Source: Nitrospiraceae bacterium
GTDB lineage: Bacteria > Nitrospirota > Thermodesulfovibrionia > UBA6902
NCBI GenBank assembly: GCA_003599505.1
Contig: QZKO01000059.1
Coordinates: forward strand, 1 to 40,990
Direction of reading: 5' to 3'
DNA: 40,990 nucleotides
Shown here one piece after another: positions 1 through 40,990 of the stretch. Every line of letters begins with the position of its first letter. The first letter of the stretch is position 1. The translations under genes were made by a program, and so were the position numbers. The notes below the pieces were generated by a model. That model made no database searches and was not told where the DNA came from. It worked only from the letters and a program-made list of their open reading frames with translations.

Positions 1-261
1 CGTGTAACCTGAAGTTTTTGCAAGAGAGGCAAGAGTTACCGATAAGTTCCAGGTGCAATCCGTTGAAGACGTGCTGTCGAAAATAACCTTGTCGCCGTTC
101 AGGGGCGCGAGGTTCCCCGACCAGTTATAAGGGTTAGACGCAAAACCATCGGCCCCGCCTCCTGTCCAGGTAACAGTGGCGGCATTGGCGGACAAGGTAA
201 AACCGAACAAAAATATAAGGTATACAAATAAAAAGCATCTTTTATCAATATTGCATTTCAT
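1..261 (-). CDS. secreted surface protein, N-terminal part (cut by window edge)
   Basis: The reading frame opens at an ATG at 261 behind a GGAGAAG ribosome site and stays open for 87 codons to base 1, so the rest lies outside the window. The first ~27 residues form a signal peptide: a short charged start, then a hydrophobic run rich in F, L and V, ending in SANA. The mature part begins TVTWTGGGADGFASNPYNWS, with W-T-G-G-G and N-W-S followed by P-L-N-G-D-K-V-I-F-D. This pattern is common near the N-terminus of repetitive beta-helical or autotransporter-like secreted proteins, where it often recurs. It lies 57 bases downstream of the 319-945 gene on the same strand, so the two are probably co-transcribed. 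Family placement is by motif only; the full-length fold is unknown. Confidence 0.7.
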   Translation of the reverse strand, partial: MKCNIDKRCFLFVYLIFLFGFTLSANAATVTWTGGGADGFASNPYNWSGNLAPLNGDKVIFDSTSSTDCTWNLSVTLASLAKTSGYT

Positions 262-318
262 TTCTTCTCCTTATAAATTCACTTGGGGGGGAATCGCCTG
301 CCATATAATCTTCGATTC

Positions 319-945
319 TTAATTGTTCAACTTGACCCATTCAGTTCCATTGCATCCTTTAAAATCAGGGCTTTCAAACTTGATTGTTCCGGCATTGGCT
401 GGACTGCATTGCGATGCAGTATTTGACACTTTGACCGCACCAGCGACTTCCAGCTTTTCAGCGGGGGCAGCCGTACCTATGCCTACACGTTCGAGGCCGG
501 CGTCTAAATATAAAAGATTATCGTTTACATCTCCGTCAAACTGGACATCAACATCCCAATTATCCTTGTTAAAATGTATGCTGGACAAAGCGGTAAATGA
601 TATATGTGGAGCGCCTTGGGCGACCATAGACATTAAGCCAGCGCTGTCAAGCGATAAATCCCAAACATCGCTATCAGCATTCTCTAACCTGATTTGTGAT
701 CCGCCTGAGGCGTTAGTCGTTAATATCCTGACTTGCGCCATTGCGCCGGAATTTCTAACCAATAATGTATTATTGCCAGCGGGGTATCTCAATAAAGCAG
801 TTCCGCTTTCAACATGCAGAGCGTTTGAAGGGCTTGCCGTCCCTATCCCGACGTTCCCCTCTACAATCAAATCCCCATCTGCTGCAAAAAGATTTGATGC
901 GATAAGTAAAAATCCTACTATTAAAACCAGTACAGTTTGCTTCAT
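319..945 (-). CDS. secreted protein with tail-fibre-like V-G-I-G-T repeats
   Basis: This 208-residue protein has a clear signal peptide (MKQTVLVLIVGFLLIASNLF then AA-D-G). The mature chain contains two copies of a motif of the form V-G-I-G-T-x-x-P-x-x-x-L-x-V, near residues 32-45 and 155-168. That motif is typical of bacterial and phage tail-fibre or surface-stalk proteins, often upstream of S74-type chaperone domains. No S74 domain is present; the chain ends with a Cys-containing segment (A-S-Q-C-S ... K-G-C-N-G) that could form a disulfide. The start at 945 is fixed by a strong AAAGGAGG site eight bases upstream. It is the first gene of a short minus-strand unit with the partial secreted protein at 1-261. 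The role is probably structural or adhesive at the cell surface; this is inference from the repeat type. Confidence 0.7.
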   Translation of the reverse strand: MKQTVLVLIVGFLLIASNLFAADGDLIVEGNVGIGTASPSNALHVESGTALLRYPAGNNTLLVRNSGAMAQVRILTTNASGGSQIRLENADSDVWDLSLDSAGLMSMVAQGAPHISFTALSSIHFNKDNWDVDVQFDGDVNDNLLYLDAGLERVGIGTAAPAEKLEVAGAVKVSNTASQCSPANAGTIKFESPDFKGCNGTEWVKLNN

Positions 946-1002
946 GTTGTCCTCCTTTATTAATTATTAGCCGGTTGCTAAAAAGTATTTTTCGCGCCTT
1001 TT

Positions 1003-1060
1003 GCCGTCATTCCCGCGATAGTGAGAATCTATGGTTCGACAGGCTCACCATGACACCGCT
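1003..1060. repeat. dispersed intergenic repeat-like segment
   Basis: The segment has the form TCATTCCCGCGATAGTGAGA, then ATCTATGG, then TTCGACAGGCTCACCATGAC. Such ATTCCCGC...GGTTCGACAGGCTCACCATGA strings are frequent as non-coding dispersed repeats in environmental bacterial genomes. A related but weaker string (GTCATCCCGGCAGGCCCGGA) occurs near 15941. Recognition is by resemblance only; copy number in this genome cannot be seen here. Confidence 0.35.
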
Positions 1061-1073
1061 TCGGGTCAATGAC

Positions 1074-1109
1074 AAAAAAAGGCATGCCGCTGATTAAAGC
1101 AACATGCCT
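1074..1109 (-). terminator. rho-independent terminator downstream of smc
   Basis: On the minus strand an 11-bp stem (AGGCATGTTGC paired with GCGGCATGCCT, two G-U pairs) closes an 8-base loop and is followed directly by seven T residues. It lies about 240 bases after the smc stop codon, with the TCTG tract in between, and would end smc transcripts before the next minus-strand gene pair. Confidence 0.8.
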
Positions 1110-1140
1110 ATCTCTATTCTCTTCTGCTAAAGTGATTGAT

Positions 1141-1174
<34 letters not shown>

Positions 1175-1351
1175 GCAGGATTGATGCCCGGATTTTCAGT
1201 CCCCATACAGCTTCTCCCTCTCACAAAAAACTGTAATTCCCGAAAACTGGTCTTAAGACGTGATGCGATTTTATACCACAACCGATATGCCGGCTGTCAA
1301 GGAAAATCGTTATTTGCGCGAGTGCGCAAATAGGTTAGGGTGACCGTTTAT

Positions 1352-4300
1352 TTAAACCGTATCCGCCATGTGCATCGAGACGACTTTTGAGGAACCGGGC
1401 TCTTCCATGGTTATGCCGTAGATATAATTGGCGGCTTCCATGGTGCGCCTGTTGTGGGTGATGGTGATGAACTGTATATTCTCCGAAAGTTTCTTGAGCA
1501 GACTAATGAACCTGCCGGTGTTGGACTCATCGAGCGGCGCGTCGACCTCGTCAAGGATGCACTGCGGGGTCGGTTTGATCATAAAGCCCGCGAAAAGGAG
1601 TGAAAGCGCCGTCAACGCCTTTTCACCCCCGGAAAGCAGCATGAGGTTCTGAAGTTTTTTACCGGGGGGCTGCGCCACAATCTCGATGCCGGCATCGAGG
1701 ATGCTTTCCTCCCCTGTAAGGTGCAGCTCCGCCCTCCCCTTGCCGAACAGGGTCGTAAATACCTCTCTGAATTTTTCATTCAAGGCGTTAAACGCCTCCG
1801 TCAGCCTCTGCTGCGTCGTCCTGTTTATCTTCTGTATCGTGTCCTGCAGGGCGTCAATTGACGTCTGGAGGTCGTCACGCTGTTTTGTCAGAAATTCGTA
1901 TCTCGACTTCAGCTCCTCATACTCGTCCAGCGTGCCGAGACTCACGGGTCCTATCTCCTGCAGGCGCTCCCTGAGCCGCGCCAGGTCCTCCTCTTCTTCA
2001 ACCGAAACAGTGTCCGCTATATCCGCCGTCTCAATTTCAAGCGAATAGGTTTTCAGTATGTCCTCCTTCAGATAATTCAGTTTCATCGAGAGCTCCATCT
2101 TTTTCATCCCGGCATGGTTAAGCTCAACCCTTACCGACTCAAGCTCCGCAGACAGGGACTTCTGCTGTTTTTCAATAACCGCGAGCTCCGCGTGTCTTGA
2201 TTCGAGCGTCTCTTCCGCCCCTGAAACTTCATCCCTCAGTTCGCCTGCCGAGATTATTTTGCCTTTTACGGCGTCTTCCTTTTCGCTTATCTCCTGTTCT
2301 TTTAAATGTATGCTTTCTTCGATGGAAGAACGCTCAGCCGCCATGTTTCTCTTCCTGTTCTCTATTTCATGAACAAGATCGTTAAGCCTCCCGAGTTCTT
2401 TTCCGGCTGAAGCTATCTTCTCCCTGATGGACGCGAGGTTGAGTTTTATCTCAGTGAGCCCGGAACGGATTTTTTCAAGGGCTTCCTTCCTGCCGGAGAG
2501 CGTTTCCTGAACATTCATTATGCTCCCCTCGATCTCCAGCTTTTCACTCTCAAGCCTCAGGCGCACTCCGTCCTTCTCCTCAAGCAGTTTCTTCAGGTTG
2601 TCCTTTTCCGCGTAATCATCGGTTATTTCAAGTGATATATATTCATGTTTCTTCCGGAGACGTTCTTTCTCTTCATCCAGGCCTGCCAGCTTCACTTCCA
2701 GCGCGTGGCGGTATTTCTCCTGGCTGAATATCTTCCCATCGGCCGAGATAATATCGTTTTCCAGCGACACGATCTCTTCCCTGTTTGCAGAAACGGCATT
2801 TTCGTCCGCGCTGATCTTCAGCTTCTTTGCGGATATATCCTGTTCAAGCTCCTTTACCATCCTCTTTACTTTAAGCACCTCTTTGCCGCTTCCTCCGAAT
2901 ACCATTCCGGAAGGCTCAAGGACCTCGCCGTTGAGGGTCACAAAATAAAACGGCGCGTCATGGGTTTCCCGCAGAGAGAATGCCGCGCCGAGGTCGTCAA
3001 CCAGCACTACATCATGCAGAAGGGCTTCCGCTATTTTACGGAAATCCTCTTTTACGGTGACAAAATCGCCTGCCTTTCCGATAATGCCGCTGCCTGAAAC
3101 GTCCTTCCGCGCGGGCAGATAAGCCGGAGCGCTGTTAAAGGTTATAAACCCGCTCCGTTTTGACTTCCGCTCGCTGATATGACGCAGGGCCCCCATAATT
3201 TCATTTCTGTCAGTGACGACCGCCGCGTTCAGTTTGTCGCCGAGGACCGCCTCAAGGGCTGTTTCGTACCTCGATGACGTCTCAAAGATGTCGGCCACCT
3301 GGCACAGGGCTTTGACCTTTTCATCAAGCGAGCTCCTCTGCAACTGATCGAGCTCCCTGAGCGATTCAAGTTTCGAAGACATGGCCGCGGCTTCTTCCCT
3401 TTCCCGGTGCAGTGTTTCTTCATTTGCGGAAAGCTCCATTTTCTTCTCCCGCAGTTTATTGAAAAGGGCTTCTTTCACATTTTTTACGGCGACAAGCTCC
3501 TCTTCGGCCCTGAGGCGCTCATTCTGTGCTTCACCGGTTGCGGTGAGCAGGGAAGAAAGGCTGTCTTTAAGCAGGCCGATATCCTGAGAGCTTTTCTCGG
3601 CCTTCCTGCTTATGTTCTCAATGCGCAGAGAGAGCTGGCTCATCTCGTTCTTCAGGGCGCTGGTCTCTTCGGCCTTGCTGAAGAGATCTTTCCTTAGCGT
3701 CTCGAGATCCCGCTCCAGCGCCGTGATCCCGTTTTCGGCTTCAGAGAAGACCACGGTTTTATCCTCCAGCATGGTCCCGAGACTCCCGAGTTCACCGGTC
3801 ATTTCAGCACGGGCTGTTTCCATCTCACGGATAGCCCGGACCGTGTCCTCGCTTTCGGCGGCAAGCTCCCCGTCGCGTCTGAGCAGCGCTTCGGTCCTTT
3901 CCCTGAGGTTGTCACAATCACTTCTGAGCAGCGCTGTCTTCCCTTCGTCTTCAGCAACTTCTTTTTCAATGGAGTACAGTCTCATCTTTATTTCACCGAG
4001 ACGTCTTTCGTCATCAGCGCAAAGACGTTTCTTTTCTTCCATAAGGGCCTCGGTCGCGTGGAGGTTTGTTACAATCCCGGCCTCTTTAACTTTAAAAGCG
4101 TCTTCAGACAGGACAAGACCTGATATTTCATCCCGCAGCGCCTTTGAATCCCTTTTCGCGATGCGCAGCTCGATGTCCTTTATTTCCTCAAGGAGCTTCT
4201 TGTACCGCTCGGCCTTTTTTGCGTGCCTGTCTATAGTGCTTATCTGCCTTTTCACTTCCGCGATGATATCCTGCAGTCTCTGGAGGTTGGACCTCGACGC

Positions 4301-4870
4301 CTCAAGCTTGTTCAGGGCCTCGGTCCTTCTGACTTTATACTTCATAACACCGGCGACTTCTTCGATCAGGAACCTCCTGTCCTGCGGTTTTGAGCTCAGG
4401 ATGTGGTCCATTTTCCCCTGTTCCAGTATCGAATACGCCTTCAGTTCAAGTCCCGTATCGAGGAACATGTTCTTGATGTCCTTGAGCCTGCACTGGACCT
4501 TGTTCATCAGGTACTCGCTTTCGCCGGACCTGTAGAGGCGTCTTGTCACGGAAATTTCACTTATCGCGGTCCTGCTCTCATCACCTGAACCGTTTGAAGA
4601 ATGCCTTGTGATATCCGAAAGCACAAGGGTGACTTCAGCCATCCCCTTTGTCTTCTTTGTCGCGGAGCCTAAAAAGATTACATCCTCCATACTGTCGCCG
4701 CGGAGGCTTTTGGCGCTTTGCTCGCCCAGGACCCACCTGAAGGCGTCGACAACGTTGCTCTTGCCGCAGCCGTTCGGGCCTACGATCGCGGTTATGCCGG
4801 AATGAAAATTAAATACTGTTTTATCGGCAAAAGATTTAAAACCTGTTAATTCCAACCGTTCAACTCTCAT
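1352..4870 (-). CDS. smc: chromosome segregation ATPase SMC
   Basis: A full-length 1172-residue SMC protein, which organises and segregates the chromosome as a homodimer with ScpA/ScpB. The N-terminal head has Walker A G-P-N-G-C-G-K-S at 31-38 within the usual F-K-S-F ... I-V-G-P-N context. Two long coiled-coil arms rich in E, K and L flank a globular hinge around residues 500-660. The C-terminal head carries the ABC signature L-L-S-G-G-E-K-A-L-T-A and Walker B I-L-D-E-V-D-A-P-L-D, followed by the D-loop and switch His (T-I-T-H-N). The ATG at 4870 matches the usual M-x-x-x-x-L-x-L-x-G-F-K-S-F start. It is transcribed divergently from the lpt operon and appears monocistronic, with a terminator near 1074-1109. 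scpA/scpB are not in the window. Confidence 0.97.
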   Translation of the reverse strand: MRVERLELTGFKSFADKTVFNFHSGITAIVGPNGCGKSNVVDAFRWVLGEQSAKSLRGDSMEDVIFLGSATKKTKGMAEVTLVLSDITRHSSNGSGDESRTAISEISVTRRLYRSGESEYLMNKVQCRLKDIKNMFLDTGLELKAYSILEQGKMDHILSSKPQDRRFLIEEVAGVMKYKVRRTEALNKLEASRSNLQRLQDIIAEVKRQISTIDRHAKKAERYKKLLEEIKDIELRIAKRDSKALRDEISGLVLSEDAFKVKEAGIVTNLHATEALMEEKKRLCADDERRLGEIKMRLYSIEKEVAEDEGKTALLRSDCDNLRERTEALLRRDGELAAESEDTVRAIREMETARAEMTGELGSLGTMLEDKTVVFSEAENGITALERDLETLRKDLFSKAEETSALKNEMSQLSLRIENISRKAEKSSQDIGLLKDSLSSLLTATGEAQNERLRAEEELVAVKNVKEALFNKLREKKMELSANEETLHREREEAAAMSSKLESLRELDQLQRSSLDEKVKALCQVADIFETSSRYETALEAVLGDKLNAAVVTDRNEIMGALRHISERKSKRSGFITFNSAPAYLPARKDVSGSGIIGKAGDFVTVKEDFRKIAEALLHDVVLVDDLGAAFSLRETHDAPFYFVTLNGEVLEPSGMVFGGSGKEVLKVKRMVKELEQDISAKKLKISADENAVSANREEIVSLENDIISADGKIFSQEKYRHALEVKLAGLDEEKERLRKKHEYISLEITDDYAEKDNLKKLLEEKDGVRLRLESEKLEIEGSIMNVQETLSGRKEALEKIRSGLTEIKLNLASIREKIASAGKELGRLNDLVHEIENRKRNMAAERSSIEESIHLKEQEISEKEDAVKGKIISAGELRDEVSGAEETLESRHAELAVIEKQQKSLSAELESVRVELNHAGMKKMELSMKLNYLKEDILKTYSLEIETADIADTVSVEEEEDLARLRERLQEIGPVSLGTLDEYEELKSRYEFLTKQRDDLQTSIDALQDTIQKINRTTQQRLTEAFNALNEKFREVFTTLFGKGRAELHLTGEESILDAGIEIVAQPPGKKLQNLMLLSGGEKALTALSLLFAGFMIKPTPQCILDEVDAPLDESNTGRFISLLKKLSENIQFITITHNRRTMEAANYIYGITMEEPGSSKVVSMHMADTV

Positions 4871-5015
4871 AGCGTGTTTCCTCTTTGTTTATTTCTCTAC
4901 ACTCTACTAAATATAGTGAATTCCCTTCCCGACTTCACAAGATGCTGTGTTTTATTCCCGAATAATATACCCCATCAGTCTTTTTCTATCAAGTAATTTA
5001 TTCAGCCCGCCGGAG

Positions 5016-5037
5016 ATATCAGCAATATATCAGCAAT
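5016..5037. repeat. tandem 11-bp repeat upstream of lptC
   Basis: ATATCAGCAAT occurs twice head to tail with no spacer, about one helical turn apart, 46-61 bases before the lptC start. It could be a double binding site for a regulator or chance in an AT-rich promoter region. Confidence 0.4.
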
Positions 5038-5082
5038 ATAGTAGCATTTTTCTTGCCAGAGCCTTTACATGGTATACAGCGT

Positions 5083-5622
5083 ATGATAAACTACCGTATG
5101 ACAAAAAGGAGCAGCATCATAATTTTGTCTGTTTTTCTCGCTGCCGTAATTTTTCTGATCCTGGGCTATTATAAGGGAGAAGTGACAGGGCTGCGGCCTT
5201 CATTCCGGACTTCTTCCATGCAAAATCTGCATTTGACCCACAGGGAAGACAATCAAATCACGTGGGAGCTTTCAGCGCGGGAGGCGCTCTTTCCTACCGG
5301 CTCAAAAGAAATTCTTCTCAGGTCCATGGGGATAAGGATAAACAGGACGCCTGAAATACGTCTTACGGGCGAAACCGCTGTTTATGAGGTTGAAAAAGGT
5401 GAAGTCGCGGTCAATAAGTCTGTTGAAATAAATATAAAAGACACAACGTTCACATCAGACACGCTGAAATGGGACAGCGCAAAAGAATTGCTTACAACAG
5501 AGGACGACGTCAGGTTCAGCGGCAAAAACTTCCTTATTGAGGGAACGGGGTTGACCGCGTCGATAGAGCAGCAGAAAGTGCGCATATTAAAAAATGTCAA
5601 AGCAACTTTTTATCTTATATAG
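5083..5622 (+). CDS. lptC: LPS export periplasmic protein LptC
   Basis: LptC is the single-pass inner-membrane protein that passes lipopolysaccharide from the LptBFG ABC transporter to LptA. The protein has one N-terminal membrane helix (S-I-I-I-L-S-V-F-L-A-A-V-I-F-L-I-L-G) and a beta-rich periplasmic domain with the family pattern W-E-L-S-A-R-E-A ... L-R-S-M-G-I ... L-T-G-E-T-A-V-Y. The middle and end carry the OstA-like alternation V-A-V-N-K-S-V-E-I ... D-T-L-K-W-D ... G-L-T-A. The start is uncertain: ATG 5083 and ATG 5098 both lack a good ribosome site, and an upstream TTG at 5053 is less likely. It overlaps lptA by 29 bases, and gene order gives strong support. Length (~175-180 aa) fits the family. 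Confidence 0.85.
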   Translation: MINYRMTKRSSIIILSVFLAAVIFLILGYYKGEVTGLRPSFRTSSMQNLHLTHREDNQITWELSAREALFPTGSKEILLRSMGIRINRTPEIRLTGETAVYEVEKGEVAVNKSVEINIKDTTFTSDTLKWDSAKELLTTEDDVRFSGKNFLIEGTGLTASIEQQKVRILKNVKATFYLI

Positions 5623-6073
5623 TGTTTTTATAATTTTTTCCGCGACTCTTGTTGAGTCTCCGGCCGCGCCTGCCGGAAAAACCGGGAAAAATCCGGTCGT
5701 GATAACGTCACAGTCCCTTACGGCGGACAATAAAAACAACCTGGCCGTTTTTGAAGGCTCCGTGGTTGCGAAAACAGAAGACATGACAATCTATTCCGAC
5801 CGGATGACGGTATTTTATAATAATTCGGAAAGTACGATCAACAAAATTGAGGCTTCGGGCAATGTAAAAGTGCACAAAAAAGAGCGGGCGATATTCTCCG
5901 ACAGAGCCGTCTACATGAACGATGAAAAGAAAATTATTTTCCAGGGCAACCCGAAAGCCGTTGAAGGAGAGAATGTCATTTCCGGCGCGCAGATAATATT
6001 CTTTCTTCAGGACGACCGCGCAGTCGTGGAAGAAAGCAGGGTTATTCTGCAGAACAGACAGAGGCCGAAATAA
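5594..6073 (+). CDS. lptA: LPS transport periplasmic bridge protein LptA
   Basis: A 159-residue OstA/LptA-family protein with an N-terminal signal peptide (hydrophobic I-L-Y-S-V-F-I-I-F-S, cleavage likely after E-S-P-A-A or nearby). The mature chain shows the repeated beta-jellyroll pattern V-V-I-T-S-Q-S-L-T-A-D ... A-V-F-E-G-S-V-V-A ... I-Y-S-D-R-M-T-V-F-Y. It continues with I-E-A-S-G-N-V-K-V and A-I-F-S-D-R-A-V-Y. LptA polymerises to carry LPS across the periplasm between LptC and the outer-membrane LptD. The start lies inside the end of lptC, and the stop codon shares bases with the lptB start (TAATG), so translation is probably coupled. lptD, lptE, lptF and lptG are not in the window. Confidence 0.92.
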   Translation: MSKQLFILYSVFIIFSATLVESPAAPAGKTGKNPVVITSQSLTADNKNNLAVFEGSVVAKTEDMTIYSDRMTVFYNNSESTINKIEASGNVKVHKKERAIFSDRAVYMNDEKKIIFQGNPKAVEGENVISGAQIIFFLQDDRAVVEESRVILQNRQRPK

Positions 6074-6795
6074 TGCATTCACTCGAGGTCGCCGGACTGA
6101 AGAAGAATTACAACGGCAAACCTGTTGTTTCCGGCATCAGTTTAAATATAAGTTCCGGAGAAGTAGTCGGCCTTCTCGGTCCTAACGGGGCCGGAAAGAC
6201 AACGACATTCTATATGATATTGGGGCTGATAACCCCCGACAGCGGAGAGATATATCTTGATGATGAAAATCTGAACAACGCCCCGATGTACAGGAGGGCC
6301 AGAAAGGGAATCGGTTATCTCCCGCAGGAAGCCTCCGTATTCAGAAAGCTGAAAGTCAGAGACAACATAAAAGCCGTTCTGGAGCTGACGGATGCCGATA
6401 AAAAAACAAGGGAAGAAAAGCTCGACATAATTATGGCGGAGTTCAATCTCTCCCGTATTGCCGGGAGCCTGGGGCATCAGTTGTCCGGCGGTGAACGGCG
6501 CAAAGTGGAGATAGCGAGGGCGATAGCCGTCGACCCTGTATTCATGCTCCTTGACGAGCCGTTCGCGGGGATAGACCCCCTTGCGGTCAATGAATTAAAA
6601 AAAACCCTCAGGCAGCTCGCGGAGAAAGGCATAGGGCTCATTATAACGGACCACAATGTCCGCGAGACCTTATCGATAACGGACAGGGCTTATATCATAA
6701 GCGACGGCAGCATCCTCGCCCACGGGAGGCCGGAGGAGCTCGTTGCCGATGAGCTGGTCAAGAAAAGTTACCTCGGAGAGGAATTCAGACTTTAA
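6073..6795 (+). CDS. lptB: LPS export ABC transporter ATP-binding protein LptB
   Basis: A 240-residue cytoplasmic ATPase that powers LPS extraction by LptFG. Walker A is G-P-N-G-A-G-K-T at 36-43, the signature L-S-G-G-E-R-R-K-V-E-I-A-R-A follows, and Walker B with the catalytic Glu is F-M-L-L-D-E-P-F-A-G-I-D-P. The switch segment L-I-I-T-D-H-N-V-R-E-T-L and the C-terminal V-K-K-S-Y-L-G-E-E-F are hallmarks of LptB rather than other ABC ATPases. Start and stop are each fused to neighbours (TAATG at both ends), placing it firmly in the lpt-rpoN operon. Confidence 0.96.
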   Translation: MHSLEVAGLKKNYNGKPVVSGISLNISSGEVVGLLGPNGAGKTTTFYMILGLITPDSGEIYLDDENLNNAPMYRRARKGIGYLPQEASVFRKLKVRDNIKAVLELTDADKKTREEKLDIIMAEFNLSRIAGSLGHQLSGGERRKVEIARAIAVDPVFMLLDEPFAGIDPLAVNELKKTLRQLAEKGIGLIITDHNVRETLSITDRAYIISDGSILAHGRPEELVADELVKKSYLGEEFRL

Positions 6796-8240
6796 TGGCA
6801 CAGGAACAAAGGCTTGAGCTCAGGCTTTCCCAGAAATTAATCCTCACGCCGCAACTGCAGCAGTCGATCAAGCTCCTGCAGCTTCCGCTCCTTGAGCTCC
6901 TGCAGGACATCAACCAGGAGCTCATGGGCAATCCGCTCCTTGAAGAAAGCGTCGAGCAGGAGCCGGGGGAAAAAACCGAAGCCCCTGAAATGGCGCTTGA
7001 AGAAGAAGCCTTCCGGAAGCCTTCCGACGACAGCGAGGCCCCGCTTGAAAAAATCTTCGGTTTCACAACGGACAACTATTTTGAAGAACGTGAAAGCGAC
7101 GGCAGGGATTTAGGTTATTTCAATGACGGCGCCGAGGAGGTCCAGTCCTATCTTGAGCGCAACAGGAAAAAACCCGATTTATATGAGCACCTCCTGTGGC
7201 AATTAAGACTTACCTCTACCCCTGAGGAGGTCGGAAGGGCGGCGGAGGTAATCATAAACAACCTGAATGAAGACGGGTATCTTAAGGCTTCCCCGGAAGA
7301 AATAGCCGAAACCACAAAGACCGGGATGAAAACCTTTGGGGACGCGCTTTCATTAGTCCAGGAGCTGGACCCGTCGGGCGTAGGCGCCCGCGACCTCCAG
7401 GAATGCCTGCTGCTGCAGTTGAAGCCTTTAAACCTGAAAGGGTCCCTTGTTGAGAGTATCCTCACTGACGGCTTTCAGGAGCTCGAAGGCAAGAAATACA
7501 AACACCTTGCGTCAAAATTCACGACATCAATCGATGACATCTTTGCCGCGGTGAAAATTATCGAAGGGCTCGAGCCGCGTCCCGGAAGAAATTTTTCGAG
7601 CGACGAGCCGGTGCATATTATTCCCGACGTATTCATAGAAGAATCGGACGGGGCATTTTTAATAACACTTAACGACGAGGGCGTCCCCAGGCTCAGACTG
7701 TCCAATTATTACAGGAAGCTCCTTGCAAACAAGAAATCTCTGGGCCCTGAGGAAAAAAAATTCCTTGAAGAGAAACTGCGTTCCGCCATCTGGCTTCTCA
7801 AGAGCCTTGATCAGAGGAACAAGACCATATACAGAGTTACCGAGAGCATCCTCAAGTTTCAGGATGAATTCTTCAGAAAAGGACACAAACATCTCAAACC
7901 GCTTAACCTTAAAGACGTGGCCGAAGATCTGGGTATGCACGAAAGCACGATAAGCAGGGTCACGTCAAATAAATATGTCCAGTGTCCCCAGGGTCTCCTC
8001 GGTTTCAGGTTTTTTTTCAGCAACGCGGTCCCCTCTTCTACCGGAAATATCTCTTCATCGACCGTAAAGGACCTCATCAGAAAGATAGTCTCCGAAGAAA
8101 ACCCCAATGAACCGCTGAATGACAAGAAAATAGTCGATATGTTAAAAGACAAAGGCATAAGCGTCGCGCGCAGGACCGCGGCGAAGTACAGGGAGGAATT
8201 GAAGATCCCATCGCACGCAAAGCGTAAAAAATGGTTCTAA
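6795..8240 (+). CDS. rpoN: RNA polymerase sigma-54 factor RpoN
   Basis: A 481-residue sigma-54 factor, which directs transcription from -24/-12 promoters that need enhancer-binding ATPases. Region I at the N-terminus is the usual glutamine/leucine-rich stretch (S-Q-K-L-I-L-T-P-Q-L-Q-Q-S-I-K-L-L-Q). An acidic region II follows (~45-95), then the core-binding domain and the HTH (L-G-M-H-E-S-T-I-S-R-V-T-S-N-K-Y-V). The RpoN box near the C-terminus reads A-R-R-T-A-A-K-Y-R-E-E-L, with Ala in place of the common Val. The start overlaps the lptB stop. The link lptB-rpoN-hpf is conserved in many diderms. No clear -24/-12 promoter was recognised in the window. Confidence 0.97.
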   Translation: MAQEQRLELRLSQKLILTPQLQQSIKLLQLPLLELLQDINQELMGNPLLEESVEQEPGEKTEAPEMALEEEAFRKPSDDSEAPLEKIFGFTTDNYFEERESDGRDLGYFNDGAEEVQSYLERNRKKPDLYEHLLWQLRLTSTPEEVGRAAEVIINNLNEDGYLKASPEEIAETTKTGMKTFGDALSLVQELDPSGVGARDLQECLLLQLKPLNLKGSLVESILTDGFQELEGKKYKHLASKFTTSIDDIFAAVKIIEGLEPRPGRNFSSDEPVHIIPDVFIEESDGAFLITLNDEGVPRLRLSNYYRKLLANKKSLGPEEKKFLEEKLRSAIWLLKSLDQRNKTIYRVTESILKFQDEFFRKGHKHLKPLNLKDVAEDLGMHESTISRVTSNKYVQCPQGLLGFRFFFSNAVPSSTGNISSSTVKDLIRKIVSEENPNEPLNDKKIVDMLKDKGISVARRTAAKYREELKIPSHAKRKKWF

Positions 8241-8252
8241 AGGAGGAAGAGC

Positions 8253-8768
8253 ATGAATATTATAATCAACTGCAAACACATGGACCTCACAAAGACCCTG
8301 AAAGACTACACGGAAGAAAAGCTGGGCAAGTTCGAAAAATATATCAATAACATTACAGAGGCGGTTGTTACCCTGAGCGTTGAGAAATACAGGCACAAAG
8401 CGGAAGTCCTTCTTAAAGTCAACGGCCTGCTCATCCAGGCGGAAAGCATAACAGACGAGATGTATTCGTCAATTGATGAAGTGACGGACAAGCTTGAGCG
8501 GCAGATTAAAAAATACAAGGAGAAGATCGCTTCCCACAGAAAGAGCAAAAAAGAACCCGCGGCCCCCGCGGCAAGAGAGAAAACCGCTCCCCTTATCATA
8601 AAGAAGAAAACCTTCGACATAAAGCCCATGGGGGTGGAAGAAGCCGCGATGCAGATGGACCTCCTCGACAAGAATTTTTTCGTATTCACAAATTCTTCGT
8701 CCGGAGACATAAACGTCTTATATAAAAGAAAAGACGGCAACCTCGGGCTGATAGAGCCGGTAAAGTGA
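8253..8768 (+). CDS. hpf: ribosome hibernation promoting factor, long form
   Basis: A 171-residue HPF/YfiA-family protein that binds the 30S subunit and silences ribosomes in stationary phase. Residues 1-100 form the beta-alpha-beta-beta-beta-alpha ribosome-binding domain (D-Y-T-E-E-K-L-G-K-F-E-K-Y ... V-E-K-Y-R-H-K-A-E-V). A charged linker (~100-118) leads to the C-terminal dimerisation domain, recognised by F-D-I-K-P-M-G-V-E-E-A-A-M-Q-M and N-V-L-Y-K-R-K-D-G-N-L-G-L-I-E-P. This is the long type that makes 100S ribosomes alone. A good AAAGGAGG site at 8240-8247 fixes the start. The final TGA overlaps the GTG start of rapZ. Confidence 0.94.
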   Translation: MNIIINCKHMDLTKTLKDYTEEKLGKFEKYINNITEAVVTLSVEKYRHKAEVLLKVNGLLIQAESITDEMYSSIDEVTDKLERQIKKYKEKIASHRKSKKEPAAPAAREKTAPLIIKKKTFDIKPMGVEEAAMQMDLLDKNFFVFTNSSSGDINVLYKRKDGNLGLIEPVK

Positions 8769-9637
8769 CCCCCTCCGAGGACCATAAAGTATACACGATC
8801 ATAGTAACAGGGCTTTCCGGCGCGGGAAAAACGATCGCGCTGAACGCCTTTGAGGACGCGGGATTTTTCTGTGTCGACAACCTCCCTACCGCGCTGATCA
8901 AGTCCTTTGTGGATTTATGCGGCAAGACCCCCTCCATATCAAATATCGCGATCGGGATCGATATCAGGGAATCCGGATTCCTGGACCAGTTTTCGGATAT
9001 TATTTCCGGACTGAGAAATACCCGGAGCCTGGAGATAATATTCCTTGAGGCGGCAGAAGACGTCCTGATAAGGAGGTTCAAAGAAACAAGAAGGCCCCAT
9101 CCCCTCGGCTATAAGGACCTGAAAAAAGCCCTCCGCAAAGAAGTCCGGGTACTGCGCGCGTTAAGACAGGACGCGGACAGAATTATCGATACATCCTCTC
9201 TCAGCCCGCACCAGTTGCGCAAGCTGATAACAAAAACATTCCTGAACCGGGAGCCCGCGAAGATGTCGGTCGGCATTGTATCTTTCGGCTATAAATACGG
9301 CATACCGCTTGAGGCGGACCTGCTTTTTGACGTAAGGTTCCTGCCGAACCCTCATTTTATTAAAGAACTGAAACCCCTGACCGGGACGTCACCGAAAGTG
9401 AGGAAGTTTGTCCTGTCCCAGGAAGCTACCCTACAGTTTTTTGAAAAACTTAACCCCCTCCTTGAACACCTTCTCCCTCTGTACAGCCAGGAGGGCAGAA
9501 ATTATCTCACCATAGGCGTCGGATGCACCGGTGGAAGGCACAGGTCCCCCGTTATCGCTGAAGAAATCAGAAAAAGTCTCCTTAAGAAAAAACTTGATGT
9601 ATCCGTAGTCCACAGGGATATGAAGGATGCGATATGA
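8765..9637 (+). CDS. rapZ: RNase adapter / nucleotide-binding protein RapZ
   Basis: A 290-residue RapZ (YvcJ) family protein. In E. coli, RapZ senses glucosamine-6-phosphate and guides RNase E to the GlmZ sRNA; the role elsewhere is less certain. The N-terminal P-loop is G-L-S-G-A-G-K-T (~16-23), followed by F-C-V-D-N-L-P-T. The C-terminal domain has the conserved S-F-G-Y-K-Y-G-I-P, D-V-R-F-L-P-N-P and I-G-V-G-C-T-G-G-R-H-R-S-P-V-I-A-E. The start is a GTG overlapping the hpf stop. In many relatives hprK or ptsN lies between hpf and rapZ; neither is here. The stop overlaps the next ATG (ATGA). Confidence 0.94.
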   Translation: MTPSEDHKVYTIIVTGLSGAGKTIALNAFEDAGFFCVDNLPTALIKSFVDLCGKTPSISNIAIGIDIRESGFLDQFSDIISGLRNTRSLEIIFLEAAEDVLIRRFKETRRPHPLGYKDLKKALRKEVRVLRALRQDADRIIDTSSLSPHQLRKLITKTFLNREPAKMSVGIVSFGYKYGIPLEADLLFDVRFLPNPHFIKELKPLTGTSPKVRKFVLSQEATLQFFEKLNPLLEHLLPLYSQEGRNYLTIGVGCTGGRHRSPVIAEEIRKSLLKKKLDVSVVHRDMKDAI

Positions 9638-10752
9638 TTTATCTTGATAATAATGCTACAACACCATTAGCGGCGGAAGTAATCCGCGCAATGGATAAAT
9701 GCCTTAGAACAAACTTCGGAAACCCTTCAAGCGGTCACTCCTTCGGAATAACAGCCAGGAAAACTGTCGAACATGCCAGGGAAAAAGTGGCCGGCTTAAT
9801 CGGGGCATCGCCGGATGAGATTATCTTCACATCCGGCGGCACGGAGGCGAATAATATGGCAATATTCGGGACCGCGAAAAGATTTGGATCAGGCCATATC
9901 ATCACGTCCTCTATTGAACATCCCTCCGTGCTGAAGCCTTTAAAATATCTCGAACAGCATGGCTTCAGTGTGACATATCTCCCGGTAGATAAATATGGTT
10001 TTATCAGCCCCGCTTCCCTGAGCCGGCATATCAGGAAAGACACGATACTTATAACAGTCATGCATTCAAACAATGAAACCGGCGTCCTTCAGCCCATAGG
10101 GAAAATCGGGAGTATCGCGAGAGAGAGGAGAATAGCTTTTCACACAGACGCGGCGCAATCCGTCGGGAAAGTGCCGGTAAACGTGAAGAGACTCAACGCC
10201 GGCCTTCTGACCATCGTATCACACAAATTTTACGGGCCGAAGGGGGTAGGCGCGCTCTATAAAAGAAAAGACGTAAAACTGGAGCCGCTCCTTTACGGCG
10301 CGTCCCATGAAAACGGCATGAGACCCGGGACTGAAAACGTATGCTCCATCGCAGGGTTCGGGACCGCGGCGGAAATCGCCGTAAAAGAATTAAAGGACCG
10401 GGTGAGGAACATGAAAAGATTGTCCGGGTTGCTTTATGACGAATTGCGCGGGCAGATTCCCGGGATAAAGCTCAACGGACATCCGGCAAAGAGACTGCCC
10501 AATACATTAAATATTTCATTCCCCGGCGTAATAGGTTCCGTCCTGCTGGAGAAATTGGAGAATGAGATAGCGGCCTCGACCGGCTCAGCCTGTCATGAAG
10601 GCAAACACACACCATCAGCAGTCCTCAAGGCAATGGGATTAAGCGATGAGCAGGCGCTCTCGGCGGTGAGATTGAGCCTCGGCAGGGACACGACGGAACA
10701 GCAGATAAAAAAAGCGGCAAAGGCTATTGTAAGGGCATACCGAAGTCTTTAA
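9634..10752 (+). CDS. cysteine desulfurase (class V aminotransferase fold, NifS/IscS type)
   Basis: A 372-residue PLP enzyme that takes sulfur from L-cysteine as an enzyme-bound persulfide. The start M-I-Y-L-D-N-N-A-T-T-P is the family hallmark. PLP contacts include S-G-G-T-E-A-N-N near 67-74, H-T-D-A-A-Q at 170-175, and the Schiff-base Lys198 in S-H-K-F-Y-G-P-K-G. The mobile loop carries the catalytic Cys320 in S-T-G-S-A-C-H-E-G, a group I (NifS/IscS-like) loop. It ends the lpt-rpoN operon and starts inside the rapZ stop (ATGA). No iscU, iscR or suf gene is nearby, so the sulfur acceptor (Fe-S assembly or tRNA thiolation) is unclear. The 3' end overlaps the convergent M16 peptidase gene by 29 bases. 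Confidence 0.93.
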   Translation: MIYLDNNATTPLAAEVIRAMDKCLRTNFGNPSSGHSFGITARKTVEHAREKVAGLIGASPDEIIFTSGGTEANNMAIFGTAKRFGSGHIITSSIEHPSVLKPLKYLEQHGFSVTYLPVDKYGFISPASLSRHIRKDTILITVMHSNNETGVLQPIGKIGSIARERRIAFHTDAAQSVGKVPVNVKRLNAGLLTIVSHKFYGPKGVGALYKRKDVKLEPLLYGASHENGMRPGTENVCSIAGFGTAAEIAVKELKDRVRNMKRLSGLLYDELRGQIPGIKLNGHPAKRLPNTLNISFPGVIGSVLLEKLENEIAASTGSACHEGKHTPSAVLKAMGLSDEQALSAVRLSLGRDTTEQQIKKAAKAIVRAYRSL

Positions 10753-11980
10753 TATCCCCCTCTTTCACCGGCCCGTACACGGTCAGCGCAAAAGACTCTT
10801 CCCTTACAAGTCCTTCGGCAAGACTCCTCACGCTCTCAAGCGTTATCGACTCCACCATCCTGATCACTTCTTCAGGAGAATAATATCTTCCGTAATAAAT
10901 CTCCTGCTTGGCTATATTCGTCATCTTGTTGCTCGTGGATTCCAGCGCCAGGATGAGGTTGCCCTTGAGCTGCGCCATGGCCCGCTTAAGCTCTTCATCC
11001 GTGATCGTATTTGACAGGTTCCTCATTTCATCAAGGGTGATATCTATTACCTCTTTCATGTGCTTTTTGTCAGTGCCCGCGTAAACAGCCCAGAGTCCTG
11101 TGTCGCGGAACGACGCATGGTAAGAGTATATGGAATAAACCAGTCCCCTCTTCTCTCTTACCTTCTGAAAAAGTCTCGAACTGTAGCCGGAGCCGAGGAT
11201 AGCGTTCAGCAGGTGCATTGAATACCTGTCTTCACTGCCGTACGGCAGCCCCCTGACGCCGAGACATATATGCGTTTCGGACAGGTCCTTGGAAATTACA
11301 TTCAATCCGCTTTTGAACTCAGGGACGGACCCGGACCGCTTCGCACCATCCCTGCGCAGTTTCCCGAGGCCGCTGTTGAGATAACCGACAAACTCATCTT
11401 CACGGAAATTGCCGCTGCAGGCGGCAATAATATTTCCCGGTCCGTAATGTTCATCAATATGTTTCAAAAGATCATCCCTCGTAAACGCCTCAATGGTACC
11501 GCTCCTGCCGAGCACCGGCTGGCCGAGCCCGCCTTCGCCCCATACGTTTTTGCTGAAGAGCTCATGAACATAATCGGAGGGGGTGTCCTCGACCATCTTT
11601 ATCTCCTCGTTGATTATGCTCTTTTCTTTTTCGATCTCAGTGGAAGGGAAGGTCGACTGAAGGAATATATCGGTCAAAAGCTCCACCGCCTTCCCGATGT
11701 ATTCATCGAGGACCTTTATATAGAAGAGCGTATACTCTGAAGACGTCAGGGCGTTTAATTCCGCGCCGAGAGAATCCGTCTCCATGGCAATGCCTTCGGC
11801 GGTGCGTCTTTCCGTCCCCTTGAAGAACATATGTTCAAGGAAATGGGAAATTCCGTTTTTGTCAGGCCTCTCATTGCGCGCTCCTACTTTTACCCATATG
11901 CCGGCGCAGAGTGAATGAGCTTCCTTCACGGTCTCCAGGAGGACGGGGATGTTATTGTCGAGGAGTACTTTTTTGACCAT
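10724..11980 (-). CDS. M16 family zinc peptidase (processing-peptidase-like)
   Basis: A 418-residue single-chain M16B peptidase. The inverted zinc motif H-F-L-E-H is at 46-50 and the distal zinc ligand Glu is in N-E-E-I-K-M (E126). The C-terminal half shows the second M16 domain with G-S-G-Y-S-S-R-L-F-Q-K-V-R-E-K-R-G-L-V-Y-S. This pnp-linked group (YmxG/mpp-like) is cytoplasmic and its substrates are poorly known. No signal peptide is seen. It lies 33 bases after pnp in the order rpsO-pnp-M16, which is conserved in many bacteria and suggests co-transcription. Its 3' end runs into the desulfurase gene on the other strand. Confidence 0.93.
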   Translation of the reverse strand: MVKKVLLDNNIPVLLETVKEAHSLCAGIWVKVGARNERPDKNGISHFLEHMFFKGTERRTAEGIAMETDSLGAELNALTSSEYTLFYIKVLDEYIGKAVELLTDIFLQSTFPSTEIEKEKSIINEEIKMVEDTPSDYVHELFSKNVWGEGGLGQPVLGRSGTIEAFTRDDLLKHIDEHYGPGNIIAACSGNFREDEFVGYLNSGLGKLRRDGAKRSGSVPEFKSGLNVISKDLSETHICLGVRGLPYGSEDRYSMHLLNAILGSGYSSRLFQKVREKRGLVYSIYSYHASFRDTGLWAVYAGTDKKHMKEVIDITLDEMRNLSNTITDEELKRAMAQLKGNLILALESTSNKMTNIAKQEIYYGRYYSPEEVIRMVESITLESVRSLAEGLVREESFALTVYGPVKEGDIKDFGMPLQ

Positions 11981-12013
11981 AATAAAACGCGACTGGAAAT
12001 TGCCGAAGTTGAG

Positions 12014-14101
12014 TTAAAGTGAAGACTGTTCTTTAGACGCTTCTTTCCTGCTTAAGCGTATCCTGCCCATCTTGTCTATTTCAATGACCTTGACAAGGAC
12101 TTCCTCGCCTTCGTTGAGCACATCCGTAACTTTTGCTATACGCTTCTCGGAAATCTGTGATATATGGAGCAGGCCTTCTGTCCCGGGGAATATTTCAACG
12201 AACGCGCCGAAATCCACAATCCTCTTTACCCTGCCCATGTAAAGCTTGCCGACTTCAGCCTCCGCAACTATTCCTTTTATAATATCTATCGCCTTCCGGG
12301 CGGAGATCTCATCCGCTGAAGCTATATTTACGATGCCTGTATCTTCAATATCGATCTTGACGCCTGTCTGTTCAACTATGCCTCTGATGACCTTGCCGCC
12401 GGGACCGATAACTTCCCTTATCTTCTCAGGATTGATCTGCAGGGTATAAATCCTCGGCGCGTGCATGGCGAGCGTCTCTCTCGGACTATCGAGTATCCCT
12501 TTCATCTTTTGCAGTATGAAAAGTCTTCCCTGTTTTGCCTGCTCCAGCGCCCTTGCCATTATTTCCCTGCTCACTCCGCTTATCTTCACATCCATCTGGA
12601 ACGCGGTGATTCCGTCTTCAGAGCCGGTGACTTTAAAGTCCATATCGCCCAGATGGTCTTCAAGCCCGAGTATGTCCGTAAGCACCACGGTCTGCTCACC
12701 TTCCTTGATAAGCCCCATCGCGATGCCTGCAACCGGTGTTCTTATAGGCACTCCCGCATCCATAAGCGCGAGCGTGCCTCCGCATACGGTAGCCATGGAA
12801 GAGGAGCCGTTGGATTCAAGTATGTCCGCCACAATCCGGATGGTATAAGGGAATTTGGTCCTTTCAGGCAGCACGGACTTGAGGGCCCGTTCCGCAAGCA
12901 TGCCGTGACCGATTTCTCTCCTGCCGGGAGACCGGAGCGGCTTCACCTCCCCAACGCTGAATGGGGGGAAATTATAGTGCAGCATGAACGTCTTTTTTGA
13001 CTCCCCCTCAAGGGCGTCGATTATCTGTTCATCTTCCGAGGTCCCCAATGTTATAGCCGCGAGGCATTGTGTTTCACCTCTTACAAAAAGCGCGGACCCG
13101 TGCGTCCTCGGCAAAATCCCCACGTCACAGCTTATCTTTCTTATCTCATCGGGTTTACGGCCGTCAGCCCTTATACCCTGCTGCAGGATCATATTCCTCA
13201 CAAGGTCCTTTTCCAGTTTATTAAAGACAAATGTTATATCTTTTGAAATATCCTCTTCGCCGGTATTCAGGGAAGAGACAACTTCGGTCAGGATGTTGTC
13301 GAGCTCGTCCTGCCTTCTCAGCTTGTCGGGGATAATTATCGCCTGTTTTATTTTTTCAAGTGAACGGGCGGACACCTCCGATACTAATTTATCATCTACG
13401 TGAGGCGGCGTGACGGTCCTCTTGGGTTTTCCGACCATGGACACCAGTTGCCTCTGAAGGGCCACTACCTTTTTAATTTCTTCATGCGCGACATCGAGCG
13501 CCGCAAGCAGCAACTCTTCGGGAATCTCAAAGCCTCCGCCCTCCACCATAAGAACGGCCTCATCACTTCCCGCAACGACCATGTTGAAATCGCACTGTTC
13601 CGCTTCCTGGAGGTCGGGATTTATGACAAAAGAATCTTTTAGAATGCCTATCCGCGCCGCGGCGACCGGAGTTTCAAAAGGGATGTCGGAAATACTGAGG
13701 GCCGCCGACATTCCGATTACGCCGAGAATGTCTGAAATATTCTCACTGCCGAATGAAAGGACTGATACAATGCCCTGCGTTTCACAATAAAAGCCGTCAG
13801 GGAATAACGGCCTGATGGGCCTGTCTATCAGACGGGAGGTAAGGACTTCTTTTTCGCTCGGCCTTCCTTCCCTCTTGAAGAAGCCGCCGGGGATTTTGCC
13901 CGCCGCGTAAGCCTTTTCCTGGTAATCTATCGTAAGGGGGAAAAAATCGATATTCTCTCTCGGTTCTTTGTTGGCAACCGCGGTTGCTAAAACGACTGTG
14001 TCGCCGTATCTGACGATGACCGAACCGTCGGCCTGTCGCGCAAAACGGCCGGTTTCAAGATAAAGAGGTTTCCCTTTAACTTCGATTTCGACATGTGTCA
14101 T
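12014..14101 (-). CDS. pnp: polyribonucleotide nucleotidyltransferase (PNPase)
   Basis: A 695-residue 3'-5' phosphorolytic exoribonuclease of the RNA degradosome type. Two RNase PH domains flank a helical linker; the second has the conserved G-R-R-E-I-G-H-G and D-I-L-E-S-N-G-S-S-S-M-A-T-V-C-G-G. A KH domain follows (I-R-E-V-I-G-P-G-G-K-V-I-R), then a C-terminal S1 domain (G-R-V-K-R-I-V-D-F-G-A-F-V-E ... G-L-L-H-I-S-Q-I-S). Length matches the family. It starts 5 bases after rpsO and probably shares the rpsO promoter; in E. coli, pnp is processed and autoregulated from such a transcript. Confidence 0.97.
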   Translation of the reverse strand: MTHVEIEVKGKPLYLETGRFARQADGSVIVRYGDTVVLATAVANKEPRENIDFFPLTIDYQEKAYAAGKIPGGFFKREGRPSEKEVLTSRLIDRPIRPLFPDGFYCETQGIVSVLSFGSENISDILGVIGMSAALSISDIPFETPVAAARIGILKDSFVINPDLQEAEQCDFNMVVAGSDEAVLMVEGGGFEIPEELLLAALDVAHEEIKKVVALQRQLVSMVGKPKRTVTPPHVDDKLVSEVSARSLEKIKQAIIIPDKLRRQDELDNILTEVVSSLNTGEEDISKDITFVFNKLEKDLVRNMILQQGIRADGRKPDEIRKISCDVGILPRTHGSALFVRGETQCLAAITLGTSEDEQIIDALEGESKKTFMLHYNFPPFSVGEVKPLRSPGRREIGHGMLAERALKSVLPERTKFPYTIRIVADILESNGSSSMATVCGGTLALMDAGVPIRTPVAGIAMGLIKEGEQTVVLTDILGLEDHLGDMDFKVTGSEDGITAFQMDVKISGVSREIMARALEQAKQGRLFILQKMKGILDSPRETLAMHAPRIYTLQINPEKIREVIGPGGKVIRGIVEQTGVKIDIEDTGIVNIASADEISARKAIDIIKGIVAEAEVGKLYMGRVKRIVDFGAFVEIFPGTEGLLHISQISEKRIAKVTDVLNEGEEVLVKVIEIDKMGRIRLSRKEASKEQSSL

Positions 14102-14106
14102 TCAGT

Positions 14107-14376
14107 TTACTTTCTTAAGCCAAGCCTTTTTATGAGCTTGTCGTATCTGTCTTTGTCGGTTGTCTTAAGATAGCCCAGGAGTCTGCGCCTCTGGCCGACG
14201 AGCTTCAGAAGTCCTCTTCTTGAATGATGGTCCTTTTTATGAGTCTGAAAATGCGCGGTGAGGTGGTTCAGCCTTTCGCTTATCAGAGCTATCTGGACTT
14301 CCGGCGAACCTGTGTCACCCTCATGCAATTTGTAGTCTTTTATTATTGTTTCTTTCTGTTCTTTTACCAAAGCCAT
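14107..14376 (-). CDS. rpsO: 30S ribosomal protein S15
   Basis: An 89-residue S15 protein that binds 16S rRNA helix 22 early in 30S assembly. Conserved blocks include [36 protein letters not shown] and [18 protein letters not shown] ribosome site precedes the ATG. It is the promoter-proximal gene of rpsO-pnp-M16, with a sigma-70 type promoter at 14405-14434. Confidence 0.97.
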
Positions 14377-14404
14377 AAAATTACCTTTCTTCTAAAGAGA
14401 GAAA

Positions 14405-14434
14405 ATTGTAGCACAATTTCAGGAAGTAAGTAAA
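14405..14434 (-). promoter_or_regulatory. sigma-70 type promoter for rpsO-pnp
   Basis: On the minus strand TTTACT-N18-TACAAT lies just upstream of rpsO, with the -10 box about 29 bases before the start codon. Both boxes are good matches and the placement is sensible. No experimental support. Confidence 0.6.
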
Positions 14435-14509
14435 CCCTGATAAAAACATTTATGCATTCGATACATAATTATATATGATTACGCAAAAAAATCACAATCA
14501 AGGATTGTT

Positions 14510-14584
14510 GTGAAAAAACGCTTCCTGACCAGTTCCTTCGAAAGATGGTCCGCTCTCCTGATCGGCTCAGGAAGTCTGTACTGA
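14510..14584 (+). other. short open frame, possible gene remnant
   Basis: A GTG-initiated frame of 24 codons reads M-K-K-R-F-L-T-S-S-F-E-R-W-S-A-L-L-I-G-S-G-S-L-Y then stop. The F-E-R-W-x-x-L-L-I-G-S-G-S-L-Y segment resembles the start of a small membrane-domain protein that has lost its remainder. It sits just before another gene fragment, so it may be part of the same decayed stretch. It could equally be chance. Confidence 0.2.
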
Positions 14585-14639
14585 GTCAGGGACTAATGCT
14601 CAGCTCGATCTGAACCCGCCTTGCAGCAAAGGAGTCCTT

Positions 14640-14801
14640 ATGAACAGAGATTTTCTGAATGTAATTTACACCCGCAGAAGCATACGTAAATTCACAGGGG
14701 AAAAAGTTAAGAAAGAAGACCTGGAAGCGATCCTCATGGCCGGAATGTCCGCGCCTTCGGCTGTGAATGTTCAGCCCTGGGCGTTTGTCGTCGTTGGGTA
14801 A
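14640..14801 (+). pseudogene. nitroreductase N-terminal fragment
   Basis: A 53-codon frame starts at ATG 14640 behind a strong AAAGGAG site. Its sequence is that of a nitroreductase-family N-terminus: F-L-N-V-I-Y-T-R-R-S-I-R-K-F (the FMN-phosphate-binding R-R-S-I-R), then M-S-A-P-S-A-V-N-V-Q-P-W-A-F-V-V-V-G. Intact members have about 170-200 residues; here the frame stops exactly where a palindromic hairpin begins. The remaining FMN-binding and dimer segments are absent from the following DNA, so this is a truncated remnant. Its 5' leader is identical over 19 bases to that of the dus gene at 16016. Confidence 0.8.
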
Positions 14802-14802
14802 T

Positions 14803-14850
14803 GTAGGGACACATCCCATATTTTTCAGGGGAAATACGGGATGTGTCCCT
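14803..14850. repeat. REP-like hairpin element
   Basis: The arms AGGGACACATCCC (14805-14817) and GGGATGTGTCCCT (14838-14850) are perfect 13-base inverted repeats. After one mismatch, TATTT/AAATA extend the stem around an 8-base loop. The foot starts with GTAG, the tetranucleotide typical of REP sequences mobilised by RAYT-type transposases. The hairpin sits exactly between two truncated gene fragments on opposite strands. No transposase gene is in the window. Confidence 0.7.
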
Positions 14851-15081
14851 GATTGTCCTGATTGTCCAATGTTCTCATTATCTGAATGTTAACTGTAATA
14901 GCTCGTTCAGAATTTAGAACGCTTGACAGCATTGCTACGCCATTTTCAGAAAATGCGTAAGGTCTTCTTCTTATTCCCATCTTCTCCTGATTGGATATCA
15001 CAATTTGTGATTTCCAATTCTTCATTTCTTCCACAGTTAACTGAAACATAAAATCAGGTGGGAATCTTACGAATCTTGAAT
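14825..15081 (-). pseudogene. ORF6N-domain protein fragment
   Basis: The minus-strand frame over about 15080-14870 encodes [13 protein letters not shown], then [11 protein letters not shown], then [18 protein letters not shown] and [10 protein letters not shown]. This is the middle and end of an ORF6N domain, a DNA-binding domain of phage and mobile-element regulators. The N-terminus (the N-x-x-V-K-R-N-x-x-R-F lead-in) is missing: upstream, the frame only shadows the radical SAM gene. After I-M-R-T-L the frame leaves the family and runs into the REP-like hairpin. It is therefore a fragment without its own start. Confidence 0.7.
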
Positions 15082-15825
15082 TTAATAAAGTATCTGGCAC
15101 ACAACCCCTTCCTTTTTGAATCCCTTCACCAACTCTTTCCCCTTCTCCAGGAAAAAACTGTCCTCCATGGCCCACTGCATCCCATGCTTTTTGTATAACC
15201 AGTCCGCATAATGATAGTTCAGCCTGTCTATAAACACATACTCCACTTTTCCTTTTAATTCACTGACCAGCCCCTCGGCGCCAGGCAGGATAGGCGCTAT
15301 CATGGCAAAGGTCTTTATCCCTGCCGAATGAAGATCTGCCAACGCCCCGATCCTCTTTTTTACGGGCGGCGCCCCCGGTTCGAAAATCTTTCTTATTTTT
15401 TCATCGACTGTAGTTATTGTGAACCCGACCTCGGCATCGGCTGTTTTCTTCAGTATCTCAATATCCCTCAGGACAAGAGGGGATTTGGTCTGAATTGTAA
15501 AAGGCCAGCCGTTTTCAACGAGAATAGAAAGACATTGCCTCGTAATCATATACCTGCTTTCCAGAGGCTGATAAGGATCGCACACGCCGCTTATCCATAC
15601 GCGTCCAACTTTTTTCTTCCTTACCTCACGGGCCAGGAGATCAGGGGCGTTTATTTTTACATCGACGAAATCCCCCCACCTCCCGGTGTGGCCTGTAAAC
15701 CGCTTCATGAATTTGGCATAGCAGTAAACGCAGGCGTGCGCGCAGCCGACATAGGGATTTAAAGCATAATCATAGACCTGAGACTTTGAAAGGACGCTCT
15801 TTGCCGTGATCTCCCGGACCTTCAT
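15082..15825 (-). CDS. SPL-family radical SAM protein
   Basis: A 247-residue radical SAM protein of the spore-photoproduct-lyase-like (Rv2578c-type) family. The cluster motif is C-A-H-A-C-V-Y-C at 28-35 (C-x3-C-x2-C), directly after A-L-N-P-Y-V-G. Further family segments are [24 protein letters not shown] and [10 protein letters not shown]. Members of this group are widespread and their reaction is not settled; true spore photoproduct lyase is not implied. The C-terminus ends 1-2 bases before the ORF6N fragment yet looks complete. No maturation partner is adjacent. Confidence 0.88.
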
Positions 15826-15911
15826 TTCTTTTCTCTTTTATTTTTCCTGTGACATAGTCGCATACTCAGTGAGCGGCTGCCATAGAAATTCATCTTAACA
15901 GATTTTGCATA

Positions 15912-15960
15912 ATAGGGACAGATTCATAATTTATCTTTCTGTCATCCCGGCAGGCCCGGA
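15912..15960. repeat. REP/dispersed-repeat remnant upstream of dus
   Basis: The string TAGGGACAGATTCATAATTT followed by GTCATCCCGGCAGGCCCGGA shares its GGGACA head with the hairpin at 14803 and resembles common dispersed repeats. It has no complete second arm. Its position suggests that the 14.5-16 kb stretch has been reshaped by such elements. Confidence 0.35.
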
Positions 15961-16015
15961 TTCCCATGCTGTATAATGGTAATAACATCATTACTAAAGC
16001 GGCAAAGGAGTCCTT

Positions 16016-17032
16016 ATGAATGTGTCGATAAAAGCTGAAATGAACGTACAAACACAGCCGCAAGCTATACAGGTTCGCAATCTGGTGATCAATCCGCCGC
16101 TTCTCCTTGCGCCGATGGCGGGCCTTACCCACAGCGCCCTACGGCGGATTATGATCGGCTTCGGCGGGGTCGGCCTGTTGTCGACCGAAATGCTCTCGGT
16201 AAAAAGTCTGCCCACGGAAAATCCCCGCGTCTCCCCGTATCTGATCAGGACCGAAAGGGAAAGCCCGCTTTCCTATCAGCTCCTGACTTCCACTTACACA
16301 CAGATAGGCCGCGCCATTGATGCCCTTCACGCACTCAAGGCTGATGCCGTTGATTTGAACATGGGCTGCCCGTCTACAGCAGTCGGCAAGTTCGGCGCGG
16401 GGGTAGTGCTGATGGATCGGCCGGATGAGGCCCGCCGCATCGTGGCCGAGGCCAGAAAACGCACCGCCTTGCCCCTGAGCGCGAAAATCCGCCTGGGAAG
16501 CGACGCCGGCAGCGGGAAATTAAAGACGTTCTGCTCTATGCTCGAAGGTGAGGGCGTTGATATGCTTGCGGTGCACGCCCGGTTCAGGCATGAGCCCTTT
16601 GCAAGAAATCCGCGGTGGGCACATATAGCCGAAATAAAGGAATGCATTAAAATACCGGTTATCGCCAATGGCGGAGTTTTCTCTGTAGAGGATGCGGAAG
16701 AATGTCTGAGAGTATCCGGGGCCGACGGATTGATGCTCGGGCGCGGGGCGGTGATAAGACCCTGGCTCTTCTCTGAAATTGCCGGGACTGTATACGGCGT
16801 CGATGTCCCGAAACGCGTAGTTTCGCTGCCCGATATTTACACGGCCTTTATCGAAGCGTTGAACGCGGATTATCGCCCCATATACCGCCTGGGCAGGCTG
16901 AAGGCATTTACCCACTACTTCGCCCGGAACTACCAATTCGGACACTCTTTGGCATCCAGGGTCCAGTCCAGCAGCAGTATGGATGAAGCAAGGGAACGGG
17001 CCGGGACGTTCTTTGCGAACACCAAAGAGTGA
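16016..17032 (+). CDS. dus: tRNA-dihydrouridine synthase (DusB-like)
   Basis: A 338-residue FMN enzyme that reduces uridine to dihydrouridine in tRNA. Family blocks are L-L-A-P-M-A-G-L-T (FMN), the catalytic-Cys segment D-L-N-M-G-C-P-S-T-A-V (Cys near 119), S-A-K-I-R-L-G, D-M-L-A-V-H-A-R and P-V-I-A-N-G-G-V-F-S. The phosphate-binding G-A-D-G-L-M-L-G-R-G-A follows. The C-terminal helical RNA-binding part is present. A strong AAAGGAG site fixes the start; an N-terminal extension of ~15 residues precedes the barrel. The first half uses many CGN Arg codons, unlike most neighbours, as does the next gene, so this pair may have been acquired together. Which Dus subfamily it belongs to is not certain. 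Confidence 0.9.
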   Translation: MNVSIKAEMNVQTQPQAIQVRNLVINPPLLLAPMAGLTHSALRRIMIGFGGVGLLSTEMLSVKSLPTENPRVSPYLIRTERESPLSYQLLTSTYTQIGRAIDALHALKADAVDLNMGCPSTAVGKFGAGVVLMDRPDEARRIVAEARKRTALPLSAKIRLGSDAGSGKLKTFCSMLEGEGVDMLAVHARFRHEPFARNPRWAHIAEIKECIKIPVIANGGVFSVEDAEECLRVSGADGLMLGRGAVIRPWLFSEIAGTVYGVDVPKRVVSLPDIYTAFIEALNADYRPIYRLGRLKAFTHYFARNYQFGHSLASRVQSSSSMDEARERAGTFFANTKE

Positions 17033-17206
17033 AGAGGTCAGGTCCAGGAACCGATACATGAAAAAGAAATATCTGCTAAACTTACAGAGGGGTTAATGAA
17101 CGTCCTGCAGATACTACGGTATTTAAAGATCCGGAAGTTGAATCGAAAAACATTGTAAAATCTCCTGGATGAAGACCTACTATTAAAAACAAAAAAAGGA
17201 GTATAT

Positions 17207-18172
17207 ATGAGTTCGTTTAGTTCAAATGCGCGGCGTGGGAAATCACGACCGCGGCAGCAGCATTCGGATGTGCCGGCCCGCAGGGTTGTTTCACCGGATG
17301 AGAAAAAGTTTCTTGCCGGTACGGCAGTAAACCCGCACACGCGTATTGTCCTTGAGAAGGGCAGTGATGATTTGTCCGTCCGCGCGCTTGATCTTATTTG
17401 TCCTATAGGGATGGGACAGCGTGGTCTTGTGGTATCATCGCCCGGGTTGGGTAAGACGACATTTTTAAAGAATATCAGTAATGCGGTAACAAACGGGTAT
17501 CCTGACATGAAGGTATATTGCCTGCTTGTTGATGAGCGTCCCGAAGAGGTGACTGATTTTACGCGCAGTGTGAAGGCCAGGGTATATTCCTCGTCTATGG
17601 ACCAAAGTCAGGAAAATCATATTAAGGTTGTCGATACGGTCATCGCAGAGGCTTTCAAGGAGGCTGCCGCAGGGCATAATGTGATGATATTGCTTGATTC
17701 ACTTACGCGTCTGGCGCGGGTACATAACGCACAGCACCGGGGCAGAGGGCGTACGATGTCCGGAGGAGTGGGCGCCGGGGCGCTTGAAGTGCCACGTCGT
17801 ATTTTCGGTATTGCCCGCAATGTAGAGGGTCTGGGCTCTATAACGATCCTTGCGACGATCCTGGTCGATACAGGCAGCGCTATGGATAATGTTATATTTG
17901 AGGAGTTTAAAGGCACGGGCAATATGGAACTGGTGCTCTCAAAAGAGCTGGCACAAAAGAGGGTATTCCCGGCAATCGATGTGTTAAAGAGCGGTACCCG
18001 GCGTGCTGAGCTTTTGTTTGAGCCGGAAGAGTACAGACGCCTTGAATTATTACGCCGGGGCATGGCGTCGATGAATAATAGTGTTGCCGCTATGGAAAAG
18101 CTGATAGAGATGCTTCAGAAATATCCGACCAATAGCGGTCTGTTGGAATCATTTAGCGGACGTACTGTGTGA
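17207..18172 (+). CDS. short Rho-like ATPase lacking the N-terminal RNA-binding domain
   Basis: A 321-residue protein that aligns with the C-terminal ATPase half of transcription terminator Rho. Rho is usually ~420 residues; the N-terminal helical domain and the cold-shock primary RNA-binding domain are missing. A basic 26-residue leader (R-R-G-K-S-R-P-R) replaces them. ATPase residues are kept: Walker A G-L-G-K-T with Lys83, catalytic-Glu segment V-D-E-R-P-E-E (109-115), Walker B I-L-L-D-S (D164), and the Arg-finger region K-R-V-F-P-A-I-D ... S-G-T-R-R. The P-loop differs from canonical P-P-K-A-G-K-T: S-P-G-L-G-K-T loses the first Lys. The Q-loop reads G-R-T-M-S-G-G-V-G. A good AAAAGGAG site fixes the start, with no longer in-frame N-terminus upstream. 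Codon use is CGN-rich. It ends with no gap before convergent rmlD. Probably a paralogue rather than the cell's main Rho. Confidence 0.85.
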   Translation: MSSFSSNARRGKSRPRQQHSDVPARRVVSPDEKKFLAGTAVNPHTRIVLEKGSDDLSVRALDLICPIGMGQRGLVVSSPGLGKTTFLKNISNAVTNGYPDMKVYCLLVDERPEEVTDFTRSVKARVYSSSMDQSQENHIKVVDTVIAEAFKEAAAGHNVMILLDSLTRLARVHNAQHRGRGRTMSGGVGAGALEVPRRIFGIARNVEGLGSITILATILVDTGSAMDNVIFEEFKGTGNMELVLSKELAQKRVFPAIDVLKSGTRRAELLFEPEEYRRLELLRRGMASMNNSVAAMEKLIEMLQKYPTNSGLLESFSGRTV

Positions 18173-19000
18173 TTATCCTCCCAGATAATCCCTGAGCGCT
18201 TCTTTCCAGTGCCGTGCAGGCTCGATCCCCTCAAGTCTCAGCATTGTATTTCCAAGCACGGAAAAGGCGGGTCTTTTTGCAGGGCGTTTAAATTTCTCGG
18301 TGGTTGTCGGATTAATATTCTTGTTAATGCCTTTCAACTTTGCTATTTCAACGGCGAACTCATACCAGGAACAGTGTGACGTGTTGGTTATATGATATGT
18401 GCCATAACCTCTCCCGATCAACTCCCTGAGTTTCTTTGCGAGATCGTGAGTATACGTAGGGGAGCCAACCTGATCATTTACAACATCTATTTCGTTTCTT
18501 TCCGACAAAAGCCTTATTATTGTATCAACAAAATTTTTGCCGTTCTTCCCGTAAAGCCAGGAGGTACGCACAATATAAAATCTGTTTGTCAGCGATGTTA
18601 CAAACTGCTCTCCAACCAGTTTGGACAGCCCATAAATGTTTATAGGATTTGTTTTGTCCCACTCGTTGCATGTTTCCTTCTTTGCGCCGTCAAAAACGTA
18701 ATCAGTGCTGATATAAATTATGGGACACTTAATCTCTTCACATGCCATAGTTATATTTCTCGCGCCGATTCCATTTACACGAAAGGCCGTTTCAGGATTG
18801 GCCTCGCTTCCGTCAACGTCCGTATAGGCTGCCGCGTGAATCACATAGTCAGGCCTTGCATTCTTTATGGAGGTCCTTGATCTATCGAGATCGGAAATAT
18901 CAAAGTCTTTCAGTGTAAACGGGATGACTTCAATGTCCGTGAATATCTTTTGTATGTCGGAGCCGAGCATACCGTCCGCGCCTGTCAGGACGACTCTCAC
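18173..19000 (-). CDS. rfbD: dTDP-4-dehydrorhamnose reductase
   Basis: A 275-residue extended SDR enzyme that reduces dTDP-4-keto-L-rhamnose to dTDP-L-rhamnose, the last step of the pathway. The Rossmann motif is L-T-G-A-D-G-M-L-G near residues 4-12. The substrate/cofactor segments D-Y-V-I-H-A-A-A-Y-T-D-V-D, Y-I-S-T-D-Y-V-F-D-G and catalytic Y-G-L-S-K (Y-x3-K) follow, then R-T-S-W-L-Y-G. It is the last gene of the four-gene rml operon and overlaps rfbB by 4 bases. Its stop codon abuts that of the convergent Rho-like gene. Confidence 0.95.
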   Translation of the reverse strand: MRVVLTGADGMLGSDIQKIFTDIEVIPFTLKDFDISDLDRSRTSIKNARPDYVIHAAAYTDVDGSEANPETAFRVNGIGARNITMACEEIKCPIIYISTDYVFDGAKKETCNEWDKTNPINIYGLSKLVGEQFVTSLTNRFYIVRTSWLYGKNGKNFVDTIIRLLSERNEIDVVNDQVGSPTYTHDLAKKLRELIGRGYGTYHITNTSHCSWYEFAVEIAKLKGINKNINPTTTEKFKRPAKRPAFSVLGNTMLRLEGIEPARHWKEALRDYLGG

Positions 19001-20022
19001 TTTTTCAGCCTTTCTCTGTACTGGGCGTCATAGTACCGCATATATTCTCCCGATATAATCCTTTCCCACCACTGTTTATTCGAGATATACCAGTCCACGG
19101 TCTTTGAAATCCCCTCTTCAAAACTCATCAACGGGCCCCATCCGATCTGCCGTTCAATCTTTAAGGGATCAATGGCATATCTCCTGTCATGCCCTTCCCG
19201 GTCCTTCACAAAACTGATCAGGCCCGTCAGGTCTTTTTCATTCAGGTCCAGGCGTTCCGCGACTTTCCCGAGCAATAATCTGATGACCTCGATGTTCGGT
19301 CTTTCATTCCTCGATCCGATATTGTATACCTCGCCTGCAGCGCCTTTATGCAAGACGGCATCGACCGCCCTGCAGTGGTCTTCTACATAAATCCAGTCCC
19401 GGACATTCATACCGTCTCCGTAAACCGGTATCGGCTTCTTGTCCAGCGCATTGATGATTACAAGCGGAATAAGTTTCTCGGGGAACTGGTACGGCCCGTA
19501 GTTATTTGAACACCTTGTTATCATCGCCCTGATTTTATAGGTTTCAACATAGGCCCTTACAAGCATGTCGGAAGACGCCTTGCTGGCCGCGTAAGGGCTG
19601 TTCGGCCTCAGCGGTGAGTCTTCAGTGAAGAAACCATTTTCTGTCGAGCCGTAAACCTCATCGGTAGAAACATGCAGAAAGATACAGTCTCTCTCACGGG
19701 CGGTTTCAAGAAGATTATGGGTCCCCATAATATTGGTCCGCAGGAAGGGAGAAGAGTCAAGGATGCTCCTGTCAACATGGCTTTCAGCGGCAAAATTTAT
19801 AATCGCGTCGAATTCCAGACCCCGGACGGATTCCCTGTCGCAAATGTCTCCCCTGACAAAGGTATAATTGGGGATGGTCTCAATATCTTTGAGATTTTCG
19901 GGATTGCCCGCATAGGTAAGTTTATCAAGATTAAGTATCTGATAATCCGGATGGGCCGACAAGATGTATCTGATATAATTGGAGCCGATAAACCCGGCCC
20001 CGCCTGTCACTAACAGTCTCAT
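18997..20022 (-). CDS. rfbB: dTDP-glucose 4,6-dehydratase
   Basis: A 341-residue SDR enzyme that converts dTDP-glucose to dTDP-4-keto-6-deoxyglucose. It shows the NAD motif V-T-G-G-A-G-F-I-G-S-N-Y, then I-N-F-A-A-E-S-H-V-D-R-S, V-S-T-D-E-V-Y-G-S and the catalytic Y-A-A-S-K. The dehydratase hallmarks D-W-I-Y-V-E-D-H-C and R-R-Y-A-I-D follow. It lies 6 bases after the epimerase-family gene and overlaps rfbD by 4 bases. Confidence 0.96.
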   Translation of the reverse strand: MRLLVTGGAGFIGSNYIRYILSAHPDYQILNLDKLTYAGNPENLKDIETIPNYTFVRGDICDRESVRGLEFDAIINFAAESHVDRSILDSSPFLRTNIMGTHNLLETARERDCIFLHVSTDEVYGSTENGFFTEDSPLRPNSPYAASKASSDMLVRAYVETYKIRAMITRCSNNYGPYQFPEKLIPLVIINALDKKPIPVYGDGMNVRDWIYVEDHCRAVDAVLHKGAAGEVYNIGSRNERPNIEVIRLLLGKVAERLDLNEKDLTGLISFVKDREGHDRRYAIDPLKIERQIGWGPLMSFEEGISKTVDWYISNKQWWERIISGEYMRYYDAQYRERLKK

Positions 20023-20028
20023 TAGTTG

Positions 20029-20484
20029 TTAATCCCCGATACAAAAAGGGGTCCCTGTAGCATCCTCATGCCTTATCTCATCTACCAACTCTGTTTTCCC
20101 CCAGCCTTTGTAAAGCTTGTCCGGAAGGTTGATTACAAGTCCGTCCGTATTGCCGATATTTTTATAAGCGTGCACTATGCCCGGCGGAACTATCGCGATA
20201 GTAGGGGCCTCTGACGTATCGACAATTTTTCTCTCTCCGTAAGTCGCTGACTTTTTTCTGTTGTCCCAGAGATAAAGCCTGAACCTGCCTATGAAACAGA
20301 AGCAGTCTGTTTGCTCCCTGTGTTCGTGCGGCCCCCTTGCGAGTCCCGGTCGGGTCATTGACAGATATGACATCGCGGGCCTCATCTCGGACTCGTCTTC
20401 TCTTAATATTTCCCCGAGCCAGCCGCGCGGGTCCCTGTAAAGCAGTAATTCCTTGATCAGAAGTCCTTTCAAGCTAAACCTCAA
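20029..20484 (-). CDS. dTDP-4-dehydrorhamnose 3,5-epimerase family cupin
   Basis: A 151-residue cupin, shorter than classic RmlC (~180). Instead of the R-G-L-H-Y-Q motif it has A-R-G-P-H-E-H-R-E-Q-T-D-C-F, followed by F-R-L-Y-L-W-D-N-R, I-V-P-P-G-I-V-H-A-Y-K-N-I and D-E-I-R-H-E-D. This is the compact epimerase-related group often found between rmlA and rmlB in anaerobes and archaea. Its place between rfbA and rfbB in a complete set suggests it fills the 3,5-epimerase step, but the catalytic dyad of RmlC is not obvious, so this is inference from context. It overlaps rfbA by 11 bases. Confidence 0.82.
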   Translation of the reverse strand: MRFSLKGLLIKELLLYRDPRGWLGEILREDESEMRPAMSYLSMTRPGLARGPHEHREQTDCFCFIGRFRLYLWDNRKKSATYGERKIVDTSEAPTIAIVPPGIVHAYKNIGNTDGLVINLPDKLYKGWGKTELVDEIRHEDATGTPFCIGD

Positions 20485-21541
20485 CTACGGAGTCGTCACC
20501 TATCATAAGCCTCAGCGCCTTATGTGATCTCCTGTTTTCGACAACTTTTACCCTGCGTCCCACAATGCTTTCATCGAGCCTTTCAATGTTACTCAGCTCG
20601 GTTTCGTCCATAATGACGGAATGCTCGACTGAAGACCTGATTACCCGCACATTGCTGCCGATGCTTGTATGAGGTCCGACAAAAGAATTTTCTACAGTAG
20701 TGTTTTCACCGATTATTACCGGCCCTCTTATGGTGCTGTCTTTTATCACCGAATTCCTGCCCACGACAACTCTCCCGAGAATCCTGCTTGCGCTGTCGAC
20801 CGCGCCATTGATGCTCCCCTTCAACCACTCATCCAGGACGATCGCGTTTGCCGTAAGGAGGTCGTCTTTTTTCCCTGTATCGAGCCACCACATGTCGAGG
20901 ACAAAGCTCTCAACATTGCATCCCATATTGATCAGCTCCTGAATGGCGTCGGTTATTTCAAGCTCTCCCCTCTTCGAGGGCTTTATTATTTCAATGGCGT
21001 CATGTATTTTAGGTGAAAATATATATATGCCCACCAGCGCAAGGTTTGAAGGCGGGACTTCGGGCTTTTCTATCAACCTCAGTACCTTCCCATTTTCTGA
21101 AACGTCCGCTACGCCGAACTGCTTCGGGTCGTCCACTTCTTTAAGAAGAATAAGCGCTTCAGGTTTATTCCTGTTAAATTCATCGACAAACTTTTCAATC
21201 CCCGTGCCTATAAGGTTATCGCCCAGGTACATGACAAATGAAGAATCGGCGAGGAATTCTCTTGCCGTTTTAATAGCGTGAGCGAGTCCTCCGGGGGTGT
21301 CCTGCATAATATACTTTATTTTTACCCCCCAGCGGCTGCCGTCACCTACGGTGTCTTTTATCTCCTGTCCGGTTTCAGGGGCGATGATCATGCCGATATC
21401 CTTAATTCCGGCCTGGATTATGTTCTCTATACAGTAAAAAAGAATCGGCTTGTTGGCTACCGGCACAAGCTGTTTCGCGCCGGAATAGGTCAGCGGTCTC
21501 AGGCGGGTGCCCTTTCCTCCGCTTAATATGATAGCTTTCAT
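20474..21541 (-). CDS. rfbA: glucose-1-phosphate thymidylyltransferase, long form
   Basis: A 355-residue enzyme that makes dTDP-glucose from dTTP and glucose-1-phosphate. The nucleotidyltransferase motif is L-S-G-G-K-G-T-R-L-R-P-L-T, with P-V-A-N-K-P-I and Y-L-G-D-N-L. The long-form type has a C-terminal left-handed beta-helix seen as repeated I/V-x-x-S-x-I-x-G-x-V-I-I-G segments (about 245-330), as in StrD and archaeal homologues. It is the first gene of the rml operon. No Shine-Dalgarno sequence precedes the ATG; a promoter -10 box lies 8 bases upstream, suggesting a leaderless transcript. Confidence 0.93.
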   Translation of the reverse strand: MKAIILSGGKGTRLRPLTYSGAKQLVPVANKPILFYCIENIIQAGIKDIGMIIAPETGQEIKDTVGDGSRWGVKIKYIMQDTPGGLAHAIKTAREFLADSSFVMYLGDNLIGTGIEKFVDEFNRNKPEALILLKEVDDPKQFGVADVSENGKVLRLIEKPEVPPSNLALVGIYIFSPKIHDAIEIIKPSKRGELEITDAIQELINMGCNVESFVLDMWWLDTGKKDDLLTANAIVLDEWLKGSINGAVDSASRILGRVVVGRNSVIKDSTIRGPVIIGENTTVENSFVGPHTSIGSNVRVIRSSVEHSVIMDETELSNIERLDESIVGRRVKVVENRRSHKALRLMIGDDSVVEV

Positions 21542-21549
21542 AATATTTT

Positions 21550-21578
21550 ATAATATTCAAAAAACAGAATAACTTCAA
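21550..21578 (-). promoter_or_regulatory. promoter of the rml operon, leaderless geometry
   Basis: On the minus strand TTGAAG-N17-TATTAT, with only 8 bases between the -10 box and the rfbA ATG. Transcription would begin within about two bases of the start codon. Confidence 0.55.
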
Positions 21579-21639
21579 ATGTCCCTGACAGTTTCAGGCA
21601 ATTAACCGTGAATTTGCAGGCAAGTATCTTTTATTTGTC

Positions 21640-23019
21640 TTATTTGCCAGTAAGTTTCATCGGGTCCAGTATGCGCCGGGCTTCTCTCTCGCCCAGTATG
21701 CCTCTTTCGATCACGATATCTTTTACCGCCTTCCCTTTTTGATATGCTTCTTTTGAAATCTCCGCGGCAAGAGTATACCCGGTAATCGGATTCAGCGCTG
21801 TAGCCATGGCGAGGGTCCTGTCCGCAAAGGCCCTGCACCTGTCAGCGTCCGCTTCGATGCCTCTCAGGCATTTCCAGGTGAACGCTCTGACGCCGTTTGC
21901 GAGAATACCGATGGAAAAAAGCAGGTTGTGCGCTATAAGCGGCATCATGACATTGAGCTCAAGCTGAGAAGCCTGGGTCGCGTAAGCAATAGCCGAGTCG
22001 TTCCCCATAACCTGAAAACAGACCATATTCAGCATTTCCGGCATCACCGGATTCACTTTGCCCGGCATGATCGACGAACCCGGCTGGACCGCCGGGAGTT
22101 TCAACTCCGCGAAGCCGGTGCACGGCCCGGAGCTCAGGAGCCTGATGTCATTGGCTATCTTTATGAGCGTTACCGATACCCCCCGGAGCGATGAACTGAG
22201 CTCAAGAGCGGCGTTTACATTTTGTATCCCGGCAAAGGGGTTTTCGCATTTTCTGAATTTTACGCCTGTAAACTTCCTTATCTCCCTGATGACATGGTCC
22301 CTGAAACCGGGTCTGGCGTTTATCCCTGTTCCGACCGCGTTGCCGCCCAGCGGAAGATGCAGGAGAGAGCCCGACGCGCGGGAGACGCGGAAGATATCGT
22401 TTTTCACCGATGCCGCGTAGCCGCTGAACTCCTGGCCGAGCCTTATGGGCACGGCGTCCTGAAGGTGCGTCCTGCCTGCCTTTACGATCCCGTTGAACTC
22501 CCTCGCCTTGTGCGACAGCGCGTCGTTCAATCCTTTAAGCGCCGGCAGCAGGTCTTCCTTCACGGCTTCATATGCGGATATATATATCGCGGCAGGAATA
22601 GTATCGTTTGTCGACTGCGCCATGTTCACATGATCATTGGGATGAATAATTTTGTAATCGCCCTTTTCCCCCTTCAATATTTCAATCGCCCTGTTTGCGA
22701 TCACTTCATTGGCGTTCATGTTCTGAGAAGTCCCGGCGCCGGCCTGATACACATCGACCTGGAACTGGTCGTCATGTCTGCCCCCGATCACTTCGCGCGC
22801 CGCCTTCTCAACAGCCTTTGCCCTTTTTTTATCAAGGGCCCCCAGCGCTTCGTTCGCGCGCGCTGAAGCGAGTTTGATAATCCCCTGCGCCCTGATAAAA
22901 CGCCTGGGAAGCCTCAGCCCGCTTATGGGAAAATTCTCTATGGCCCTTTCCGTCTGGGCGCCGTAGTAAACATCATCGGGAAGCCTTACTTCCCCAAGCG
23001 TGTCTCTTTCGGTCCTCAC
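21640..23019 (-). CDS. aspA: aspartate ammonia-lyase-like enzyme (aspartase/fumarase superfamily)
   Basis: A 459-residue lyase that probably interconverts aspartate and fumarate plus ammonia. The superfamily signature is G-S-S-I-M-P-G-K-V-N-P. What follows, V-M-P-E-M-L-N-M-V-C-F-Q-V-M-G-N-D, and the earlier F-Q-V-D-V-Y-Q-A-G-A-G-T-S and P-N-D-H-V-N favour aspartase over class II fumarase, where K-V-N-P-T-Q is usual. G-R-T-H-L-Q-D-A-V-P-I-R-L-G-Q-E also fits Bacillus-type aspartases. The start is a GTG at 23019 behind AAAGGAGAAG; a TATAAT-like box lies near 23063. A fumarase role cannot be excluded from sequence alone. Neighbours give no metabolic hint. Confidence 0.85.
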   Translation of the reverse strand: MRTERDTLGEVRLPDDVYYGAQTERAIENFPISGLRLPRRFIRAQGIIKLASARANEALGALDKKRAKAVEKAAREVIGGRHDDQFQVDVYQAGAGTSQNMNANEVIANRAIEILKGEKGDYKIIHPNDHVNMAQSTNDTIPAAIYISAYEAVKEDLLPALKGLNDALSHKAREFNGIVKAGRTHLQDAVPIRLGQEFSGYAASVKNDIFRVSRASGSLLHLPLGGNAVGTGINARPGFRDHVIREIRKFTGVKFRKCENPFAGIQNVNAALELSSSLRGVSVTLIKIANDIRLLSSGPCTGFAELKLPAVQPGSSIMPGKVNPVMPEMLNMVCFQVMGNDSAIAYATQASQLELNVMMPLIAHNLLFSIGILANGVRAFTWKCLRGIEADADRCRAFADRTLAMATALNPITGYTLAAEISKEAYQKGKAVKDIVIERGILGEREARRILDPMKLTGK

Positions 23020-23132
23020 TGTTGCTTCTCCTTTATTTTTAGTGTAATCACGCAGGTTAAAAATTATAACCTTTGAAAGAATTAATTGCCATAACTGAAT
23101 TACAGAAAAGCAGATGTCCGGTGTGTCTGACG

Positions 23133-24116
23133 CTACAGAATGCCGACCGGCATTTTCAGACTCACCTGAAGGTCCGGAGATTCAGGGGTCAGCCCTATTG
23201 AAAGCGTAAAACTCAGCGATTTCTTGCCGCTCATATAATATGAAACTCCAAAAAGAAGGTTGGCAACGGTGATGTCGGTCTCAACCTGTTTCACTCCGTC
23301 GATCACGGCGCTTGAAAAAAAATTCTGTTCAAACGCGGTGCCGAGAGTTATCCTGTCGTTTAACGCGTAACCCATTCCGAGGGTGTAATTCACGCTGTCG
23401 CCGGGGTCTACAACACCCACGCCGTTAATGCTGCGCTTCATATGACGGAAATAACTCACACTTCCGAAAAGCACGGCGGGGTCCACGGTCTTCAGCAGGC
23501 TTATCCCGGGCTCCACCGCCCAATGGCCGCTTCCGGTCGACAGCTCCGTGGGTATCTGAGCGGCCCCGGACTGGATTGTTTTCGTGGCTAATCCATATGG
23601 GGCCTTGCCCGTGCGGGATTTTACTTTTACTGTAGCGACAACGTCTGGAACGGATTCCTTTTCCCTGACGGCGTGTAAACTCAACAGTCCTTCTATATCG
23701 CCGAAAGCGGTTTCGTCTGTGGTGTTCTTCTCCATTGCGGGCCCGGCCCCCGTGATGAATTCGTCTTTACGGATAAAATATGGAATCCTGAGATCGAACT
23801 GGGCCCTGTCGCTGATTCCGTATTTGAGCGTTACCGACGGTATGAATACGTCCCTCTTTATTTTCTCAACCTGGATGACGCCTATGATTATGGCGGGGAG
23901 CACCGTGAAACCGGTTATTTCAAGCCTGTTCGCCGAAATATGCGCGTAGGTCAGCTCCGGAACAAGCAATAACTTCCCCTTGCCTATGAGTACTATCCCC
24001 CGGTCCGCCGGTATCCCCGATTCAGCCGCCTGCGTCCCGCCCCCTTCCTGCGCCGGCGCGAAATCAGCCAGACAGAGAGCAAACAACACGAACAGGGAAC
24101 AGACTGTTTTTTTCAT
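23133..24116 (-). CDS. outer-membrane beta-barrel protein (transporter-like)
   Basis: A 327-residue protein from ATG 24116, chosen because GGAGGAG precedes it and a signal peptide follows (M-K-K-T-V-C-S-L-F-V-L-F-A-L-C-L-A, cleavage after A-P-A-Q); an in-frame upstream extension to 24182 is unlikely. After a short disordered G/A-rich linker the chain has many alternating strands, such as L-L-L-V-P-E-L-T-Y-A-H-I, V-T-L-K-Y-G-I-S-D-R-A-Q-F-D-L-R-I-P-Y and V-N-Y-T-L-G-M-G-Y-A-L-N-D-R-I-T-L-G. This pattern fits the 'putative MetA-pathway/phenol degradation' barrel superfamily that includes FapF-like porins. The N-terminal coiled coil of FapF is absent. It is the last gene of the cluster with the C39 peptidase and the double-glycine protein, so it is a candidate exit pore. 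Function is inferred. Confidence 0.7.
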   Translation of the reverse strand: MKKTVCSLFVLFALCLADFAPAQEGGGTQAAESGIPADRGIVLIGKGKLLLVPELTYAHISANRLEITGFTVLPAIIIGVIQVEKIKRDVFIPSVTLKYGISDRAQFDLRIPYFIRKDEFITGAGPAMEKNTTDETAFGDIEGLLSLHAVREKESVPDVVATVKVKSRTGKAPYGLATKTIQSGAAQIPTELSTGSGHWAVEPGISLLKTVDPAVLFGSVSYFRHMKRSINGVGVVDPGDSVNYTLGMGYALNDRITLGTAFEQNFFSSAVIDGVKQVETDITVANLLFGVSYYMSGKKSLSFTLSIGLTPESPDLQVSLKMPVGIL

Positions 24117-24196
24117 TACTCCTCCGGGTTCAGGGAAATATATTTTTGAAGAGATTATAAATTGAGGAATAGAGACTGTCAAATAAAATCGCGACG

Positions 24197-24748
24197 CTAC
24201 CTGATGTTTAAATTCTGCAAAAGCGTCCTTGCCGGAGAAAAGTCCTTCACCTGGAAGAAATTGATTTCAATTTTTATCAGGTTTGTTATGGAGGCGGAAT
24301 TAAAATTTCCGTTTATGATATTAGCGTTGACGAGACCGGAATTATTAATAAAAGATACCTGATTCACCGGCGACTGAGACATGGGATTACCATTGGCTTC
24401 CTCCGCGCGGATGCCGCCCAAAGACCCGTTTTGCGTTATATCGATCTCAACCCCCATGCCGTCTTCCGTGATAAAAGCCCTCTGCTGCAGGACATTCAGG
24501 AACGTCCCGTCTTCAGCTAACTCCGGCGAGTTGTTCAGGAAACCTTTAACCTGAAAGAATTCAATCGAAAAGTAAATGAAGCTGCCGTCCGGATTCATGA
24601 AGCCGCCGTAAACTTCAGCAAGCTCATTATCATCAAGGACCGCGCCTGAAAGCATAATATCCTCTGCGCCCGCGTCGGGGGAGAATAAAGCAAGAAATAT
24701 CAGCATCGTTAAAAACCTTTTCCATGTGCCGTTTCTTTGCTCTCTCAT
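24197..24748 (-). CDS. Sec-exported protein with double-glycine leader, putative C39 substrate
   Basis: A 183-residue protein of no recognised family. Residues 1-28 are a Sec signal (R-N-G-T-W-K-R then a hydrophobic run to D-A-G-A). Directly after it comes L-D-D-N-E-L-A-E-V-Y-G-G (38-49), which matches the bacteriocin-type double-glycine leader: L at -12, E-L at -8/-7, V at -4, G-G at -2/-1. The rest contains two copies of F-F-Q-V-K-x-F, at 64-70 and 164-170, each preceded by alternating I/E/N strands, and many N, G and I residues. It starts one base after the C39 gene stop. The simplest reading is a product exported by Sec, then trimmed after G49 by the neighbouring C39 enzyme. The role of the mature chain is unknown; a surface or fibre component is plausible. 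Confidence 0.72.
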   Translation of the reverse strand: MREQRNGTWKRFLTMLIFLALFSPDAGAEDIMLSGAVLDDNELAEVYGGFMNPDGSFIYFSIEFFQVKGFLNNSPELAEDGTFLNVLQQRAFITEDGMGVEIDITQNGSLGGIRAEEANGNPMSQSPVNQVSFINNSGLVNANIINGNFNSASITNLIKIEINFFQVKDFSPARTLLQNLNIR

Positions 24749-24749
24749 G

Positions 24750-25460
24750 TCAAAACTCCGATGGGTTTATTACAAACTGCAGATAGTACTGACCCGCGAA
24801 AAAATCGGTTTTGTTTTTCCTCTCTGAAACGTCACTGATCTCGAGCGCGTGAGATTTTGCTTCCCTGCTGCCGGGGTCGCTGAGCAAAAGGAGGATGCCG
24901 TTCCATTTTTCGACAAACTCCCTGCGGCCCCACACAAGGTTCCCCATCGCCGGATCGGCGATAAAGGCCTTTCCTCCTTTAACACCCTTTAATACGACAA
25001 AATGCAAAAATCCCCTGTTATTGACAAGCACTATCGCGGGCCTGTCGAGCTTCTCAAGAACGCTTTCCGGGACCCTTAACCCCGTGCCCTTATAGCCATA
25101 TGTCTCAGCGGATTTCTTGATATCAAGCAGGGAAATCCCTTTTCTGATAACATCCTCCCTTTTTTCCGGGCTTGCCCCGTTAAGTATGTTCTCAAGGATT
25201 TTGTTTTCCGGAACCTCTCTGCCGAAGTAATACTGCAAAACAGTCGACAAGGCCGCGGCCCCGCAGCTATACTCTCTTGTCTGCCTGACCACGTTTCTGA
25301 ACTTCATGTCCTGCATGGTCCTAACGTTTTTTTTGATATACGAAGCGCTCCCTATTTCTACAGGCATATTTACAGAGCCTGCATCGTGCGCAAGGCCGGT
25401 AAAAAAGAGACCTGTGGTTAAAGCAATAAAGGCTTTTATGGGTTTCATCTGAGTCATCAT
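24750..25460 (-). CDS. stand-alone periplasmic C39-family cysteine peptidase (FapD-like)
   Basis: About 236 residues from ATG 25460, preferred over the upstream GTG because GAGGGG lies just before it. An N-terminal hydrophobic segment (A-F-I-A-L-T-T-G-L-F-F-T-G-L-A-H) acts as a signal peptide. The C39 fold is shown by Gln60 and Cys66 in V-V-R-Q-T-R-E-Y-S-C-G-A-A-A-L-S-T-V-L, His153 in G-F-L-H-F-V-V-L-K-G and Asp169 in F-I-A-D-P-A-M-G. No ABC transporter domains are attached, unlike bacteriocin exporters. The peptidase should act in the periplasm, as FapD does in Pseudomonas functional-amyloid operons. It is followed at one base by the double-glycine protein, its probable substrate. Confidence 0.85.
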   Translation of the reverse strand: MMTQMKPIKAFIALTTGLFFTGLAHDAGSVNMPVEIGSASYIKKNVRTMQDMKFRNVVRQTREYSCGAAALSTVLQYYFGREVPENKILENILNGASPEKREDVIRKGISLLDIKKSAETYGYKGTGLRVPESVLEKLDRPAIVLVNNRGFLHFVVLKGVKGGKAFIADPAMGNLVWGRREFVEKWNGILLLLSDPGSREAKSHALEISDVSERKNKTDFFAGQYYLQFVINPSEF

Positions 25461-25477
25461 TTTTCCCCTCACCCTTG

Positions 25478-25506
25478 CCCTCTCCCCGATCCATAAGGGG
25501 AGAGGG
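25478..25506. repeat. strong hairpin between the first two genes of the secretion cluster
   Basis: CCCTCTCCCC and GGGGAGAGGG form a perfect 10-bp stem around a 9-base loop. It lies 18 bases before the C39 start codon and 34 bases after the stop of the N-rich protein. There is no T-run, so it is more likely an mRNA-stabilising or partial-attenuation structure, or a dispersed repeat, than a full terminator. Confidence 0.6.
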
Positions 25507-25539
25507 AAACCAGGGGGAAGCGCCTCTCCACTGCTTTAC

Positions 25540-25941
25540 TCAGGGATGAAAGTCGACGTGAGTGCTGAAGTTGTTCAGGTTGCCGAAGTTGTTAAAGGAG
25601 CCTGTGGTGGTGTTGACGAATATTACGCCGATGTTATCGTGCACGTCAGTGTCGATATGCTCGGACCTGACTTCGATCCGTTCAGCGCTGGTTTCTATTG
25701 TCTGATGCAGCTCCGCGTCCGAAACCAGGACCGCTTCGGAGTCTATATCGACGTCGTTAATGACAAAACCATCGCCTCCGACCGCCCCGGCCGCTCCGAC
25801 GCCTCTGACAGTCGCCCTCGTAGAATTGTCACTGTTGTCGTTATTGGTATTCAGGGAGATATCATTGGCCGAAATTGCAAACGGCACATTCAGCGCCAGC
25901 AGCAAGGACAGCGCAATTATGCAAATTACAAGCGTTTTCAT
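25540..25941 (-). CDS. small secreted N/D-rich protein, possible fibre-type component
   Basis: A 133-residue protein of unknown family with a clean signal peptide (I-C-I-I-A-L-S-L-L-L-A-L-N-V-P-F-A-I-S-A). The mature chain starts N-D-I-S-L-N-T-N-N-D-N-S-D-N-S, continues through a G/A-rich segment (G-V-G-A-A-G-A-V-G-G-D-G-F) and ends with S-F-N-N-F-G-N-L-N-N-F-S. Low complexity and N-F repeats resemble amyloid-prone or matrix proteins. A strong AAAGGAGG site and a near-consensus promoter (26028-26056) suggest high expression. It is the first gene of the cluster, in the place where FapB/FapC-type subunits sit in Fap operons; no homology to those is claimed. Confidence 0.65.
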   Translation of the reverse strand: MKTLVICIIALSLLLALNVPFAISANDISLNTNNDNSDNSTRATVRGVGAAGAVGGDGFVINDVDIDSEAVLVSDAELHQTIETSAERIEVRSEHIDTDVHDNIGVIFVNTTTGSFNNFGNLNNFSTHVDFHP

Positions 25942-26027
25942 TTTGTTGCCTCCTTTCCGTAACAGAGGTTTTACTCATCTTTCCTGTCTCTTCACGTCCT
26001 GTTTCCGTTCTTTCTACCTCTATTATT

Positions 26028-26056
26028 TAGATATCACCAATTGACCCCGCTGTCAA
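26028..26056 (-). promoter_or_regulatory. sigma-70 promoter of the secretion cluster
   Basis: On the minus strand TTGACA-N17-TATCTA, a perfect -35 box at optimal spacing, about 85 bases before the start of the N-rich protein gene. It lies back to back with the mgtC promoter. Confidence 0.65.
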
Positions 26057-26074
26057 GGGGAGAAAAACAGCCTT

Positions 26075-26103
26075 TTGACACCTTTTCACCGCTTCATTAT
26101 AAT
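26075..26103 (+). promoter_or_regulatory. perfect consensus sigma-70 promoter for the mgtC-like gene
   Basis: TTGACA-N17-TATAAT, a six-of-six match in both boxes at optimal spacing. The -10 box ends only 8 bases before ATG 26112, so the transcript should have no 5' leader. Confidence 0.8.
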
Positions 26104-26111
26104 GAATGCAT

Positions 26112-26786
26112 ATGATATCCGCTCCCGAAATTCTGCTCCGCCTGCTCCTCGGCGCCGTCATAGGAGGCATTGTAGGTTTTGAGAGGGAAATCCACGGAAG
26201 GGCGGCGGGGTTCAGGACCCAGTTGATAGTCTGTGTCGCCTCTGTCCTCATAATGATCGTTTCGGAGAACTACTATTTCCATATCCACAGCCTCGACCCC
26301 ACCCTCCGGATTGACCCGGCGAGGATTTCAGCGGGGGCGCTGATCGGCATCGGTTTTCTCGGCGCCGGGGTAATCGTCAAAAGCGGTTTCGCGATAAGAG
26401 GCCTGACAACCGCCGCGTCCATCTGGATAATATCCGCTATCGGCCTCGCAATCGGAGGGGGACTCTATCTTGAAGGCATATCAACTGCCGTAATCACTAT
26501 TATCGCGCTTATGGCCCTCCGGACCGTTGACAAGAAAATCAGGGTGCTGCGGTACAAAATCGTCAGCGTATCGACGCCCCTGAATGAAAACAGGGAAGAT
26601 ACGATTACAGCGGCGCTGACTGAACACGGGTTTCACATCCACTCGGTCAACTATGAAAAGAACAGCGCGAAAGGCGAGATCATATATAATTTTACTGTTT
26701 CCTCAAGAGAGAAAAACGCGACAAGAAAAATATTTCTTGAATTGAACTCGATGGGGTTTGTCAAAACCCTGAGAATCAGCGGGTAA
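26112..26786 (+). CDS. MgtC/SapB family membrane protein
   Basis: A 224-residue protein with four to five membrane helices and a cytoplasmic C-terminal ACT-like domain. Family blocks are L-L-G-A-V-I-G-G-I-V-G-F-E-R-E-I-H-G-R, A-G-F-R-T-Q-L-I-V, I-G-F-L-G-A-G-V-I and R-G-L-T-T-A-A-S-I-W. MgtC proteins limit F1Fo-ATPase activity in Salmonella and Mycobacterium; in other bacteria they are linked to Mg2+ stress or are of unclear role. ATG 26112 is chosen over 26106 because the -10 box at 26098-26103 leaves no room for a transcript starting before 26106. There is no Shine-Dalgarno sequence. No mgtA or PhoPQ gene is nearby. Confidence 0.88.
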   Translation: MISAPEILLRLLLGAVIGGIVGFEREIHGRAAGFRTQLIVCVASVLIMIVSENYYFHIHSLDPTLRIDPARISAGALIGIGFLGAGVIVKSGFAIRGLTTAASIWIISAIGLAIGGGLYLEGISTAVITIIALMALRTVDKKIRVLRYKIVSVSTPLNENREDTITAALTEHGFHIHSVNYEKNSAKGEIIYNFTVSSREKNATRKIFLELNSMGFVKTLRISG

Positions 26787-26821
26787 GCGGTTGTTCAGGC
26801 AGGCATACAGCCTGGAGATTT

Positions 26822-27733
26822 TCAGGCGGTTAAAAGTTTACTGAAAGGATATCTCCTCAAAAACCCGGTAAACTGCTCGACAGTGTGAGAGGGTTCTTTT
26901 GACTTCCGGTATACAAGTGAAAAATCCCTTACAAACTTTTCTTCTTTGAAGACCGCGGACTTCAGGCTTCCGTAACGGCATTCCTTCCTTGCGGCCCACT
27001 TTGACATGATCGAAACACCAAGCCCTTCCTCCACAGCGCTCTTGATGGATTCCGTGCTGCCCATAATGATGGATATCTTCAGGTTCTGCTGCATTATCCC
27101 GTGCTTCGTCAGATACTTTTCAATCGCCTCTCTCGTGCCGGACCCCTCTTCCCTGAATATTAACGGCTCTTTCGAAAGCTCCATGATGGATATGCTGGAT
27201 TTCTTGGCAAGGAGGTGGTAAGGCGACATGATAAGCACCATTTCGTCCGGGATCAGTTTCTCCATGAGGAGTTTCTGTTTGTTGACTTCCCCTTCCACAA
27301 GTCCCACGTCGACGCTCCCGGCGTTCAGGAAATCTATAACGGTTTTCGTGTTGCCCACGTGGAGATGGACACCGACCTTGGGGTATTTTTTTCTGAAATC
27401 CGATACTACATAAGGGAGGACATAGTTCCCGATTGTGGAGCTTGCCCCGACTGTTATAACACCTTTTACGAGGCCGGTGATCCCCCCTATTTCTTTTTCA
27501 GCGGCTTCATAGAGCGAATTGATGTCCTTCGCGTACCTGTACAGCAATTCCCCCGAGGGCGTTAAGGTAATAACACAGCCTGAACGGTTAAAGAGTTTGG
27601 TCCCGTACATTTCTTCGAGCGCCTGTATCTGGAGACTGACAGCCGGCTGGGTAAGGCGGATTATTTCTGAAGCCCTTGAGAAACTTTTAGTTTCAGCGAC
27701 AATACAGAACACCTTTAATTTGTGGTCATCCAT
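26822..27733 (-). CDS. LysR-family transcriptional regulator
   Basis: A 303-residue regulator. Residues 1-62 are the winged helix-turn-helix (H-K-L-K-V-F-C-I-V-A-E-T-K-S-F-S-R-A-S-E, T-Q-P-A-V-S-L-Q-I-Q-A-L-E). The effector-binding domain starts with G-V-I-T-V-G-A-S-S-T-I-G-N-Y-V-L-P, typical of the CysB/CbbR-like branch, and includes F-R-E-E-G-S-G-T-R-E and V-E-E-G-L-G-V-S-I. No divergent target gene faces it: upstream on the same strand is the entericidin-like gene, downstream a convergent mgtC. The effector and targets cannot be told from sequence. Confidence 0.93.
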   Translation of the reverse strand: MDDHKLKVFCIVAETKSFSRASEIIRLTQPAVSLQIQALEEMYGTKLFNRSGCVITLTPSGELLYRYAKDINSLYEAAEKEIGGITGLVKGVITVGASSTIGNYVLPYVVSDFRKKYPKVGVHLHVGNTKTVIDFLNAGSVDVGLVEGEVNKQKLLMEKLIPDEMVLIMSPYHLLAKKSSISIMELSKEPLIFREEGSGTREAIEKYLTKHGIMQQNLKISIIMGSTESIKSAVEEGLGVSIMSKWAARKECRYGSLKSAVFKEEKFVRDFSLVYRKSKEPSHTVEQFTGFLRRYPFSKLLTA

Positions 27734-27808
27734 GTTGGTGGATAATTTTAACTGTACCCGGCTGTAAAAGTCAATCGCTCTGTCCGGTATGTCAGAACGC
27801 TCAGACGC

Positions 27809-27943
27809 TTATTTATCAGCGGATTTCTCGATCTTCTCTCCGAGGCTTTTAATGTCTTTGCCCATTCCGTGAAAAGTATTGCAGGCCGTAAAAATCAATA
27901 GACATGAAGCTGTTAAAACGAGCAGCGCGGTCCTTATCATCAT
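27809..27943 (-). CDS. entericidin A/B-family small lipoprotein
   Basis: A 44-residue lipoprotein from ATG 27943, chosen because AAGGAT precedes it and a lipoprotein signal follows. The hydrophobic run ends in a lipobox (I-F-T-A-C) with Cys ~21, followed by N-T-F-H-G-M-G-K-D-I-K-S-L-G-E-K-I-E-K-S-A. This C-N-T-x-x-G-x-G-x-D-I pattern is the entericidin family, known from the E. coli ecnAB antidote/toxin lipoproteins. It is alone rather than paired. A longer in-frame start at 28030 is unlikely. It lies 75 bases before lysR on the same strand. Confidence 0.82.
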   Translation of the reverse strand: MMIRTALLVLTASCLLIFTACNTFHGMGKDIKSLGEKIEKSADK

Positions 27944-28144
27944 ATATTTATCCTTTCTTCCGGTTAATTCGAAGCGCGAAATTCGAAATTCGGGAACGTT
28001 GTTCGTCATAAATAAATTATACCTTACCATATATCCGCAATAGCAATAACGGTCCGCCTGTCAAGTTTTTCCTCCGTAAGCCGATAATATTTATCAGGAT
28101 AAACACTGAGGCATTCTCTATGCCCTCACTTGGCTGGAACACGC

Positions 28145-29311
28145 ATGGAAGAGAAAAGACTTAACGATATCTGGATAATTTCTGAAGGCAGGTTTATCAA
28201 TGCCGACCTGGGCGGCATCTGTGAAAAACCTGTTGCCGGCCCGGTTACGGAATACAGTATCTCGGAGTTTGCGGGATATCTTCTCAATCCGAAACAGATT
28301 TCAGTGGAAGAGCTGGTGATCGGCTGCCGTATCAGGCACAAAACATCCGCGTCGGCGATAACGGACCCTTTAAGGAAATTCTTCAGAAAAAGAAATACCT
28401 TGCCTGACGGCAAAACCCCTCACGTTGAAGAGATCATATCATCCTCCGGGACCGGCTCCCCGCCATTTCAGGATGAAGACCTGAACAGGCATTTCATAAA
28501 GATAAACGAACTGCTGAGGACATACGACCCCGCGCACAAGAAAATCGCCGGACTGAACAGGAAAGATATAGCTGACCTTTCCGCTGTCTGCGAGGATATA
28601 GGCGGCAACCGGTATCAGTTGAGCCTGCAGGGGAGCGTAGGCGATAAAATGAATTATGTAATGAATTCGATTTCAAAAAGGGTCAACGTCGTTTTCGGCA
28701 GAGCGTATCTTTCAAAAGGGCTGTTTGAAATGAGGGGCTTCCGCTTTTCATCATTCAACCCGCGCATAAATTACAGGCTGATAAAATTCGCGCAGGACGG
28801 CCGGACCAGATACTGCGTTCTCAACGCCGATCATAAACTCCAATACTGGGTCAACGACCATGAGCTGATAAGTTATATCCGGATGCTCGAACAATCCATA
28901 AAGACCGACCCGCAGCTCAGGGAAGTCCTTTCGCTCTGCGTGAAAGGGGAGGCAAAGCCGCTGAAACTGTTTTTTTCAACAAACCTTGACCAGAAATACA
29001 ACGAAAAATACCTGCCTGCGACATACCGCAAGGTATTTGATATGTTTGAAACCACGATGGTTGAAAAAGCGGCGGTCGCGGACATGCTTAACAAACACCA
29101 GAGCATAGTATCTTTCAACTACGTCCCGACCCGCGAGGCCGGGAGGCAGAAGTTGTGCATCAATATTTCCGTTCTCCATGATATAAAGGCGCTCGAACCG
29201 ATACGGAACAGGATGCCGCAATTATATTCTGAAATAGATAAAAAGGCGCCTGCATCCGATATCGGCAGGCTGTACCTGCTGGATTCCATGAGGGGTTTTC
29301 AATATGTATAA
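28145..29311 (+). CDS. uncharacterised protein coupled to LonB
   Basis: About 388 residues from ATG 28145 (a TTG at 28130 is an alternative); neither start has a strong ribosome site. No family was recognised. The chain looks soluble: no signal peptide or membrane helix. Visible traits are a charged N-terminal part with I-I-S-E-G-R-F-I-N-A-D, a basic patch K-F-F-R-K-R-N near residue 80, a central beta-rich segment (N-V-V-F-G-R-A-Y-L-S-K-G-L-F-E-M-R-G-F-R-F), and a C-terminal I-N-I-S-V-L-H-D-I-K-A-L. The last 8 bases overlap the LonB gene in another frame, so the two are probably translationally coupled. A role as adaptor, regulator or substrate of the protease is inferred from this alone. Confidence 0.7.
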   Translation: MEEKRLNDIWIISEGRFINADLGGICEKPVAGPVTEYSISEFAGYLLNPKQISVEELVIGCRIRHKTSASAITDPLRKFFRKRNTLPDGKTPHVEEIISSSGTGSPPFQDEDLNRHFIKINELLRTYDPAHKKIAGLNRKDIADLSAVCEDIGGNRYQLSLQGSVGDKMNYVMNSISKRVNVVFGRAYLSKGLFEMRGFRFSSFNPRINYRLIKFAQDGRTRYCVLNADHKLQYWVNDHELISYIRMLEQSIKTDPQLREVLSLCVKGEAKPLKLFFSTNLDQKYNEKYLPATYRKVFDMFETTMVEKAAVADMLNKHQSIVSFNYVPTREAGRQKLCINISVLHDIKALEPIRNRMPQLYSEIDKKAPASDIGRLYLLDSMRGFQYV

Positions 29312-31568
29312 CATTTACAGGGACGAAGATTATAAATGGATCCGGGAGCTTATGCTCTACCCGCGGGAGCTTGAAAAGAACCTCGCTTATTTCGAAAACA
29401 CCTCCAGGATTACAGTGCCCGCGGACCCGATAGAACGGGTCATTTTCCAGGACAAGGCCAAAAAGGCGATCAGAAAAGTCGCCCAGAACAGGGGACACCT
29501 TCTTCTCGCGGGCAAACCGGGGACAGGGAAATCCCTGCTGGCGGACATGTTTAATCACGTTGTCGACAAATCATTGGGGGACTATATCAGGCCGAAGGAA
29601 TCCATAGTCGCGTATCCGGGGAAAGACCAGAATCATGTGCGTATCGCGTACGCCGACCCCGCGATAATAGAAGAGTATATCAGAATGGTCCACAGGGGAA
29701 TCGAAAACGCAAAAGACGGCATCGAAGAGTTCTCCCTCGAAAAACAGATCAGCTCGGTCAGGAAGGTAAGGACGGCGCTTTTACTGATTACCGGCCTGAG
29801 CATCGCAGCGGGGATTTTTTTCACCCCGGCTTTTTTTGTCACCGGCATATCGGGCATCGGGGCCGTCTTCATGTTCATGCAGGAAAACAACCATAAGGTG
29901 CAGGAAAAAATACAGAGGGAGGCGCAAAACGCCAGGTCGGCAAATGTCAAACACCTCATGGACCTGGTCCCGGAGATACTTTACGACCCCAGAAAGGACT
30001 CTAACCTTATGATACGGGTTTCGGAGCCGGCTTCAAGCAACATGAAGGGGGGGTTCAGACACGATCCGTATCAGTCCGGCAACCTCCAAACCCCCATACA
30101 CCAAAGGGCTTATCTCGGCGCCCACGCAAAGGCGCCCATCATTTATATTGATGAGCTGAAGACCCTTATAAAAGAAGGCTACATGTCGAGCCTGCTTGAG
30201 ATCATGCAGAACAAGAAATACATCCTCGAAGGCGGCAGGAACACCGGAAGCGGCGCCGCTGACAGGTCGGAGAATTATCTGAAAGCCGACAACATAATCA
30301 TAGCATGCTGCAATCATGACACGTTGCAGTATCTCCGGGAAGAAGGCGACGGGGCTTTCCTGAGCAGGATCGAGGACAAAGGCGAAATCATCCATATGGA
30401 GAGCTCGGTGCCCGAGACAAAGGACCATATAGCCCAGGTAGCCCAATATATCAAACAGGAAATAGAGGAGCTCGGCAGGGAATTTGAAAATACCTGGGGG
30501 AAGATAGCTGAAAAGGAAGGCCAGGCGGGCGTCAGGAGGAGATGCGAGCAGCTCTACGGCAAAAGACTCCCTGCTGACTATAAGCTGAGGGCCCGGGAAT
30601 TTTCAAGGAACGCCGTTGCCGAGATAGTTAAAGAGCTCAGGTGCAGGGCCTCAGACCGGAAATTAAGCTGCATCCTGAGACCCATAAACGGCATAATTAA
30701 AACCGCGGAGCTTGAGGCCATAGCAGAGAACGCCGAATTTGTAGAGCCCCGGCACATTACAACCGCGCTCAGGGAACATACAAGCATTGAAGGCGCCATT
30801 TCCAGGGAAATGCTTGAGCATAAAAAAGACCTCAAGAAATATATCGCGTCGATGACGGATTCAATCGGATATGTGGTAGGCCTCGCCGTAATCCGTTCAA
30901 GCTCAAGCGGACAGATGTTCGGCCAGCCCCTTCCGATCCACTGCCAGATCACCGCGGGCGGTTCAGACGTCATTACCTCCCCTGGAAAACTCGGGGAAAT
31001 CGCCAGGGCCGCGGCCGAGAACGTAAGGGCCTCAATAAAGAAACTCCTGCACAGGGTCGGGGCGCCCTACGCCGGATATGAAATGCATATTGAATACATA
31101 CAGGCGCATGACGGTGTCGAAGGAGACAGCGCCTCGGTTGCCATGAACATAGGCCTGGTTTCGGATTACATCCGGCAGCCCGTGAGCCAGAAATATGGAA
31201 TAACCGGATCATTGACCGGGGAGATCATCCTGCCGGTCGGCGGAGTCACTGAAAAAGTCAGGTCGATTATGGACATAGACCTTACCATGGAGGGGGCGTG
31301 CGTCCCGTGGCAAAACAAACACGACATAGAGCCCCTTCTTGTAAATACGGATTTTGAATATATCCAGAAAGAAGAAGTCCCGGGCCTGAGGATTTACAGG
31401 ACAGAAGGAAAGCGCGATCCCTTCGATGTCTATTTCTGCAAGACAAAATACAACGCGTACAGGATATTAATGGACATCAGCAAGGAAGAAGTGGAAGACA
31501 GGATAACGGAGAGAAGCAGACAGGACCTTGAATTCATGCAGAATATAATAAAAGGCAAATACTGTTAA
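29304..31568 (+). CDS. lonB: membrane-anchored archaeal-type Lon protease (LonB)
   Basis: A 754-residue ATP-dependent protease. The AAA domain has Walker A A-G-K-P-G-T-G-K-S (69-77), Walker B A-P-I-I-Y-I-D-E-L (277-285) and sensor/finger region F-L-S-R-I-E-D-K-G. Between Walker A and B is an insertion with two hydrophobic helices (about 157-192) that anchor LonB-type enzymes in the membrane. The C-terminal Lon peptidase domain has Ser609 in V-E-G-D-S-A-S-V and Lys651 in P-V-G-G-V-T-E-K-V, the expected Ser-Lys dyad. The N-terminal Lon substrate domain of LonA is absent. LonB is the archaeal type but occurs in several bacterial lineages. It overlaps the unknown upstream gene by 8 bases. Length is somewhat above the usual 620-700, with an extended C-terminal tail. 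Confidence 0.9.
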   Translation: MYNIYRDEDYKWIRELMLYPRELEKNLAYFENTSRITVPADPIERVIFQDKAKKAIRKVAQNRGHLLLAGKPGTGKSLLADMFNHVVDKSLGDYIRPKESIVAYPGKDQNHVRIAYADPAIIEEYIRMVHRGIENAKDGIEEFSLEKQISSVRKVRTALLLITGLSIAAGIFFTPAFFVTGISGIGAVFMFMQENNHKVQEKIQREAQNARSANVKHLMDLVPEILYDPRKDSNLMIRVSEPASSNMKGGFRHDPYQSGNLQTPIHQRAYLGAHAKAPIIYIDELKTLIKEGYMSSLLEIMQNKKYILEGGRNTGSGAADRSENYLKADNIIIACCNHDTLQYLREEGDGAFLSRIEDKGEIIHMESSVPETKDHIAQVAQYIKQEIEELGREFENTWGKIAEKEGQAGVRRRCEQLYGKRLPADYKLRAREFSRNAVAEIVKELRCRASDRKLSCILRPINGIIKTAELEAIAENAEFVEPRHITTALREHTSIEGAISREMLEHKKDLKKYIASMTDSIGYVVGLAVIRSSSSGQMFGQPLPIHCQITAGGSDVITSPGKLGEIARAAAENVRASIKKLLHRVGAPYAGYEMHIEYIQAHDGVEGDSASVAMNIGLVSDYIRQPVSQKYGITGSLTGEIILPVGGVTEKVRSIMDIDLTMEGACVPWQNKHDIEPLLVNTDFEYIQKEEVPGLRIYRTEGKRDPFDVYFCKTKYNAYRILMDISKEEVEDRITERSRQDLEFMQNIIKGKYC

Positions 31569-31580
31569 AATTCGCGGCAA

Positions 31581-32198
31581 TTACTTCCTGTACACATGCT
31601 TGTAGATAAAAAATATCACTCCTAATAGAAGCAGGCCGGCGACTGCATGACTGAACGGTTTGGTATACTGGCGCACAAGTTCCCAATTCTCTCCGAGTTT
31701 ATAGCCGAGATATGTCAAAAAAGTATTCCAGAGGAATCCCCCCAGAAAGGTAAAAATGGTAAACCTCATGACGTTCATCTCGGCGATGCCGGCAGGTATT
31801 GAAATAAGATGTCTGACAACGGGAATAAACCTGCTTATAAAAATTGTCTTCTCACCGTGATGGTTGAACCATTTATGTGTCCACTCAAGATCTTTTTGAT
31901 TAATTAACAAATACCTTCCGTATTTTTCCAGAAAAGGCTCGCCCCCGTATTCACCTATATAATAAGAAAACAAAGAACCGAAAATAGTTCCCAGCGCCGA
32001 TATGAAAGCAACAAACCAGAAGTTGAATTTGCCTGTATACGCAAGATAACCGGCAAAGGGCATAACCAATTCACTTGGCAGCGGTACCATTGTTGACTCG
32101 GCTGCCATCAGGATGAATACTCCGAAATAACCTGAACCTGAAATAAGTTGGCTGGTGAATTTTGCTGTTTCATGAACAAACTTTTCTATAAATTCCAT
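31581..32198 (-). CDS. DedA/SNARE-associated (VTT-domain) membrane protein
   Basis: A 205-residue membrane protein of the DedA family, implicated in lipid-carrier recycling and membrane homeostasis. Blocks are M-A-A-E-S-T-M-V-P-L-P-S-E-L-V (with conserved Glu), G-T-I-F-G-S-L-F-S-Y-Y-I-G, and F-I-S-R-F-I-P-V-V-R-H-L-I-S-I-P-A-G with the essential Arg residues. About four to five membrane segments are seen. GAGAGGTG precedes the ATG. Its 5' region is unusual: an intrinsic terminator lies 74-100 bases upstream, in the same direction. The 3' end faces the lonB gene with a 12-base gap. Confidence 0.92.
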   Translation of the reverse strand: MEFIEKFVHETAKFTSQLISGSGYFGVFILMAAESTMVPLPSELVMPFAGYLAYTGKFNFWFVAFISALGTIFGSLFSYYIGEYGGEPFLEKYGRYLLINQKDLEWTHKWFNHHGEKTIFISRFIPVVRHLISIPAGIAEMNVMRFTIFTFLGGFLWNTFLTYLGYKLGENWELVRQYTKPFSHAVAGLLLLGVIFFIYKHVYRK

Positions 32199-32583
32199 TT
32201 GTGCACCTCTCGGTTATATATATCTATTCCTCGGGGTATGGCTCAAAAGCATCTTGAAACCTGCTGGATATAAAAAAAAGGCGGGGTTTAGCCACGCCCT
32301 TTTTGTCAAGCTAAATGCCCAACTACGAATGGGGGTTCAACCGCCGCCGCTGCAATCAAAATTTCTTTTTTTATTAAAAAGTTAGCAAACAAGTATAAAG
32401 TATTTCTTTACTAAAGCCCTTCCTGGTTTTAAAGATTAAAACGAGTAATTGTTTATACTATAACAGTTCGAGTGCCAATCTGTCCAGTCAGAAATTTTCA
32501 TCGCTCTTCCTTGACAAAGCCGGACCTTACAAATTATATTTCAGGATATATTTTGACTGTAATTCCTCATTCATAATTTTAAA
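32199..32583. other. 385-base divergent intergenic region / dedA leader
   Basis: This AT-rich gap separates dedA (minus) from the M50 gene (plus). It holds a terminator reading toward dedA, candidate minus-strand promoters (TATAAT at 32533-32538; TGGACA-N18-TATAGT at 32456-32485), and a 21-codon minus-strand frame at 32436-32501 with a GGAAGAG site. A short plus-strand frame at 32315-32377 has no ribosome site. No known riboswitch class was recognised. Confidence 0.5.
32272..32298 (-). terminator. intrinsic terminator inside the dedA leader
   Basis: On the minus strand GGCG-T-GG-CTAAA-C-CC-CGCC folds into a stem of six G-C pairs with a small bulge, then eight T residues. It precedes the dedA start by 74 bases, with no gene upstream to terminate. 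On the plus strand the same stem is followed by five T residues, so it may work both ways. TTTAGC at 32308-32313 (minus-strand reading) can pair with GCTAAA of the terminator loop, a possible antiterminator. Confidence 0.65.
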
Positions 32584-33252
32584 ATGGATATTCCGGACAT
32601 ACTCAGACAAGTAGCCATATCAGCGCTTCCTATACTTATAGCTATTACATTTCATGAAGTTTCTCATGGATTTGTCGCTAACAGACTCGGCGACCCTACA
32701 GCAAAATTCATGGGAAGGCTGACGCTTAATCCCATTGCGCATATTGACCCGGTCGGCACCATTCTCCTGCCTGTCATGATGCTTGTTTTTACAAACGGAC
32801 AATTTGTTTTCGGATACGCAAAACCTGTACCGATTAATCCCGCGAATTTCAGAAACCCCAGAAGAGATATGGCAATTTCAGCGGCAGCGGGGCCTGTTAC
32901 CAATATCTGTCTTGCGGTAATCAGTCTTTTAATTTACAAGTTCATATTAATACCGGCGTCCGTGTTGCTGCCGGGGAATGTATCAAGGGCAATCCTTACC
33001 CCCATGACGCTGATGCTGACCTCAAGCATAATATTCAACGTTATCCTGGCCGCGTTCAATCTGATACCTATTCCACCTCTTGACGGCGGGAGGGTGCTCG
33101 TAGGCCTTCTGCCGCATAAACACGCTGTCTCTTACAGCAGGATTGAGCCGTTTGGATTTATAATAGTGCTCATTCTTATCATGACAGGCCTTGCAAAACT
33201 TTTTGTTTTGCCGCTTGTAAATTTTTTTATGGCAATGCTGAGGTTGTTTTAA
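32584..33252 (+). CDS. M50-family intramembrane zinc metalloprotease
   Basis: A 222-residue site-2-protease-like membrane enzyme of the short YwhC/ type without PDZ domain. The zinc motif H-E-V-S-H is at 24-28 in the first membrane segment, after A-I-T-F. The third ligand is Asp167 in I-P-P-L-D-G-G-R-V-L. G-R-L-T-L-N-P-I-A-H-I-D-P-V-G-T-I is typical of this subgroup. About five to six membrane segments. The substrate is unknown. No Shine-Dalgarno sequence precedes ATG 32584. It is followed at 24 bases by trpS, a pairing seen in many genomes. Confidence 0.92.
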   Translation: MDIPDILRQVAISALPILIAITFHEVSHGFVANRLGDPTAKFMGRLTLNPIAHIDPVGTILLPVMMLVFTNGQFVFGYAKPVPINPANFRNPRRDMAISAAAGPVTNICLAVISLLIYKFILIPASVLLPGNVSRAILTPMTLMLTSSIIFNVILAAFNLIPIPPLDGGRVLVGLLPHKHAVSYSRIEPFGFIIVLILIMTGLAKLFVLPLVNFFMAMLRLF

Positions 33253-33276
33253 ATTCATTAAAAAGGAGTTGACCAA

Positions 33277-34272
33277 TTGTCGAAAAAGCGGGTTCTCAGC
33301 GGAATACAGCCGAGCGGCAGGCTCCATATCGGCAATCTTGTAGGCGCATTGCAGAACTGGGTCAGGCTGCAGGACCAGTATGAATGTTATTATTTCATTG
33401 CCGACTGGCATGCCCTTACAACCCGGTATGACGACACATCAAGGATAAAAGAATTCATCAAAGACGTCCTTGTCAACTGCCTTGCCGCGGGACTCGACCC
33501 TGAGAAGGCAACGGTCTTTCTGCAGTCACATGTCCTCGAACACGCGGAGCTTCATGTCCTGCTTTCAATGATAACCCCGCTGGGCTGGCTTGAACGCGTC
33601 CCGACTTACAAGGAGAAACAGGAGCAGATAACCGACAAGGACCTCAATACATACGGCTTCCTGGGATATCCGCTCCTGCAATCAGCGGACATCCTGGTTT
33701 ACAGGGCCGATTATGTCCCCGTCGGCGTCGACCAGGTGCCTCACCTTGAGATTACCCGTGAAATTTGCAGAAGGTTCAATAACTTCTACGGTGAAACATT
33801 CCCCGAACCCGAGGCGCTGCTGACCGAGTTCCCGAAAGTGCCCGGAACAGACGGGAGGAAAATGAGCAAGTCCTATAACAACTGCATTTTCCTCTCGGAC
33901 TCACCGCAGGAAGTCGAGCATAAAATTAAGACCATGATGACGGACCCCCAGAGGATAAAACGCACTGACAAAGGCGATCCTGAAAAATCGCCCGTCTACC
34001 ATCTGCACAAGATATTCTCATCGAGAGAAGAACAGGACAGGATCGTCGAGGGATGCGTCACCGCGGGCATCGGCTGCATTGACTGTAAAAAGGTTTTAAT
34101 AAAAAATCTCTTCGCAGTATTGGAGCCGATATGGGAAAGACGCAGGTATTTCATGGAGCGGCCCGACACCCTTGAAGATATTATCTCGGCCGGGTCGAAA
34201 AAGGCCGGGGAAATCTCTTCTGAAACAATGAAGCAGGTAAGGCAGGCAATGAACCTCGACGGTCTGAAGTAA
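33277..34272 (+). CDS. trpS: tryptophanyl-tRNA synthetase
   Basis: A 331-residue class I synthetase that charges tRNA-Trp. The start is TTG at 33277, eight bases after AAGGAG; it begins S-K-K-R-V-L-S-G-I-Q-P-S-G-R-L-H-I-G-N with the HIGH-equivalent at 17-20. The KMSKS loop is at 195-199 in G-R-K-M-S-K-S-Y-N-N. Near residue 260 it has C-V-T-A-G-I-G-C-I-D-C, i.e. C-x6-C-x2-C. This equals three of the four Cys ligands of the 4Fe-4S site described in Thermotoga TrpRS (C-x22-C-x6-C-x2-C), but the upstream Cys is missing, so cluster binding is doubtful. Confidence 0.96.
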   Translation: MSKKRVLSGIQPSGRLHIGNLVGALQNWVRLQDQYECYYFIADWHALTTRYDDTSRIKEFIKDVLVNCLAAGLDPEKATVFLQSHVLEHAELHVLLSMITPLGWLERVPTYKEKQEQITDKDLNTYGFLGYPLLQSADILVYRADYVPVGVDQVPHLEITREICRRFNNFYGETFPEPEALLTEFPKVPGTDGRKMSKSYNNCIFLSDSPQEVEHKIKTMMTDPQRIKRTDKGDPEKSPVYHLHKIFSSREEQDRIVEGCVTAGIGCIDCKKVLIKNLFAVLEPIWERRRYFMERPDTLEDIISAGSKKAGEISSETMKQVRQAMNLDGLK

Positions 34273-34352
34273 ATCCGTTTTATTGCAAATATTAGGGCGG
34301 ATTCTTTAAGATAATTAGATGGTTAATAAATTATTCTCCCTGTCAGCGTGTC

Positions 34353-34964
34353 ATGCGTAAACTTATCATCGGTCTTTCAATCCTGCTTTACGCGCTGTCG
34401 GGGATTTTTATATTTAAGGCATTAACAATTCCTGCCCCCGATACCCGTTCAGAAGAGCGGCAGGCCGGCGACCAGGCCCTGGTTAAAGAACTGCAGGCAA
34501 AGATTGCGACACTTGAGAACAACCGCTCAACCGGAGATAAAGAAGCCGGGCCCGATGCTGAAATCAAAAGATCCCCGCAGGAAGTAAAAGTCTTGGCTGT
34601 CTTTGATGGGGGGACATTTAATTCCGGACACGTTGTCATGGATGAAAACATGATGAATTCCATAAAAGAATTATCACGGAATATCCTGGCGTCTCCTGAA
34701 CACAGGGTAGTAGTCGAAGGCCATACCGACAACATGCCTATCAGGCCTTCACCCGGAAAACAGTACAGTGACAATACGGATCTGTCATATTTCAGGGCCA
34801 AAGCCGTTGCCCGGATATTGATGGAAGAGGGTGTGCCTGATGGACGCATCACTGTAACCGGTTACGGCGACACCCGTCCCATAGCCTCTAACGACACTGT
34901 CGAGGGCAGGGCCAAAAACCGCAGGGTCGAGGTAAAGCTTATCCCGCAAGACAAGGAGCCTTAG
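34353..34964 (+). CDS. OmpA-family peptidoglycan-binding protein
   Basis: A 203-residue envelope protein. Residues 4-24 form an uncleaved hydrophobic anchor or signal (I-I-G-L-S-I-L-L-Y-A-L-S-G-I-F-I-F). A charged helical linker follows, then an OmpA/MotB domain (about 77-199) with V-V-V-E-G-H-T-D-N-M-P-I, L-S-Y-F-R-A-K-A-V-A-R-I-L, G-Y-G-D-T-R-P-I-A-S-N and G-R-A-K-N-R-R-V-E-V, which bind diaminopimelate in peptidoglycan. The start lacks a strong ribosome site. It is 4 bases before the ExeA-like ATPase, so the two probably work together at the cell wall. Confidence 0.88.
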   Translation: MRKLIIGLSILLYALSGIFIFKALTIPAPDTRSEERQAGDQALVKELQAKIATLENNRSTGDKEAGPDAEIKRSPQEVKVLAVFDGGTFNSGHVVMDENMMNSIKELSRNILASPEHRVVVEGHTDNMPIRPSPGKQYSDNTDLSYFRAKAVARILMEEGVPDGRITVTGYGDTRPIASNDTVEGRAKNRRVEVKLIPQDKEP

Positions 34965-34968
34965 ATAT

Positions 34969-36141
34969 ATGTACACTGAGCATTTCGGACTTAAAGCACT
35001 GCCTTTTGAAAATGTGCCCGACCCCGCCTTCTTTTTTGATGAAGGTGAATATCACAGGGTCCGCCAGCGGATAACGGAATCATTAAGGTCCGGACGCGGA
35101 TTGCAGGTCGTAACAGGACCTATAGGGTCAGGCAAGACAACCCTCAGTCAGATGATAAAATCCGATTTTTCCCGTGAGACAAAGCTCATATGGATGGCGG
35201 AACCGCCGGGAAACAGCCTGGACCTTTTCCTGTTTATTGCGCAGGAGCTGGGTCTGAAGCCGTCGACATCCGAGAGGGTTTTTATTTTACGGGACATCAA
35301 GGACGCCCTCCTGAAAATGAATTCCGAAGGCGGAAACTGTCTGCTTATAATCGATGAATCACATCTGATGGAGGATGACGTGATCAACGGCATCCGGTTG
35401 CTGAACAATCTTGAGGAGGGGGCGACCAAACTCATACAGATACTTCTGCTCGGCCAGGAGGAGTTTATGGAAATTATAAAGAGGCCGGAGATGGAGCCTT
35501 TCAAACAGCGTATCGCGACTCTCGAAATTTTAGGGAGGATGACCGGGGACAGGATACGCGAGTACGTCTCGCACCGCATCCACGTGGCCGGGGGGCAGCC
35601 TTCCATATTTACGGATACAGGATGGGAGGCCCTGGTCCTGGCCTTTGATACAGGAGGAGCGCCCCGCATGGTCAATTCTCTATGCGACAGGGCGCTCTAC
35701 ACGGCCTTTGAAAGAAAGAAAACAGCGGCGGACGTCCATGACGTCTATGAAGCCACCAAAACACTGGGGATAGGCAAAAAGGTTTTTCATTATATTGTCG
35801 CCCTCAATACCGCTGAGAGAAAAATCCAGCCCCTCCCCTCTGTGGAAGACGCTCCTGTCCGGAAAACTGAACAACCTGTCACTGAGCGAATAACGCCGGT
35901 GAAGAAAGAACCCGGCAACACTGTGAAACAGGCGGGTAAACGGACCGAAGCCTTTCAGTCCCCCCGCAGGGCGCTTGATATCGGGGCAATCAGCTTTTCA
36001 AAAGAGCGGAAATCCCTGAAAGTCCCTGCGCTTGTCCTTTTGTCCTCCGTAGCGGCGCTCGTTTTAAGCATCTTTTTCTTCTGTCAGAAGTCCCAATCCT
36101 ATGACCTGCCGGCATGCCTGATGGAATTAATCGGTTTTTAG
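34969..36141 (+). CDS. ExeA/GspA-like AAA ATPase with C-terminal membrane helix
   Basis: A 390-residue ATPase. The N-terminus Y-T-E-H-F-G-L-K-A-L-P-F-E-N-V-P-D-P is the ExeA hallmark. Walker A G-P-I-G-S-G-K-T-T is at 50-58 and Walker B C-L-L-I-I-D-E-S-H at 124-132. An R-I motif region and lid (F-K-Q-R-I-A-T, G-G-A-P-R-M-V-N-S-L-C-D-R-A-L) follow. A Pro/Glu/Lys-rich linker (about 285-345) leads to one membrane helix (V-P-A-L-V-L-L-S-S-V-A-A-L-V-L-S-I-F-F-F) near residue 353 and a tail of only ~20 residues. ExeA proteins in type II secretion end in a peptidoglycan-binding domain; here it is missing and the neighbouring OmpA-like protein may supply it. Confidence 0.88.
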   Translation: MYTEHFGLKALPFENVPDPAFFFDEGEYHRVRQRITESLRSGRGLQVVTGPIGSGKTTLSQMIKSDFSRETKLIWMAEPPGNSLDLFLFIAQELGLKPSTSERVFILRDIKDALLKMNSEGGNCLLIIDESHLMEDDVINGIRLLNNLEEGATKLIQILLLGQEEFMEIIKRPEMEPFKQRIATLEILGRMTGDRIREYVSHRIHVAGGQPSIFTDTGWEALVLAFDTGGAPRMVNSLCDRALYTAFERKKTAADVHDVYEATKTLGIGKKVFHYIVALNTAERKIQPLPSVEDAPVRKTEQPVTERITPVKKEPGNTVKQAGKRTEAFQSPRRALDIGAISFSKERKSLKVPALVLLSSVAALVLSIFFFCQKSQSYDLPACLMELIGF

Positions 36142-36177
36142 ACAACAAGTCGTGCCATATTCCCCTTTGCCATCATG

Positions 36178-36206
36178 AAGACAAACAGGGAATTTCATGT
36201 GATAAT
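36178..36206 (+). promoter_or_regulatory. possible promoter for the phosphohexomutase gene
   Basis: AAGACA-N17-GATAAT lies 35 bases before the start codon at 36241. The match is moderate and no other promoter is evident in the 96-base gap. Confidence 0.4.
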
Positions 36207-36240
36207 ATAGAAATCAATCTGAAAAAATGCCGGAGGTTTG

Positions 36241-37869
36241 ATGATTAAGGAATTTGAAAACGCCGCCGCGTGCTGGAGAGAAATCCTGTCGGACGTTTCG
36301 AAGGACACGGGGTTATTGTCGGTTATCGAAAAGTTTGCAAGGGAAAGCGCCGCCCCCGCAAAAATTGTATTCGGGACCTCGGGATGGAGAGGGGAGATCG
36401 GAACGGATTACACTTTCAATAATGTCAGGATCGTTACCTCGGCCATAATTGAAATGTTCAGGGGGAGCGACCCGTCAGTAATGAACGCTATGGGCGCGGC
36501 CGGTTTTGAAGATATAAAAAAGAGGGGGATCATTGTCGGGCATGACAACAGGTTCCTCGGCAGGGATTTCGCGATGGAGGTTATCGGGCTTCTGCAGAAG
36601 GAAGGGATAAAAACCTGGTATGCCGGAGAGGCGATTACCCCTGAGTTTTCAGCAGGCATCGAAATGCTGAACGCGGCATGCTCCATTAATCTTACCCCGT
36701 CCCACAATCCCGCTAATTACGGAGGGTTCAAATTCAACCCCTCGGACGGGGGCCCGGCAGGGGCCGAAATTACGGCAAGGATAGAGGATATAGCAAACAG
36801 GATGATGACCGTGAGACCTGTGCTTCAGCCTGTTCAGCCGGCGGAGATTGAAAAGGTCGATCTCACACAGTTGTATATCAATTATATAACCGGAAGAGGT
36901 ACCGTGGACTTAAAGAGGGTCCGTGATTTTGTCGACAATGAAGATTGCGTCATTTGCATAGACAATGTTCACGGCGCGACAAGGGGACGGATCCGGAAAA
37001 TAATCGGCGAAAGCCCTAAGATAAAATATTTAAGGACTGAAGACGATTACCTGTTCGGAGGAGTAGCGCCGGAGCCCTCGGACAGTAATATGAAGGGACT
37101 GAAGGAAATCCTGAAAGGCAGCAACGCCCGGTTCAGGCTCGGTGTCATCATGGACCCTGACGGCGACCGTATCCGGCACGCGGATGAAAAGCGGATAATC
37201 CCCATGAACTACTTCGGCGCGATGGCGCTGCACTTTCTCCATGTGCATAAAGGGTTCAGAGGAGTTGCGGCCAAATCCGTCGGGACAAGCAACCTTGTTA
37301 ATGCCGTCGCGGAAAAACTCGGGATACCTGTGAGAGAAACAAGTGTGGGGTTCAAAAATTTCAGGCCTTACATGATTAGCGGAGCGCGGGAAAAAGCCAT
37401 TGTCTGCTTTGAAGAATCCGACGGCATCTCAGGATATAACCATACCCTTGAAAAAGACGCCCTTTTCGGCGTCCTCCTCGCCGTTGAAATGATGGCGGTT
37501 ACAGGCAAGAACCTTAGCGATTACCTTAAAGATATCATGGATGAATTCGGATACTATTATCCCGACCGGTCCGGAATCGACGTTGACAGGTCCCTTGCCG
37601 GAGAGCCCCTCCTGAAGAAACTCTCGGTCATCAGGAATAAGTGCAAGGCCGGGACAGCCGTTAATATAGACGGGGACCTGAAGACCGTGAAGGAAGTCAT
37701 TACCGTGGACGGCACAAAACTGGTTTTTGATGACGGATCATGGCTCATGATAAGACCTTCCGGCACGGAACCCAAGGTGAGGTTTTACATTGAAGCAAGG
37801 ACAGAGGAGGGGAAGAAGGCGGTGTTTGCAGCGGCTGAAAGGATGACGAGAGAGGCGCTCTTCGAGTAG
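36241..37869 (+). CDS. alpha-D-phosphohexomutase (phosphoglucomutase/phosphomannomutase)
   Basis: A 542-residue enzyme that moves phosphate between C1 and C6 of hexose phosphates. Motifs in order: F-G-T-S-G-W-R-G near the start, the phosphoserine loop L-T-P-S-H-N-P-A-N-Y-G-G-F-K-F, the metal loop D-P-D-G-D-R-I, the sugar-binding E-E-S-D-G-I-S-G and the phosphate-binding R-P-S-G-T-E-P-K. The E-E-S-D-G-I variant does not decide between glucose and mannose (G-E-M-S-G is typical of PMM/PGM). GGAGG precedes ATG 36241; an upstream in-frame TTG at 36238 is less likely. The stop codon TAG lies inside a palindromic repeat. It may feed sugar phosphate to the dTDP-rhamnose pathway, but it is not linked to it. 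Confidence 0.9.
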   Translation: MIKEFENAAACWREILSDVSKDTGLLSVIEKFARESAAPAKIVFGTSGWRGEIGTDYTFNNVRIVTSAIIEMFRGSDPSVMNAMGAAGFEDIKKRGIIVGHDNRFLGRDFAMEVIGLLQKEGIKTWYAGEAITPEFSAGIEMLNAACSINLTPSHNPANYGGFKFNPSDGGPAGAEITARIEDIANRMMTVRPVLQPVQPAEIEKVDLTQLYINYITGRGTVDLKRVRDFVDNEDCVICIDNVHGATRGRIRKIIGESPKIKYLRTEDDYLFGGVAPEPSDSNMKGLKEILKGSNARFRLGVIMDPDGDRIRHADEKRIIPMNYFGAMALHFLHVHKGFRGVAAKSVGTSNLVNAVAEKLGIPVRETSVGFKNFRPYMISGAREKAIVCFEESDGISGYNHTLEKDALFGVLLAVEMMAVTGKNLSDYLKDIMDEFGYYYPDRSGIDVDRSLAGEPLLKKLSVIRNKCKAGTAVNIDGDLKTVKEVITVDGTKLVFDDGSWLMIRPSGTEPKVRFYIEARTEEGKKAVFAAAERMTREALFE

Positions 37870-37894
37870 GGACGACCCGGCGGGTTGCCCCTAC
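37866..37894. repeat. REP-like palindrome across the phosphohexomutase stop codon
   Basis: GTAGGGACGACCC and GGGTTGCCCCTAC pair with one mismatch and one G-U pair around a 3-base loop. It begins GTAGGGAC, as does the hairpin at 14803. The stop codon TAG of the upstream gene is part of the left arm. Confidence 0.65.
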
Positions 37895-37933
37895 TTTGAT
37901 TAAAAAACTGCCGATAGTGTATATTTTCATGTC

Positions 37934-38818
37934 ATGGAAAAAGTAATTCTTAAAACGGAAATGCCTGACGTCGGCGCCCCGCGGCGCGGCAAGGTCAGGG
38001 ACATCTATGATCTCGGTGATTATCTGCTGCTCGTGGTGACGGACAGGGTCTCCGCGTTTGACGTTGTGTTGCCCGGCGGTATCCCCGGAAAGGGAAAAGT
38101 CCTTACCGCCATATCCGTATTCTGGTTCAGAATGATGGAGGACATAGTCGGCAACCATATTATCGCGACCGACGTGAAAGACTTTCCTCAGGCGCTTCAC
38201 AAATACAGAGAGACGCTCGAAGGCCGGAGCCTCCTGGTAAAAAAGGCAAAGGTCGTGCCAGTTGAATGCATAGTCCGGGGCTATCTTTCAGGAAGCGGCT
38301 GGAAATCGTACCGGGAAGACGGCGCTGTCTGCGGCATAAAGCTCCCGGCAGGCCTGCTTGAATCCTCAAAAATTGAACAGCCTGTTTTCACCCCGAGCAC
38401 AAAGGCCGAAGCAGGGCACGATATCAATATACCGTTCGATGAAATGAAAAAGATTGTCGGCGATAATACCGCGCTGAAGCTTAAAGACCTGACATTGAAA
38501 ATATACGAAAGGGCAAGAGACTATGCCCAAAAAAAAGGTATAATCATCGCCGACACGAAGATGGAATTTGGAATTTTAAATGATCAGGTAATAATCATTG
38601 ACGAGCTGCTCACCCCTGATTCTTCCCGCTTCTGGAGTGTAAAAAAATATGCCCCTGGAAAAAGCCAGGACAGCTTTGACAAGCAGATTGTAAGGGATTA
38701 TCTGCTGACCCTGGACTGGGACCAGACCCCGCCGGGGCCGGAGCTTCCTCCTGATATAGTGAAGAAAACTTCTGAAAGGTATCAGGAAATATTGCGGATA
38801 TTAACAGGGACAAAATAA
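37934..38818 (+). CDS. purC: phosphoribosylaminoimidazole-succinocarboxamide synthase
   Basis: A 294-residue SAICAR synthase, step 7 of IMP synthesis (CAIR + aspartate + ATP). Motifs are [51 protein letters not shown] and [15 protein letters not shown]. This is the long (~295) form found in many anaerobes and yeast rather than the 240-residue E. coli form. Other pur genes are not in the window. No strong ribosome site. Confidence 0.96.
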
Positions 38819-38841
38819 TCCCACCTTAGTTGAATAAAACC

Positions 38842-39219
38842 ATGGCCTTCAGGGTAAGCAGAGAGGATTTTGAAAGGCTTGTTGAAAAGGCGCTGGGAAC
38901 ATTGCCTGAAGAATACGGAAGATATTTTACAAATATCACAATCATCGTGGAAGATTACCCGGGCAGAGAGGATACGAGGCGATTAAACTCGAAAAAAGAG
39001 CTCCTGCTCGGGCTTTTCAGCGGCGTGCCATATCCAGGGAAAGGAGGGTTCTTTGATATCCCCTACCCTTTGCCCGACAAAATAATTCTCTTTCAGAAAA
39101 ACATCGAAAATATCTGTTCCACCGAAAAGGAGCTTATCGAACAGATACAGGCGACTCTTATCCACGAAGTCGGCCACTATTTCGGCCTCTCTGAGAGGGA
39201 TTTGAAAAAATATGAGTGA
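38842..39219 (+). CDS. small zincin-like metallopeptidase family protein (PF06262 type)
   Basis: A 125-residue protein from ATG 38842 (a TTG at 38830 is an alternative; neither has a good ribosome site). The start F-R-V-S-R-E-D-F-E-R-L-V-E-K-A-L-G-T-L-P-E-E and the end L-I-H-E-V-G-H-Y-F-G-L-S-E-R-D-L fit the minimal zincin family. The zinc motif is H-E-V-G-H followed by the Y-F-G-L-S-E segment. Family function is not well known. It sits 23 bases after purC and converges on pepA with a 16-base gap. Confidence 0.85.
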   Translation: MAFRVSREDFERLVEKALGTLPEEYGRYFTNITIIVEDYPGREDTRRLNSKKELLLGLFSGVPYPGKGGFFDIPYPLPDKIILFQKNIENICSTEKELIEQIQATLIHEVGHYFGLSERDLKKYE

Positions 39220-39235
39220 GAATTGTCTCATCCAA

Positions 39236-40678
39236 TCAGAGGTTCTTCAGAAAGCCCAGCAGCAGCCTCACCCCTATGCCGGTTGCGCCTTTGGGGATAT
39301 AAGGCCTGTCTTTGTCGGTCCACGCGGTCCCCGCAATATCGAGGTGGACCCAGGGAGTATCGCCTGCGAATTCGCTGAGGAAGTAAGCTGAAGAGACGAG
39401 AGAGCCCGACCTGCCGGAAGTATTTTTCAGGTCCGCGATATCGCTTTTTATATAGTCCCTGTATTCTTCAAAGAGCGGCATCTGCCAGACCCGTTCCGAC
39501 GTTTCCCCTGAAGCCCTTTTCATTTTCTCCATAAGGGCCTCGTCATTTCCCATCATCGCAACGGCTTCATTCCCGAAGGCAATGGAACAGGCGCCGGTCA
39601 GGGTCGCGATATCGATGATTGCAGACGGCTTGAACCGTTTGGCGTATTCAATGGCGTCCGCGACCGTAAGTCTCCCTTCGGCGTCGGTGCTTATGATTTC
39701 AATGCTCTTGCCGCTTATGGTCTTTACCACGTCGCCCGGCTTTGTGGCGCTTCCTCCCGGAAGGTTCTCGGCAGCAGGGAGAACGCAAATCAAATGGACG
39801 GGCAGCTTCATTTCAGAGACCGCTTTCATCACTCCAAGCACTGCGGCGCCTCCTGCCATGTCGTACTTCATCTTTTCCATCCCTTCACCCGGCTTCAGGG
39901 AAATCCCTCCGCTGTCAAAGGTTATGGATTTCCCGATGAGCGTCACGGGCCTGATGTTTTTGCCTTTATAAGCAAGGACGATAAACGCGGGCGGCTCGTC
40001 AGAGCCTTTTGCAACCGACAGGTACGCTCCCATGCCGAGCCTTCCGGCCTCGCTTCTGCCGATTACTTTGACCGACACCCTTTTCAATGAACGCGCGGCC
40101 CTGACAAGCGCTGAAGGCGTCATTATATTTGACGGCGTGTTTACCAGATCACGGGTGAAATGCACGGCGGACGCGGCGGCCCCGGCCCACCTGACCTGCT
40201 TTTGTAAATCTTCGCCGGTGAGGAGCGTGATTTTTTTAATGCCGTTATGATTTTCTTCTTTTTTGTATTTCAGAAACCTGTAATCCGCGAGCAGACACCC
40301 TTCCGTAAAATCCGCCGGAGAAAGATTGAGCGAGGAAATCAAGTGGGTGGAAAGGGCCAGGTCTTTTATCTTCAGATCACGCAGATATGAAGCCGCCCTG
40401 CCCCCGGCCTGCCTCAGTTTCTCAGGTGAAAGCTCCTGCCTTTTACCGAGCCCTATGAGGAGAACGCGCTCAGGTTTTATTTTACCGGACGTGTGAAGAA
40501 GACAGGTTTCATTACGCTTGCCGGCAAATTCTCCCGAAGCCGTCACTTTGCTTATCAGGCCGTTGAGAGACTTGTCGATGTCTTCGTAATATCCCGCGCC
40601 CTTGCCTTCCGGCGCCGGCAGTATCAGGGCGTCACAGGCAAAAGCAGTATCTTTTATGTTCCTTATAAAGACCTTCAT
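39236..40678 (-). CDS. pepA: leucyl aminopeptidase (M17)
   Basis: A 480-residue cytosolic aminopeptidase with two metal ions that removes N-terminal residues. ATG 40678 is chosen because the family start M-K-V-F-I-R-N follows and a GGGAA site precedes; an in-frame upstream start at 40723 would add 15 atypical residues. The catalytic domain has V-T-L-I-G-K-S-I-T-F-D-S-G-G-I-S-L-K-P, M-K-Y-D-M-A-G-G-A-A, and the signature S-T-D-A-E-G-R-L-T (Ser where Asn is usual). Co-directional with the response-regulator gene upstream, 78 bases away. Confidence 0.95.
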   Translation of the reverse strand: MKVFIRNIKDTAFACDALILPAPEGKGAGYYEDIDKSLNGLISKVTASGEFAGKRNETCLLHTSGKIKPERVLLIGLGKRQELSPEKLRQAGGRAASYLRDLKIKDLALSTHLISSLNLSPADFTEGCLLADYRFLKYKKEENHNGIKKITLLTGEDLQKQVRWAGAAASAVHFTRDLVNTPSNIMTPSALVRAARSLKRVSVKVIGRSEAGRLGMGAYLSVAKGSDEPPAFIVLAYKGKNIRPVTLIGKSITFDSGGISLKPGEGMEKMKYDMAGGAAVLGVMKAVSEMKLPVHLICVLPAAENLPGGSATKPGDVVKTISGKSIEIISTDAEGRLTVADAIEYAKRFKPSAIIDIATLTGACSIAFGNEAVAMMGNDEALMEKMKRASGETSERVWQMPLFEEYRDYIKSDIADLKNTSGRSGSLVSSAYFLSEFAGDTPWVHLDIAGTAWTDKDRPYIPKGATGIGVRLLLGFLKNL

Positions 40679-40756
40679 AAGATTCCCGCCAATATGATAA
40701 GCGGGACACGCGGTGATTTTCAAGGGGAAAGCGAAAAAGATGAAGCATTCAGAAAC

Positions 40757-40990
40757 TTAACACTTGCCTTCAATACTTTTGAATGCCGCGTCGACAAGGT
40801 CGACAAGCACTTCGACATCAAACGGTTTCATCAGAAATCCGAAGGCGCCGAGCCTGATGGCCTCCCGTATCATCTCGATTGTCGCGTAGGCAGTCACAAT
40901 TATAACCTCTGTGCCGGGATGTTTCTCCTTAATCCGGCCAAGGACCGTTATGCCGTCAATCTTCGGCATCTTTATATCAAGCAGCACTAA
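40757..40990 (-). CDS. response-regulator receiver domain (cut by window edge)
   Basis: The last 77 codons of a CheY-like receiver. The phospho-acceptor Asp is in L-L-D-I-K-M-P-K-I-D-G; the switch Thr (I-I-V-T-A-Y) and the conserved Lys (G-F-L-M-K-P-F) follow. The protein ends shortly after the domain (I-E-G-K-C), so this is either a stand-alone receiver or the C-terminal domain of a larger protein. The N-terminus is outside the window. No output domain is visible. Confidence 0.85.
   Translation of the reverse strand, partial: LVLLDIKMPKIDGITVLGRIKEKHPGTEVIIVTAYATIEMIREAIRLGAFGFLMKPFDVEVLVDLVDAAFKSIEGKC

Follow-up and report, generated by a model that had tools for sequence, protein, structure and literature searches.

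A probable reduced Fap-type gene cluster in a Nitrospiraceae bacterium, with a single-repeat subunit, a FapF-like barrel and a C39-type leader on the FapE-like protein

INTRODUCTION

The Fap system of Pseudomonas is encoded by fapABCDEF, and its subunits FapB and FapC each contain three imperfect repeats, a number described as almost invariable in a 2025 review (PMC12822426). FapD is a periplasmic peptidase whose catalytic cysteine is required for FapC secretion (PMC5557850), and its substrate was called undetermined in a 2018 review. According to a 2017 study, canonical C39 sequences are absent from Fap proteins, yet GG motifs were noted in FapE, which makes up a minor part of the Pseudomonas fibres and is the sole Fap protein that lacked its N-terminus in mass spectrometry (PMC5557850). 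FapF homologues have all been reported to possess a periplasmic coiled coil, itself described as essential for secretion (PMC6173795). Since fapD and fapF were reported in 2018 to be co-located in five additional phyla (PMC6173800), and Nitrospirota were named in 2025 among the phyla with Fap and/or curli operons (PMC12822426), the presence of Fap in Nitrospirota is not new. One-repeat subunits, a coiled-coil-free FapF and a C39-type leader register in FapE are features for which we found no description in the literature searched, most subscription papers being outside its scope.

Two other systems resemble Fap in part. The fil operons of Acinetobacter (filABCDEF), on whose mechanism the literature searched says little, encode a putative pilus system in which a stand-alone C39 peptidase adjoins a related barrel. 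C39 ABC exporters of double-glycine peptides, such as PCAT and ComA, contain a homologous peptidase domain.

RESULTS

Gene order and transcription signals

The window, which is the whole stretch of 40,990 nucleotides analyzed, contains four ORFs at 23133-25941, all on the minus strand. A preliminary description of this DNA had proposed these four genes, and their presence was confirmed. The features of the cluster are the following.

25540..25941, minus strand: P0004, subunit gene, 133 aa, predicted secreted one-repeat FapB/FapC-type subunit
25558..25647, minus strand: single Fap-type repeat, P0004 residues 99-128 (hhalign 92.7%, E=4e-7)
25475..25509, minus strand: G+C-rich hairpin between the P0004 and P0003 genes, with 13-nt arms that are 92% complementary and 9 nt apart
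24750..25460, minus strand: P0003, FapD-like, predicted periplasmic C39 peptidase, 236 aa from ATG
24197..24748, minus strand: P0002, probable FapE-like double-glycine protein, 183 aa
24602..24637, minus strand: C39-type leader LDDNELAEVYGG, P0002 residues 38-49, predicted cut after Gly49
24154..24182, minus strand: sigma-70 promoter, TTGACA-N17-TATAAT, 12/12 consensus matches, before the barrel gene P0001
23133..24116, minus strand: P0001, FapF-like outer-membrane barrel without a periplasmic coiled coil, 327 aa

The P0002 gene occupies the fapE slot, between the peptidase and barrel genes, and the order subunit - fapD - fapE - fapF is the same as in Pseudomonas; FapA was not found in the window cluster. 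Sec-type signal peptides could be read by eye at the N-termini of all four proteins, and the junction between the P0003 and P0002 genes is TGA-c-ATG, in agreement with the signal peptides and the one-base spacing described earlier. The start of P0001 is an ATG preceded by GGAGGAG, whereas for P0003 an alternative start is possible at a GTG at 25472. The G+C content of the cluster (0.498) matches that of the window (0.491), and the gene that follows the barrel gene is of the fumarase type.

The cluster had been described as one unit with a near-consensus promoter. The promoter turned out to be perfect, being one of two perfect TTGACA-N17-TATAAT sites in the whole window, but it is placed directly before the barrel gene, which differs in this respect from Pseudomonas fap. 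Considering this position and the hairpin between the first and second genes, a single transcript is not assured, and the four genes, although clustered on one strand, may give rise to two or three transcripts. The hairpin is possibly an RNA processing or attenuation site; its interpretation as a dispersed repeat was rejected, as the 23-nt stretch tested has only one exact copy in the genome. The second perfect promoter sequence was observed at 26075-26103 on the plus strand. Two bases separate its end from the ATG of an ORF that resembles MgtC/SapB (26106-26786, identity by eye) and whose true start may be further in.

The barrel and the peptidase

P0001 matched the NCBIfam FapF model at 2.1e-55 (188 bits; curated cut-off 700) and the FapF structure 5o65 of the PDB at 5.5e-40 in a phmmer search. 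Its AlphaFold2 model was based on 21 aligned sequences and had a pLDDT of 84. The comparison of this model with known structures by Foldseek, suggested in the preliminary description, placed the FapF crystal structures first (5o65, E=1.6e-23; TM 0.76 and 0.83) and thus revealed no unrelated family as the best match. As judged from sequence and model, P0001 is homologous to FapF.

The second-best fold family was the COG4313 channel 4rl8 (3.7e-12), and P0001 also matched Phenol_MetA_deg (PF13557) at 0.0011, with 19.5 bits under the curated cut-off of 22. These data would fit an uptake channel of the COG4313/MetA type for hydrophobic small molecules, next to which the peptidase gene is located incidentally. 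However, FapF was ahead in both sequence and fold, and FapD-like peptidases co-occur with the barrel across phyla, namely, Nitrospirota and Pseudomonadota, so that we regard such a channel as the least probable of all the readings considered here.

Only 42 residues precede the barrel of P0001, and about 22 of these correspond to the signal peptide. No helix other than the signal was modelled in this segment (residues 18-41 with low confidence), and no coiled coil or helical plug was seen before the barrel, in contrast to Pseudomonas FapF. Similarly short N-termini were observed on FapF-like proteins of several other lineages.

P0003 matched the Pfam C39 domain at 8e-25 and contained no ABC domain, as had been noted before. 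The match to NCBIfam FapD was 6e-37 (127 bits; curated cut-off 330), and that to the C39 domain of the peptidase-containing ABC exporter 6mpz was 3.6e-13. Cys66, His153 and Asp169, which the preliminary description had singled out, are intact together with Gln60, and all four are invariant across ten aligned FapD-like peptidases. By sequence comparison, P0003 is homologous to FapD. The C39 ABC exporters share with the locus the peptidase domain and the leader register, but the window cluster has no ABC transporter, and both the peptidase and its putative substrate carry Sec signals, so that the two would be expected to meet in the periplasm.

Both proteins also matched Fil models, the peptidase FilB at 1e-33 and the barrel FilC at 5.8e-15, as would be expected if the cluster encoded a Fil-type putative pilus system. 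The scores for FapD and FapF were better, and in Acinetobacter the barrel gene is followed by genes annotated as a long-chain fatty acid transporter and as FilF, without a counterpart beside the window barrel, where the fumarase-type gene is found. A Fil-type system is therefore very unlikely.

The subunit

A three-repeat FapC profile made without members of the P0004 family had a sole match in the 2.64-Mb genome, which was P0004 (E=0.005, at the last linker and repeat); no other FapB/C-like genes were detected in the genome with this profile. In the reverse search, a profile of the one-repeat family, run against 396 Nitrospirota genomes, retrieved the family members of G000, G002 and G127; all other matches were FapB/C-type proteins, encoded in G027, G288 and G281, where three-repeat subunits adjoin the barrels. 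As controls for the repeat at residues 99-128, the reversed sequence gave 0.1%, and 0/5000 shuffles scored as high. Residues 68-121 align with linker 2 and repeat 3, and again none of 5,000 shuffles scored as high. Since a stricter, iterated Fap repeat model did not have P0004 among its matches, its repeat is divergent. On the basis of these alignments, P0004 is a homologue of FapB/FapC over their last linker plus repeat. The earlier view that the subunits and barrel do not look like Fap proteins is thus not upheld for the barrel or for this N-rich protein.

The cluster differs from that of Pseudomonas in that a single small subunit gene, which encodes one repeat, takes the place of FapB and FapC. 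The fap operons of G027, G288 and G281 have homologous barrels, and their FapB/C proteins are those detected by the window subunit-family profile, but each has between two and four genes for subunits, and three repeats are encoded by nearly all of these. Mature P0004 is acidic, with 18 Asp+Glu as compared to 4 Lys+Arg, and has almost no Gln. Curli were considered and rejected: the genome gave no match to the PF07012 curlin repeat, while the E. coli control was positive.

Some observations concern FapC-like proteins and linkers at other loci. About ten repeats, as compared to the usual three, were found in the FapC-like proteins of L078 (3624-5834), L097 (2544-4724) and L124 (3659-5833), which belong to Acidiferrobacter-related or unclassified proteobacterial bins. 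At many loci, the FapB/C linker before the third repeat frequently contains a leader-like V/L-S-D-x-x-L motif without glycines (e.g., L104, L094 and L048), with p<=0.05 in 45 of 122 short linkers as compared to 12 of 122 for linker 1, the loci being related; FapD could dock at this motif. In P0004, visual inspection suggested a leader-like motif, LVSDAELHQTI, which was discarded because it was no better than shuffles.

Distribution among Nitrospirota

In G002, a genome of the same genus, the gene order is identical, and the orthologues are 33-49% identical. In G127, from another family of the same class, the gene order is kept, with a doubled subunit gene and an interruption before the barrel gene; at this locus (L047), a transposase-like ORF at 7626-8903 is located between the double-glycine and barrel genes, and the two subunit copies are in tandem. 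Among near relatives, strong barrel and FapE-like matches were obtained in G127 and, out of ten genomes searched within the genus, in G000 and G002 only. A scan of named close-relative genomes with the peptidase only gave no match, whereas the profile scan succeeded.

The proposed check for conserved co-occurrence revealed a peptidase gene with the barrel, within the fetched stretch, in 19 of the 22 Nitrospirota barrel loci inspected, and the other three loci are on contigs of <=6.9 kb. Many weak Nitrospirota barrel matches (E > ~1e-14) were not counted as FapF. This co-occurrence and the repetition of the gene order in G002 argue that the cluster is not due to chance. At L063 (8335-11071) and L064 (8714-11411), from G081 and G108, two FapF-like barrel genes are in tandem, with one C39 peptidase adjoining.

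In the barrel tree, the window, G002 and G127 were grouped with a support of 100/100. A larger, repeat-poor clade was separate (100/99) and comprised members of other Nitrospirota families, Alphaproteobacteria and further taxa. The corresponding loci (Nitrospira-type, Alphaproteobacteria, Cupriavidus and Geotalea) share with the window the order small secreted protein - C39 peptidase - GG-leader protein - barrel, but differ in the barrel clade, in their long N-rich/Gly-rich secreted proteins and in FapF proteins that mostly have a long N-terminus.

The single repeat, the short FapF and the patchy occurrence in the genus might also be seen if a canonical fap operon had lost its three-repeat subunits and were now a decaying, non-working remnant. 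The four reading frames are nevertheless intact and the catalytic residues kept, and the same reduced form is conserved in G002, whose orthologues are 33-49% identical, as well as in G127, which belongs to another family. We consider a remnant highly improbable.

The leader of the double-glycine protein

C39 leaders have a register of L/V at position -12, E at -8, L at -7, V/I at -4, and G at -2 and -1. The leader of P0002, as read from its sequence, has L-12, E-8, L-7, V-4, G-2 and G-1. Its score against the TIGR01847 double-glycine leader model was 14.0 bits, just under the cut-off of 15.7. A leader pattern was defined as [LVI] at -12, E or V at -8, L at -7, mostly M/I/L/V/Q at -4, G at -2, and [GRK] at -1. 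This pattern was found on the gene adjoining the peptidase in 97 of 106 FapD loci, as compared to 229 of 3,924 other ORFs (5.8%), which is to be read as an enrichment and not as an independent probability, because the pattern was drawn from the same proteins and many loci are related. Pseudomonas had no record among the matches listed, so that no Pseudomonas FapE is in this set; a leader at the FapE N-terminus would be a feature that the locus shares with Pseudomonas Fap.

The residue at -1 before the predicted cut was Gly at 30, Lys at 41 and Arg at 26 of the 97 loci, and its identity mostly sorts by lineage among the FapE-position proteins. The specificity of FapD may have shifted along with this residue. 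At L065 (6694-10572; G258), several secreted proteins encoded upstream of the peptidase gene have D-x-x-L-D-x-[IV]-[ST]-A-x-G downstream of their signal peptides, which may represent a leader variant with Ala-x-Gly.

P0002 aligned with eight Nitrospirota FapE-position proteins at E=3e-8 (hhalign), and 2 of 5,000 shuffles reached its score against the proteobacterial FapE profile. The NCBIfam FapE model matched the G002 orthologue of P0002 (0.011, residues 9-59) but not P0002 itself; a search of the whole genome with this model gave no match, which is not evidence of absence, since the controls were likewise silent. FapE-type matches in G075 and G059 were rejected because they had a ModA-type look and only their N-terminal part aligned. 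In view of these false matches, an E-value near 1e-4 was not accepted as sufficient by itself when the profile consisted of three sequences. A Fap repeat in the C-terminal half of P0002 was tested and not supported. The alignments indicate that P0002 is probably FapE-like. The leader on the neighbour gene in 97 of 106 FapD loci, together with the textbook leader of P0002, points to FapE as the substrate of FapD.

Alternatively, P0002 might be what the system chiefly secretes, released by the peptidase and exported by the barrel to act at the surface, in signalling or against other bacteria, with P0004 as an accessory. P0002 has the clearest leader and is encoded one base from the peptidase gene, and GG-type leaders are present on more than one secreted protein in several related loci. 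This explanation appears unlikely considering that P0004 is homologous to the FapB/FapC fibre subunits and is doubled in G127, as expected of a bulk subunit, and that FapE is only minor in Pseudomonas fibres (PMC5557850).

DISCUSSION

We conclude that the cluster is probably a reduced operon for Fap-type secretion and a surface fibre. The export system resembling Fap that had been proposed initially is supported by the homology of barrel and peptidase to FapF and FapD, the FapB/FapC-like repeat of the subunit, and the protein in the FapE slot. Neither of the two outcomes that the preliminary description had named as refuting it, homologues that fail to co-occur or a barrel from an unrelated family, was observed. 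Because three repeats and the coiled coil are both missing, we regard the cluster as a reduced relative rather than a standard Fap operon.

By homology, the cluster would work like Fap. According to their signal peptides, all four proteins would be taken into the periplasm by Sec. The leader register and gene position suggest that P0003 would cut P0002 after Gly49, which would free it of the ~20-residue leader left after signal cleavage. By analogy with Pseudomonas Fap, trimmed P0002 may then engage or pass the barrel P0001, and P0004 would leave through P0001 and assemble on the cell surface. Several observations count against the Fap reading, namely, FapF and FapD scores under the NCBIfam cut-offs, the single repeat, the absence of the coiled coil and the weak FapE homology, as does the acidic, almost Gln-free nature of mature P0004, for which amyloid formation is putative.

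A more far-reaching proposal, to which we give somewhat less than even chances, is that of a minimal Fap machine with single-repeat subunits and a pore without a coiled coil, in which, as in the whole family, FapD would remove a C39-type leader from FapE that ends in Gly-Gly or Gly-Arg/Gly-Lys, depending on the lineage.

The canonical leader on the FapE-position protein, with a register that recurs across lineages, provides a concrete and testable cleavage site. The data also suggest that three repeats per subunit and the FapF coiled coil are both dispensable, and that such loci may be overlooked when a screen demands FapB/C repeats.
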